Of a stretch of 47,476 nt of DNA, positions 1 through 47,476 are shown piece by piece. The stretch is from Flavobacteriales bacterium. GTDB lineage: Bacteria; Bacteroidota; Bacteroidia; Flavobacteriales_D; Crocinitomicaceae. The position numbers and the translations under genes are program-made. Position 1 is the stretch's first letter. Each line of letters begins with the position of its first letter. The DNA lies in NCBI GenBank assembly GCA_022361195.1, contig JAKSBJ010000267.1:1-47476 (forward strand), in the 5' to 3' direction. The notes under the pieces are model-generated. The model did no database searches. It saw only the letters and a list, made by a program, of their open reading frames with translations, and was not told where the DNA came from.

Positions 1-1287
1 ACATTGGTGCAATCTATCATTGTTGTAACCGATACCATATTTGTTAGTGAATTGGGAACAGTAGCCTTTGATGCTGTAGGAAATGGTGGAATCATGTACA
101 TGGCTTTATTTATGTTGTGTCGTGGACTCGGTGATGGAACACAAATCACCATAGCCCGAAAATTGGGAGAAGGGAAAAACGCTCAAATTGGAGAAGTTCT
201 TTTTAATGCTCAGATTATTCAGCTCTTCCTCTCCTCTTTCATTTTCGTAGTCTTTTTTGTCTTTGGACAAATGATCATTGAAGCTATTTCAGAATCAAAA
301 GACATAGCCATAGCTATGGGAGACTTTCTCCGGTATCGTTCGTGGGGAATCTTTTTTGCCTCTTTGCAAGTCACAATGGCCGCTTTTTTTATTGGCCTTG
401 GACGAACCAATGTCATCATTGCCTCTACCCTAATTATGGCATCTGTCAATATATTTCTGGATTACAGTCTAATATTTGGAAAGTTTGGGTTTCCTGAAAT
501 GGGAATGGTTGGCGCCCCTATGGCTTCATCCATTTCTGAGGCATTGACTTTTTGCTTTCTTCTACTTTTTGCCTTGAGAATACCACCTTTCAAAAAGTAT
601 CAATTTCATCTTAAGCAAAAACTGATTACATCTCACATCAAATCTCTGCTCAAACTAAGTTACCCTTTAATGTTTCAAGGGGTTATTTCACTCTCTACCT
701 GGTTAGTGTTTTTTACCTTAATTGAACATATGGGAGCTGATGAATTAGAAGCAAGCCAAAGTATACGTATAATGTACTTCTTTGCCTTTATTCCAATTTT
801 TGGTTTTGCAGCTACTACCAAAACCTATGTCAGTAATTTGGTTGGGCAAAAACGGTATGACCTTATTCCTAAAATTCAAAGGCGAATTGCACTTTTATCT
901 TTTCTGTTTATCATTCTATTCTTTCACGGATCGATATTATACCCAGAAGCCATGATTAGCCTTATTAATCGGAATCCTGACATCTCTCCCGAGGTGTTTA
1001 ATAACAGCGTATCTATTTTGCGATTTATCAGTGGTTCTGTTTTTATTTTTTCATTGGCCATTGTACCATTCCACTCCGTTGCAGCATTGGGTCGCACAAA
1101 AATTTCTTTTTTGATAGAGCTTTTGGCCATTGTTATTTACCTCATTGCCTGTTACCTCTTTATTGTTAAGTGGCAGTGGAATGTGGTTGAAATTTGGTGG
1201 GTAGAATATATTTATTTTATTGCTTTAGGAGTGTTTGGACTTAGCTATTTGTATTTTTACAGTCCAAAACAAAATGTAGATGCCTAA
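1..1287 (+). CDS. MATE family efflux transporter (5' partial)
   Basis: The frame is open from the first base of the window, so the N-terminus lies outside it. About 428 residues are visible; full MATE proteins have about 450, so only a short piece is missing. The protein is almost entirely hydrophobic helices. Near the visible start it has a region rich in Gly and Thr, including RGLGDGTQITIARKLGEG, which resembles the conserved first-half MATE segment, and there are paired six-helix halves. By family it would be an inner-membrane exporter of cations or drugs driven by Na+ or H+; the substrate cannot be told from sequence. Its stop overlaps the fmt start by 8 bp, so the two are translationally coupled. 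Confident on family, none on substrate. Confidence 0.88.
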   Translation, partial: TLVQSIIVVTDTIFVSELGTVAFDAVGNGGIMYMALFMLCRGLGDGTQITIARKLGEGKNAQIGEVLFNAQIIQLFLSSFIFVVFFVFGQMIIEAISESKDIAIAMGDFLRYRSWGIFFASLQVTMAAFFIGLGRTNVIIASTLIMASVNIFLDYSLIFGKFGFPEMGMVGAPMASSISEALTFCFLLLFALRIPPFKKYQFHLKQKLITSHIKSLLKLSYPLMFQGVISLSTWLVFFTLIEHMGADELEASQSIRIMYFFAFIPIFGFAATTKTYVSNLVGQKRYDLIPKIQRRIALLSFLFIILFFHGSILYPEAMISLINRNPDISPEVFNNSVSILRFISGSVFIFSLAIVPFHSVAALGRTKISFLIELLAIVIYLIACYLFIVKWQWNVVEIWWVEYIYFIALGVFGLSYLYFYSPKQNVDA

Positions 1288-2233
1288 TAAAATTGTATTC
1301 ATGGGGACACCCGATTTCGCTGTAGAGTCTTTAAAACAGATTCTTAACAACGGAATTGAAGTTGCTGGAGTAATTACCGCTCCAGATCGTAAATCGGGAC
1401 GAGGACAAAAAATCAACGAATCATCGGTAAAAAAATTCGCGAAAGAAAAAGACCTCAATATTCTTCAACCAGAGAATTTAAAAGACGAAGGTTTTCAGAA
1501 AGACCTAAGAGACTTAAATGCCGATTTGTTTGTCGTTGTTGCATTTAGGATGTTACCAGAATCCGTTTGGGGAATGCCTCCAATGGGAACAATTAACCTT
1601 CACGGTTCACTTTTACCACAATACCGTGGTGCAGCACCTATTAATTGGGCAGTAATGAACGGAGATGTCAAAACAGGCGCTACAACTTTCTTCATCGAAA
1701 AAGAAATTGACACTGGTAAAATCATTGATTCCGTTGAAATTGATATTGCCGAAACTGATTCGGCTGGAGATGTTCATGATCATTTAATGGTCAAAGGAGC
1801 TGAATTATTGAGTCAGACAGTTCAAAATATCTTTGATGGAAACATTGAAGCAAAAGATCAAATGAGCTTAGCAGAAGGGCTTGAATTACGTCCTGCTCCA
1901 AAAATCTTTAAAGATGATTGTTTAATTGATTGGAAAAAGTCCGTTCAACATATTTATAATAAAATCAGAGGCCTTTCTCCTTATCCTACTGCCTGGACAG
2001 TGCTTTATTCGGAAAAAGGAAAGAAAAGCCTTAAAATCTTCTCAGCTGAAAAGCAAATTACCCAATCTGATAACAGCGGGCAATTGATCGTAGAAAATGA
2101 TAAAGTTCTTTTTGGATGTGTTGATGGATGGATCCTTCCTTCTATCATTCAATTAGAAGGCAAAAAGAAAATGGCTGTAAAAGACGTTATGAACGGTTTT
2201 GATTTTAATCAATGGAAATTAACTGAAGCATGA
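1280..2233 (+). CDS. fmt: methionyl-tRNA formyltransferase
   Basis: It formylates the Met on initiator tRNA using 10-formyl-THF, in the cytoplasm, for translation initiation. At 317 aa it has the usual length. It starts with the family's MGTPDFAV segment. The formyl-binding core HGSLLPQYRGAAPINWA lies near residues 106-122, and a C-terminal OB-like tRNA-binding domain begins around residue 205, with the SPYPTAW motif at its start. It overlaps the MATE gene by 8 bp upstream, and its TGA overlaps the next ATG as ATGA. This is a tight three-gene unit in which fmt is the housekeeping member. No def or rsm genes lie beside it, unlike the arrangement in many Proteobacteria. Very sure. Confidence 0.97.
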   Translation: MPNKIVFMGTPDFAVESLKQILNNGIEVAGVITAPDRKSGRGQKINESSVKKFAKEKDLNILQPENLKDEGFQKDLRDLNADLFVVVAFRMLPESVWGMPPMGTINLHGSLLPQYRGAAPINWAVMNGDVKTGATTFFIEKEIDTGKIIDSVEIDIAETDSAGDVHDHLMVKGAELLSQTVQNIFDGNIEAKDQMSLAEGLELRPAPKIFKDDCLIDWKKSVQHIYNKIRGLSPYPTAWTVLYSEKGKKSLKIFSAEKQITQSDNSGQLIVENDKVLFGCVDGWILPSIIQLEGKKKMAVKDVMNGFDFNQWKLTEA

Positions 2234-2628
2234 AAAAAATCTTTGTTCTTTTCTTCCTATCGATAACCTTTATTGGTGTATCGCAAGAGATTATGAAATT
2301 AAAAAAAGTTGAACCAGCTAAGGATTATGACAATATTCTGGTTCAAAAACTAAACAGTGATGATTTTCAATCTTCATTTGTTATTTGGATTAAAAAGGAG
2401 GTTAAACTTCATAAGCATACTCATCATACAGAGAATATTTATGTGATTGAAGGAAAAGGTGAAATGCGAATTGGCAAGGAGACCTATCAGGTAAAAAAGG
2501 GAGATTACTTCAATATTCCTAAAAATACTCCTCACGCATTAAAGGTAACTTCCTCCAAACCAATGAAAGTACTCTCTATCCAATCACCTAAGTTTTTAGG
2601 GCAAGATAGAATCTTCATTGAGGAGTAA
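2230..2628 (+). CDS. secreted small cupin-domain protein
   Basis: A protein of 132 aa with a signal peptide (MKKIFVLFFLSITFIGVSQ), so it is exported to the periplasm or beyond. A single cupin fold fills residues 40-125. Cupin motif 1 is HKHTHHTENIYVIEGKG, giving two or three metal-binding His and a Glu; motif 2 is around NIPKNTPHAL with the last His. These match a metal-binding small cupin. The reaction cannot be told: cupins include isomerases, dioxygenases and plain ligand binders. It is joined to fmt by a 4-bp ATGA overlap, so it is probably co-translated, but a functional link to formylation is unlikely. No terminator of good quality follows it. Confidence 0.82.
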   Translation: MKKIFVLFFLSITFIGVSQEIMKLKKVEPAKDYDNILVQKLNSDDFQSSFVIWIKKEVKLHKHTHHTENIYVIEGKGEMRIGKETYQVKKGDYFNIPKNTPHALKVTSSKPMKVLSIQSPKFLGQDRIFIEE

Positions 2629-2726
2629 AAACTACCAGAAACCTAGTAAAATAGGCGTTTTAGGGGGCACTTATCAACATTTTATCGTTTTTATTAACAA
2701 AAATCCCCCATTTACCCCTCAAACCC

Positions 2727-2756
2727 TTGCACAGTAGGGATATAAAGATATATTTG
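2727..2756 (+). promoter_or_regulatory. HU gene promoter, Bacteroidota type
   Basis: TTG at 2727-2729, a 19-base spacer, then TATATTTG at 2749-2756, a full match to the Bacteroidota -33/-7 consensus TTG-N17-23-TAnnTTTG. It predicts a leader of roughly 40 nt before the HU start. The 170-nt gap holding it has no gene. Confidence 0.8.
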
Positions 2757-2799
2757 TCAGGTAATAAAAAATTGTTTAACCAAAAAATCAAAATTGATT

Positions 2800-3072
2800 A
2801 TGAACAAATCAGAATTAATTGATGCTATCGCGTCAAACTCAGGATTGTCAAAAGCTGACTCAAAAAGAGCTTTAGAAGGATTCATCGCTTCAACTGAAGA
2901 GGCTTTGAAAAAAGGAGATAAAATTTCTTTAGTAGGATTCGGATCTTTCTCAATCTCTAAAAGAGCTGCTAGAACTGGAAGAAATCCTCAAACAGGGAAA
3001 GAAATCAAAATCTCTGCTAAAAACGTTGTTAAGTTCAAAGCAGGAGCTGAACTTTCTAAAAAAGTAAACTAA
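2800..3072 (+). CDS. hup: HU family DNA-binding protein
   Basis: A 90-aa nucleoid protein that bends and wraps DNA as a dimer. It has the standard HU layout: N-terminal helices (MNKSELIDAIASNSGLSKAD), the GFGSF turn near residue 47, and the beta arm with RTGRNPQTGK followed by the conserved KFKAG. A TTG two codons upstream is in frame, but ATG at 2800 gives the canonical N-terminus and was chosen. The gene stands alone, with its own strong promoter (2727-2756) and a terminator right behind it (3096-3127), as expected for an abundant protein. Codon use is simple and AT-rich, fitting high expression. HU and IHF cannot be separated on sequence alone, but the arm and lack of a partner favour HU. 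Confidence 0.96.
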   Translation: MNKSELIDAIASNSGLSKADSKRALEGFIASTEEALKKGDKISLVGFGSFSISKRAARTGRNPQTGKEIKISAKNVVKFKAGAELSKKVN

Positions 3073-3095
3073 TCTGATTTAGTATATATTTTAGG

Positions 3096-3127
3096 CCCTG
3101 ACAGCTTTTAGCAGTCAGGGTTTTTTT
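3096..3127 (+). terminator. intrinsic terminator after HU gene
   Basis: Perfect 7-bp stem CCCTGAC (3096-3102) / GTCAGGG (3114-3120), with an inner GC pair step after an A-A mismatch, followed by seven T (3121-3127). It ends 7 nt before the start codon of the next gene. Confidence 0.9.
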
Positions 3128-3134
3128 ATTGCTT

Positions 3135-3833
3135 ATGTCTGATACATACCAACAAGATCAAAAATTACTAGAACTTTTTCTGGAACATATTTCAGAAAAC
3201 AAGAAAGGTTTATTCCAGGAAATCATTGAACACCGTAATCGCCACATTACGGTAGTCCTTGAAAACCTTTATCAACCCCATAATGCTGCAGCCGTTTTAC
3301 GATCATGTGATTGCTTTGGGGTACATGATGTTCATGTCATAGAAAACGATAATAAATATGAGCCCAACAAAGAAATTGACATGGGTTCATCAAAATGGCT
3401 CAACATCAACAAATACAGTGATGAAGAAAATAATACACTAAATTGTATTAACACGCTAAAGTCAAAAGGCTATAAGATCGTCGCTACTACCCCCCACAAG
3501 GATGATTGTTTAATTGACGAATTACCGCTTGACCAACCTATTGCCTTACTGTTTGGAACAGAAGCAACTGGCTTATCTGATTTGGCTTTAGAAGCCTCTG
3601 ATGCTTTTGTAAAACTGCCGATGTATGGATTTACGGAAAGTTATAATATTTCTGTTTCAGTAGCATTAGCGCTGTTTAACCTAACAGAACGCATGCGCAA
3701 AGATGAATCCATTAACTGGCAATTATCTGATGAAGAAAAAGTGGCGATTCAATTAGATTGGGTAAAAAAAGTAGTCAAAAGATCTGATAAGGTGGAGACT
3801 ATACTCAAACAGCGGATGGCTCAGAATTCTTAG
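3135..3833 (+). CDS. TrmH/SpoU family RNA 2'-O-methyltransferase
   Basis: A 232-aa SPOUT methylase using S-adenosylmethionine. The three SPOUT motifs are visible: ENLYQPHNAAAVLRSCDCFG at about 45-64 (motif 1, with the catalytic Arg), LLFGTEATGLSD at about 145 (motif 2) and MYGFTESYNISVSVALALF at about 173 (motif 3, SAM-binding trefoil knot). Length and spacing resemble TrmH, which makes Gm18 in tRNA, but rRNA-modifying relatives look alike. ATG at 3135 is chosen over an in-frame TTG two codons upstream. The start lies only 7 nt behind the HU terminator. The 3' end overlaps the opposite-strand glycosyltransferase gene by 29 bp. Family certain, exact target uncertain. Confidence 0.9.
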   Translation: MSDTYQQDQKLLELFLEHISENKKGLFQEIIEHRNRHITVVLENLYQPHNAAAVLRSCDCFGVHDVHVIENDNKYEPNKEIDMGSSKWLNINKYSDEENNTLNCINTLKSKGYKIVATTPHKDDCLIDELPLDQPIALLFGTEATGLSDLALEASDAFVKLPMYGFTESYNISVSVALALFNLTERMRKDESINWQLSDEEKVAIQLDWVKKVVKRSDKVETILKQRMAQNS

Positions 3834-4998
3834 ATTCTTTCTTCCACTGAATTCTATCCAACATCATCATTTCATACAAAATTACCAGCCATACTATGAG
3901 GCAGGGTATTACTCTGATCACGTAAGGATCTAAAAATTCCTTTCTCCAAGTTCGTGGAACCAAATCGGTTGGGGCCAAAACAACCAAATAAAGTGAAACT
4001 AAAATCAATACCGTGCTGGCCCATCCCCTCTTACGACTGAAATACCAAATGGCCATTCCGGCTACAGCAATAACGTAAGTTTGACTCTCTGCTTTGTGGT
4101 TAAATAATATTACCCAAATCAATACAGAAGCTAAACACAATAAACGATAATAAGAATTTTGGTAGTGCTTTATTTGAATTAAAGGCAAACAAAACAGTAT
4201 CACTCCCAGTCCCAATACTACCAATTTATTAGGTTCTAAGTCAAACCAACTGTTCAATCCCCCCATTACTGAAAAGCCATATGAGGCAGAATGATCATCT
4301 CCCAATAAAGTAAACCAATTTTGATACTGCCAAATTAATCCATCCCAGCCTGTTACTAAAACCGGTAAAAGAAAGAGGACAAGTACATTTAGAGCAAAAT
4401 AACCTGCCATTTTCAACTTTTGAGGATAAAACAGGCAAAGCGCCAATCCCACTAAAGCGAAAGGCTTTATAAATGTGGCCAATACAATTAATAACATTGC
4501 GCCATAGTACTTTCGACTTTCAAGCAATAAAAAAGCACCTATGAGCAAACCAGCAATTAAGCTGTTAGATTGATTGCTTTGCATGGAACTGACAATTTGA
4601 AAGAGAATAAACACAAATGCCAACAAACGAAATCGGTTCGATCGCCAATCGAGTTTCCAAAACATCCAAAACAAAAGTAAGCTGTTGAGCAAATTCCAGG
4701 CAAACAACCCTATTCCATCCGGCAAAATGTAAAAGACAGAAAAGAGCAAGGAAAAAGTGGGAGTGTATTTGTAAAAATCCCAATGCTCAGTAGGATATAA
4801 TTCGTACAAATTATTTCCATCAATTAAGTGCTCAAAGGACTGCTTAAAAATGAGGTAATTATTGTATTTAGTATACGGACCACTATCTCCCCAATATTTA
4901 TCCCCTCCATAATAAGATTGAAGTGTAACAGCTAAAACCGACAGTACCACAGCAATGATCAATAATAAAAACTGATGTCGGATAATTAACTTTTTCAT
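3805..4998 (-). CDS. GT87-like (DUF2029) membrane glycosyltransferase
   Basis: A 397-aa polytopic membrane protein with about ten hydrophobic helices. After the first helix comes a long external loop (residues 30-75) with acidic residues and the segment DFYKYTPTFSLLFSVF, which resembles the conserved YKYPP-like region of GT87/DUF2029 proteins (the polyprenol-phosphate-mannose dependent PimE-like group). By family it would move a sugar from a lipid carrier on the outer face of the inner membrane; donor and acceptor are unknown. The gene starts 6 bp after the hutF stop, so the two are probably cotranscribed, though no metabolic link is obvious. Its 3' end runs 29 bp into trmH on the other strand. 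Family assignment is fair, not certain. Confidence 0.72.
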   Translation of the reverse strand: MKKLIIRHQFLLLIIAVVLSVLAVTLQSYYGGDKYWGDSGPYTKYNNYLIFKQSFEHLIDGNNLYELYPTEHWDFYKYTPTFSLLFSVFYILPDGIGLFAWNLLNSLLLFWMFWKLDWRSNRFRLLAFVFILFQIVSSMQSNQSNSLIAGLLIGAFLLLESRKYYGAMLLIVLATFIKPFALVGLALCLFYPQKLKMAGYFALNVLVLFLLPVLVTGWDGLIWQYQNWFTLLGDDHSASYGFSVMGGLNSWFDLEPNKLVVLGLGVILFCLPLIQIKHYQNSYYRLLCLASVLIWVILFNHKAESQTYVIAVAGMAIWYFSRKRGWASTVLILVSLYLVVLAPTDLVPRTWRKEFLDPYVIRVIPCLIVWLVILYEMMMLDRIQWKKESKNSEPSAV

Positions 4999-5004
4999 TC
5001 CTCT

Positions 5005-6381
5005 TTATCGATTCGCTAACTGTTTCATGCAATTTTTAAAATCTTCCAATATCTCGCTTTCCTTCACATGACGACCATTAACCACCTGTAATTTTCCTTT
5101 GGCAATTGTACCGTATTGATGAGAAGCATCCGTACTGTACAAAATAGTTGATGCCAAGTTAATTGGATTAGTTACAGACAACAAAGGAGTATCTAAATTA
5201 AAAAGAGCGACATCCAAATAAGTTCCTTCTGCAAAATATGAAGTTGTAAAGTTATTCATGGCCTCCCTCCCACTCATCAAAGCTTTTTGATAAGCGTAAA
5301 GTCCAGAATCGCCTTCGTTTTGACTGTAATAGGTATTTCGTTTATGAGAAATTAAGCGTTGCCCATAATCCAAAATCCTTAGTTCTTCTAATGGGTTTAA
5401 TCCTACATGACTATCAGTTCCAATACTCCACTTCCCACCTGCTTCCTGGAACGATCTCAGAGGAAAAATCCCATCTCCTAAATTTCCTTCAGTAGACGGA
5501 CATAATACCACACTCGCATCTGTTTTTGCCAAGCTCAACGTTTCACCCTCAGTTAAATGAGTTGCATGCACTAAATGAAAACGCTCATTCATCTCCACTT
5601 CATCCAACATCCACTCTACAGGTCGTTTTCCCAGGTAAGCAATAGAATCTTCTATTTCTTTTAATTGCTCGGAAATGTGAATATGAAAAGGAATATCCTT
5701 TCTGCCTTCCTCAGCAATTTGTTTAATAACTGCTGGCTCGACTCCACGCATGGAATGGATTCCTATAGACAAATTTGCATGTTGATACAATTCGGTTGAC
5801 TTCTCACTTGCATCCAACAAGCGGTTATAAGCATCTAAATCAGAAGAAATAAAACGCTTTTGACCTTCAGTAGGTTCTTTTCCAAACCCTCCTTTTTGGT
5901 AAAAAATGGGGATTAAGGTAATTCCAAGTCCAACATCGGCAGCAGCCTTCACCAAACGCTCACCCATTTCGGAAAGGTTCTCATAAGCACTTCCATTTTT
6001 ATCATGATGAACATAGTGAAACTCCGCCACATCGGTATATCCATGTCGCAACATTTCCGAATACAACATTCGAGCTATCGACTCTAACTGATCAGGATTA
6101 ATACTCAAGGCCAAGGAATACATGGCTTCTCTCCAACTCCAAAAATCATCTGGTGTACTGGATGTTGAATGTCTTTCAGCTAAACCAGCCATTGCATATT
6201 GAAAAGAATGCGAATGAGCATTCTGAAATCCTGGTAAAGCAGCTACATTCAATTCATGGTCTACTATTGCAGACTGATCTTCAGTCAACGAAAGAATTTT
6301 ACCTTCGGTATCAACCTTTACCAACGCATCAGACTTCCACCCTTCTTCTGTCAGCAAATATTTAAATCGATAAGTTGTCAT
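5005..6381 (-). CDS. hutF: formimidoylglutamate deiminase (HutF)
   Basis: An amidohydrolase-superfamily enzyme of 458 aa that deiminates N-formimino-L-glutamate to N-formyl-glutamate in histidine breakdown. Family marks: the metal-binding HSHSFQYAMAGLAE, then DDFWSWREAMY and YTDVAEFHYVHH, then HIHISEQ, HATHLTEGE and the catalytic Asp in GTDSHVGLNPLEE. ATG at 6381 is preferred over one six codons upstream, because it gives the usual short N-terminus and sits just past a promoter-like box. None of hutH, hutU, hutI or hutG is in the window; its only operon partner is the membrane glycosyltransferase. Other deaminases of this superfamily are possible, but the HutF-specific motifs are strong. Confidence 0.9.
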   Translation of the reverse strand: MTTYRFKYLLTEEGWKSDALVKVDTEGKILSLTEDQSAIVDHELNVAALPGFQNAHSHSFQYAMAGLAERHSTSSTPDDFWSWREAMYSLALSINPDQLESIARMLYSEMLRHGYTDVAEFHYVHHDKNGSAYENLSEMGERLVKAAADVGLGITLIPIFYQKGGFGKEPTEGQKRFISSDLDAYNRLLDASEKSTELYQHANLSIGIHSMRGVEPAVIKQIAEEGRKDIPFHIHISEQLKEIEDSIAYLGKRPVEWMLDEVEMNERFHLVHATHLTEGETLSLAKTDASVVLCPSTEGNLGDGIFPLRSFQEAGGKWSIGTDSHVGLNPLEELRILDYGQRLISHKRNTYYSQNEGDSGLYAYQKALMSGREAMNNFTTSYFAEGTYLDVALFNLDTPLLSVTNPINLASTILYSTDASHQYGTIAKGKLQVVNGRHVKESEILEDFKNCMKQLANR

Positions 6382-6387
6382 GGGTGA

Positions 6388-6416
6388 CAATATTATCAAT
6401 TTATTCGTTCACCCAA
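6388..6416 (-). promoter_or_regulatory. probable hutF promoter
   Basis: On the minus strand TTG (6416-6414), an 18-base spacer and TAATATTG (6395-6388), a 7 of 8 match to TAnnTTTG. Only 6 nt separate the box from the hutF ATG, so the transcript may be leaderless. Confidence 0.55.
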
Positions 6417-6508
6417 CAAAATTTCAAAAAATATCAATAGAAATTATTGATTCGTGCACTCTCAGCTCTTTCACTCCAAAATCTAACAAACGCTCCCAAA
6501 TCAATTAA

Positions 6509-6516
6509 TATATTTG
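6509..6516 (+). promoter_or_regulatory. -7 box upstream of Nif3 gene
   Basis: TATATTTG, a full match to the Bacteroidota -7 box, ending 5 nt before the Nif3 ATG. No TTG lies at the proper distance upstream, so the -33 element is weak or absent. Confidence 0.5.
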
Positions 6517-6521
6517 TTGCT

Positions 6522-7616
6522 ATGAAGATTAAGGAAATAACCCGCTATCTGGAACAGCTTGCCCCTCTTGGCATGCAGGAATCCTATGATAATTCCGGGC
6601 TAATTTATGGTGATCCCAATACTGAAGTGACAAATGCCCTTATTTCATTGGATTGTACTGAAGAAATTATAGATGAAGCAATTAAGAGAAGTTGTAATTT
6701 GGTAATTGCTCACCACCCTATCGTTTTTAAAGGCTTAAAAAAACTCAATGGGAAAAACTATGTTGAACGGACTGTCATTAAGGCCATTCAAAATGACATT
6801 GCCATTTATGCCATTCATACCAACCTTGACAATTACCATTTAGGGGTAAATAAAAAAATTGGAAGTTTACTAAATATTAGCAATCCTCAAATCCTATCTC
6901 CCAAGCGAGAAGAATTGGTTAAACTGATTGTTTTTTGCCCTAAAGAACAAATGGAACAAGTTTCTTCCGCACTTTTTGAGGCAGGAGCCGGACAAATTGG
7001 AGATTACAGTGAATGTTCCTTTTTAACAGAAGGTATTGGGACCTTTAAAGGAGGCGAAAATTCCAATCCTCAATTAGGAGAAGCAGGGCAAAAAGAAGAA
7101 GTAAGTGAAAATAAAATTGAAGTGGTCTGTCAAAAAGCTAAACTTCCACAGATTCTTTCATCTATGCAAAAAACTCATCCTTATGAGGAAGTAGCTTACG
7201 ATCTTATTCCCTTATTGAATCAAGATAACTCTAGCGGTTCAGGAATGTTTGGAGAGTTGGAAGAAGAAATTGAAGCCGAAAAATTTCTTCAATTCGTTAA
7301 AGAAAAATTCAATTGCGGAATCATTCGCCATACGACTATTCATAAAAAAGTGATCAACAAAGTAGCCTGGTGTGGAGGCTCGGGAAGTTTCTTACTTTCT
7401 GCTGCAAAAAGCAAAAAAGCGGATATTTTCATTACTGGAGACTTTAAATATCACGAATTCTTTGACGCTGAAGATCAAATTATTATTGCGGATATAGGGC
7501 ATTTTGAAAGTGAACAATTTACAATTGACTTGATTGCTGAGTTTTTAAGAAAAAAATTTCCTACCTTTGCACCCTGTTTAACGGGGATAAACACCAATCC
7601 GGTAAATTATTTTTAA
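6522..7616 (+). CDS. Nif3-like dinuclear metal center protein
   Basis: A 364-aa member of the Nif3/YbgI/YqfO family, toroidal hexamers with two metals per subunit; some are annotated as GTP cyclohydrolase I type 2, but the true function is unsettled. Metal-binding marks: AHHPIVFKG at about 64-72, IHTNLDNYHLGVN at about 97-109, and GDFKYHEF plus DIGHFESEQ near the C-terminus. The central 110-240 region is the PII/CutA1-like insert of longer family members, including HPYEEVAYDL. An in-frame ATG lies 25 codons upstream, but 6522 fits the conserved start (MKIKEITRYLE) and lies just past a -7 box. It is followed after 3 nt by the zinc-ribbon gene, a pairing seen often in Bacteroidota. Confidence 0.92.
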   Translation: MKIKEITRYLEQLAPLGMQESYDNSGLIYGDPNTEVTNALISLDCTEEIIDEAIKRSCNLVIAHHPIVFKGLKKLNGKNYVERTVIKAIQNDIAIYAIHTNLDNYHLGVNKKIGSLLNISNPQILSPKREELVKLIVFCPKEQMEQVSSALFEAGAGQIGDYSECSFLTEGIGTFKGGENSNPQLGEAGQKEEVSENKIEVVCQKAKLPQILSSMQKTHPYEEVAYDLIPLLNQDNSSGSGMFGELEEEIEAEKFLQFVKEKFNCGIIRHTTIHKKVINKVAWCGGSGSFLLSAAKSKKADIFITGDFKYHEFFDAEDQIIIADIGHFESEQFTIDLIAEFLRKKFPTFAPCLTGINTNPVNYF

Positions 7617-7619
7617 TTC

Positions 7620-8360
7620 ATGGCTAAGAAAGCAGAAAATACAATCGAAGAAAAATTAAGCTCACTATATAACCTGCAACAAATTGATTCAGCTATCGAC
7701 AAAATCAAAACCATCCGAGGAGAACTTCCTCTTGAGGTTCAGGATTTAGAAGATGAGATTGAAGGTTTGGACACTCGATTAGAAAAATTGAAGCAGGAAA
7801 ACGATGAGTTGGAGAAAGGAATCTCTGATCGTAAGAATATGATCAAAGACGCCAAAGCAGCCATTAAGAAATATACTGAGCAGCAAAAGAATGTTCGTAA
7901 CAACCGTGAGTTTGACTCCATCTCAAAAGAAATCGAATTCCAGGGATTGGAGATTGAACTTTCTGAGAAAAAGATCAACGAGTTCAAAGCTAAAATCGAA
8001 CATAAAGCAGAAATTCTTCAATCAACCAGCGATAAGTTTGAAGAGCGTAAAAAGGATCTTGAGCTTAAACAACAAGAGTTGCAGGAGATTTCAGCTGAAA
8101 CTGAAAAAGATGAAGCTAAGCTAATCAAGCAATCAGAAAAAGCTAAAAAAGCAATTGAAGAGCGTTTGGTTGTTGCTTATGATCGTTTAAGAAATAACTC
8201 TCGAAATGGTTTGGCGGTTGTTTCTATCCAAAGAGATTCTTGTGGAGGATGCTTTAACAAAATTCCACCGCAAAGACAATTGGACATTAAAGCAAGAAAG
8301 AAAATTATTGTTTGTGAGCACTGTGGTAGAATTTTAGTTGAGCCACCTGCTGAAGACTAA
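7620..8360 (+). CDS. coiled-coil C4 zinc-ribbon protein
   Basis: 246 aa. Residues 20-180 form a long charged helical hairpin (heptad-like, rich in K, E, L and Q). Then comes a C-terminal zinc ribbon with two Cys pairs: DSCGGCFNKIPPQ at about 201-213 and IVCEHCGRIL at about 230-239. This is the CT398/DUF164-type zf-RING_7 family, for which binding to nucleic acid or flagellar/secretion partners has been proposed. The cellular role is unknown. It forms an operon with Nif3 (3-nt gap) and ends at a strong terminator. The family call is sure, the function is not. Confidence 0.88.
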   Translation: MAKKAENTIEEKLSSLYNLQQIDSAIDKIKTIRGELPLEVQDLEDEIEGLDTRLEKLKQENDELEKGISDRKNMIKDAKAAIKKYTEQQKNVRNNREFDSISKEIEFQGLEIELSEKKINEFKAKIEHKAEILQSTSDKFEERKKDLELKQQELQEISAETEKDEAKLIKQSEKAKKAIEERLVVAYDRLRNNSRNGLAVVSIQRDSCGGCFNKIPPQRQLDIKARKKIIVCEHCGRILVEPPAED

Positions 8361-8376
8361 TAAATCATTAAATCTA

Positions 8377-8404
8377 AAGCCTTGACAGTAGTCAGGGCTT
8401 TTTT
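8377..8404 (+). terminator. intrinsic terminator after zinc-ribbon gene
   Basis: A 9-bp stem from A8378 to C8386 with G8391-T8399 (one T-G wobble), 4-nt loop AGTA, then a T run to 8404. It ends 10 nt before the start codon of the lipoprotein gene. Confidence 0.88.
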
Positions 8405-8414
8405 ATTTCTAATC

Positions 8415-9353
8415 ATGAAAAGATATTTCTTTTTTCTTATTTCTATCGCATTTTTAACTTGCTGCGGAGATTCTACTCCAGAAAGTGAAGCGCCAGAAGC
8501 TTCGGAAGAAGCGGGAATGGCAGATAGCACTATTACAACAGAAGAAACTCAGACAGAGGAATGGAAAACATCAGATACGCTAGTTCCTTTCGAGCGTCAC
8601 GAATATGTTCAATCCAATTTTACAAGTCCGCAAATTGATTTCAGATTCCAATACCTCTATTACAAAGATGAACTAAACATCTATGAAGATTTGGAGATGC
8701 TCAATTCCATTGGAGTAATTAAAAAAGGAGAAAAAGTAGAAGTAATTGAAGAAGTTGGTGGTCGATACGTCGATGATGAAGGATTTCCAGGTTATATTAC
8801 AAAAGTCAAAACGGGCAACGGAACCGAAGGTTTTATTTACAATAACTATTTAATCCCTCTGCCCTACCCTCAAGAAGATCTTACCTATCCTCTTTTGAAT
8901 AACTATGCTTTGACTAATTTTCATATAGAAGATTCGGTCTTACAAAAGGGAGCTTTTTTCGGAGACCAAGCAATAGGGTATGAATCAGAATGGTCAGAAA
9001 ATTATTACACTTTTGAATCAGGCATTAAATTATCAGACAGTGAGGCGTATGAGACAATATCCAGAACACTTTTTGTTCCCCGACTTAATGGAATTCAAGG
9101 ATTATTTTTTCTTGACGCTTTAAACAATGAATTTGATTTAGTAGAGTTCACAGGTGGTTTTCCCGATGGAGAGTTTAAAGAATTTGAAATAGAAAAATGG
9201 GGATATTCTTCTTTGGAAAGCAAACTAAATCCTGACAGTATCCATCCTGCTGTTGAGTCGATTGATTTCTATTTTGGAGATGGATGTGGAGAATGGTACA
9301 GCGTTTTGGTGACCGAAGAAGGGGTAAAATTAGAAATAGGCGGAGGTTGTTAA
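8415..9353 (+). CDS. SH3-domain lipoprotein, function unknown
   Basis: 312 aa. It starts MKRYFFFLISIAFLTCCGDS: a short hydrophobic leader ending in a Cys pair (residues 16-17) followed by Gly-Asp-Ser, so probably a lipoprotein, though the lipobox is not textbook. Residues 20-60 are an acidic Ser/Thr/Glu linker. Residues 85-146 look like a bacterial SH3 fold (NIYEDLEMLNSIGVIKKGE, then a Gly-rich stretch ending EGFIYNNYL). The C-terminal half is not recognised. ATG at 8415 is preferred over an upstream in-frame start, which would fall inside the terminator stem. SH3 folds often bind cell-wall peptides, but no enzyme domain is visible here. Confidence 0.72.
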   Translation: MKRYFFFLISIAFLTCCGDSTPESEAPEASEEAGMADSTITTEETQTEEWKTSDTLVPFERHEYVQSNFTSPQIDFRFQYLYYKDELNIYEDLEMLNSIGVIKKGEKVEVIEEVGGRYVDDEGFPGYITKVKTGNGTEGFIYNNYLIPLPYPQEDLTYPLLNNYALTNFHIEDSVLQKGAFFGDQAIGYESEWSENYYTFESGIKLSDSEAYETISRTLFVPRLNGIQGLFFLDALNNEFDLVEFTGGFPDGEFKEFEIEKWGYSSLESKLNPDSIHPAVESIDFYFGDGCGEWYSVLVTEEGVKLEIGGGC

Positions 9354-9395
9354 GAACTATTTGATTCATCAAATAAGGAAACGAAGGAAAGCCAT

Positions 9396-9403
9396 TATAT
9401 TTG
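9396..9403 (+). promoter_or_regulatory. -7 box upstream of fabG
   Basis: TATATTTG, full consensus, 16 nt before the fabG ATG and overlapping the 10-bp palindrome TTTGATCAAA (9400-9409). No well-spaced TTG upstream. Confidence 0.5.
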
Positions 9404-9419
9404 ATCAAAATTTTAACGC

Positions 9420-10166
9420 ATGGGATTATTAGATGGTAAAGTAGCAATCATCACCGGAGCCTCTAGAGGAATCGGAAAAGCAATTGCTCAAACATTTGTT
9501 AACGAAGGGGCAAAAGTCGCTTTCACCTACTTATCTTCAGAAGAAAAAGCAAAAGCTTTAGAGGCTGAATTAACTGCAAATGGCGGAACAGCTAAAGGAT
9601 TTAAATCTAATGCAGCTGAGTTTGACGCAGCTCAAAAATTAGCTGATGCAGTAATGGAAGAATTTGGTCAAATTGATGTTTTGGTAAACAATGCCGGAAT
9701 TACAAAAGATAACCTCCTAATGAGAATGGGAGAAGAAGATTGGGATGCAGTAATCAACACCAACTTAAAATCTGCATTTAACCTTACAAAAGCGGTTTTA
9801 CGACCGATGCTTAAAGCTCGTAAAGGTTCAATCATTAACATGAGTTCTGTTGTTGGAGTTTCAGGTAATGCAGGACAAGCTAATTATGCTGCTTCCAAAG
9901 CAGGAATGATTGGATTCACAAAGTCCGTTGCTCAGGAATTGGGATCGAGAAACATTCGATGTAACGCTATTGCTCCAGGGTTCATTGAAACAGAAATGAC
10001 GGCTTCATTGGATGAATCAGTTGTCCAAGGTTGGAGAGATAGTATTCCTATGAAAAGAGGTGGTACTCCAGAAGATGTTGCTAATACAACTGTATTCTTA
10101 GCCAGCGATCTATCTGCTTACGTTACCGGACAAACGATCAACGTTTGTGGTGGTATGTTGACCTAA
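9420..10166 (+). CDS. fabG: 3-oxoacyl-ACP reductase FabG
   Basis: A 248-aa short-chain dehydrogenase that reduces 3-oxoacyl-ACP to 3-hydroxyacyl-ACP with NADPH in type II fatty acid synthesis. Marks: TGASRGIG (residues 13-20, Rossmann), NNAG near 89, catalytic Ser in MSSVVG near 141, YAASKAG near 154 with Tyr and Lys, and NVCGGM at the end. The length is exactly that of FabG. It appears to be a single-gene unit, away from fabD, acpP and fabF, which is common in Bacteroidota. Other SDRs can look alike, but the tail IPMKRGGTPEDVANTTVFLAS and the overall fit favour FabG. Confidence 0.94.
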   Translation: MGLLDGKVAIITGASRGIGKAIAQTFVNEGAKVAFTYLSSEEKAKALEAELTANGGTAKGFKSNAAEFDAAQKLADAVMEEFGQIDVLVNNAGITKDNLLMRMGEEDWDAVINTNLKSAFNLTKAVLRPMLKARKGSIINMSSVVGVSGNAGQANYAASKAGMIGFTKSVAQELGSRNIRCNAIAPGFIETEMTASLDESVVQGWRDSIPMKRGGTPEDVANTTVFLASDLSAYVTGQTINVCGGMLT

Positions 10167-10186
10167 ATAAAAATTTTAAAAAGAGC

Positions 10187-10226
10187 GCATAATGCTTATT
10201 TTTAGTTCAAAAAGTAAGCATTATGC
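10187..10226 (+). repeat. 17-bp inverted repeat covering a start codon
   Basis: Left arm 10187-10203, right arm 10210-10226, loop 6 nt. Sixteen pairs are Watson-Crick and one is T-G. The ATG of the DUF1801 gene (10223-10225) lies in the right arm. No T run follows, so it is not a normal terminator. A near-consensus -7 box, TATTTTTA (10197-10204), overlaps the left arm. Confidence 0.85.
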
Positions 10227-10582
10227 CTTTCAATTCTAAAGTCGATCAATTTCTATCAGAAAAAGATCATCCATTAACTGCCGAGATTAAAAAGGTCAGA
10301 GAGATTATTCTCGCAGTCAGTAATGACATCACAGAAGATATTAAGTGGAGTTCTCCCACATTCATTTATAAAGGGAACATGGCTTCTTATTTCATGAATG
10401 CCAAAAAGCACGTTAGTTTAATGTTTCACAAAGGAGCCTTTATCAAAGATGATTCAGGACTTCTAGAAGGAGATGGCAAAGAAGGACGTGTCGCTAAATT
10501 CTACGGTATGGACGATATTGAAAGTAAGAAAGCTTCTTTGGAGTTAGTCGTCAAAGAATGGATGAGAATGCAGGATAATTAA
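10223..10582 (+). CDS. DUF1801 family protein
   Basis: 119 aa, matching the YdhG/DUF1801 fold: an N-terminal LTAEIKKVREIIL-type helix, then ITEDIKWSSPTFIYKGNM, with the conserved W, P and Y, then HVSLMFHKG, and a C-terminal helix. Function in the family is unknown; some relatives act in frataxin-like iron handling or sit near regulators. The start MPFNSKVDQF is the only reasonable one; the next Met is at residue 53. Its ATG is inside a strong hairpin, so translation from long transcripts would be hindered. It is 56 nt downstream of fabG. Confidence 0.84.
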   Translation: MPFNSKVDQFLSEKDHPLTAEIKKVREIILAVSNDITEDIKWSSPTFIYKGNMASYFMNAKKHVSLMFHKGAFIKDDSGLLEGDGKEGRVAKFYGMDDIESKKASLELVVKEWMRMQDN

Positions 10583-10617
10583 TTTACGGTTCAATTCTTG
10601 ATTCAACAAACACTACT

Positions 10618-11544
10618 ATGATGAAGTATTTGATTTTTTTAATGGCTTTATTTCCGTTCATTACCAAAGGACAAGTGGTTTATGAGTCACTAAAAGTACA
10701 TCCTGACATACAGGGAGATGCTTTGCAATGGTCAGATTGGAATGATAGTTTGAGTCAAGCAGAAAAGGTTGATCTAATAAACAAAATTGTTCCATCTCCA
10801 TATCTCAAAAAATTTGACCTTCAAAAATTAAATCTGATAGACAGCTGTCATTTTATTGACTTTGATGGAGACCAACTTACTGACATTGTTTACAGTGGTC
10901 AATATAACACTAAGCTAAAAAAACCTATTTCTGTATTCCTTAAAAATAAAGGAGAGAGTTGTGAATTGGTATTCAAAGCTATTGGTCGTATAGCCTCTAT
11001 CAGGCGAATGCATGGACGTGTAAAAAAAGCAAAATTTATCATCCTTAATTCTGCCAATGAGGATCGTCACTACCATGAGATGACCTATTACTTCTTTGGT
11101 AAAAGACCTAGTGATTGGCCTGTTGAATCTGCAAAAAAATGGAATGCACAATTCAACTCTAAGGAGTTTGGTGCGACAAAGATTAAGCGTTTTGTGTATA
11201 TGAATAATACTCTTTTCCCTGAATCGATGGGTAATATGCCTTTTACCGTTTTTAGAGAAGACGCCTATTTGACCATTCATCCCGGTCCGCCAACAAATGC
11301 TGACTTCTCAGAAGACATCTCTGTTTTTAGTGATTTAGATGAAAAAGAAAATAAAGCCATTGCCTTGGTTGACGTCTCCACAAAAGTTCATGCCATAGGT
11401 TTTACCAAAGTAAATGGGCACATGTATTACTTTGTTCAACTTCAACTAAACAGCGCGGAGAAAAATTACTACAAAGGTATTGATTGCTTCACCTATGGTT
11501 GGTTAGATGCAGAATATGTTCGTTCAAACGGACGCGGTATGTAA
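10618..11544 (+). CDS. secreted protein of unknown function
   Basis: 308 aa with a signal peptide ending near GQVVYES. I do not recognise a family. Residues 80-95 read FIDFDGDQLTDIVYSG, resembling the Ca-binding turn of VCBS/FG-GAP repeats, but only one copy is seen. The C-terminal third (DAYLTIHPGPPTNAD to CFTYGWLDAEYV) has the pattern of a small beta SH3-like domain. Two ATGs stand in tandem at the start (10618 and 10621); either may be used. It ends 3 nt from the stop of the symporter gene on the other strand, with no room for a shared terminator. Confidence 0.68.
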   Translation: MMKYLIFLMALFPFITKGQVVYESLKVHPDIQGDALQWSDWNDSLSQAEKVDLINKIVPSPYLKKFDLQKLNLIDSCHFIDFDGDQLTDIVYSGQYNTKLKKPISVFLKNKGESCELVFKAIGRIASIRRMHGRVKKAKFIILNSANEDRHYHEMTYYFFGKRPSDWPVESAKKWNAQFNSKEFGATKIKRFVYMNNTLFPESMGNMPFTVFREDAYLTIHPGPPTNADFSEDISVFSDLDEKENKAIALVDVSTKVHAIGFTKVNGHMYYFVQLQLNSAEKNYYKGIDCFTYGWLDAEYVRSNGRGM

Positions 11545-11547
11545 TTA

Positions 11548-13116
11548 TTAGGCCTTAATATCTTTGATTTCCCCTTCCGAAGCAGCAATAACAGTTGCCA
11601 CAGAAGCATCCCCAGTTACATTTACGACAGTTCTACACATATCCAATATTCTATCTACAGGTAAGATAATTGCAATCCATGCAGGATTTAAACCTACCGA
11701 TGATAAAACAATCATCAGCATCACAATTCCTCCCGAAGGAACTGCAGCTGCACCAATTGATCCTAGTGTAGCTGTCATGACAATGATTGCCTGTTCTCCC
11801 AAGGTTAAATCAATCATGTGTAATTGAGCTAAGAAAACCACTGCTACTGCCTGATACAAACTTGTTCCATCCATATTAACTGTAGCCCCAATTGGTAAAA
11901 CAAAACTCGCAACTTGCGGCTTCACGCCTACTCCATCCTCAACGCACTCCATTGTTACCGGTAATGTTGCTGCTGAAGAGCTCGTTGAAAAAGCTAACAA
12001 TTGAGCTGGAGAGATTTTTTTCCAAAATTCGATATACCCAAAACGCTTAACAAAAATGCTGACCAACAGAGGGTACAATAGGATCATAAACAACAATCCT
12101 CCAACCACGACAAGTGCATATTGCCCCTGAGATAATAGAATATCATTAAGTGCAGTAATGGAACCAGCCATATTACATAAAGTTCCGGCCATTAGTGCAA
12201 AAACAAAAAATGGAGCTGCTTTCATAATAACATCTACCATTTTTAAGAAAACCTCATTAATTCCATCAAATACCTTAGTAACAGGTGCTGATTTCTCTTC
12301 CGGAACCATAATCATTGTTACACCAAAGAAGATTGCGAAAAAGATAACCTGCAGCATTAATTTTGGATTCCCTAAAGAGACAATTATATTATCAGGAACC
12401 ATATCTACCAAAGCTTCTAAAGGACCTCCGCTTTGTTTGTCTTTCATTGCTGTGGTAGCCTTATCTAACTTTGAATTTCCTGATTCAGAGTCAGCTTCCA
12501 TGGCGGTTAGAATGTCTACCAATTTTCCCATAGAACCTTCGGCTTCTTCTTTACCTAATATTTCTCGAAACTTTTGTAATTCTGATTTTTCCCCATCAAC
12601 AGGAGCTTCCATTAATTGAGCGACAATAGCGGCATTTTTAGGATCTTCTGCAGCTCTTAGATCATCTCCCTCTCGAAAATCAATGTCAGGCTCTGATTCA
12701 ACCCACAGTTCATAACTAATTCGGTTTTTAATACGTTCCTCCTCGGCAATAGCTTTTCCCGGCTGAAACATATTGACCAAAATTAAACCTACACTTACTG
12801 CCATTACGGTTGTAAACAAGTATGTTAACAAGGTTTTTAATCCCATTCGCCCTAATCGGGAAATATCTTTTAAACTTCCAACTCCAATAATAATAGAGAA
12901 TAAAACCAACGGAATGGCAATGAACTTCAGCATTCGGATAAAAATGGTTCCGAACGGTGCTACCCAATCTTTTGTAAACTGAACAGCCTGAACCCCTTCT
13001 CCTGTCTTTTCATCGTAATTAATTGAAATACAAATGTAGGCCCAGATAACACCTACAATTAACCCTATAATGATTTTCCAATGTAGTGCGAGGCCTTTTT
13101 TCTTTTTGTTGGTCAT
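11548..13116 (-). CDS. dicarboxylate/amino acid:cation symporter (DAACS)
   Basis: 522-aa inner-membrane transporter of the GltP/DctA/EAAT family, importing glutamate, aspartate or C4-dicarboxylates with Na+ or H+. Signature parts: the serine-rich STSSSAATLPVTMECVE (HP1) and GATVNMDGTSLYQA (the NMDGT motif), then GAAAVPSGG (HP2). The usual length is 420-440; the excess is a charged hydrophilic insert at about residues 125-235, between TM helices in the first half. Substrate residues in TM8 (DRILDMCRTVVNVTGD) are typical of acidic substrates. Start MTNKKKKGLALHW is sound. It is a single-gene unit facing a secreted hypothetical. Confidence 0.92.
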   Translation of the reverse strand: MTNKKKKGLALHWKIIIGLIVGVIWAYICISINYDEKTGEGVQAVQFTKDWVAPFGTIFIRMLKFIAIPLVLFSIIIGVGSLKDISRLGRMGLKTLLTYLFTTVMAVSVGLILVNMFQPGKAIAEEERIKNRISYELWVESEPDIDFREGDDLRAAEDPKNAAIVAQLMEAPVDGEKSELQKFREILGKEEAEGSMGKLVDILTAMEADSESGNSKLDKATTAMKDKQSGGPLEALVDMVPDNIIVSLGNPKLMLQVIFFAIFFGVTMIMVPEEKSAPVTKVFDGINEVFLKMVDVIMKAAPFFVFALMAGTLCNMAGSITALNDILLSQGQYALVVVGGLLFMILLYPLLVSIFVKRFGYIEFWKKISPAQLLAFSTSSSAATLPVTMECVEDGVGVKPQVASFVLPIGATVNMDGTSLYQAVAVVFLAQLHMIDLTLGEQAIIVMTATLGSIGAAAVPSGGIVMLMIVLSSVGLNPAWIAIILPVDRILDMCRTVVNVTGDASVATVIAASEGEIKDIKA

Positions 13117-13191
13117 AGCTGCTAATTTAATGATTTCCTGCTTAAGCTTTTGTGTTGGTCGCCCAATTGAAAAGCACCTTAATCATCCAAT

Positions 13192-13223
13192 GAAATATAA
13201 AATTGTCAATTGATTGTAGACAA
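13192..13223 (-). promoter_or_regulatory. candidate promoter of the symporter gene
   Basis: On the minus strand TTG (13223-13221), 21-base spacer, TATATTTC (13199-13192; 7 of 8 to TAnnTTTG). The inverted repeat ATTGTC (13202-13207) / GACAAT (13219-13224) covers the -33 element and may be an operator. The leader would be about 70 nt. Confidence 0.45.
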
Positions 13224-13224
13224 T

Positions 13225-13448
13225 GGCTCATTTTAGGTTCTTTACTCTGTTACATCAGGAGATAAGATTGGTGATTTGTGTCTTTCTCTTTTTAATACAA
13301 GAGACCAAAATACCGTGTACTCGCTTAGAACAAGACTGAAATGTAATTTGGTAAAAACCTCCATTTCTGCGAATAGTGTTTTTATCAAATGTCTTGTTCT
13401 GGCGCTCATAAACGGTGGTAAAGTCTCCGAATATAAAAATTGAAAGAC
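13225..13448. other. stretch without a recognisable gene
   Basis: Together with the symporter's upstream region this makes a gap of about 330 nt. Two short overlapping minus-strand reading frames are open here, but their translations look random, with no ribosome site and no motif. I see no tRNA or known RNA fold. A small RNA cannot be excluded. Confidence 0.4.
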
Positions 13449-13685
13449 ATGACAAAACAGCAAAAAATCAATCTACTCAATCAATTCATTAAGACTTCAC
13501 AAATTGAGCAAGCAATAGAAAATTTTGAAGAGAAACTCTCAGACTACAGAAGATTGGCGATTATTCAGAAAAAACGTTATTCGGTAGAATCTGAATTTGT
13601 TCTGATTGAAGAAACGCTTTCCATACTAAAGAGTCAACTACAAGACTTAATTGAACAATCTTTGAAATGGGAGGAATTAGAATGA
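13449..13685 (+). CDS. small helical protein, unknown function
   Basis: 78 aa from ATG 13449 (a TTG three codons upstream is also possible). Highly charged and probably two helices forming a coiled coil (IEQAIENFEEKLSDYRR ... EETLSILKSQLQDLIEQS). A GAAAG precedes the start by a few bases. No family recognised. It is followed by a 20-codon frame overlapping its stop as ATGA and then by a bidirectional terminator shared with rpsA. Codon use is like its neighbours, which supports it being real, but its small size keeps this moderate. Confidence 0.55.
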   Translation: MTKQQKINLLNQFIKTSQIEQAIENFEEKLSDYRRLAIIQKKRYSVESEFVLIEETLSILKSQLQDLIEQSLKWEELE

Positions 13686-13744
13686 CTGATACTCTATCAT
13701 ATTTCGACCGTGCTAAGCAGGACAAAAAAGTCAGAATAAACTAA
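13682..13744 (+). CDS. possible 20-residue ORF coupled to the upstream gene
   Basis: The ATG overlaps the previous stop as ATGA (13682-13685) and the frame runs 20 codons (MTDTLSYFDRAKQDKKVRIN) to TAA just before the terminator. The overlap is the only argument for it; chance is a real alternative. Confidence 0.2.
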   Translation: MTDTLSYFDRAKQDKKVRIN

Positions 13745-13750
13745 CTGAAC

Positions 13751-13786
13751 AAAAAAAGCCTCTCTCGATAACGAGAGAGGCTTTTT
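13751..13786. terminator. bidirectional terminator
   Basis: Perfect 10-bp stem GCCTCTCTCG (13758-13767) / CGAGAGAGGC (13772-13781), loop ATAA, with an A run on the left and a T run on the right. It serves the small plus-strand gene and rpsA on the minus strand. Confidence 0.92.
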
Positions 13787-13806
13787 AAATTTATAGAAAG
13801 AGTGGA

Positions 13807-15672
13807 TTACTCTCCAGCTTCTTCTTTTCCTTCCATTTCGGATTTCAAAGCAGATAACGCATCCAAATCACCTAAAGTAGATTTTTCGTTCGAATCGTTA
13901 ATTGCTTTAACCGCTTTACTTCCACCTCCAGAAGATTTCTTAGACTTAGAAGGTTTATCTTCTCCAGCCTCGAAAGTTCTAGTATGAGAAACAACAATTT
14001 TCTTAGCGTCTTTGTTGAACTCAATCACTTTAAAGTCAAGCGTTTCATCTAAAGTAGCGTTTGAACCGTCTTCTTTTCTCAAGTGTTTCTTAGGACAAAT
14101 TCCTTCAACACCGTGAGGTAATCCAACTACAGCTGCTTTATCTTTTTTATCCTCGATGATTGTTCCTTGGTGAGTTGATCCTTCAGAGAACATTTCCTCG
14201 AATACATCCCATGGATTTTCTTCCAATTGTTTGTGTCCTAAGGCAATTCTTCTGTTATCTCTATCTAACTCAAGAACAACAACTTCCATCTCGTCTCCTA
14301 CTTTACAGAATTCAGACGGATGTTTGATTTTCTTTTGCCAAGAAAGATCTGAGATGTGGATTAATCCATCAACACCTTCTTCTAACTCAACAAATACACC
14401 GAAGTTTGTAAAGTTTCTAACGATCGCTTTATGTTTAGAATCAACAGGATATTTCTTGTCGATATCTTCCCATGGATCTGGCATCAATTGTTTGATACCT
14501 AGAGACATTTTTCTTTCTTCTCTATCCAATGTTAAAACAACTGCTTCAACTTCGTCTCCAACTTTCAAGAAGTCTTGAGCCGAACGTAAGTGTTGTGACC
14601 AGCTCATTTCTGAAACGTGGATCAAACCTTCAACACCAGGAGCGATTTCGATGAAAGCACCATAGTCAGCCAATACAACAACTTTTCCGGTAACTTTATC
14701 TCCAACTTGAGTTTTCTCATCCAATGCATCCCAAGGGTGAGATTGCAATTGTTTCAATCCAAGTGCGATTCGTTTCTTATTATCATCGAAGTCAAGGATT
14801 ACAACATTGATTCTTTCATCCAATGTTACAATTTCCTCAGGGTGATTTACACGACCCCAAGAAAGGTCAGTGATATGGATTAGACCGTCAACTCCACCCA
14901 AGTCGATGAATACACCGTATGAAGTGATGTTCTTAACAGTTCCTTCCAATACCTGTCCTTTTTCAAGACCACCGATAATTTGTTTTTTCTGCTCTTCAAG
15001 CTCTGCTTCGATAAGTGCTTTGTGAGAAACAACAACGTTTCTGAATTCGTGGTTGATTTTTACCACTTTGAATTCCATGTTCTTTCCTACAAACTGATCG
15101 TAGTCACGGATAGGTTTAACATCGATTTGTGAACCAGGCAAGAAAGCTTCAATTCCAAATACATCTACAATTAAACCACCTTTTGTTCTACATTTTACGA
15201 AACCAGTAATAACCTCACCTGTTTTCAACACCTCATTAACTCGTTGCCAAGCTCTGTGTGTTCTTGCAGTTCTGTGAGACAATACTAATTGTCCGTACTT
15301 ATCTTCAAGTTGCTCCACAAAAACCTCAACAGAATCCCCAACTTTTAAATCTGGGTTGTATCTGAATTCGTTAATTGGAACTACACCTTCTGATTTGTAA
15401 TTTACGTTAATTACGATTTCTTTCTTCGTCATCGCGATAACGATACCATCAATTACTTCTTTCTCATTAATTGATGTTAAAGAGCCATCATAAACTTCGT
15501 TTAATTTAGCTACTTCTTCCTCAGAAAATCCGTCGTTTTCGTAAGCGAACCAATCGAATTCTTGCTTAGGAGCTTTTTTCTCTTCTTTTGGTTCTTGATT
15601 AGTTTCAGTTGCAGCTTGATCTACAACTTCTTCAGCTTTAGATTCAGCTGCTTCGTTTTCTTTATTTGCCAT
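13807..15672 (-). CDS. rpsA: 30S ribosomal protein S1
   Basis: 621 aa. It binds mRNA on the small subunit and helps initiation, which matters in Bacteroidota because Shine-Dalgarno sites are weak there. An acidic N-terminal tail (residues 1-45) is followed by six S1/OB repeats from about residue 60 to 550, with the best repeats reading GVFIDLGGVDGLIHITDLSW, GAFIEIAPGVEGLIHVSEMSW and GVFVELEEGVDGLIHISDLSW, each followed by a KRIALGLKQ-like strand. A Ser/Gly/Lys-rich linker and a short helical tail end it. It stands alone, with a consensus promoter 90 nt upstream (15768-15798) and a strong terminator. Confidence 0.97.
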   Translation of the reverse strand: MANKENEAAESKAEEVVDQAATETNQEPKEEKKAPKQEFDWFAYENDGFSEEEVAKLNEVYDGSLTSINEKEVIDGIVIAMTKKEIVINVNYKSEGVVPINEFRYNPDLKVGDSVEVFVEQLEDKYGQLVLSHRTARTHRAWQRVNEVLKTGEVITGFVKCRTKGGLIVDVFGIEAFLPGSQIDVKPIRDYDQFVGKNMEFKVVKINHEFRNVVVSHKALIEAELEEQKKQIIGGLEKGQVLEGTVKNITSYGVFIDLGGVDGLIHITDLSWGRVNHPEEIVTLDERINVVILDFDDNKKRIALGLKQLQSHPWDALDEKTQVGDKVTGKVVVLADYGAFIEIAPGVEGLIHVSEMSWSQHLRSAQDFLKVGDEVEAVVLTLDREERKMSLGIKQLMPDPWEDIDKKYPVDSKHKAIVRNFTNFGVFVELEEGVDGLIHISDLSWQKKIKHPSEFCKVGDEMEVVVLELDRDNRRIALGHKQLEENPWDVFEEMFSEGSTHQGTIIEDKKDKAAVVGLPHGVEGICPKKHLRKEDGSNATLDETLDFKVIEFNKDAKKIVVSHTRTFEAGEDKPSKSKKSSGGGSKAVKAINDSNEKSTLGDLDALSALKSEMEGKEEAGE

Positions 15673-15767
15673 TTTGGCGAAACATTTGTATCTCAGATTC
15701 CGATTATTCTGAGAGTGATTTTACTTATCCAACATCGGAAATTGGCCGATCTCCTTAAATCGGACCG

Positions 15768-15798
15768 CAAAGATAGGCTTTCCCTTTGGTTTAGCCAA
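15768..15798 (-). promoter_or_regulatory. rpsA promoter, Bacteroidota type
   Basis: On the minus strand TTG (15798-15796), 20-base spacer, TATCTTTG (15775-15768), full consensus. Predicted leader about 90 nt; it contains a 7-bp hairpin (arms 15691-15697 and 15708-15714). Confidence 0.75.
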
Positions 15799-15901
15799 AC
15801 TAATTGATTAAAAAAGAGAATTGGAAGAATTTTAGCATCCTTTAGCGATAGTTGAAAGCAATTTTTTGGCTAATTTTAACCTCCAATTTTATTTAAAAAT
15901 T

Positions 15902-17077
15902 ATGCAAGATATTTATATAGTAGGAGCTGTCCGAACGCCAATGGGAAGTTTTGGAGGAGCTCTATCGACCGTTTCAGCAACACAATTAGGAGCAACAGCG
16001 ATTAAAGGTGCTTTAGAAAAAGCAGGAGTTTCAGCCGATAAGGTTGACGAAGTTTTTATGGGAAATGTGCTTCAGGCTGGTTTAGGACAAGCTCCGGCTC
16101 GTCAGGCAGCTATTTTTGCTGGAATAGGTAATAATGTTCCTTGTACAACTGTAAACAAAGTATGTGCTTCGGGAATGAAATCAATTAGTTTAGCTGCTCA
16201 AACAATTTTAGCAGGTGATAACCATATTGTTGTTGCCGGTGGAATGGAAAATATGAGTGCTGTACCTCATTATTACAACGCCCGAAACGCTACAAAGTTG
16301 GGAGATGTAAAGATGATTGACGGGATGGTGAAAGATGGTTTAACAGACGTTTACAACCGTGTTCACATGGGTGTTTGTGCTGAAAAGTGTGCTCGTGAAG
16401 AAAATTTTTCACGTGAGGAGCAAGATGCTTTCGCAATTGAGTCTTACAACCGAGCTGCTGCTGCATGGTCTGCCGGGAAATTTAATGACGAGGTTGTGCC
16501 TGTAGAAGTACCACAGCGAAAAGGTGATCCTGTTGTCGTTTCTGAAGATGAAGAGTACAAGAATGTGAAAATGGAAAAAATTCCTCAGTTACGTCCTGTA
16601 TTTGATAAGGAAGGAAGTGTAACTGCTGCGAATGCATCAACTTTAAATGACGGAGCATCTGCTCTTATTTTAGCGTCAGCTGAAGCTGTTGAAAAACATG
16701 GTTTAAAACCAATTGCCAAGATTGTAAGTTATGGAGATGCGGCACATGAGCCTGAGTGGTTTACTACTGCTCCTTCTAAAGCAGTTCCTGTAGCACTTGC
16801 CAAAGCAGGATTATCTACAGACGATATTGATTATTGGGAATTAAACCAAGCATTTTCAGTTGTTGGATTGGCCAATACAAAGTTATTAGGATTGGATCCG
16901 GCAAAGGTTGATGTAAATGGAGGTGCTGTAGCTTTAGGACACCCTCTTGGAAGTTCAGGATCGAGAATCATTGTTACTTTGATTAACGTTCTTAAGCAAA
17001 ATGGTGGAAAATATGGTGCTGCTGGTATTTGTAACGGTGGTGGTGGAGCTTCGGCCATGGTGATTGAGAATTTATAA
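15902..17077 (+). CDS. acetyl-CoA C-acetyltransferase (thiolase)
   Basis: 391 aa. It condenses two acetyl-CoA to acetoacetyl-CoA, or cleaves 3-ketoacyl-CoA. Marks: the nucleophilic Cys in VNKVCASGMKS (about residue 88), the His in GGAVALGHPLGSSG (about 347) and the second Cys in ICNGGGGASAMVIE (about 377). ATG at 15902 is chosen over a start 12 codons upstream, as it gives the standard IYIVGAVRTPMGSF beginning. The length and tail are typical of the biosynthetic type (PhaA/AtoB); degradative FadA-like use cannot be excluded. No fadB or phaB is next to it. It ends in a strong terminator. Confidence 0.93.
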   Translation: MQDIYIVGAVRTPMGSFGGALSTVSATQLGATAIKGALEKAGVSADKVDEVFMGNVLQAGLGQAPARQAAIFAGIGNNVPCTTVNKVCASGMKSISLAAQTILAGDNHIVVAGGMENMSAVPHYYNARNATKLGDVKMIDGMVKDGLTDVYNRVHMGVCAEKCAREENFSREEQDAFAIESYNRAAAAWSAGKFNDEVVPVEVPQRKGDPVVVSEDEEYKNVKMEKIPQLRPVFDKEGSVTAANASTLNDGASALILASAEAVEKHGLKPIAKIVSYGDAAHEPEWFTTAPSKAVPVALAKAGLSTDDIDYWELNQAFSVVGLANTKLLGLDPAKVDVNGGAVALGHPLGSSGSRIIVTLINVLKQNGGKYGAAGICNGGGGASAMVIENL

Positions 17078-17096
17078 TCTCTATTCATAAAATATT

Positions 17097-17129
17097 AAAA
17101 GCCTTTGTCCATTGGACAAAGGCTTTTTT
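17097..17129. terminator. terminator between convergent genes
   Basis: Stem GCCTTTGTCC (17101-17110) / GGACAAAGGC (17114-17123), loop ATT, extended by AAAA on the left and a six-T run on the right (17124-17129). It may serve both thiolase and the MORN/TonB gene. Confidence 0.9.
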
Positions 17130-17150
17130 ATTGAGCATATTTTAAATGAG

Positions 17151-18143
17151 CTAAGCTCCCAATTCAAATTTGATAGGCAAAATAAATTCGGTACGCACAG
17201 TACGGTTATTATTTATCCCTGGAATCCATTTAGGCATAAGATTTATTAGTCTAACCGATTCCTTATCCAATGTTCGGTGAACTCCCTTCATAATTCTGGC
17301 CTCTTGTAAACTCCCATCTTTATCCACCATAAACCCGACATAAACAACACCTTCAAAGCGATATTCCAATGCCATTTTAGGATAAATCACATTTTCGTTA
17401 ATGAATTGCAGTAAAGCTTTTTCTCCTCCTGGATACTGAGGTTCTGAGGTATCTAATTCCCAACAATTATTACCATTTATATCCCAAAAGTCCTCACTAA
17501 TTACAGTTCCGTTTTCATAAAGTTTTTTGGCCGCTAGCTGTCCGTTATCATGATAGAAAAGCCACTCCCCTTCTCTCTTTCCTCTTAGATATTTTCCTTT
17601 ACTGTCTTCCAATCCATTTTCCCACCACTTTATCCAAATACCTTCTTTATAGTCATCCTGATAAAAACCTTCTTCTCGCTTATTTCCTTTTTCATCATAA
17701 TAAGCGTAATCACCAGTTCGTTTTCCTAAGATCCAATTTTCAATCACTCTCAACTCTCCATTTCTATGAAAATGTTCAAAAGCTCCATCTTTACGATTAC
17801 TTTGATAATGTCCAACAGACTCTAACTCTCCTGTATTATAATATTTACGAAATTCTCCCGAACGAGATCTTAAACGCCGGGAGTTATATACTCCTTTACG
17901 ATAAAGTTGTCCGTGCAAAAAATGATCAGAGATAATATACTCTTCACTAGCAGGCTGTTCAATAATTAAACGGTAATAAGTTGCACTTTCTTCATCGGTT
18001 TGTCTCCAGTTAACATCCAAATAAACCATACCAGTATCTTGCGAAAACACAGGGTTAGCGCAAAAAGAGATTAGTACAACAAATAGTATTTTTTGAATAT
18101 TTCCGATCAATTTATTAATGCCTTTTAAATGAAAGTTAGGCAT
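17151..18143 (-). CDS. MORN-repeat protein with TonB C-terminal domain
   Basis: 330 aa. A signal peptide is followed from about residue 75 to 225 by five or six MORN/YwqK-like repeats (for example GELESVGHYQSNRKDGAFEH and GLEDSKGKYLRGKREGEW). Residues 240-330 form a TonB C-terminal domain (INENVIYPKMALEYRFEGVV ... KWIPGINNNRTVRTEFILPI). Such fusions are found in Bacteroidota and are annotated as energy-transducer TonB, yet there is no clear N-terminal anchor and no ExbB/D nearby. It may instead act as a periplasmic scaffold. Upstream is a perfect 18-bp inverted repeat (18203-18245). Confidence 0.8.
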   Translation of the reverse strand: MPNFHLKGINKLIGNIQKILFVVLISFCANPVFSQDTGMVYLDVNWRQTDEESATYYRLIIEQPASEEYIISDHFLHGQLYRKGVYNSRRLRSRSGEFRKYYNTGELESVGHYQSNRKDGAFEHFHRNGELRVIENWILGKRTGDYAYYDEKGNKREEGFYQDDYKEGIWIKWWENGLEDSKGKYLRGKREGEWLFYHDNGQLAAKKLYENGTVISEDFWDINGNNCWELDTSEPQYPGGEKALLQFINENVIYPKMALEYRFEGVVYVGFMVDKDGSLQEARIMKGVHRTLDKESVRLINLMPKWIPGINNNRTVRTEFILPIKFELGA

Positions 18144-18202
18144 TTTCAGATCATTTTGGAAATAATTTTATAAAATTTTCCAAGAATAAACGTTTTTCGT
18201 AA

Positions 18203-18245
18203 AGTTTATATTAATGTTAAGTTAATGTTAACATTAATATAAACT
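18203..18245. repeat. perfect 18-bp AT-rich inverted repeat
   Basis: Arms 18203-18220 and 18228-18245, spacer GTTAATG. Within it the unit TTAATGTTAA recurs in part. It lies between prmC and the MORN/TonB gene, both on the minus strand. It may be an operator or an AT-rich hairpin; no T run follows on the minus strand, so a standard terminator is unlikely. Confidence 0.85.
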
Positions 18246-18280
18246 CTAAGACCAGCTATTACCTCAACAAAAAAGATTAA

Positions 18281-19150
18281 TCAAGGTTTACTTGAAGCCC
18301 TTAACATTCTATCCTTTCCCTGCAAGTCCTTTAATAATGTTATATCAGAATAACCTACAAGTTCCATCATTTCTACCATTTGACGACCAAAATCTTCGTG
18401 AATTTCGTAGTACAACTTTCCTTGAGGTGAGAGCTGATTTAGTGCTTTTTTCGCGATGGTTTGATAAAAAATTAAAGGATCCTCATTTGAGACAAAAAGA
18501 GCCATTTCCGGCTCAAAATCCAGCACATTTGAGTTCATAAGAGTACGGTCAGCCTCTGGAATATAAGGTGGATTACTAACGATTATATCAAACTCTCCTA
18601 GTATTTCCAACGAATCATTCAACACATCCAGACGCTTAAAATCAATTTCACAACTGTTCTTTAAAGCAGACTTTTGAGCCATTTCCAAAGCGTCAGAAGA
18701 AATGTCAACAGCTACTACTTCCGCTTTACTTTTGAATATTGACTTAAGCGCTATTGCAATGCATCCACTCCCCGTACCAACATCTAATATTCTCAATTGA
18801 TTTTGATCCTGATTCTCTTTCTGAATCCAATCAACCAATTCCTCAGTTTCGGGGCGAGGAATTAGTACCTCCGGACCAACGAAAATACTCTGTCCGTAAA
18901 ACTCAGTTTCACCTAAGATATGCTGAATAGGTTCATTTTTTGCCAATCGTTTAACCATTGAATTTATCTCCAGTAACTCTGACTCGGTTAAACGATAATC
19001 TCCACTAAAAACTTGTGGTTTACTCAAACCAAAGCGGTAATCACAAATCAACAAGAAGATATTACGGCATTCTCGTTCACCATAAAGACGATCTAATTTC
19101 TTATGAAAGAAAGGCAATAAATCCGTTAAACGGTTAGAATTGACAAACAT
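18281..19150 (-). CDS. prmC: peptide chain release factor N5-glutamine methyltransferase
   Basis: 289 aa. It methylates the Gln of the GGQ motif in release factors RF1/RF2, using SAM. Marks: the helical N-terminal domain, LILGETEFYG-like (HILGETEFYG) before PRPETEELVDWI, the SAM motif LDVGTGSGCIAIAL (about 118-131) and the catalytic NPPYIPEADR (about 183-192). Length is typical (270-290). No prfA is adjacent. It may be cotranscribed behind the PorE-like gene, 35 nt upstream. Very sure. Confidence 0.96.
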   Translation of the reverse strand: MFVNSNRLTDLLPFFHKKLDRLYGERECRNIFLLICDYRFGLSKPQVFSGDYRLTESELLEINSMVKRLAKNEPIQHILGETEFYGQSIFVGPEVLIPRPETEELVDWIQKENQDQNQLRILDVGTGSGCIAIALKSIFKSKAEVVAVDISSDALEMAQKSALKNSCEIDFKRLDVLNDSLEILGEFDIIVSNPPYIPEADRTLMNSNVLDFEPEMALFVSNEDPLIFYQTIAKKALNQLSPQGKLYYEIHEDFGRQMVEMMELVGYSDITLLKDLQGKDRMLRASSKP

Positions 19151-19185
19151 TCCGCAAAAATACCATGTTTTACGGAATAGATAAA

Positions 19186-21279
19186 CTACATTCCTGTAAT
19201 CTCGAAATCAGTACGACGATTCAACGCACGATTTGCCTCAGAAGTATTAGGCACTTTTGGTTTTGATTCACCATAGCCTTCGGATTCTAATCGACCGGAA
19301 TTAACACCTTTACTGACGATATAATCCAAACAAGCCTTAGCACGATTTGCACTCAATTCCTTATTATGAGCAGCATCTCCTACATCATCAGTATGTCCTT
19401 GAATTGCCACTGTAACTGTTGGATTTTCTTTAAGGAATTTAATGAACTGATCTAAAACAAATTTTGAATCTTCTAATAGCTCATAAGAATCCGTATCAAA
19501 CAAAATATTATCAATGGTAAAGGCCTTTCCTTTTTTAATTGGATCAATTTGCATTTGAACATCTCTCATCACTACATCAGGAGAAACACTCAATTTCTTA
19601 ATTTCAGCCTTTTTGATGAGCTTGGTATCAAAAGAATATCCTTTTTTCTTCATGGTAACCATCACATCTTTTTCTTCATCTACCTTTACAACAGCTGCAA
19701 ACTTTCCATCATCCCCATTTACTTTTACCTCTACACTCTCATCTGACCCGCGATAAGAAACTTCAACTGTTGCATCTTTTACTGGCTCTCCAGTTTCGGA
19801 CTTCACCTCCCCTTTTAAAAGCACTACTTTTTGTGGACGTGCTTCTTCATACAACTCAAAGTAATAAATATCATATCCATTTGATCCAGAATTACGAGAA
19901 GTATAATACGCCAAATGCCCGTCTGTTGAAACGATTAGTCCAACCTCATTTCCTTCTGTATTAATTGGATAGCCCAAATTTTTTGGTTCTTGCCAATTTC
20001 CACTATCATCCTTACGCGTATAAAACATATCAGATCCTCCAGCTCCTAAACGTTCAGGTGTACAATCCGATACAAAGTACAATGTCTCACTATCCTGATG
20101 CAAAAACGGAGCTTTATCGTGACCTTCTGTATTAATTGGTCCCGGAACCGGTCGAGCCTGTGTCCATTTACCATCCTTACCACGTGTAGAATAATAGATA
20201 TCAGTTAAAGCAGATCCTTCTCTCCAACTTGCAAAATAAAGTGTATTACCATCCGCACTTAAGGTAGGTTGAGCCTCCCACCCATCACGTGTATTAACTG
20301 CAGGACCTAAATTTTCCAACTCTGTCCAGGTAAAATCGTATCCACCTTCTCCTGAACGAACAAATTTGGTCACATAAATATCACAATTTGCATGCTGTTG
20401 ATAATCCACTTCCTGACAAGCACAAATGAACATTTCTTTATTATCCAAAGAGAGCGATACCCCTCCATAATTTTTGTACTTAGGGGTATTAAAAGGACGA
20501 TGCAAAGCATCTCCTTTGTCAAAGGGCGAATTATAATCAGTACGATGAGCAACTGTAAACTCTTCAATAATTGGATTTATAATTCCTCCTGGATTATCTG
20601 ACTCTCCCTTACGTGTGAAAAAGATTAACTCATTATCAGGAGAGATCATAGGTAAATACTCATCTTTTTTTGAAGAGACATTCACAACTTCTTTTGGTTC
20701 GTATGGAACCGGATTATTGAAAAACTTATCAAAGAATTCCATTTCCGGAAGAATTTCTTCAACATCAGCTTTATTTTTACTGTAATTCTCGCTGTACTTA
20801 CCTGGATCTCTATCACTAAACTCTATAAACTGCTTAAAGTACTTAGCTGCTTTTCCTTTATCTCCTAATAAATAATTGATATACCCTATTTTGTAATACG
20901 GATCGGAATGAAAGCTAGCGCAATTATCGATGGTTTTCAGATAAGCCGTTTCAGCTGCAGTATAAGCTTTCCTTAACTGATCCATATTGGCTCTACCATT
21001 ATCAAATGCCGTATGAACATTTAAAGCCTGTTTATAGTTGAACTCTGCAAACTCATAATAAACGTAAGCATTCTCCGGAGCAGCCTCAACTGCATCGGTA
21101 TAGAACTTAATACGCTCCATCTTAGTATTCTTGGTGCTTTTGGCCTGTTTGATAAGTTTCATGACACCTTTGTCTTCCGGCTCGTAGCAACGTTCATCAT
21201 CTTCTTCCTGAGCAAATGCCGTTGAGAAGTTAAAAGCAGGTAATAAAAGGATTAGGGCTGAAAGTAAAATTCTATTCAT
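19186..21279 (-). CDS. PorE-like OmpA-family protein (TPR, propeller, CRD, OmpA)
   Basis: 697 aa with a signal peptide (MNRILLSALILLLPAFNFST...). Domain order: TPR-like helices at about 50-185, a PD40 beta-propeller at about 200-490 (repeated PTLSADGNTLYFAS-type blades), a carboxypeptidase-regulatory domain at about 495-570 (GEPVKDATVEVSYRG), and OmpA peptidoglycan-binding at about 585-697 (TVAIQGHTDDVGDAAHNKEL and NRALNRRTDFEI). This same order is known for PorE of the type IX secretion system, which ties the machine to peptidoglycan, but many Bacteroidota carry several such paralogs. A T9SS cargo gene lies 1.4 kb upstream, making the idea more attractive without proving it. Confidence 0.85.
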   Translation of the reverse strand: MNRILLSALILLLPAFNFSTAFAQEEDDERCYEPEDKGVMKLIKQAKSTKNTKMERIKFYTDAVEAAPENAYVYYEFAEFNYKQALNVHTAFDNGRANMDQLRKAYTAAETAYLKTIDNCASFHSDPYYKIGYINYLLGDKGKAAKYFKQFIEFSDRDPGKYSENYSKNKADVEEILPEMEFFDKFFNNPVPYEPKEVVNVSSKKDEYLPMISPDNELIFFTRKGESDNPGGIINPIIEEFTVAHRTDYNSPFDKGDALHRPFNTPKYKNYGGVSLSLDNKEMFICACQEVDYQQHANCDIYVTKFVRSGEGGYDFTWTELENLGPAVNTRDGWEAQPTLSADGNTLYFASWREGSALTDIYYSTRGKDGKWTQARPVPGPINTEGHDKAPFLHQDSETLYFVSDCTPERLGAGGSDMFYTRKDDSGNWQEPKNLGYPINTEGNEVGLIVSTDGHLAYYTSRNSGSNGYDIYYFELYEEARPQKVVLLKGEVKSETGEPVKDATVEVSYRGSDESVEVKVNGDDGKFAAVVKVDEEKDVMVTMKKKGYSFDTKLIKKAEIKKLSVSPDVVMRDVQMQIDPIKKGKAFTIDNILFDTDSYELLEDSKFVLDQFIKFLKENPTVTVAIQGHTDDVGDAAHNKELSANRAKACLDYIVSKGVNSGRLESEGYGESKPKVPNTSEANRALNRRTDFEITGM

Positions 21280-21359
21280 AGATGAATTCAGTTTACAAGA
21301 ATTGTTCCTAAATAATTACTCAAAAAAGGCGGTTTGGTTACAGCTTTTTTAAGAAGATT

Positions 21360-21965
21360 TTAAAGATAATAACGCATTGTTAAATCCAACATCAAAAAAT
21401 GGCTGGATATGTTTGCAACATTTGGTTCATTTTTGTTCCAGATATCCAATACAAAATAACGTCCCTGAATTCCCAACTCAAATAAGCCAAAATCCCTTTC
21501 TTGTAATAGATTGGCTCCTACGCTAACATAAGGTTGAAATCGTCTGAGTGTATTATTGATTGGAACGTTAATTCCCAAGTCGATTCGACGAGCACTAAAA
21601 ATGTAGCTTAGTCCTCCGCCAACTGTTGCATAAAAAGGTTCCTTAATTTTAATATTAGCTGCCAATGGAAGTTGAATAGCATTGAATCTTCGACTTGAAG
21701 TTAAAACACCATTCACCAACTGATCAAAAGAAGTAAAATCATAAGACAAGCCTGTTTTAAATGCTACATCTTCTGTTTTTCCATACATGATTGGAATTCC
21801 CAGTGAAAAACCATATCCACTTTCGGCCGACCAGTTTCCAATAATTTTATTTCGATGTGCATTCAGTTTCCAGGAAGGCATTACCTCCACCCCTATATGA
21901 AATCCCTCTTGCGCAAAAGAAAAGAAGCTTAGACACAAAAAGAAGAGTGTTAAATGTTTTTTCAT
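21360..21965 (-). CDS. outer membrane beta-barrel protein
   Basis: 201 aa with a signal peptide (MKKHLTLFFLCLSFFSFAQ). The rest alternates hydrophobic and polar residues in strands ending at a C-terminal aromatic-rich strand (LMLDLTMRYYL), as in small eight-stranded barrels of the OmpW/PorT-like type. Exact family not recognised. It lies 80 nt upstream of the PorE-like gene on the same strand and may be cotranscribed. No enzyme motif seen. Confidence 0.72.
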   Translation of the reverse strand: MKKHLTLFFLCLSFFSFAQEGFHIGVEVMPSWKLNAHRNKIIGNWSAESGYGFSLGIPIMYGKTEDVAFKTGLSYDFTSFDQLVNGVLTSSRRFNAIQLPLAANIKIKEPFYATVGGGLSYIFSARRIDLGINVPINNTLRRFQPYVSVGANLLQERDFGLFELGIQGRYFVLDIWNKNEPNVANISSHFLMLDLTMRYYL

Positions 21966-22008
21966 GAGCTTGTTGTTAGGTCAAAGATAAAAAAAGCGAC
22001 CGAATCTC

Positions 22009-22662
22009 TCAATTCAATTTCACATCCCATTCTGCATAAAACTGATCGAGGAATTGTGTCATAAAAAGATGCCTTTCCTCGGCCATTGCTTTTCCTGTCT
22101 TTGTGTTCATTCCATCTTTTAGTTTTAGCAGCTTTTCGTAAAAATGGTTAATGGTATGTGATCGTTTTTTCCGATACTCCTCAGCCGACTTAAATTCGGT
22201 TGGCGGAACAGTTGGATCATAAATTGGATTCCCAACACTTCCTCCATACGCAAAAGTACGAGCGATACCAATAGCTCCAATTGCTTCCATTCGATCAGCA
22301 TCCTGAACAATTAAACCTTCAAGAAGTTTCATTTTGTTCTCAACCCCTCCTTTAAAGGAACAATTTGCAACAACGTGCTGCACTTTATCAATAATCGTTT
22401 GTTCTACTCCTAAAGCTGAGAGAATAATATTAATTCTTTCTTCAGCTACGGCATCTGCATTTTCCACAAACTTATGATCAGCTATATCGTGCAACAAAGC
22501 TCCTAATTCCACTACAAAATTATCTCCTCCTTCTTTCTCACAAATGATTTTTGACAGTTTCCAAACTCGTTCAATATGATACCAATCGTGCCCTGTAGCT
22601 TCGTTGGCAAATTCCTCTTTTAACTGATTAACAAGAGCTTCAATAATTTCCTTTTCTGACAT
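22009..22662 (-). CDS. HD-domain phosphohydrolase
   Basis: 217 aa. HD-superfamily metal site: GHDWYHIERVWKLSK (about 23-37, first His), ELGALLHDIADHKF (about 52-65, the HD pair) and a later QDADRMEAIGAIG (the distal Asp). It resembles the YedJ group of soluble hydrolases; the substrate is unknown. The start codon lies 9 nt after the T run of the terminator of the preceding T9SS cargo gene, so its own promoter must overlap that hairpin, or it depends on read-through. Confidence 0.88.
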   Translation of the reverse strand: MSEKEIIEALVNQLKEEFANEATGHDWYHIERVWKLSKIICEKEGGDNFVVELGALLHDIADHKFVENADAVAEERINIILSALGVEQTIIDKVQHVVANCSFKGGVENKMKLLEGLIVQDADRMEAIGAIGIARTFAYGGSVGNPIYDPTVPPTEFKSAEEYRKKRSHTINHFYEKLLKLKDGMNTKTGKAMAEERHLFMTQFLDQFYAEWDVKLN

Positions 22663-22671
22663 ATATAAAAT

Positions 22672-22703
22672 AAAAAATCCGCCTGCTAAAGAGCAGGCGG
22701 ATT
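22672..22703 (-). terminator. terminator after the T9SS cargo gene
   Basis: Perfect 12-bp stem (22676-22687 / 22692-22703), loop AAAG on the plus strand, then a T run on the minus strand (22677-22672). GC-rich and strong. It sits just before the HD gene start. Confidence 0.92.
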
Positions 22704-22725
22704 CAAATTTAAAATTATTGAATGA

Positions 22726-23547
22726 TTACTTAACGACCATTACTTTTTCAGTTCTCAAAACTTTTCCATTTTGAGTAACAGTAACAACGTAAGAACCTTC
22801 TGCTAATCCTTCAGTACTATATTCGTAAACGTGCCCGAAAGAAGCTCCAACTACCTCGTTAGAGATCAATTTACCTGTAATATCAGTAATAGCAACATTT
22901 ACTTGACCTTCTACATTTCTAAATTGAAGGTTCATGATTTCGTTAGCAGGGTTTGGATAAATGATTACTTCATTTTCTCCTGTTTCAAACTCGAACAAAG
23001 AAGTAACTCCTCCATCAACTGTCAACAATACATCATCAGCAAGGATGTTGAAGTTGTTCGTTGTAGATTGGTACCCAGCAACACGGATTGTATGGTTTGA
23101 ACCATCAGCATAAGCACTCATGTCAATTGTCACCATTTTATAATCTGCGTACTCAACACTGTCATGAGAAGTAATTGTGTATTGAACAGAACCGTCAACC
23201 AATACTTCTAATCTGTCATCTACTAACCCCATTCCTGGAGCAGCAACCTTAACCATTAAAGTTAATTGAGCTGTTGTACCGTTGTCAACATAAACGCTTT
23301 GCTCAACAGATCCTTCTTCAACAGCAGGAGCACCTCCGAACCAGCAATAAAAAGTTCCTGTGTTAGGTACACAAGGACCACCACCAGTTCCACAAGTTGC
23401 TTCATCACAGATAGGAGTTCCGAAGTTTGTTGAGGCTTCTGTCCAGTCACCACCGGCACCAGATTCAAATCCTCCGTCAGATACCTGACTCATTCCAACT
23501 GTTCCAAAGGAGAACAGTCCTAAAGCTAAAAAGTAAAATTTTTTCAT
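22726..23547 (-). CDS. T9SS-secreted protein with type A sorting domain
   Basis: 273 aa. Signal peptide MKKFYFLALGLFSFGTVGMS. Residues 20-185 look like a jelly-roll of the carbohydrate-binding kind (GGFESG ... LEVLVDGSVQYTI ... ADGSNHTIRVAGYQS). The last ~75 residues are a type A C-terminal sorting domain: IIYPNPANEIMNLQF, then ITDITGKLI and the end GSYVVTVTQNGKVLRTEKVMVVK split into its strands. It would cross the outer membrane by type IX secretion and be anchored or released after CTD cleavage. There is no catalytic domain; a surface-binding or matrix role is an inference. A second ATG five codons upstream is possible. Confidence 0.85.
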   Translation of the reverse strand: MKKFYFLALGLFSFGTVGMSQVSDGGFESGAGGDWTEASTNFGTPICDEATCGTGGGPCVPNTGTFYCWFGGAPAVEEGSVEQSVYVDNGTTAQLTLMVKVAAPGMGLVDDRLEVLVDGSVQYTITSHDSVEYADYKMVTIDMSAYADGSNHTIRVAGYQSTTNNFNILADDVLLTVDGGVTSLFEFETGENEVIIYPNPANEIMNLQFRNVEGQVNVAITDITGKLISNEVVGASFGHVYEYSTEGLAEGSYVVTVTQNGKVLRTEKVMVVK

Positions 23548-23573
23548 AATGTTTCTTTTCATGATTATTAGTT

Positions 23574-23581
23574 CAAATTTA
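23574..23581 (-). promoter_or_regulatory. -7 box of the T9SS cargo gene
   Basis: Minus-strand TAAATTTG, full consensus, 26 nt before the ATG at 23547. No TTG at the right distance. Confidence 0.45.
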
Positions 23582-23596
23582 AAGTTTTTTTAACAT

Positions 23597-23699
23597 AAAA
23601 ATGAACTCATTCCATTCTTTAATAAACTTTTAGCTGTGTATAATTGAAGCCCCAACCTAATCTCAATCTTTAATAAACTTTAAAAAGCAGTTCATTTTT
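23597..23699. repeat. nested direct and inverted repeats
   Basis: The inverted pair AAAAATGAACT (23597-23607) / AGTTCATTTTT (23689-23699) encloses two identical direct repeats of TCTTTAATAAACTTT (23616-23630 and 23667-23681), offset by 51 bp. It fills the gap between the divergent T9SS cargo and elaA genes. Possibly a regulator-binding region. Confidence 0.7.
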
Positions 23700-23728
23700 G
23701 CTTTATCATAATAGTGTATTTTAGTTGC

Positions 23729-24175
23729 ATGGAAATTGAGTTAAAGCACTATCAGGATTTAACAAAGGATGAGTTTCATGACATGATAGCCCTGCGTATT
23801 GAGGTTTTTGTAATTGAACAGGATTGTCCTTATCAGGATTTAGATGGATTGGACAAAGATGCATATCATCTTTTACTAAAGGAAAATCATGAGATTATTG
23901 GAACGCTCAGAATTTTGAAAGAAGGAATTAATTACCCTGAAATTTCCATTGGACGTGTCGTTAGTTCGCCCAAACACCGTAAACGAAAACTTGGTCATTT
24001 AATGATGGAACACGCCATGCGTTTTATTCAAAAGGAATTAAATAGTGACTCGGTTCGTATATCTGCTCAAACCCATCTATGTGCTTTTTATGAAAAATAT
24101 GGTTTCTTGCGAACTGGTAACGATTATCTCGAAGATGGAATCCCGCATAGCGAGATGCTACACAATAAACCATAA
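23729..24175 (+). CDS. elaA: GNAT acetyltransferase, ElaA type
   Basis: 148 aa. An acetyl-CoA dependent N-acetyltransferase. ElaA marks: ALRIEVFVIEQDCPYQDLDG (about 19-38), the acetyl-CoA loop region IGRVVSSPKHRKRKLGHLMM (about 75-94), and ISAQTHLCAFYEKYGF (about 110-125) with an EDGIPHSEM end. The substrate of ElaA is not known. ATG at 23729 is preferred over a start five codons upstream. A TATTTTAG near-box lies 4 nt before it. It stands alone between the divergent repeat region and the ABC genes. Confidence 0.9.
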   Translation: MEIELKHYQDLTKDEFHDMIALRIEVFVIEQDCPYQDLDGLDKDAYHLLLKENHEIIGTLRILKEGINYPEISIGRVVSSPKHRKRKLGHLMMEHAMRFIQKELNSDSVRISAQTHLCAFYEKYGFLRTGNDYLEDGIPHSEMLHNKP

Positions 24176-24260
24176 GCAACTCTACTACAACACCTTAAAA
24201 AGTTGGCAAAGAATTTGTTTTTATCTCTGTGCAACGAACTATTAACCATTACTAAACCAG

Positions 24261-24902
24261 ATGCAAATAGAATTCAAACACGTTTTACCACGTCCTTTAG
24301 AGGAATATCCACACGATGAAAAATCGGTTTGGAAGAATGATTTTCAATTGGATTTCCCAAAAAAAGTTTTGTTAAACGCAAGTAGTGGAAAGGGAAAATC
24401 AACCTTTGTAAACACGCTTTATGGTTTAAGAAAAGACTATTCAGGAGACATTTTTATTGATGGAAAAAATATTGCACAGCTAAGCCTAAACGAATGGATT
24501 AGCCTGCGAAAAGATAAACTGAGTGTTGTATTTCAAGACTTACAGTTGTTTCCCAAATTAACAGCCTGGGAAAATCTAACCTTGAAAAATGATTTATGCC
24601 AACACAAAACTGATGATGAAATTCAGGAAATGCTGAATTTATTAGGAATTGGAGAAAAGAGAGATCAATTGTGCGGCACCTTATCATTAGGGCAACAGCA
24701 ACGGATAGCTATTATTCGTTCCCTCCTTCAACCTTTTGAGCTTTTATTAATGGACGAACCTTTTAGTCATCTTGATGAAGGGAATACGGCCATTGCTTTA
24801 AAGCTAATTGCTCAAGAGACCGATAAAAATAAAGGAGGATTCATTTTGACCACCTTGGGGAGTCATCATGATTTTGTTTACGATCAAGAATTAACACTGT
24901 AA
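24261..24902 (+). CDS. ABC transporter ATP-binding protein (LolD/MacB-like)
   Basis: 213 aa. Drives a permease coded just downstream. Walker A reads NASSGKGKSTFVN: the first Gly of GxxGxGKST is Ala here, while the Lys and Ser that bind phosphate are kept. Signature LSLGQQQRIAIIRSLL (near 140), Walker B LLLMDEPFSHLDEG (near 157) and a His near the end (GSHHDF). This places it with the small LolD/FtsE/MacB type ATPases. It precedes the permease by 4 nt, so the two form one transporter. It could move lipoprotein, lipid or peptide, or act on envelope components; nothing in the sequence decides this. Confidence 0.88.
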   Translation: MQIEFKHVLPRPLEEYPHDEKSVWKNDFQLDFPKKVLLNASSGKGKSTFVNTLYGLRKDYSGDIFIDGKNIAQLSLNEWISLRKDKLSVVFQDLQLFPKLTAWENLTLKNDLCQHKTDDEIQEMLNLLGIGEKRDQLCGTLSLGQQQRIAIIRSLLQPFELLLMDEPFSHLDEGNTAIALKLIAQETDKNKGGFILTTLGSHHDFVYDQELTL

Positions 24903-24906
24903 GAAG

Positions 24907-26103
24907 ATGCTTAAGAAAATATTATTCCGAAATAACACGAATTTCCAGTTCATCTTTGCAACCATTGGTTCCATTATTGGTTTGTCAGCTCTTCTATTGA
25001 GTTTTCAATTAATTATGGACGTTCAATCCTTTCATTCATCAGAAGAGGAATTATTTGGACCTAACACGGTTGTCATTCAAAAAAAGGTGACCAAACTAAC
25101 TACAGTTGGAATGAACTCTACTGAATTTACTCCCGAAGATATTCAGGCTTTACGCGACAAAGATTTTATTACAGATGTCGCTCCTTTCAAGTCTGCCGAC
25201 TTTGGAGTTCAAATTCGCGAATTACCCGGAGAGGGAATTCCTTCTTTTGTATTTGATGGTTTTTTGCAATCTGTTCCCAATCGATTTATGGACATTGAAA
25301 AGGACATTGATTGGAATTGGAGTGAAAACAAAGACTTTGTTCCGGTTGTATTACCAAAGGACTTTTTAATGATGATCAATTATGGTTTTGCTCAAAGTGC
25401 AGGAATTCCACAGTTGTCTGCTGAAATGTTGATGGCTGCCCGATTAAAACTGGTTGTTCACAGTTCTAAAGGGCGAGAAGAACATGTAATAAGAATTGTT
25501 TCTTTCTCAAATAAAATTAGTTCCATTCTAGCTCCAGAAGCTTTTTTAGAAGCAACCAATGCTAAATTGGGTGAAGGAAATATCATCAATCCAAATCGAG
25601 TATTTATTAAAACAATAGACGATAGCTATGGTGAGTTAGAAGATTTGATGGAAGAGATGAACCTGGACATTGCTAAATCGGCCATTGATGTTGCCAAAGT
25701 AAAGACTTTTATAGCAGTGGTGATAGGAATCTTTGGAATTGCCGCTATTTTGATTGTTTTACTTTCATTAATGGGATTTGTACAATACAGCCAATTGGTC
25801 ATTAATAAGGCCTCATATGAAATAAAAACGCTCTTGCGCATTGGCTATTCCATCAAAAGCATTGTCAAGACTTTTGTGAATCAACTGAGTTTAATTTTTG
25901 GAATTATTACCATTATCTCCATCGTTATTATGCTTTGTGTTAAGTTTTTTATCGTAAACACATGGCTGGATGAAAATGGAATTCAGTTAGTTGAGTCAAG
26001 CATATTTCCTGCAATTTTCATTGCCTTGGGCACTTTTGGATTATTCATTATCTCTAACTTTTTGAACATAAAAAGAACCGTTCTCAACCTCGGAAAAGAG
26101 TAA
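24907..26103 (+). CDS. FtsX/MacB-like ABC permease
   Basis: 398 aa. One N-terminal TM helix (residues 15-38), a large periplasmic domain (about 40-265) and three C-terminal helices (about 268-290, 318-345, 360-385): the MacB/FtsX/LolC topology with four TM segments. It is directly coupled to the ATPase gene (4-nt gap). No membrane-fusion or TolC-like partner is present, so it is unlikely to be a complete MacAB pump. A LolCE-like or mechanotransmission role is possible. Family confident, role unknown. Confidence 0.82.
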   Translation: MLKKILFRNNTNFQFIFATIGSIIGLSALLLSFQLIMDVQSFHSSEEELFGPNTVVIQKKVTKLTTVGMNSTEFTPEDIQALRDKDFITDVAPFKSADFGVQIRELPGEGIPSFVFDGFLQSVPNRFMDIEKDIDWNWSENKDFVPVVLPKDFLMMINYGFAQSAGIPQLSAEMLMAARLKLVVHSSKGREEHVIRIVSFSNKISSILAPEAFLEATNAKLGEGNIINPNRVFIKTIDDSYGELEDLMEEMNLDIAKSAIDVAKVKTFIAVVIGIFGIAAILIVLLSLMGFVQYSQLVINKASYEIKTLLRIGYSIKSIVKTFVNQLSLIFGIITIISIVIMLCVKFFIVNTWLDENGIQLVESSIFPAIFIALGTFGLFIISNFLNIKRTVLNLGKE

Positions 26104-26182
26104 AAGTTAAAAATGTGTTAAACTACTGACCAAGATATCTTATCTTCGTCTACCAATTAAATAACCAAATTGTGGACTAATT

Positions 26183-26190
26183 TAATTTTG
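26183..26190 (+). promoter_or_regulatory. -7 box upstream of the TlpA-like gene
   Basis: TAATTTTG, full consensus, only 3 nt before the ATG. An alternative, TATCTTCG at 26141-26148 (7 of 8), would give a normal leader of about 40 nt. Confidence 0.35.
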
Positions 26191-26193
26191 AAT

Positions 26194-27729
26194 ATGAAAG
26201 TATTTTCTTTTATCGTTTTTACCTTACTAATTGGAATCAATTGTAATGCTCAAAAACTATCTTTTACCGTTGATGGTATTGAAAACGACACCGTAAATCT
26301 GGCTCGTTATCTTGGAAACAAACTTTATTATGCTGATACCGTGGTTGCTAAAAACGGAACCGCCGTATTTGATGGGTCTAAGCACGAAGGAGGTTTGATG
26401 GCTTTTGTAACAAAAGAGGGAAGATACTTTGAGTTTATTTTAGACAATGAAGAGGTAGCAATGAAATGTACCAATGTGCAGGACATGGTAGGAAGCATGA
26501 GCGTTTCAAAATCGGAAAACAACAAAGTTTTTTATGACTATATCCATTTTATGACGGCAAAGAAAAGAGAAAATGCCAAAGAAATGGAAGCAATCAAGGC
26601 TCATAAAAAAGATAGCCCGGAATACAATAAGAGCAAAGAAAAGATTGAAGCAATCGATAAAGAAATTGAAGATTATCAAAAAAAGTTGGTTGCTGATAAT
26701 GGGGATCGTTTTATTGCTGTTTTGGTAAAGATGTCAATGGACATTGAACTGCCTGAATTGCCAAGAGATGATAAAGGAAATGTCACTGATTCAAACTACG
26801 TTTATAATTACTACATCAATCATTACTGGGATAATGTTCCTTTAAAAGATGAGCGAATTGTAAGAACACCTATTTATCAAAATAAATTGGAGAAATACTA
26901 TGCTAAACGAGGTGGTATTTTACAAATTCCTGATACCATTACTAAGTATACCAAATTGTTTTTGGACAAAATGGATCAGGACAAAGACAAAAATGTCTTG
27001 TTCCAATTCACTGTAAACTACATCACCAATAAGTACGAGGAGTCTAACATTATGGGAATGGACAGAGTTTTTGTTTACATGGCCCGTAATTATTATTGTG
27101 CTCCAAATGATAAAGCCTGGTGGGTAAAACAAGAACAACAAGATAAAATTTGCGAACGTGCCGATAAAATTGGTAGAACCATGATTGGTGAATATGCTCC
27201 AATGCTCATTTTACCTGACTCGACAGAAGATAAATGGATTAATTCCTATAAACTTGATGCTGAATACACCATTTTATACTTCTGGGATCCTAAGTGTGGC
27301 CACTGTAAAAAAGTAACTCCTAAACTTCAAACACTTTACGAGAAGAAATTTAAGGAACGTAATGTTGAGATATATGCAGTTGGAAAAGCGACGGGTGATG
27401 ATTTTGAACGTTGGAAAGAGTACATTGTAGAGAATAAATTGACCTTTATTAATGTAGGCTTAACAAAGAACGTTTACAATCAGGCATTGGAAGACCCAAG
27501 ACCATTGTTGGAAAAAACAACACTTCAAAGTTTAAATTACAGTGATACTTACGATATTTATTCTACTCCTCGAATTTTTATTTTGGACAAGGATAAAAAG
27601 ATCATCTTCAAGCAACTTTCAATTTCTCAGTTAGAAGAGATTATTGATAAAAAAACAGGACATGATGATGATGAAAAAATCTTTCCAATTGAAGAGGAAC
27701 CGGAAGATGAAAAGCCAGAAAATCACTAG
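26194..27729 (+). CDS. TlpA-like thioredoxin-domain protein with DUF4369
   Basis: 511 aa, exported (signal peptide MKVFSFIVFTLLIGINCNAQ). Residues 22-120 match the DUF4369 beta domain (LSFTVDGIENDTVNLARYLG), followed by a helical charged middle (DUF5106-like). The thioredoxin fold starts at about residue 350, with active site CGHC in FWDPKCGHCKKVTP and the cis-Pro in YSTPRIFILD. By family it would reduce or shuffle disulfides in the periplasm or serve cytochrome c maturation, but it is far from the ccs genes. The tail is strongly acidic (HDDDEKIFPIEEEPEDEK). ATG 26194 is chosen over an in-frame TTG eight codons earlier, because it gives the signal peptide. Confidence 0.85.
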   Translation: MKVFSFIVFTLLIGINCNAQKLSFTVDGIENDTVNLARYLGNKLYYADTVVAKNGTAVFDGSKHEGGLMAFVTKEGRYFEFILDNEEVAMKCTNVQDMVGSMSVSKSENNKVFYDYIHFMTAKKRENAKEMEAIKAHKKDSPEYNKSKEKIEAIDKEIEDYQKKLVADNGDRFIAVLVKMSMDIELPELPRDDKGNVTDSNYVYNYYINHYWDNVPLKDERIVRTPIYQNKLEKYYAKRGGILQIPDTITKYTKLFLDKMDQDKDKNVLFQFTVNYITNKYEESNIMGMDRVFVYMARNYYCAPNDKAWWVKQEQQDKICERADKIGRTMIGEYAPMLILPDSTEDKWINSYKLDAEYTILYFWDPKCGHCKKVTPKLQTLYEKKFKERNVEIYAVGKATGDDFERWKEYIVENKLTFINVGLTKNVYNQALEDPRPLLEKTTLQSLNYSDTYDIYSTPRIFILDKDKKIIFKQLSISQLEEIIDKKTGHDDDEKIFPIEEEPEDEKPENH

Positions 27730-27750
27730 TAAAAGATATTAATTTTATTC

Positions 27751-27780
27751 AGTCGCCAGGTGTTTACACATCTGGCGATT
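27751..27780. terminator. hairpin between convergent genes
   Basis: An 11-bp stem (27753-27763 / 27768-27778, one G-T pair) overlapping the last codons of the glycosyltransferase gene. The T run after it is poor on both strands, so terminator function is uncertain. Confidence 0.45.
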
Positions 27781-28456
27781 GTAGTTTTTGGCAATAGGTT
27801 TCCTTAATTTTTAAAGAATCCTCACCTCGCTTAAACATCTTATAAGCTTTGAGGTTAGCCAAGTTTACTTTTAACCATGAGTTTTGTTCGTACTTGCGAC
27901 TGGAGATTAAAATCGTTTTATCAAAAACCTTTAACCTCTTTGAGTCCATAAGCCTCTTAATCAATGGATATTCCTCCATAATCTTTAAAGACTCATCAAA
28001 CCTACCCAGTTCATCAAAAAACTCTTTTTTAATCATTAAAGATTGATCTCCTCCCCGGCAGTAAAGACGATTAAAACGAGTAAAGAATTCATTGATTTTA
28101 AGTAACCATTTTCCTGAATCGAATTTAGAACGGTAAGTGGCAGCTATACAACCTTCATTCAATGCTTCGTTTATGTCTTTCAAAAAACCCACGGGAGGTA
28201 AAGTATCTGCATGAACAAAATACAAAACCTCTCCCCTGGCCTTTTCAGCCCCTACATTCATTTGAACAGCCCTGGACAAGTCAGAATTAAAGACTATCAC
28301 ATCTCTATTAGATACAATTTTGAGTGTTTCATCCTCACTACCTCCATCCACCACAATTATTTCGGTATTTGTATCTTGTTCTGAAATAATTCGATCTAAT
28401 AAACGACCAATATATTGGGCTTCATTGTAAGTTGGTATAATAATGGATAGCTTCAA
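27764..28456 (-). CDS. GT2 glycosyltransferase, TIGR04283-like
   Basis: 230 aa with a GT-A fold: LSIIIPTYNEAQYIGRLL at the N-terminus, VVDGGSEDET (about 34-43), the metal-binding HADT around 81, and GGDQSLMI near 134. The short length and these motifs match the TIGR04283 group, annotated as rSAM-associated or arsenosugar-biosynthesis glycosyltransferase. The only usable start is TTG at 28456; an in-frame stop lies 7 codons upstream and no ATG or GTG intervenes. The start codon is 9 bp from the ATG of the divergent DUF547 gene. No arsM or arsS is in the window, so the arsenic role is not supported by context. Confidence 0.82.
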   Translation of the reverse strand: MKLSIIIPTYNEAQYIGRLLDRIISEQDTNTEIIVVDGGSEDETLKIVSNRDVIVFNSDLSRAVQMNVGAEKARGEVLYFVHADTLPPVGFLKDINEALNEGCIAATYRSKFDSGKWLLKINEFFTRFNRLYCRGGDQSLMIKKEFFDELGRFDESLKIMEEYPLIKRLMDSKRLKVFDKTILISSRKYEQNSWLKVNLANLKAYKMFKRGEDSLKIKETYCQKLQSPDV

Positions 28457-28465
28457 ACTGTCTTT

Positions 28466-29209
28466 ATGAGATATCTAACATTAAATATAATTCTATTCAC
28501 CACATTTTTACTCGCTCAAAGTACATTGTTAGCGCAAGAGCATTTAACACATGGCATTTGGGATGAACTTACAAAAAAATATGTGACGGAAGAAGGTAAG
28601 GTTAATTACAAAGGCTTTCAAAAAGAAGAAGCTCGCCTGGATGAATATTTAAAAGTACTTTCAGCTAATCATCCCGATAAAAGCTGGAATAGAAATCAAC
28701 GTTTAGCTTATTGGATTAATGCTTACAATGCCTTTACGGTGAAGTTAATTGTCAAAAACTATCCTATAAAAAGCATAAAAGAATTAGGTGGAGGAATTTA
28801 TAAGGTAAATACTCCATGGGATATTAAGTTTATCAAAATAGGAGACAAAACATACGACCTAAATAACATAGAACATGGTATTATACGAAAGGAATTTAAG
28901 GAGCCTAGAATTCATTTTGCGATTAACTGCGCAGCCGTTTCTTGTCCCAAATTGAGAAATGAAGCCTATTTTCCCGATAGATTAGATGCACAATTGGATG
29001 ATCAGGCGATTTTTTTTATCAACAATTCGCCTAAAAACAATATCACAAGTGAGGAGGCACAGCTATCTAAGATATTCTCTTGGTTTCGAGGTGATTTCAA
29101 GAAAAAATATCCTTCGATTATGGCCTTCATTAATAAGTATTCAACGGTTAAAATTGAAAAAAAAACAAAAATATCTTACTTAGAATATGACTGGAATCTA
29201 AATGAATGA
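28466..29209 (+). CDS. DUF547 domain secreted protein
   Basis: 247 aa with a signal peptide (about residues 1-24). DUF547 is clear: NQRLAYWINAYNAFTVKLI (about 75-93), then IKSIKELGGG, then RIHFAINCAAVSCPKL (about 150-165) with two conserved Cys, and IFSWFRGDF near 208. The function of DUF547 is unknown; a cysteine-dependent fold is plausible. It is head to head with the glycosyltransferase gene, so both promoters must lie inside the partner's coding region. I recall DUF547 and TIGR04283 genes being neighbours in other Bacteroidota, but cannot check this here. Confidence 0.88.
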   Translation: MRYLTLNIILFTTFLLAQSTLLAQEHLTHGIWDELTKKYVTEEGKVNYKGFQKEEARLDEYLKVLSANHPDKSWNRNQRLAYWINAYNAFTVKLIVKNYPIKSIKELGGGIYKVNTPWDIKFIKIGDKTYDLNNIEHGIIRKEFKEPRIHFAINCAAVSCPKLRNEAYFPDRLDAQLDDQAIFFINNSPKNNITSEEAQLSKIFSWFRGDFKKKYPSIMAFINKYSTVKIEKKTKISYLEYDWNLNE

Positions 29210-29342
29210 TTACCTTTGTACCGGACCAATTTTACTTTAAGTTAAAATATTGATAGCTTGGAGTGGATGAGATTCGACGAGATTCTGTAGAGTATTACTT
29301 TTTCATAAGTTTTGGGTTAATGAAAATTTCTACATTTGGGAC
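29210..29342. other. intergenic gap between convergent genes
   Basis: Contains TACATTTG (29331-29338), a -7-like box on the plus strand, with no plus-strand gene behind it. No clear hairpin with a T run was found. Confidence 0.35.
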
Positions 29343-30098
29343 TCACTCATTCACTCCTTTTTTTATTTCACATCGGTCGTAAAAAGATTCCTTAGCAATA
29401 TTCAAGTCAACGTTCGATTTTATTCCGTTAACTGTTCCCTTATCTGAAAATTGCCACACTAAAAAGTTTTCTTTTGCCATTAAATCACATTTTCCATTGT
29501 AATTAGCGATCCAGAAATTCTCTGTAGCCAAAGAGCTTTTCTCAAAATAATCTTTGTAGAAACTTTCATATGTATAGAGCAAGGGACGGTATCCGCTCTT
29601 TAGTTCTACTCTATTCATAAAAACAGTGGCGCTATCAACCAATTCATCATTTCGTAAATCACCTGAAACTTCCAAGTCTAAAACCGGAACCAGATTATAA
29701 TCATATTCACTAATTTCCTCAATAAAAAAATCGGCTTGTTGAACCGCAGACATTTCTGTGCGGTAGTAATGATAAAAACCATATTTCATTTTTTCTAAGT
29801 CTGCCCCCTTAGCGTTATCTTCCAGGCGTTCATCTCTAAATTCAGTCCCTTCTGTTGCTTTGATAAACACAAATTCTATACTATCTTCCTCTATGGTCAT
29901 ATGACTGACATAAGACCAATTAACTTTTTCCTGATAATGCGATACATCAACTCCCAAATGCGGGTAGTTTTGAGGTATATTGACACCATAGTCCCCATAG
30001 GTTACAGGAGGTCGGTTGGTTCTATCAAACACCATCCAACCTATTACAATGATGATTAACAATGTAAAAATGGAAATAAGACGTTTGCGAAGATTCAT
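29343..30098 (-). CDS. GH25 lysozyme-like membrane-anchored muramidase
   Basis: 251 aa. One N-terminal TM segment or uncleaved signal (LISIFTLLIIIVIGWMVF), then a glycoside hydrolase 25 barrel: GVDVSHYQ at about 49-56 with the first catalytic Asp, FVFIKATEGT near 77-86, YHYYRTE near 110, PVLDLEVSGD near 138 (the DxE pair), and a WIANYNG-WQFSDKG end. It cuts the MurNAc-GlcNAc bond of peptidoglycan. It is the last gene of a long minus-strand run, 2 nt after the MBL gene. Could act in cell-wall turnover or against other bacteria; no immunity-type gene is visible. Confidence 0.93.
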   Translation of the reverse strand: MNLRKRLISIFTLLIIIVIGWMVFDRTNRPPVTYGDYGVNIPQNYPHLGVDVSHYQEKVNWSYVSHMTIEEDSIEFVFIKATEGTEFRDERLEDNAKGADLEKMKYGFYHYYRTEMSAVQQADFFIEEISEYDYNLVPVLDLEVSGDLRNDELVDSATVFMNRVELKSGYRPLLYTYESFYKDYFEKSSLATENFWIANYNGKCDLMAKENFLVWQFSDKGTVNGIKSNVDLNIAKESFYDRCEIKKGVNE

Positions 30099-30100
30099 AC

Positions 30101-30874
30101 TTAATCAATTGTCAACTTCAGACCATCGTAAGCAATAACGACATTTTCAGGCAATTCTTTTGAGACTTCGTCATGCAAGCCCATTAAATGGCTTATATGC
30201 GTTAAGAAGGCTTTTTTAGGTGCTAAATCGGCAATAATCTCCAAAGCCTCTTCTAAATTAAAATGAGACAGATGAGGTGTTTTTCTTAAGGCATTAATCA
30301 CCAAATAATCTACCCCTTTTAATTTTTCATATTCATCAACCGGAATTCGATTCGCATCTGTGATATAAGCAAAATTTCTTACCCTAAAAGCCTTTACAGG
30401 TAATTTGTAATGAAAGACATTGATTGGAATAATCTTTTCGCCAAAGAGTTCCAACGGTTCATCTGTCAATTCATTTAAATTCACTTCAGGAATTCCGGGA
30501 TACTTGTCTTTCGCGAAAACGTAATGAAACTCACGTTTTAAACCTTCCTGTACCCTTTGGGTAGCATATACCTCCATGGGTTTTTGAGCTCTATAATTAA
30601 AAGCCCTGATATCATCCATACCCGAAACATGATCTTTGTGTTCGTGGGTAAATAAGATCGCTTCCAGATTTTTTACCTTTTCACGCAGCATTTGCTGTCT
30701 AAAATCAGGACCGGTATCAATAATAATGTTCTTATCATCAATAGTCAGCAGAAGAGAAGTTCTTAAACGTTTATCTTTAGAATTGGTGGATTGACATACT
30801 TCACAATCACAAGCTATTACAGGAATTCCCTGTGAAGTTCCGGTTCCAAGAAAGGTAGCACTTAGTTTTGCCAT
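30101..30874 (-). CDS. MBL-fold metallohydrolase, PhnP-like
   Basis: 257 aa. A metallo-beta-lactamase fold of the PhnP group (cyclic phosphodiester hydrolases; PhnP cleaves phosphoribosyl cyclic phosphate). Marks: FLGTGTSQGIPVIACDCEVC (about 8-27) with two Cys of the structural zinc site, IIDTGPDFRQQ, FTHEHKDHVSGMDDIR (about 75-90, HxHxDH), and a late HISHLMG. No phn gene is nearby; in Bacteroidota such proteins are common as housekeeping hydrolases. It is 2 nt ahead of the GH25 gene. Confidence 0.92.
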   Translation of the reverse strand: MAKLSATFLGTGTSQGIPVIACDCEVCQSTNSKDKRLRTSLLLTIDDKNIIIDTGPDFRQQMLREKVKNLEAILFTHEHKDHVSGMDDIRAFNYRAQKPMEVYATQRVQEGLKREFHYVFAKDKYPGIPEVNLNELTDEPLELFGEKIIPINVFHYKLPVKAFRVRNFAYITDANRIPVDEYEKLKGVDYLVINALRKTPHLSHFNLEEALEIIADLAPKKAFLTHISHLMGLHDEVSKELPENVVIAYDGLKLTID

Positions 30875-30890
30875 AGGAAAATTGAGCCAA

Positions 30891-31529
30891 TCATTGTTCT
30901 AACACCCATTTACTTCCATTGTTTTGGTCCATCTCAATAATTCCGTAAATCTTGTTGTAAAGAATACGAACATAATTTTCAGGTCCATCTTTAGTTGGGT
31001 CAACAGGAGTTAGAGGTTCAATTTCGTACACGTCATACCACTCAATCGAATTAACAACGAGCGTATCATGAAAATCAACTAAATCCTTAAAATATCCATC
31101 CTCCAGGCTATCAGGATTTCCAATTGGAACTTCAAATAAACGTTGTTGAAGTGTTCCTACAGCATCATGATAAGGAAGGTAAATGGCCAATGTTTTCTGT
31201 GATTTTTCTTCGGTTTGAAGGTATCTTAGTCTCAATTCTACCTCTTTGGTAGCATCATTGCTGTACGTAAAATAGGTTTGATCCCAGGCATAATACGCTT
31301 CTGTTCTCAAACGCTCTTTAAACACCAAAGTAAAAGAAGAATCTTCATCAGGAGAAATTCGGTTAAAAAGACGATCACCCGAAGTATAAGGTACAAACTG
31401 AATGTCAGCTTCTGTATAAGGTTCTGATCCTTCCGGAATAGCTGGACCATCACTAGGCTCTTCCTTTTTACAAGCGCTCATAAAAACCGTTGTAACAATC
31501 AAAACCGTAGCTATTAAAAACCTTTTCAT
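30891..31529 (-). CDS. hypothetical lipoprotein
   Basis: 212 aa. Lipobox VFMSAC with the acylated Cys at residue 20, followed by KKEEPSD, an acidic/basic tether typical of Bacteroidota surface or periplasmic lipoproteins. The rest is predicted mostly beta and has no motif I recognise. It is 16 nt ahead of the MBL gene and follows the barrel gene by 47 nt; it may belong to the same transcript. Confidence 0.7.
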   Translation of the reverse strand: MKRFLIATVLIVTTVFMSACKKEEPSDGPAIPEGSEPYTEADIQFVPYTSGDRLFNRISPDEDSSFTLVFKERLRTEAYYAWDQTYFTYSNDATKEVELRLRYLQTEEKSQKTLAIYLPYHDAVGTLQQRLFEVPIGNPDSLEDGYFKDLVDFHDTLVVNSIEWYDVYEIEPLTPVDPTKDGPENYVRILYNKIYGIIEMDQNNGSKWVLEQ

Positions 31530-31576
31530 CTTATTTTAAGTACGAATTTCACTTTAGCTGTGTTGCTTCGACTCAC

Positions 31577-32230
31577 CTAATTTCGTCCCATATAATATCG
31601 GTATCCAAAACCAATACTTAAAAAGCGGGTAATTCCCTCATAGTCCGGTCCGCTCAAGTTAGTAATTCCGTCTAAGCAAAAATAATCTGGTCTAAATTCA
31701 CTGAAGTAAAAGTTATATCCCAATACAAAACTGAATCCATCCGAAGATCCTTTTCCAGTTAAAAGACAAACCTCTACTTGTGGTTCAACGAAAAAAGCTC
31801 CTTCAACAAAAGGTCCTCCAATTTTTGCTTTACAAGAATCATGCGCTGCAATCATAGGTGCATATCCTGCTTTACACCAGGCACTCAACGCAACTCTTTC
31901 AGTCGTAAATTTTTCATACCCTACTTTTGCATGAACTGCCGGAATGTATAAACCACCTTTCCAATCAGCACTAGTTGTAGAAGGATTTATCGTAAAAAAA
32001 GAAAATTTAGCTCCTGCCCCTAAAGTAAATCCATTCAAAACATTGTACTGATAACTAACACCTCCATTAAATAAGCCTGTCATAACCCGACGAAAAGCAT
32101 AGTTTTCATTCAAAGTAGGAATTCCAACATCAATGCTCCAACTTCCCTTAGGACTAAATGCCTCACTTTGGGCTAATGAACCAAAACTTTGAAAAATTAA
32201 AAGAAGTAGTACGTATTTTAAATGTCTCAT
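31577..32230 (-). CDS. outer membrane beta-barrel protein
   Basis: 217 aa with a signal peptide (MRHLKYVLLLLIFQSFGSLAQS). Alternating strands with Gly and aromatic residues, ending FLSIGFGYRYYMGRN, fit an eight-stranded barrel. Two Cys near residues 129-137 and others near the C-terminus could form a disulfide. No functional motif. It follows the 128-aa membrane protein gene by 21 nt on the same strand. Confidence 0.68.
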   Translation of the reverse strand: MRHLKYVLLLLIFQSFGSLAQSEAFSPKGSWSIDVGIPTLNENYAFRRVMTGLFNGGVSYQYNVLNGFTLGAGAKFSFFTINPSTTSADWKGGLYIPAVHAKVGYEKFTTERVALSAWCKAGYAPMIAAHDSCKAKIGGPFVEGAFFVEPQVEVCLLTGKGSSDGFSFVLGYNFYFSEFRPDYFCLDGITNLSGPDYEGITRFLSIGFGYRYYMGRN

Positions 32231-32251
32231 TGTTAAACAGCTTTAGCTTTT

Positions 32252-32638
32252 TTATTGAATAAAAATCTGCCTTAGAATATTGGTGTCCTCTGACTCTAAA
32301 TATAAATAATATTTTCCCTTCGCCAAGCCCTCCGGATCAAAGTCCACCGGATGTTCACCTGATTCAAAATTCTGGTTAACAATCTCCTTTATAAAATTTT
32401 CATCCCGATCCAATAAACTCAATTTTATTGCTTTTTGTTGTGGAGTAATCAATAAAAACTGTGTTTTTTCCGAAAAAACATTTTCTAGTGATGTCTTAAA
32501 TTCCAATTGATTCATAGCCTCCAGCTTTGCTCGCTTAAATCCTTTTAAGTAAGCTCTGTATGCTGCAATCATCAAAAACAATGCTCCTGTTGCATAAAAA
32601 ACGCCCAGAATAATGTCTTGTGTTGTTAACGATCCCAT
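32252..32638 (-). CDS. small single-TM protein, unknown
   Basis: 128 aa. One TM helix near the N-terminus (about residues 10-30), a basic patch (AYLKGFKRAKLEAM), then a soluble domain with a terminal pattern (EGLAKGKYYLYLESEDTNIL) that loosely recalls the last strands of beta-sandwich domains such as those of T9SS tails. Not recognised as a family. The start codon directly follows the stop of the DUF493 gene (TAAATG), so translation is coupled. Confidence 0.6.
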   Translation of the reverse strand: MGSLTTQDIILGVFYATGALFLMIAAYRAYLKGFKRAKLEAMNQLEFKTSLENVFSEKTQFLLITPQQKAIKLSLLDRDENFIKEIVNQNFESGEHPVDFDPEGLAKGKYYLYLESEDTNILRQIFIQ

Positions 32639-32905
32639 TTATAGTGTAATTACTCCTTTAATTTGACCAACGGCCTTATAACGATCAATGATATCTTCTG
32701 TACTCAACATCATTTCTTTAATACTAATAGAAAGGTATTTTCCGTTTTTTGATGAACGACTTGAAAATTCGGCTGTTTCACTAAAGCATTTTTTTACTTC
32801 AACCATTTTTTCTTCATCGTTTTGAATAATAAACTTATAGAAATAAACAGAAGGATAATTCTGTTCCTTTAAAAGTTCTCTGAGTTTTTCAAATTGATCG
32901 TCCAT
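32639..32905 (-). CDS. DUF493 family protein
   Basis: 88 aa. Fits DUF493/YbeD: a small ferredoxin-like fold with YKFIIQND and SRSSKNGKYLSISI strands and the helix STEDIIDRYKAVGQIKGVI at the end. In E. coli ybeD lies near lipB and may be linked to lipoate metabolism, but no lip gene is here. Its start lies 17 bp inside the upstream gene. Confidence 0.85.
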   Translation of the reverse strand: MDDQFEKLRELLKEQNYPSVYFYKFIIQNDEEKMVEVKKCFSETAEFSSRSSKNGKYLSISIKEMMLSTEDIIDRYKAVGQIKGVITL

Positions 32906-33419
32906 CTTTTTTTGCTCCTTCTCTCAAAATTTTAGCAGAGCGTAAAACCTCTCTTTCAAGTGGTTTCCAGTCTTCTGGTTTCACCTCTGATTTAAGACTG
33001 CGAAGATACGTTTTTATTTGATTCTCATCCCCTATCTCCTCCTTGACAAATTTCAAAATTTCATAAGCATCAACGGACTGGGATATTTTTAATTCTTCAT
33101 CCGAAAGCTGAGAAAGTTCAGTATTGTAAAAAGCTAATTTTTGAAGTAATTGATGATGCAATGCAAACAAATCTATTAATGCTTTTGCAAGATTTTCTTC
33201 ATTTGTTGCGTTGGCTATTCGTAGCCGAATTTTCATTAACCGATCAATGTAGAATTCCAAAAAGTGTATCAGTTCTGACGGTTGTCCCTCCAGTTCAGTT
33301 GTAGGCAAATCTACATCCACGATATACAACCTTTTTATTGCACTTTTAATCAATTTAGGATGTGGAACAATGGACAAGAATTTCTTTTTAATCTCAAAGA
33401 GTGCCTGAATATCTGACAT
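32889..33419 (-). CDS. helical protein of unknown function
   Basis: 176 aa, nearly all predicted helix, acidic and Leu-rich (HFLEFYIDRLMKIRLRIAN, LIDLFALHHQLLQKLAFY). I do not recognise a family. ATG at 33419 chosen over a TTG two codons before. It overlaps DUF493 by 17 bp and follows the second SpoIIAA-like gene by 6 nt, so it is tightly built into this operon. It may be a partner of the SpoIIAA-like proteins, but that is only a context guess. Confidence 0.62.
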   Translation of the reverse strand: MSDIQALFEIKKKFLSIVPHPKLIKSAIKRLYIVDVDLPTTELEGQPSELIHFLEFYIDRLMKIRLRIANATNEENLAKALIDLFALHHQLLQKLAFYNTELSQLSDEELKISQSVDAYEILKFVKEEIGDENQIKTYLRSLKSEVKPEDWKPLEREVLRSAKILREGAKKDGRSI

Positions 33420-33425
33420 GATCAA

Positions 33426-33800
33426 TTATTTTATCGACTTAAGCCATTCAATGGCATTTTCTTCCCTTTCAAAATGGCGAATGGGATATTTATTATTAAT
33501 GAGTTTGTTCATCACCTTCATGAACATTCGAGAAATAGGAGACACGATAATATACGCTTCTGCCTTTTTATAGGTTGTGTTAAAATCAGTTTTTAAAAAA
33601 TCAACCATTCTTTTTTCGACTCTCGCTCCTGTTTGAACGATCACCAAAAATTTGATATCAGAATCTTTACCTAGTATTTCCTTATAAGCCGGTAAAAAAG
33701 ATTGATACTCCTCTGTGCTTATCCTTGAATTAGGTTTTAAAACCATTTTGATGGTGTCTTCATCAATTTTGCTAATATAAGCTGAGGAAGTCTCAATCAT
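33426..33800 (-). CDS. SpoIIAA-like (STAS-type) protein, copy B
   Basis: 124 aa. Resembles SpoIIAA-like/STAS domain proteins of Bacteroidota (PF11964-type): an N-terminal beta hairpin, the helix in the middle (KRMVDFLKTDF), the strand AEAYIIVSP and the C-terminal HFEREENAIEWLKSIK. By hand alignment about half of its residues are identical to the next gene upstream (33905-34273). A TTG one codon earlier is possible. Role unknown; such proteins often bind partners or lipids rather than catalyse. Confidence 0.7.
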   Translation of the reverse strand: MIETSSAYISKIDEDTIKMVLKPNSRISTEEYQSFLPAYKEILGKDSDIKFLVIVQTGARVEKRMVDFLKTDFNTTYKKAEAYIIVSPISRMFMKVMNKLINNKYPIRHFEREENAIEWLKSIK

Positions 33801-33876
33801 CAAGTAGTCATCAGTTTAAGTGATTTTTTTCGGTGATAGGATTCCTAATTTACGAAAAAAGCATTCAATGTTTAAC

Positions 33877-33884
33877 CAAAGCTA
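33877..33884 (-). promoter_or_regulatory. -7 box ahead of SpoIIAA-like copy B
   Basis: Minus-strand TAGCTTTG, full consensus, about 75 nt before the start. This suggests copy B can be expressed apart from copy A. No well-placed TTG was found. Confidence 0.4.
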
Positions 33885-33904
33885 AAACTTAGTCCAAAAG
33901 CTTT

Positions 33905-34273
33905 TTACTTGATACTAGCCAACCATTCTAATGCTGACTCCTCAGTATCAAAATGTTGAATTGGATATTTACGATCTACCGCCTTCATTAAAATCTTGAG
34001 AAACATTCGGGTAAATGGAGAAATAATCATCCAGGCCTCTGCTTTTTTATAATGGACTCGGTAGTCTTTTTTAAAAAAGTCGACAATTTTCTTTTTAACA
34101 CCTCCTCCTGACTCTATGATTATCAGAAATTTCATGTCTTTTTCCATCCCTGTTAGTTCACAATAAGCCGAATAAAAAGATTCGTATTCCTTTTGTGTTA
34201 CCTTTCCTCTCACAACCAATTTAACGGTATCCTTGTTTATTTTACTGATGGAAGCATTTTCAGTTTCTATCAT
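33905..34273 (-). CDS. SpoIIAA-like (STAS-type) protein, copy A
   Basis: 122 aa, a paralog of copy B: shared KMKFLIIIESGG-like core, IVDFFKKDY, KKAEAWMIISPFTRMFL and HFDTEESALEWLASIK. It differs most in the N-terminal third and at the loop with GGGVKKK. Its ATG is 21 bp from the divergent Nudix ATG. The pair starts a minus-strand run of about 5 kb. Function unknown. Confidence 0.7.
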   Translation of the reverse strand: MIETENASISKINKDTVKLVVRGKVTQKEYESFYSAYCELTGMEKDMKFLIIIESGGGVKKKIVDFFKKDYRVHYKKAEAWMIISPFTRMFLKILMKAVDRKYPIQHFDTEESALEWLASIK

Positions 34274-34279
34274 AAGTTT

Positions 34280-34287
34280 TATTTTTG
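34280..34287 (+). promoter_or_regulatory. -7 box upstream of the Nudix gene
   Basis: TATTTTTG, full consensus, 7 nt before the ATG, lying wholly inside the 21-bp gap between divergent start codons. No TTG at proper distance. Confidence 0.4.
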
Positions 34288-34294
34288 GATTAGA

Positions 34295-34942
34295 ATGAGA
34301 GTAGATTTTTCTGAGAGCAATAGCGCAATTTACGAAAAAATAAAACGAGAACTATTTGATCTTCCGGGAGAAAGGGCACATATGGAGATGTCACCCTTAC
34401 GAGGAAGGAGCAGTGAAGAGCTCAAAAAAGCTCAATCGTTTAAGGTTTCTGCGGTTTTAGCTTTAATTTATCAGCAGGACGGACAACTATTTAGTTTACT
34501 CACTGAACGTCAAACTTATAAGGGAAAACATAGCGGACAAATGAGTTTTCCGGGTGGAAAGATGGAAGATTTTGACAAAAACCCAGGAGAAACTGCTTTA
34601 AGAGAAACTCAGGAAGAAGTAGGTATAGCTCCTCATAAAATTGAATTGTTGGGGCAATTGACAGATGTTTATATTCCCGTTAGTCAATTTCTCGTTCATC
34701 CTTTTTTAGGCTATACAGCTACACGGCCCATTACCAAAAAAGAAGAAAGGGAAGTTCAATCGATCATTCATTTTCCTTTGGAAGAGTTATTGGACAATAA
34801 CAACCGGATAGAAACCCGAATAAAAATGGACAACGGAATGATCTTAAAAGACGTTCCGGCCTTTCAAATCCAAAATAAAATTGTTTGGGGAGCAACTGCT
34901 CTTATGCTCAACGAACTTAAAGAAATTCTCAACCGAATCTAG
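34295..34942 (+). CDS. Nudix hydrolase, CoA pyrophosphatase type
   Basis: 215 aa. Hydrolyses CoA or a related nucleoside diphosphate compound. The Nudix box is GGKMEDFDKNPGETALRET plus QEEVGI (about 86-110), preceded by LLTERQTYKGKHSGQMSFPG, the CoA-specific segment before the box. The start MRVDFSESNS at 34295 gives the usual length; an upstream start would overlap the divergent gene. Its stop shares the CTAG tetramer with the stop of the opposite-strand DUF5723 gene. Confidence 0.9.
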   Translation: MRVDFSESNSAIYEKIKRELFDLPGERAHMEMSPLRGRSSEELKKAQSFKVSAVLALIYQQDGQLFSLLTERQTYKGKHSGQMSFPGGKMEDFDKNPGETALRETQEEVGIAPHKIELLGQLTDVYIPVSQFLVHPFLGYTATRPITKKEEREVQSIIHFPLEELLDNNNRIETRIKMDNGMILKDVPAFQIQNKIVWGATALMLNELKEILNRI

Positions 34943-36426
34943 AAACGAACTCTAGCAAAACCAAACGCTGCTGAGATTGTTGGTTTATTTTGAGTGAAAA
35001 AGGTAACGGCATCTCTTGAAGCAACTCCCACCTCATAAGTACCGCCTCCTAATACAAAATTGATTCCAAGCGGAACCTGTAAATCGTATCCTCCACCACC
35101 AGTAACTCCTGCCATAAGGTTAATCTTACGATCCATCAATCTCAAATCACCACCTAATCCCCAGGCAAATCCGTTAATAGAACCTGGAACGTCATTAAAC
35201 GGAGCAATAATTTCACCACCAATTTCTGCTATTTTCCCTAATTCAATACTGGCACCAGCTCGTAAAGTTCCTGGTAAAGTCATTTTGTACTCCTGCTGAC
35301 CTGAAATTTGCAATAGTCCACTATCCTCCACCAATTCTGGAACTGAATTCGCAATATTAAGATCATCCAATCCATCCTGCGAATAACTCACAACCAATGA
35401 ATCTCCAGCTGTGTAAACATTTCCATCCCAGGTCATAGATCCAATATTAGTTACAGATGCCGCTACATGGAGAATATTAAATAACTCCACATTAACTCCG
35501 AAATCTAAGCCAAATCCTTGACCTACGCTTTTTCTCCAGAAATTTGAAGGATCACCTGGAATAGCAGATGGATTTGCAGCAACGGCAGCAGGACTATAGT
35601 TTAAGTCAAAGGATGGACTAAAGGCTGAGAACAATTGGAATTCACCATTATCATTCAATCCCATATCCATCATTGCAATCCCCTCAATATACTTAGCTCC
35701 TACTCCAGCATAAAGGGTAAATACAGAATCGATATTTAAAATTTTTCTACCATAACCCAAATGGTACTCACGGGTCATGGATAAACGCAAATAAGTATCT
35801 CCTAAAATATCTGATATTCTCAAAGGAACAGAGGCATGTCCTCCAACAACATTTGCTGCAGAGTCCGCATCCATATTCTCATATTTATCAATTTGAACCG
35901 TATCGGCTCCATCGAAATAACTCCATTGATCAAAATAATCAGCACTTTCTCCCTGGAACAACATTTTTGAAAAATCCTCACTCAATCCAGATGCCCAAGT
36001 AGCTCTTGACCGCATTGAAAAGGCCAAACCACCAAACTTTTCCGTTTGAAAAGCGATTCCAAACATGTTGTAATCGAAATTAAAGGCAAAATCATCCGCA
36101 AAACCTTGTGCAGCATCTAGTTTTTCCTGCTCCGAAAGTGAATCCAGTGATCCTGATCGAATGACACCCCAAATGCTCTGTCTCAAATCATCCTTAGCTA
36201 AAGAAGCCGAATACATTGAAATTCCGAATTCCGAAGAACCCGTTGTTACTTTTTTATTCTCATAAGCCTGCCATCCCAAATTTGCTGGATTGATGCCAAG
36301 TGCATGGTAATCTGTTACAAAAGTTGAAGCCACTCCTTTTCCCGTTGCAGGATAAGCAATGAATTCATTTTGAGCTTGAAGACTAATTGTAAGAAATAAG
36401 AAAATAGGTAGGAGTATTCTTTTCAT
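34939..36426 (-). CDS. DUF5723-like outer membrane protein
   Basis: 495 aa with a signal peptide (MKRILLPIFLFLTISLQAQ). Contains the motif region INPANLGWQAYENKK and a long barrel-like body with many Gly, Ser and aromatic residues ending AAFGFARVRF. It fits the DUF5723 family of Bacteroidota, likely a large beta-barrel resembling FadL-type channels. Start 36426 chosen over one 12 codons upstream, because it gives the signal peptide. The terminator of fabI ends about 18 nt before its ATG. Confidence 0.75.
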   Translation of the reverse strand: MKRILLPIFLFLTISLQAQNEFIAYPATGKGVASTFVTDYHALGINPANLGWQAYENKKVTTGSSEFGISMYSASLAKDDLRQSIWGVIRSGSLDSLSEQEKLDAAQGFADDFAFNFDYNMFGIAFQTEKFGGLAFSMRSRATWASGLSEDFSKMLFQGESADYFDQWSYFDGADTVQIDKYENMDADSAANVVGGHASVPLRISDILGDTYLRLSMTREYHLGYGRKILNIDSVFTLYAGVGAKYIEGIAMMDMGLNDNGEFQLFSAFSPSFDLNYSPAAVAANPSAIPGDPSNFWRKSVGQGFGLDFGVNVELFNILHVAASVTNIGSMTWDGNVYTAGDSLVVSYSQDGLDDLNIANSVPELVEDSGLLQISGQQEYKMTLPGTLRAGASIELGKIAEIGGEIIAPFNDVPGSINGFAWGLGGDLRLMDRKINLMAGVTGGGGYDLQVPLGINFVLGGGTYEVGVASRDAVTFFTQNKPTISAAFGFARVRF

Positions 36427-36444
36427 AAGGATTGGGGTATTAAC

Positions 36445-36483
36445 AAAAAACCGCCCAAACAATTTAATGTAAGGACGGTTTTA
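36445..36483 (-). terminator. terminator after fabI
   Basis: On the minus strand, stem AAAACCG (36482-36476) / CGGTTTT (36453-36447) with a 22-nt inner part and a T run down to 36445. Only moderately strong. It lies just upstream of the DUF5723 gene start. Confidence 0.65.
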
Positions 36484-36500
36484 ATTTATACAATAATTAT

Positions 36501-37313
36501 TTATTCGCCAAACTTTTCAATTACCTCCTGAGTAACCCCAGTGTTTGAAAAACCTCCATCGTGAAACAAATTTTGCATTGTTACATATTTCGTTAAATCC
36601 GAAAACATTGTGATACAATAGTTTGCACAATCAAGAGCTGAAGCATTTCCTAATGGAGACATCTTCTCTGAATAAGTAATGAACTGATCAAAACCTTTTA
36701 CTCCACTTCCCGCAGTAGTAACCGTTGGAGACTGAGAGATTGTATTGATTCTCACCTTGTTCTTAATTCCATAGTGGTATCCAAAGCTTCTCGCAATAGA
36801 CTCCAAGAACGACTTATTATCAGCCATGTCATTATAATCTGGAAATACTCTTTGTGCCGCGATGTAAGTCAAACCTAAGATAGATCCCCACTCTGTAATT
36901 GCTTCTTTCTTATAAGCCGCCTGAATACATTTGTGGAACGACATTCCAGACACATCCAAACCTTTCATGGTCCAATCGTAATTTTGATCGGTATAATGTC
37001 TTCCCTTACGCACGTTGATAGACATTCCGATTGAATGTAACATGAAGTCAAATTTTCCACCAAAGTGCTCCATTGCAGCATCGATCAATTTATCTAAATC
37101 TTCTTCACTCGTTGCATCGGCTGGAATTATAGGTGCGTTTAACTTTTCTCCCAATTCTTTAATCGCTCCCATTCGCATTGCAATAGGTGCATTGGTAAGA
37201 ACAATTTGTGCTCCTTCTTCTACTGCTCTTTCAGCTACCTTCCAAGCAATAGATTGCTCATTTAAAGCACCAAATACAATTCCTTTTTTTCCTTCTAAAA
37301 GTCCGTTTGACAT
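36501..37313 (-). CDS. fabI: enoyl-ACP reductase FabI
   Basis: 270 aa. NADH-dependent reduction of enoyl-ACP, the last step of each fatty acid elongation cycle. Marks: GLLEGKKGIVFGALNEQSIA at the N-terminus (Rossmann; FabI-type GxxxxxSIA), and catalytic Tyr-x6-Lys in DYNDMADNK (about 157-165), then ARSFGYHYG. The tail NLFHDGGFSNTG is typical of FabI. The motif Tyr and Lys are present, so triclosan-type inhibitors could be expected to bind by family. It appears to be a single-gene unit. Confidence 0.93.
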   Translation of the reverse strand: MSNGLLEGKKGIVFGALNEQSIAWKVAERAVEEGAQIVLTNAPIAMRMGAIKELGEKLNAPIIPADATSEEDLDKLIDAAMEHFGGKFDFMLHSIGMSINVRKGRHYTDQNYDWTMKGLDVSGMSFHKCIQAAYKKEAITEWGSILGLTYIAAQRVFPDYNDMADNKSFLESIARSFGYHYGIKNKVRINTISQSPTVTTAGSGVKGFDQFITYSEKMSPLGNASALDCANYCITMFSDLTKYVTMQNLFHDGGFSNTGVTQEVIEKFGE

Positions 37314-37329
37314 ATTATTTTGGTTTTAT

Positions 37330-37348
37330 CGTTTACACCAGGTAAACG
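37330..37348. repeat. 7-bp inverted repeat in the fabI leader
   Basis: CGTTTAC (37330-37336) / GTAAACG (37342-37348), spacer 5 nt, about 17 nt upstream of the fabI start. A TAATTTTG box lies upstream on the minus strand (37382-37375). A repressor site is possible but unproven. Confidence 0.5.
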
Positions 37349-37374
37349 TCTCTAATTTTTAAATTTTGGTTCGA

Positions 37375-37382
37375 CAAAATTA
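37375..37382 (-). promoter_or_regulatory. -7 box of fabI
   Basis: Minus-strand TAATTTTG, full consensus, about 60 nt before the start. No suitable TTG. Confidence 0.5.
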
Positions 37383-37412
37383 GAATTATTCATTGAACGG
37401 ATTTAATTCCCT

Positions 37413-38237
37413 TTAAAAAACCTTCAAGAGGTTAAGAATTCCGGCAATAAGAGCTGCACCTGCTAATCCCCAGGAAATGAATGATCCCCATTTTAACCCA
37501 GTAATAGCTGATCCCAAGCTTCCTACAATTTGATCCTTAGATTTGATGGATACAATGAAAGGTTGTTTTTTATCTTTTGGCTTAGACACTTCTACTTTTC
37601 CATCTCTATCATTGGCATCTCCTACAACATACAAGTCAGAACCAAGCTTAATTCCATGTTCTTCATACTTATATCCAATAGTTTTGTACCCTTTATCCTT
37701 CTTTCCAATTCCGAAACTTACTCCACCAATTTTTACATTTAAGGCATTATTCTCAGATGGATCTCCTTTTTCAAAAGTTGAATACAGCTGCTCTTCATGC
37801 AATTCAGCTTTAGTTGGATCAACCTGAATAAATCCAGTTGAATCTTTTACCCCAAAATTGTTGGCCCATTGTTTATTCTCTGAAACAATATCTTCATGCT
37901 TCACCCATTTCTCTTCCATTTTCCCTTCAGAATTCTTTTTTCGCTCTAGCTTTTCGTACTTATGTGTGATTTTGGAAGAATAGTAAACACATTCAGTTTT
38001 TGCCAGTTCTGAAGTTAATGGTGAATCAGCATGAGCAACTCCTTTTAATTCTACAATATGTGTAAAGCTTCCATCACCCATTGAGTTTCGCATACTTTCC
38101 CAAAGTTCATTAACATCTTTTACATCCGATGTTTCAATGGATTGCAAAGTAGCAGATTTGCCTTCCTTTTTTCCTTTCATGATCCACATGATCAAACCGG
38201 CTATTCCTAAGATCGCCGCACCAATTAAATATCCCAT
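37413..38237 (-). CDS. GIDE-domain membrane protein
   Basis: 274 aa. An N-terminal TM helix (about 3-20) and a C-terminal helix (about 248-270) flank a soluble region. The middle has GVAHADSPLTSELAKTECVY-YSSKI (split at the Tyr), a pattern of the GIDE domain of mitochondrial MUL1/MULAN-type ubiquitin ligases, with no RING finger here. Bacterial GIDE proteins are known but poorly studied. Part of a single-gene unit; the DUF2452 gene diverges from its start. Confidence 0.76.
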   Translation of the reverse strand: MGYLIGAAILGIAGLIMWIMKGKKEGKSATLQSIETSDVKDVNELWESMRNSMGDGSFTHIVELKGVAHADSPLTSELAKTECVYYSSKITHKYEKLERKKNSEGKMEEKWVKHEDIVSENKQWANNFGVKDSTGFIQVDPTKAELHEEQLYSTFEKGDPSENNALNVKIGGVSFGIGKKDKGYKTIGYKYEEHGIKLGSDLYVVGDANDRDGKVEVSKPKDKKQPFIVSIKSKDQIVGSLGSAITGLKWGSFISWGLAGAALIAGILNLLKVF

Positions 38238-38289
38238 AGTTTTTTAAAATTTTGATGAATATAGAAATTATTTAAAACATCTTATTGGT

Positions 38290-38297
38290 TATATTTG
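38290..38297 (+). promoter_or_regulatory. -7 box upstream of DUF2452 gene
   Basis: TATATTTG, full consensus, 11 nt before the ATG. No well-spaced TTG. Confidence 0.45.
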
Positions 38298-38308
38298 TTG
38301 GTATAGAG

Positions 38309-38794
38309 ATGACTGATAAGAAGAAAGATAAGGAATTCATAAATCCGATTGATCCGGATAAAGTGGCAGAAAATCCTCATTCGTTGGAATATGCACATCA
38401 TGTAGGTAGTGCAATCGTAAAAGCTGAAGATCAAGGAAAAATGAAAGGTCGATCACTGACGGCCATGGAATTTCAAACCGATCAGCAATTAAGCCAGATT
38501 TACGATCAAATGAAATTGTTGGCTGAACAGGCTAAGAAAATTGAGCTGCGTAAAGAAATTTCTGAACGAATTTATAAAGCCAATTTCCGTTTTGAACCTA
38601 TCATCAACCACGTTTATTATTTATACGAAACGGAAGAATTGGAACAAGTACTTTCAATAATAGGCCCGGGGCAATGGGGACGTTCTAAGCAAAACAATTA
38701 CACCTATCTAGCTACTGTTCGCTTATTAGCCGACCACACCTGGGAAATAATGGACTCTGCTCAGGAAAACGAAAATTCGGTAGAAGACATTTAA
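38309..38794 (+). CDS. DUF2452 family protein
   Basis: 161 aa. Fits DUF2452: NPHSLEYAHHVGSAIVKAED, then KIELRKEISERIYKANFRFE, YYLYETEE and SIIGPGQWGR with the Gly-Pro-Gly-Gln-Trp motif. Function unknown. Start 38309 rather than the in-frame one 8 codons upstream. Divergent from the GIDE gene by 71 bp. Confidence 0.85.
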   Translation: MTDKKKDKEFINPIDPDKVAENPHSLEYAHHVGSAIVKAEDQGKMKGRSLTAMEFQTDQQLSQIYDQMKLLAEQAKKIELRKEISERIYKANFRFEPIINHVYYLYETEELEQVLSIIGPGQWGRSKQNNYTYLATVRLLADHTWEIMDSAQENENSVEDI

Positions 38795-38830
38795 ATGGTT
38801 ACTTTTCAGTACAATTTCATTTAAAGTTCA

Positions 38831-39541
38831 ATGAGAACTCTAATTCCTTTTTTCCTTGTATTGCTGATATCTTGTAGTGAAAATACCACTGAAGATTCTT
38901 CAAATTCAATTAATCTCGATTCAGTAGAAACTGAAACTGATAGTCTTGCTATAGTAGTTGAAGAGGTTGATTCTAACCTTATTCGATTGGGAGTCCTTTT
39001 AGATAATCCTTTAGATTTTTCAAAGGTTAAAGAAGATTTTAGGATGCTGGAGATGGGACGAATTCTTCCAGAGGAATATATGCACCCCATCGATTCAAAT
39101 TATCACAATTATAATTATGGAGCAGTAGCTGCTATTTTACGTCAAACTCCCACACGTCAGCAATTTCAGCCTTCTTTTGAAGAAATGGAGTCCATGGGTA
39201 GAGTCGTCAGTTTCTCAACTTATAAACCCTGGTCCTCCTCTACTGATAAATATTATGAAAACGACAATGAAATTCTGGTAGGGTTTGAAACTGCTGTCAG
39301 CCATCCTTCCTTAGAGCCATCCAATTTTGTTGGAAAAAACAAGAACATTATTGAATCAGAATATGGAACTCCTCATGCTCAAAAGGACGATTGTCTCATC
39401 TATTTTCATCAGCACAAAATATTGGTTTTACATCAAGGTGATGAAATCATTGATTGGATAAAATATTATTGGTTGGCCGATCATATTGAATCAATTGATG
39501 ATTTACCACTGGAGCTATACAGTTGGAGGCAAAGCTATTAA
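38831..39541 (+). CDS. hypothetical lipoprotein
   Basis: 236 aa. Leader MRTLIPFFLVLLISCSENTT with a lipobox (LISC, Cys15). The next 35 residues are acidic and Ser/Thr-rich. The remainder has no known domain; the C-terminal part contains QKDDCLIYFHQHKILVLHQG, ending with an amphipathic helix. A near -7 box TACTTTTC (38799-38806) is upstream. Function not assigned. Confidence 0.68.
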   Translation: MRTLIPFFLVLLISCSENTTEDSSNSINLDSVETETDSLAIVVEEVDSNLIRLGVLLDNPLDFSKVKEDFRMLEMGRILPEEYMHPIDSNYHNYNYGAVAAILRQTPTRQQFQPSFEEMESMGRVVSFSTYKPWSSSTDKYYENDNEILVGFETAVSHPSLEPSNFVGKNKNIIESEYGTPHAQKDDCLIYFHQHKILVLHQGDEIIDWIKYYWLADHIESIDDLPLELYSWRQSY

Positions 39542-39557
39542 ATCGTAACTTTAGGTT

Positions 39558-39779
39558 GTGATTAGATTGTTGAAGATATTGCTGATTACTGTTTTCATTT
39601 TACCATTTGAAGCATTGGCTCAAATTCCAGAGCATATTCAAGTAGAGAACGATCCTCCAAACTGGGGTGATATTTCAACCATCATTGCCTTAATCATTAT
39701 TCCTGCATTTCTCCTTGGTTTTTCTTTCTTTTGGCGAGCAAGACTCAAAGCCAAATCTAAAGAGCAGATTGATTCTTAA
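39558..39779 (+). CDS. small secreted/membrane protein
   Basis: 73 aa with a GTG start (TTG at 39567 is the alternative). It has a signal-like hydrophobic start up to ALAQ, then a second TM helix (IIALIIIPAFLLGFSFFW) and a basic tail (RARLKAKSKEQ). Likely a small inner-membrane protein. No family recognised. TAACTTTA (7 of 8 to the -7 box) ends 4 nt before the GTG. Confidence 0.6.
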   Translation: MIRLLKILLITVFILPFEALAQIPEHIQVENDPPNWGDISTIIALIIIPAFLLGFSFFWRARLKAKSKEQIDS

Positions 39780-39839
39780 CGTTTTATTTCCATTTTAAAT
39801 CATTTCTCTCTTTTCTTCAAAACAAATGAAGAATCTTTC

Positions 39840-39847
39840 TACATTTG
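39840..39847 (+). promoter_or_regulatory. -7 box of gcvT
   Basis: TACATTTG, full consensus, 20 nt before the gcvT ATG. No TTG at 17-23 nt upstream. Confidence 0.5.
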
Positions 39848-39867
39848 CTTTCCTAAAAATCTAAAGC

Positions 39868-40950
39868 ATGAAGAATACAGCATTGACACAAAAACACATT
39901 GATTTGGGAGCTAAGATGGTTCCTTTTGCAGGATATAATATGCCTGTTCAGTACGAAGGAGTTAAGGTTGAACATGAATGTGTAAGAACTGGAGTTGGTG
40001 TCTTTGATGTTTCTCATATGGGAGAATTCATGCTGAGCGGTGAAAACACCATTGCGTTATTGAACAAAGTTTGTTCTAACGATGCGTCAAAAATGGTTGA
40101 CAATCAAGCTCAATATACTTGCATGCCTAATAAAACTGGAGGTATTGTTGATGATTTGATTATTTACCGCCAATCAGAAACCGAATTTTTCGTAGTTGTT
40201 AATGCTTCTAATATTGAAAAAGATTGGAATTGGATTGCTGAAAACAATGACCTTGGAGTTGAAATGGCTAACCTTTCGGATGAGTATTCACTCTTGGCTG
40301 TTCAAGGCCCAAAAGCTGCTGAGGCAATGCAAAGCTTAACACATTTGGATTTGGCCAATATGAAGTACTATACTTTTGATAAAGGTACTTTTGCTGGAAT
40401 TGATAATGTTATTGTTTCTGCAACTGGATATACTGGTTCCGGAGGATTTGAGCTTTATATTAAAAATGAAGACGCGGAGAAAGTATGGGATGCCGTATTT
40501 GAGGCTGGTAAAGATTGGGGAATTCAACCTATTGGATTAGCGGCTAGAGATACTCTACGTTTAGAGATGGGATTCTGTTTATACGGGAATGACATTGATG
40601 ATACAACATCTCCTTTAGAAGCTGGTTTAGGATGGATTACCAAATTCACGAAAGAGTTTACCAATTCAGAGGCTTTAAAGACCCAAAAAGAAGCTGGAGT
40701 TAGCCGAAAATTGATTGGATTTGAGTTAATTGACAGAGGAGTTCCAAGACACGATTATTTAATTGTAAATGCTGAAGGAGAAGAAATTGGAAAAGTAACT
40801 TCTGGTACCATGTCTCCATCGTTGAATAAGGCGATTGGATTGGGATATGTAAAAAAGGAGTACGCTGCTGTTGATGGAGAAATTTTCATTCAGGTACGGA
40901 ACAAAAATCTAAAAGCAAAAGTGGTTAAGCCTCCTTTTTACAAGGCTTAA
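39868..40950 (+). CDS. gcvT: glycine cleavage system T protein (aminomethyltransferase)
   Basis: 360 aa. Transfers the methylene carbon from the lipoyl-bound aminomethyl group to THF, giving 5,10-methylene-THF and ammonia. Marks: [40 protein letters not shown], and [18 protein letters not shown] with the substrate-binding region, then the C-terminal [19 protein letters not shown]. Length is as expected. gcvH and gcvP are elsewhere. Very sure. Confidence 0.96.
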
Positions 40951-41043
40951 TTCTTTCCTGTCATTTCTTTTTACAACTTGGCAAACTTGATTTAGACTAG
41001 TTTGGGTGGGAAAATATTTTCTTAATTGAAGCGTTAGGAAAAT

Positions 41044-41397
41044 GTGTCTGCCAAAAGATTAAATCGTTACGCTATAGTTTCGGGCTTGTTTCCCCTACTA
41101 TATTTAGCCTACATAAGCCTTTTTTATATGTGGGTGCGAATAAAACTGGGACATTTTCCTACTTACAGTAATCCAGACCCTAAAGTATTTCCAACATTCT
41201 ATTTTGTTGAGGTAATTTTGATGATGATTATTCCACTCTCCTTTGCGTTGTGGGTGATATCCAATACCCTCTTACTTCAACAATCTAGATGGAAAGTAAA
41301 ACAGCCGTCCTTTTGGTTGGGAATTTTAGGATTTTCTTTAATCGTACTCCTTGTAGTATTCGACCCTATGGGAATATTAAATTGGTTGGCTGATTAA
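41044..41397 (+). CDS. small membrane protein, unknown
   Basis: 117 aa from GTG 41044; the ATG two bases upstream is in a different frame. Three TM helices at about 12-32, 52-75 and 90-110. Charged loops between them show nothing recognisable. It ends 13 bp before the stop of the opposite-strand ccsA frame. Function unknown. Confidence 0.62.
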   Translation: MSAKRLNRYAIVSGLFPLLYLAYISLFYMWVRIKLGHFPTYSNPDPKVFPTFYFVEVILMMIIPLSFALWVISNTLLLQQSRWKVKQPSFWLGILGFSLIVLLVVFDPMGILNWLAD

Positions 41398-41410
41398 CCA
41401 TTACCAACTC

Positions 41411-43171
41411 TTATTCTTCTGACTTTTTCGGCGTCTTTTTTACAACCGATCTGTATTTTAAATAAGAAACGATATTCAGTACGAAAATAGACGCTACGGT
41501 AACATATACCCATGAAGGAATTGGAATAGGATCTCCTTGTGCATAGGAATGTAATCCACTGAAATAAAAGTTCACTCCAAAGAAAGTCATTATAATGGAA
41601 GCATAACTCCAAAGAGACGCCGTGTTAAATGCAAATTGACCTTTCAAGAATGGAATAAAACGGAAATGCAAAATAATGGCATAAGCAATAACCGAAGCTA
41701 AAGCCCAGGTTTCTTTCGCATCCCATCCCCAATAACGTCCCCAGCTTTCATTGGCCCAGACACCTCCTAAGAAAGTTCCGATGGTTAGCATGAACAATCC
41801 AATAATAATTACCATCTCTGACACATAAGTCAGTTCTTTGGTAGTTAAGAGCATTCGTTTTTTGTTACTCTCATTTAAAAAAAGGTTCATCACCAAAATG
41901 ATTAAGCCTAAAATGGCTCCAAGCCCAAGGAATCCATAACTTCCCGTGATGACTGCCACATGGATCATTAACCAATACGACTTTAAAACAGGAACCAAAT
42001 TGGTAATTTCCGGATCCAATGAATTCATGTGTGCCACAAACAACATCAACCAAGCTAAAATTCCGGTAGCACCCAATACCACCTTTGATGATTTGGTAAA
42101 TATTAATCCTGCCCCTACTGTTATAAATGCAATAAACACTACCGCTTCGTATCCATTACTCCATGGTGCGTGGCCAGATAAATACCAACGCATTCCCAAG
42201 CCTATTCCATGCGCAATGAAAAGTAAAAAGAATAGCCAGGTTCCAATTCGCATTGGCCATTTCAACTTGACCGAAGGCCTAAACAAACTAATAAACTGTA
42301 AAATCAATAAGAGTAAGCCCAAAGTAATGTAAGCGTTCTTAAGTCTTTTAAAGAGATCCAATTTATTATAAGTGATCTCCATTTGAACCTTAGACTTAGA
42401 TGGTAATAAGCCTTCTGGACTAATTTTTCTTTGGTACGTATCAATTAAATCCACCATCTTATCAGCCGATTTCCAATTACCGGTTTTATGACCGTTGGAT
42501 ACCGCTAAATTGTAATAAGGGATGATGGTTGAAACAAAATCCAGGTCTTCTCCCTCAAAAGGTAATTCCTGATCGAAAGGCGAATACCAGCTGTTATTCG
42601 GATCATCCCGTAATGGTAAAATTCTTAAATAATGGCCCGTAAAGAGTCCATATAACACAAATACCCTTTCGTCTGTTTTTAAGACGTCTTTATCATATTG
42701 ATTTCTTTGATTTGCCTTTTTTCTTCTTGCTTTTTCAGCATCCTCAGCCAATACATAACCATCGAAGTTTATACCAAAAAAGTCGTGCAATGAGGCATAT
42801 TTACCAGTCAGGCTCAGTTTATCTCTAATTGGTTGCCCCGAAACATAAATCAAGGGCTCCTCCTGCCAGGTTAATACATCTGTATGTATTCCCAAAAAGA
42901 CTTGCATGGCACTCAAATCGTCATAAGTATCACTTCTACGAATCTTCTTCATCACATCTGTCGCCAGGGTATGAACAGGCTTAAAACGTCCTCCTTGATC
43001 CTGAACTAAGAGATGACCATAATATTCGGCATGATCAGCATCTATGACCTGAACTCCATTAGGACCTTCTCCTTGTCCAAAAGATAAGGTTCCGGCAGTC
43101 ATTAAAGCAACAATCAACCAACTACTTAATTTCTCGCGTTTTTCTCTAATTTCAGCCGATTTTCTAAGCAA
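41411..43171 (-). CDS. ccsA: cytochrome c assembly CcsA part (probably the 3' half of a broken ccsBA)
   Basis: 586 aa from TTG 43171; the frame is open back to about 43258. It contains the CcsA heme-handling site, WGRYWGWDAKETW, and the His-bearing LHSYAQGD and MIHVAVITGSYGFLG segments, with several TM helices. No ATG or GTG precedes the TTG, and the next ATG falls in a membrane helix. Upstream in the same frame lies LGFLINLFSRGSRFSYLL, which continues the last helix of ResB, as in fused CcsBA proteins of Bacteroidota. Together with ResB it would be about 1040 aa, the fused size. The CcsBA role is to carry heme and attach it to c-type cytochromes. Confidence 0.8.
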   Translation of the reverse strand: MLRKSAEIREKREKLSSWLIVALMTAGTLSFGQGEGPNGVQVIDADHAEYYGHLLVQDQGGRFKPVHTLATDVMKKIRRSDTYDDLSAMQVFLGIHTDVLTWQEEPLIYVSGQPIRDKLSLTGKYASLHDFFGINFDGYVLAEDAEKARRKKANQRNQYDKDVLKTDERVFVLYGLFTGHYLRILPLRDDPNNSWYSPFDQELPFEGEDLDFVSTIIPYYNLAVSNGHKTGNWKSADKMVDLIDTYQRKISPEGLLPSKSKVQMEITYNKLDLFKRLKNAYITLGLLLLILQFISLFRPSVKLKWPMRIGTWLFFLLFIAHGIGLGMRWYLSGHAPWSNGYEAVVFIAFITVGAGLIFTKSSKVVLGATGILAWLMLFVAHMNSLDPEITNLVPVLKSYWLMIHVAVITGSYGFLGLGAILGLIILVMNLFLNESNKKRMLLTTKELTYVSEMVIIIGLFMLTIGTFLGGVWANESWGRYWGWDAKETWALASVIAYAIILHFRFIPFLKGQFAFNTASLWSYASIIMTFFGVNFYFSGLHSYAQGDPIPIPSWVYVTVASIFVLNIVSYLKYRSVVKKTPKKSEE

Positions 43172-43215
43172 ATAGCTGAATCGTGAACCTCTGGAGAATA
43201 GATTGATTAAAAAGC

Positions 43216-44538
43216 CTAGGCCAACAAAGTATAACCAATATAGGTTGTGTAAGTTCCTGGTCTGTCCTGATTCACCGACAAGATAGTACCTCCCTCATCC
43301 TGATCGTAAGAAGATTGGAAAAAACGATATCCACGATAATCCAAAACATTGTTCATATAGATTCGATGTTCTTCGTTCACTCCATTTTCCATATCAATTA
43401 AAGTCACCTCACTGGCAAAAGAAGATGGATTCATCGTTCCTGGATAACGTTCTAACTGAAAATCTCTTAAATGAATAAAGAAGGGTAATTCAATAATTTT
43501 TGATCCATATCCCAATACATACTCCAAATTCCCCATTTTAAACTGAGTTTTATTTGGGGCAATTCCTTTTCCACCTCTTAACACAACTTCCTTAGATAAA
43601 TCTCCCTGCTGCACTAAAAGAGTCACGGCCTTAGAACCTTCAATTTCCTCTTTGGACTCAATAACCTGTAGTTCGGCACTTTTATAGTAAGCGTTAAATA
43701 CAAATTGCTGTTGCCCTACCATATAAAGTCTTTTAGGCACAAAGCGTTGTAAACTATCTCTAACCAAAGTTCCCTCCGACTGATCACTCATTTGTAAATA
43801 AGGCAAATCAAAAGGAGTTTGAACCATTAAAGCCGAATCTGTTTCAATGACATGAATGGCCTCTGTATGCTCATCATTATTAAAAGCAATTTTATAACCA
43901 CCATCATTTAAAACATCTCCGCTTTTTAAGTAATTATAATGTCGTCCACTTCTACCCACAGTCACTATTTCAAGATAAGGCTGTCCCTGTGTTTTCCCCA
44001 CCGGAATCAAGGTATCTTTGACATTCTCCATCAAAGAAATGAACTCAAAACGAGTTTCCTTTGTCTCACCTGGAAAGAGAAATTCATGCTCAAAATAGTT
44101 GTCCGTCCCTTTTTCCATAATAACCGGAAAATCGTAAACATACTGTTGAACATTGTCATGCACCTTGAATTGCATATAGGTGTCAGAACTAATAATCTCA
44201 TTTGAGGAAGCTCCCTCACGAATACTCATTACTCCTTCGAATCCAACTTTTCGTGTCATCCATGCTCCTGCAATGATTACCAGGAATGCAACATGAAAAG
44301 TCAAGGAACCAATCTTTTTTACTTGCAATAACTTATAACGGTAAATGTTAAAAATCATCGATAAACTCAAGTAAGCTAGAAGTCCCTCAAACCACCAGGC
44401 TTTGTAAATAACCTTTTGAGCTACGGCTGTATTATACCATTCTTCAATAAAAGTAGCACGAGCAATGGCAAAGAAAAAAGCAGCTAAAGCAACTGCCATT
44501 AGGGGCATTGAAAATATTTTATGGAGGACTTTTGTCAT
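43216..44538 (-). CDS. ccsB: ResB/CcsB part of cytochrome c synthetase
   Basis: 440 aa from ATG 44538, which has AAGGA nearby and an upstream TAAATTTG box; an in-frame TTG start 41 codons earlier is less likely because the usual N-terminus begins near MTKVLHKIFSMPLM. Three N-terminal TM helices, then a large periplasmic domain with FQSSYDQDEGG and a terminal SVNQDRPGTYTTYIGYTLLA, in which a TAG breaks the last TM helix. In a typical fused CcsBA the chain goes on as a helix plus a basic loop, exactly what the -1 frame encodes here. Confidence 0.85.
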   Translation of the reverse strand: MTKVLHKIFSMPLMAVALAAFFFAIARATFIEEWYNTAVAQKVIYKAWWFEGLLAYLSLSMIFNIYRYKLLQVKKIGSLTFHVAFLVIIAGAWMTRKVGFEGVMSIREGASSNEIISSDTYMQFKVHDNVQQYVYDFPVIMEKGTDNYFEHEFLFPGETKETRFEFISLMENVKDTLIPVGKTQGQPYLEIVTVGRSGRHYNYLKSGDVLNDGGYKIAFNNDEHTEAIHVIETDSALMVQTPFDLPYLQMSDQSEGTLVRDSLQRFVPKRLYMVGQQQFVFNAYYKSAELQVIESKEEIEGSKAVTLLVQQGDLSKEVVLRGGKGIAPNKTQFKMGNLEYVLGYGSKIIELPFFIHLRDFQLERYPGTMNPSSFASEVTLIDMENGVNEEHRIYMNNVLDYRGYRFFQSSYDQDEGGTILSVNQDRPGTYTTYIGYTLLA

Positions 44539-44589
44539 GGGAATATCCTTATCGATGAATTCTGGCTTCCTTCTAAAAGCAAACGACGA

Positions 44590-44597
44590 CAAATTTA
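44590..44597 (-). promoter_or_regulatory. -7 box upstream of ccsB
   Basis: Minus-strand TAAATTTG, full consensus, about 50 nt before ATG 44538, within a CGACG/CGTCG inverted repeat. It supports the later start. No clear -33. Confidence 0.4.
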
Positions 44598-44739
44598 CGT
44601 CGAATTTTAATTCTTTTTCGAATTCACTCAAGTGAAATTGATCCTTCTGCTGAAAAAACAACCATTCGTTGCTTTTTATCTACGAAAAAACCTTTGTACT
44701 CAACAAATTAAGAATGATTTGTATTTCATTTAAATTGTA

Positions 44740-44770
44740 TTGCTTATTTAGAATTGAAATTCTATATTTG
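44740..44770 (+). promoter_or_regulatory. secDF promoter, Bacteroidota type
   Basis: TTG (44740-44742), 20-base spacer, TATATTTG (44763-44770). Leader about 36 nt. Confidence 0.78.
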
Positions 44771-44811
44771 CAGCCACTTAAAAAGTACATTAGAAAATAA
44801 CTACCAATTAG

Positions 44812-47476
44812 ATGAAAAACAAAGGATTTTTTTGGTCGATAACCATCGCTTTATCGTTGGCTTGTCTCTACCAACTTTCATTTACCTGGGCCACTACTTC
44901 GGTTGAAGCAGATGCTGAAGAGTATGGGCAGGAGTGCTTGGATTCTCTAGTTGATTTTAATGTTCCTTACATTGTTGCTGAAAGAGATACCTTATATACG
45001 GACTCTACTCGTGACCAACAAGGGATCATTGAATACTACAGAGATCTTTACTTAAAAGACCAGGCTAATGAGGTTGTACATTGGGGATACACTTACGCCG
45101 AATGTAAGGAAAGCGAAATCAACCTTGGTTTGGACCTCAAAGGAGGAATGAGTGTAACACTCGAAATTTCGATTCCAGAACTAGTAGCAGAATTAGCAGG
45201 AAACACTAGAAATCAAACTTTCAAAAAAGCATATGATGCTGCAAAAGTCAGAACAGATGCTGGTGAAGGTAATTTCATTGATTTGTTCCAGGAAGAATTT
45301 GAAAAGGTCTCGGATGATCCAATGGCCAAAATCTTCCACATGCACAATCCGGATGAAGTAGCTGCTGAGGCTTCAAATGCGGATGTTGTTTCTTTCTTAA
45401 AGACACAAGCTTCTAACGCTTTGGATGGTGTTGAAATTATTATTGAAAAAAGGGTAAACACCTTTGGTGTAGCTCAACCTACCATTCAAAAGCAAACAGG
45501 TTCTAATCGAATTTTCGTAGAGCTTCCTGGTGTTAAAGATCGTGAGTCAGTAAGAAGAAAACTTCAAACTACTGCGAACCTTGAGTTCTATGAAGTTTAT
45601 GATAATGCTTATGATGGGATCTCTGATCGTTTATTAGCTGCTCAAGAGAAATTGAGTTTTGCTTTATTCGGAGATTTGGATGATAGTACTTCAACTAGTA
45701 CTGAAGAGAGCAATGATATTCTTGGAGCTGATGAAGGAGATACAACGGCAACTGACCTAGTTGAAGATGCTGATACTACTTCTTCAGAAGAAGATGATCT
45801 TTTAGGGGAACCAGATGATTTATTATCAAGTCCTGAGGACAATGGTACAACTGAAGAAGATGATCTATTAGGAGAAGCTGAGAGCTCAGATTCAACTGGA
45901 CAAGGACAACAAATGTCAAGAGAAGAGCAATTAAAGCGATTCCCTATTACTTCTTTAATGCAGTTGGCATTTGAGTACAACGAAAACGGTGAGCCAATTG
46001 GTTACAATCCTGGTTCGTATGTTGGATACGCTCAAGTAAAAGATACTTCAACTTTAAATTCTCGTTTAAATCACCCTGTTGTTCGTGCAAATCTTCCTTT
46101 AGACCTTCAATTCATGTGGGATGCTAAAGAAATGGAAGATGCAGATGGAAATCCAGTAGGATTGATTTATTTGCACGCTATCAAAGTTCCTTCAAATGGA
46201 GCTCCAGTAAGTGGTAAGCACATTGATAAGTCTTCGGTTAGTAGCCCAATTCCAGGTGAATTTGCTGTTGATATGAGCATGACTAGCCTTGGAGCAGAGA
46301 AATGGGAGGCTATGACAGAAGCAAACTTGGAAAAACAAGTTGCTATTACCATGGATGGTTACGTATTCTCAGCACCGGTTGTAAACGATGTAATGAGAAA
46401 TGGTCGTTCTACAATTTCAGGAAGGTTTAGTCTTTACGAAGCAAAAGATCTTTCAGGACTATTAAATGCAGGTGCACTTCCTGCTCCAGTTAAGATTGTT
46501 GATGAAGCTGTTGTTGGACCATCACTGGGACAAGAAAATATTAGTCGTGGAATGTGGTCATTTGTAATTGCACTTTCATTGGTGTTAGTTTACATGATCT
46601 TCTACTATAGCAAAGCAGGTTTAATTGCCGACTTAGCGTTGATTGTTAACGTATTCCTTTTGATTGGAGCATTGGCTTCAATGGGAGCAATTTTAACACT
46701 ACCTGGTATTGCAGGTATTGTACTGACCATAGGTATGTCGGTGGATGCCAACGTACTTATCTTTGAAAGAATTCGTGAGGAATTACGACACGGTAAAGGT
46801 GTTAAGGGAGCGGTTAAAGATGGTTTCTCTAAAGCATTAGCAGCTATTTTGGATGCCAACATTACAACCTTATTAACGGGTATTGTTTTGGCAACTTTCG
46901 GAACTGGACCAATTAAAGGTTTCGCCACGACTTTAATCATCGGTATCTTTACTTCATTCTTTGCTGCCGTGGTTATTACACGTTTGATTGTTACATCATT
47001 CCTCGATCGTGAAAAGAACGTAAGTTTCTCTAATTCTTTAACGAAGAATTGGTTTACACAAACAGCCATTCCTTTTGTTAGAAAGAGAAAACTTTTCTAC
47101 ATCGTTTCAGGAGTTGTAATTGTAATTGGTATCGGATCACTTGCTACTCAAGGATTAGACTGGGGAGTTGATTTCCAGGGAGGTCGTCAGTACAAAGTTG
47201 AATTCTTGGACCAAGAGGCAAATAATTCAGAGATTGTTGCAAGTTTGACAGATAAGTTTGATGGAAATGCTCCTTCAGCTAAGATGGTTGACAATAAGTA
47301 CACTTCTTTGATTACTACGAAGTACAAAATCACTGATCCTTCTACGGAAATGAATAATCATGTAGAAGAGAAATTGAGAGAAGGTTTAGAACCATTTGGT
47401 GCTATTAAAATTCAAGAATCGAAAATGATTGCTCCAACCATTTCAAAGGATTTGAAGCAAAACTCATTGTATGCGA
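44812..47476 (+). CDS. secDF: fused protein translocase SecDF (3' partial)
   Basis: The frame is open from ATG 44812 to the window end, 888 codons; Bacteroidota SecDF has about 1000 aa, so a part is missing. It drives preprotein movement through SecYEG using the proton motive force. SecD marks: LGLDLKGGM (about 105-113), TIGMSVDANVLIFERI near 640 and LTGIVLATFGTGPIKGFA; SecF begins near residue 745, with GVDFQGGRQYKVEF. An acidic, low-complexity insert (about residues 288-361) holds two copies of EEDDLLGE 22 residues apart within the first periplasmic domain. Confidence 0.95.
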   Translation, partial: MKNKGFFWSITIALSLACLYQLSFTWATTSVEADAEEYGQECLDSLVDFNVPYIVAERDTLYTDSTRDQQGIIEYYRDLYLKDQANEVVHWGYTYAECKESEINLGLDLKGGMSVTLEISIPELVAELAGNTRNQTFKKAYDAAKVRTDAGEGNFIDLFQEEFEKVSDDPMAKIFHMHNPDEVAAEASNADVVSFLKTQASNALDGVEIIIEKRVNTFGVAQPTIQKQTGSNRIFVELPGVKDRESVRRKLQTTANLEFYEVYDNAYDGISDRLLAAQEKLSFALFGDLDDSTSTSTEESNDILGADEGDTTATDLVEDADTTSSEEDDLLGEPDDLLSSPEDNGTTEEDDLLGEAESSDSTGQGQQMSREEQLKRFPITSLMQLAFEYNENGEPIGYNPGSYVGYAQVKDTSTLNSRLNHPVVRANLPLDLQFMWDAKEMEDADGNPVGLIYLHAIKVPSNGAPVSGKHIDKSSVSSPIPGEFAVDMSMTSLGAEKWEAMTEANLEKQVAITMDGYVFSAPVVNDVMRNGRSTISGRFSLYEAKDLSGLLNAGALPAPVKIVDEAVVGPSLGQENISRGMWSFVIALSLVLVYMIFYYSKAGLIADLALIVNVFLLIGALASMGAILTLPGIAGIVLTIGMSVDANVLIFERIREELRHGKGVKGAVKDGFSKALAAILDANITTLLTGIVLATFGTGPIKGFATTLIIGIFTSFFAAVVITRLIVTSFLDREKNVSFSNSLTKNWFTQTAIPFVRKRKLFYIVSGVVIVIGIGSLATQGLDWGVDFQGGRQYKVEFLDQEANNSEIVASLTDKFDGNAPSAKMVDNKYTSLITTKYKITDPSTEMNNHVEEKLREGLEPFGAIKIQESKMIAPTISKDLKQNSLYA

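Follow-up and report, generated by a model that had tools for sequence, protein, structure and literature searches.

The window that we analyzed, a 47,476-nucleotide stretch of DNA, carries on its minus strand a ccsBA gene that is divided between two reading frames. By Pfam, the upstream piece carries a ResB domain and the downstream piece a Cytochrom_C_asm domain, so both are present and in order. The CcsA piece also matches TIGR03144, at a score below the cut-off of that model. The whole gene belongs to the fused CcsBA type and is the predicted System II cytochrome c synthase of a relative of Crocinitomix. As printed, it does not form one continuous reading frame and is therefore a broken member of the fused CcsBA class. 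The open reading frame listed for CcsB (43216-44661) begins with TTG, and the true start is likely to be ATG 44536-44538, the position at which its nearest relative (protein P0001) begins in the alignment. Coordinates of the individual features are collected in the table.

Features of the interrupted ccsBA gene (positions refer to the window)
Feature	Position	Strand	Basis
CcsB (ResB) half of ccsBA; likely start	43216..44538	-	Pfam PF05140; start by P0001 alignment; codons checked
TAG ending the CcsB frame in the last helix, 4 residues past the GY motif	43216..43218	-	codons checked
Overlap of the two open frames, 79 nt; coding signal switches at 43221	43216..43294	-	coding scan
T_TTG tetramer, the only possible slip site that keeps the register of relatives; frequent by chance	43225..43228	-	
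CcsA half, -1 frame; annotated-style ORF from TTG 43171	41411..43217	-	Pfam PF01578; TIGR03144 below cut-off
His aligned with H. hepaticus H83 (TM-His2)	44293..44295	-	alignment
His aligned with H. hepaticus H761 (P-His1)	41960..41962	-	alignment
His aligned with H. hepaticus H858 (TM-His1)	41666..41668	-	alignment
His aligned with H. hepaticus H897 (P-His2)	41549..41551	-	alignment

The frame break is present in the sequence as given. The CcsB frame terminates at TAG 43216-43218 within the last predicted membrane helix of CcsB, and the -1 frame, free of stops from 43294 onward, reads VGLGFLINLFSRGSRFSYLL and continues through CcsA to 41411. A coding scan based on hexamers and trained on this genome places the switch of coding frame at 43221, within the 79 nucleotides where the two open frames overlap. 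The earliest start-like codons of the CcsA frame are TTG 43171, TTG 43117 and ATG 43102, with no GTG ahead of this ATG, and the lone TTG at 43171 sits 45 nucleotides downstream of the CcsB stop. These results bear out the original prediction, which described a fused ccsBA split by a -1 frame change through the loss of one base within the last CcsB helix, with no proper start for CcsA and no standard slippery heptamer (none occurs in the 79-nucleotide overlap).

The nearest proteins among the best 120 listed, from 7997 candidates scored, are CcsBA proteins of Crocinitomix catalasitica (P0001 and P0002), which have the same order of domains and are 73-74% identical to the read-through query over 96% of its length. 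Unlike the window gene, each is a single unbroken protein of 1043 amino acids. Identity to P0001 is 76% in the CcsB half, 73% in the CcsA half and 77% in the 60 residues around the junction. Because these values are similar, we see no other decay in ccsBA, and no further damage was seen in either half. The two pieces also match the fused CcsBA of Helicobacter hepaticus (PDB 7S9Y, 7S9Z), whose 942-amino acid chain, in contrast to the window gene, is unbroken. The haem-ligand histidines given for that protein in Table 1 of PMC11322641 (H83, H761, H858 and H897), two transmembrane and two periplasmic, all align with histidines of the window gene (4/4).

The search for relatives covered 149 genomes, that of the window included, and gave a CcsB match in 105. 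The best-matching named genomes are Crocinitomix, and we infer that the window belongs to the Crocinitomicaceae. As counted from the result table, the best match lies within a single open frame of 1000 amino acids or more in 96 of the 104 other genomes with a CcsB match. Some of these 96 matches cross a stop, which in loci L004, L008, L026 and L028 precedes the CcsB start. The eight shorter frames comprise four at or near contig ends (G002, G007, G093 and G132), one with a stretch of N at the junction (G056), one that is simply a shorter frame (G008) and two that are frame-broken (G067 and G135, both draft genomes). In G135, the CcsB half shifts frame near a variable acidic insertion (L187 2700-3060).

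At the junction itself, the CcsB and CcsA halves are in the same frame in 104 of 108 comparable loci, a count that is based on the frame of each of the two matches, includes some organisms twice, and leaves out two loci with one half only as well as two extra copies of the window locus. Four loci are out of frame: the window, G067 (L027), and two natural two-gene forms, one in Aquimarina agarivorans (L071) and the other in a genome of the Saprospiraceae (L095). The search for a relative that shares the window's split found none. The break in G067 lies in the same helix and is a different, larger loss (L027 / L191, contig C323 near 14462), estimated by eye at about 13 bases relative to L026 in a draft genome of 82% completeness.

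Protein searches for the same split elsewhere gave a similar outcome for the CcsB piece, with nothing closer than P0051 (67%) among the best 120 of 394 listed. These 120 do not include the CcsB piece of the window itself. The CcsA piece of the window (41411-43171) was itself found, as P0240, among the best 120 of 7885 listed, where it is the representative of a 90% cluster with three member sequences. The other two members may be independent, or may come from further gene calling on the same data. Should they prove independent and likewise start at the break, a simple assembly error would be unlikely. No report of a frameshifted ccsBA was found among the open-licence PubMed Central papers listed, one of the listings covering 15 of 2,723.

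The genome, which is 98.4% complete in 404 contigs, has a single CcsB, matched as two stretches of the same frame, and a single CcsA. No second copy of the ccsBA DNA was found in it, and no cytochrome bd subunit I; System I was tested through a single family, CcmH, which was not found either. C-type cytochromes and haem-copper oxidases were found, however: there are seven Cytochrome_CBB3 matches (six above the cut-off), a FixO subunit, and two matches to the haem-copper oxidase subunit COX1. Oxidases of the cbb3 type carry c-type haem, and the second oxidase is presumably fed by cytochrome c. A true ccsBA null should be costly here, and CcsBA is reportedly essential in many organisms (PMC11322641).

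To gauge how often frames break elsewhere in the assembly, we sampled 617,060 bases of its 5.43 Mb, a set that includes the window and contains 28,348 N. Among 127 adjacent pairs of reading frames, 15 change frame without a nearby ATG, and ccsBA is one of the 15; the 112 pairs with a nearby ATG fell outside this examination, and the scan misses breaks that lie near an ATG or leave a short piece. Pfam was run on ten of the 14 other pairs, and NCBIfam on five of these ten as well, while L157, L166 near 7592 and L168 near 4697 were outside the family scan. None of the ten consists of two halves of one family. For seven pairs (L140, C1 near 5577, L127, L149, L142, C1 near 63796 and L166 near 886), a broken gene was rejected because the pieces belong to two different families, and the other three (L165, L172 and L168 near 2175) may be of either kind, since a solid family match is lacking for one of their pieces. 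In the remaining pair, L147, a one-base difference does break another frame: contig C30 ends in a stretch that it shares with C14 at 441 of 449 positions, but a run of T there is one base shorter than in C14. This loss may be an error or may mark a variant copy. The two contig ends concerned (L147 13883-14330 for C30 and L127 1-449 for C14) are 98% identical. Two further contig ends of the same assembly (L129 18255-19146 and L148 15871-16762) share 894 bases at 88%, and their outer parts are nearly identical.

We considered whether the locus instead encodes two working proteins, a CcsB that ends at the TAG and a CcsA started from TTG 43171. CcsB and CcsA are described as separate genes in many organisms (PMC10663686, PMC11322641), separate genes also occur in other Bacteroidota (L071, L095 and the ResB-sized proteins), and a CcsA begun at 43171 would retain an N-terminal hydrophobic stretch. 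The two-gene forms of A. agarivorans and the Saprospiraceae genome resemble the window in that CcsB and CcsA occupy two frames, but they differ from it in having a whole last CcsB helix and a CcsA ATG at the CcsB stop. In both (L071 4740-5100 and L095 4740-5100), the CcsA ATG overlaps the CcsB stop or lies almost next to it. The window CcsB, however, ends four residues after its GY motif, with the last helix incomplete, and offers TTG 43171 as the first start-like codon of CcsA, an ATG coming only at 43102. Moreover, the -1 frame retains conserved helix sequence upstream of that TTG. Among 120 ResB-sized proteins, whose ends were taken as given and may in part be contig ends, 32 extend 24-30 residues beyond the GY motif, which takes them past the helix; 3 stop within 10 residues of it, 1 at 11-23, 11 at 31-60 and 66 further on, and 7 have no such motif. 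Natural fission is thus improbable, and the window ccsBA looks like a broken fused gene.

Even less probable is the idea that -1 ribosomal frameshifting on T_TTG 43225-43228 joins the two frames, and equally improbable is its extension, wherein the sole cytochrome c synthase is made by this shift and the split gene meters cytochrome c maturation. The frames do overlap by 79 nucleotides, the TTG of the tetramer is the third codon before the stop, and a slip there would give IGYTLVGLGF, which has the same length as the IGYTLLGLGF of relatives. Against this, the overlap contains no heptamer of the form X_XXZ_ZZN, and of 208 long open reading frames of this genome, 40 have T_TTG within their final 26 codons and 200 have some Z_ZZN there. 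In E. coli, U_UUG, measured within a group of four motifs, gives frameshifting only 1.8- to 3.6-fold over background, and this with the help of a pseudoknot (PMC4066793). The downstream RNA (43120-43215), folded without pseudoknots, is not unusual (z 0.25; 121 of 200 shuffles are as stable), and the shift is not conserved, close relatives being in frame.

In the two more probable readings, one base has been lost, either from the assembly or from the organism. We favor an assembly or sequencing error, with a probability of about 0.7. This reading is supported by the in-frame relatives, the intact nearest proteins, the undecayed halves and the four aligned histidines. It is also supported by a genome whose sole CcsB and CcsA are these, in which CcmH and cytochrome bd were not found and yet c-type cytochromes and two COX1 oxidases are present, and by the one-base difference at the C30 end. 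A survey by Antonov et al. 2013 (PMC3711429) describes singleton frame changes, in which one protein hit spans both halves, as expected sequencing errors rather than genuine indels. As in the window, one genome is shifted, the halves match one protein of another species and there is no conserved shift motif; that survey used complete genomes, whereas the window comes from a 404-contig draft. Counting against an error, the break site is not a long homopolymer, and none of the ten scanned pairs is a second Pfam-supported gene broken in two, which suggests that errors of this kind are rare in the assembly.

That same scarcity of breaks in the assembly sample speaks for a real and recent one-base loss in the sequenced population, as do the frame-broken ccsBA of G067 and G135 (both drafts) and the three member sequences of the P0240 cluster. 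In that event, the cells would lack cytochrome c maturation or retain only traces of it. The sole CcsB and CcsA, the failure to find cytochrome bd or CcmH in the genome, the persistence of c-type cytochromes and two oxidases, and the otherwise undecayed halves all argue against such a loss, which we regard as unlikely, although clearly less so than fission or recoding. Since no relative closer than 74% was found among the matches listed, a recent real loss would be indistinguishable by comparison. Of the three explanations that the original prediction had left side by side, an error is therefore the best supported and a recent mutation comes second, while programmed frameshifting has one common tetramer as its sole positive support.

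If the interruption is an error, the organism would produce the usual fused protein. The base missing from the assembly would, we infer, be present in the organism, and a single CcsBA would move haem across the membrane and attach it to CXXCH cytochromes that would in turn serve the two haem-copper oxidases. The split would then be a matter of annotation only, and ccsBA here should not be called two genes or taken as a lost pathway. A real break would indicate a respiration-deficient population or an unknown bypass, given that no second maturation gene or cytochrome bd was found. The natural fissions of CcsB and CcsA that we saw keep the last CcsB helix whole, a feature that may help annotators to separate true fission from a broken fused gene.
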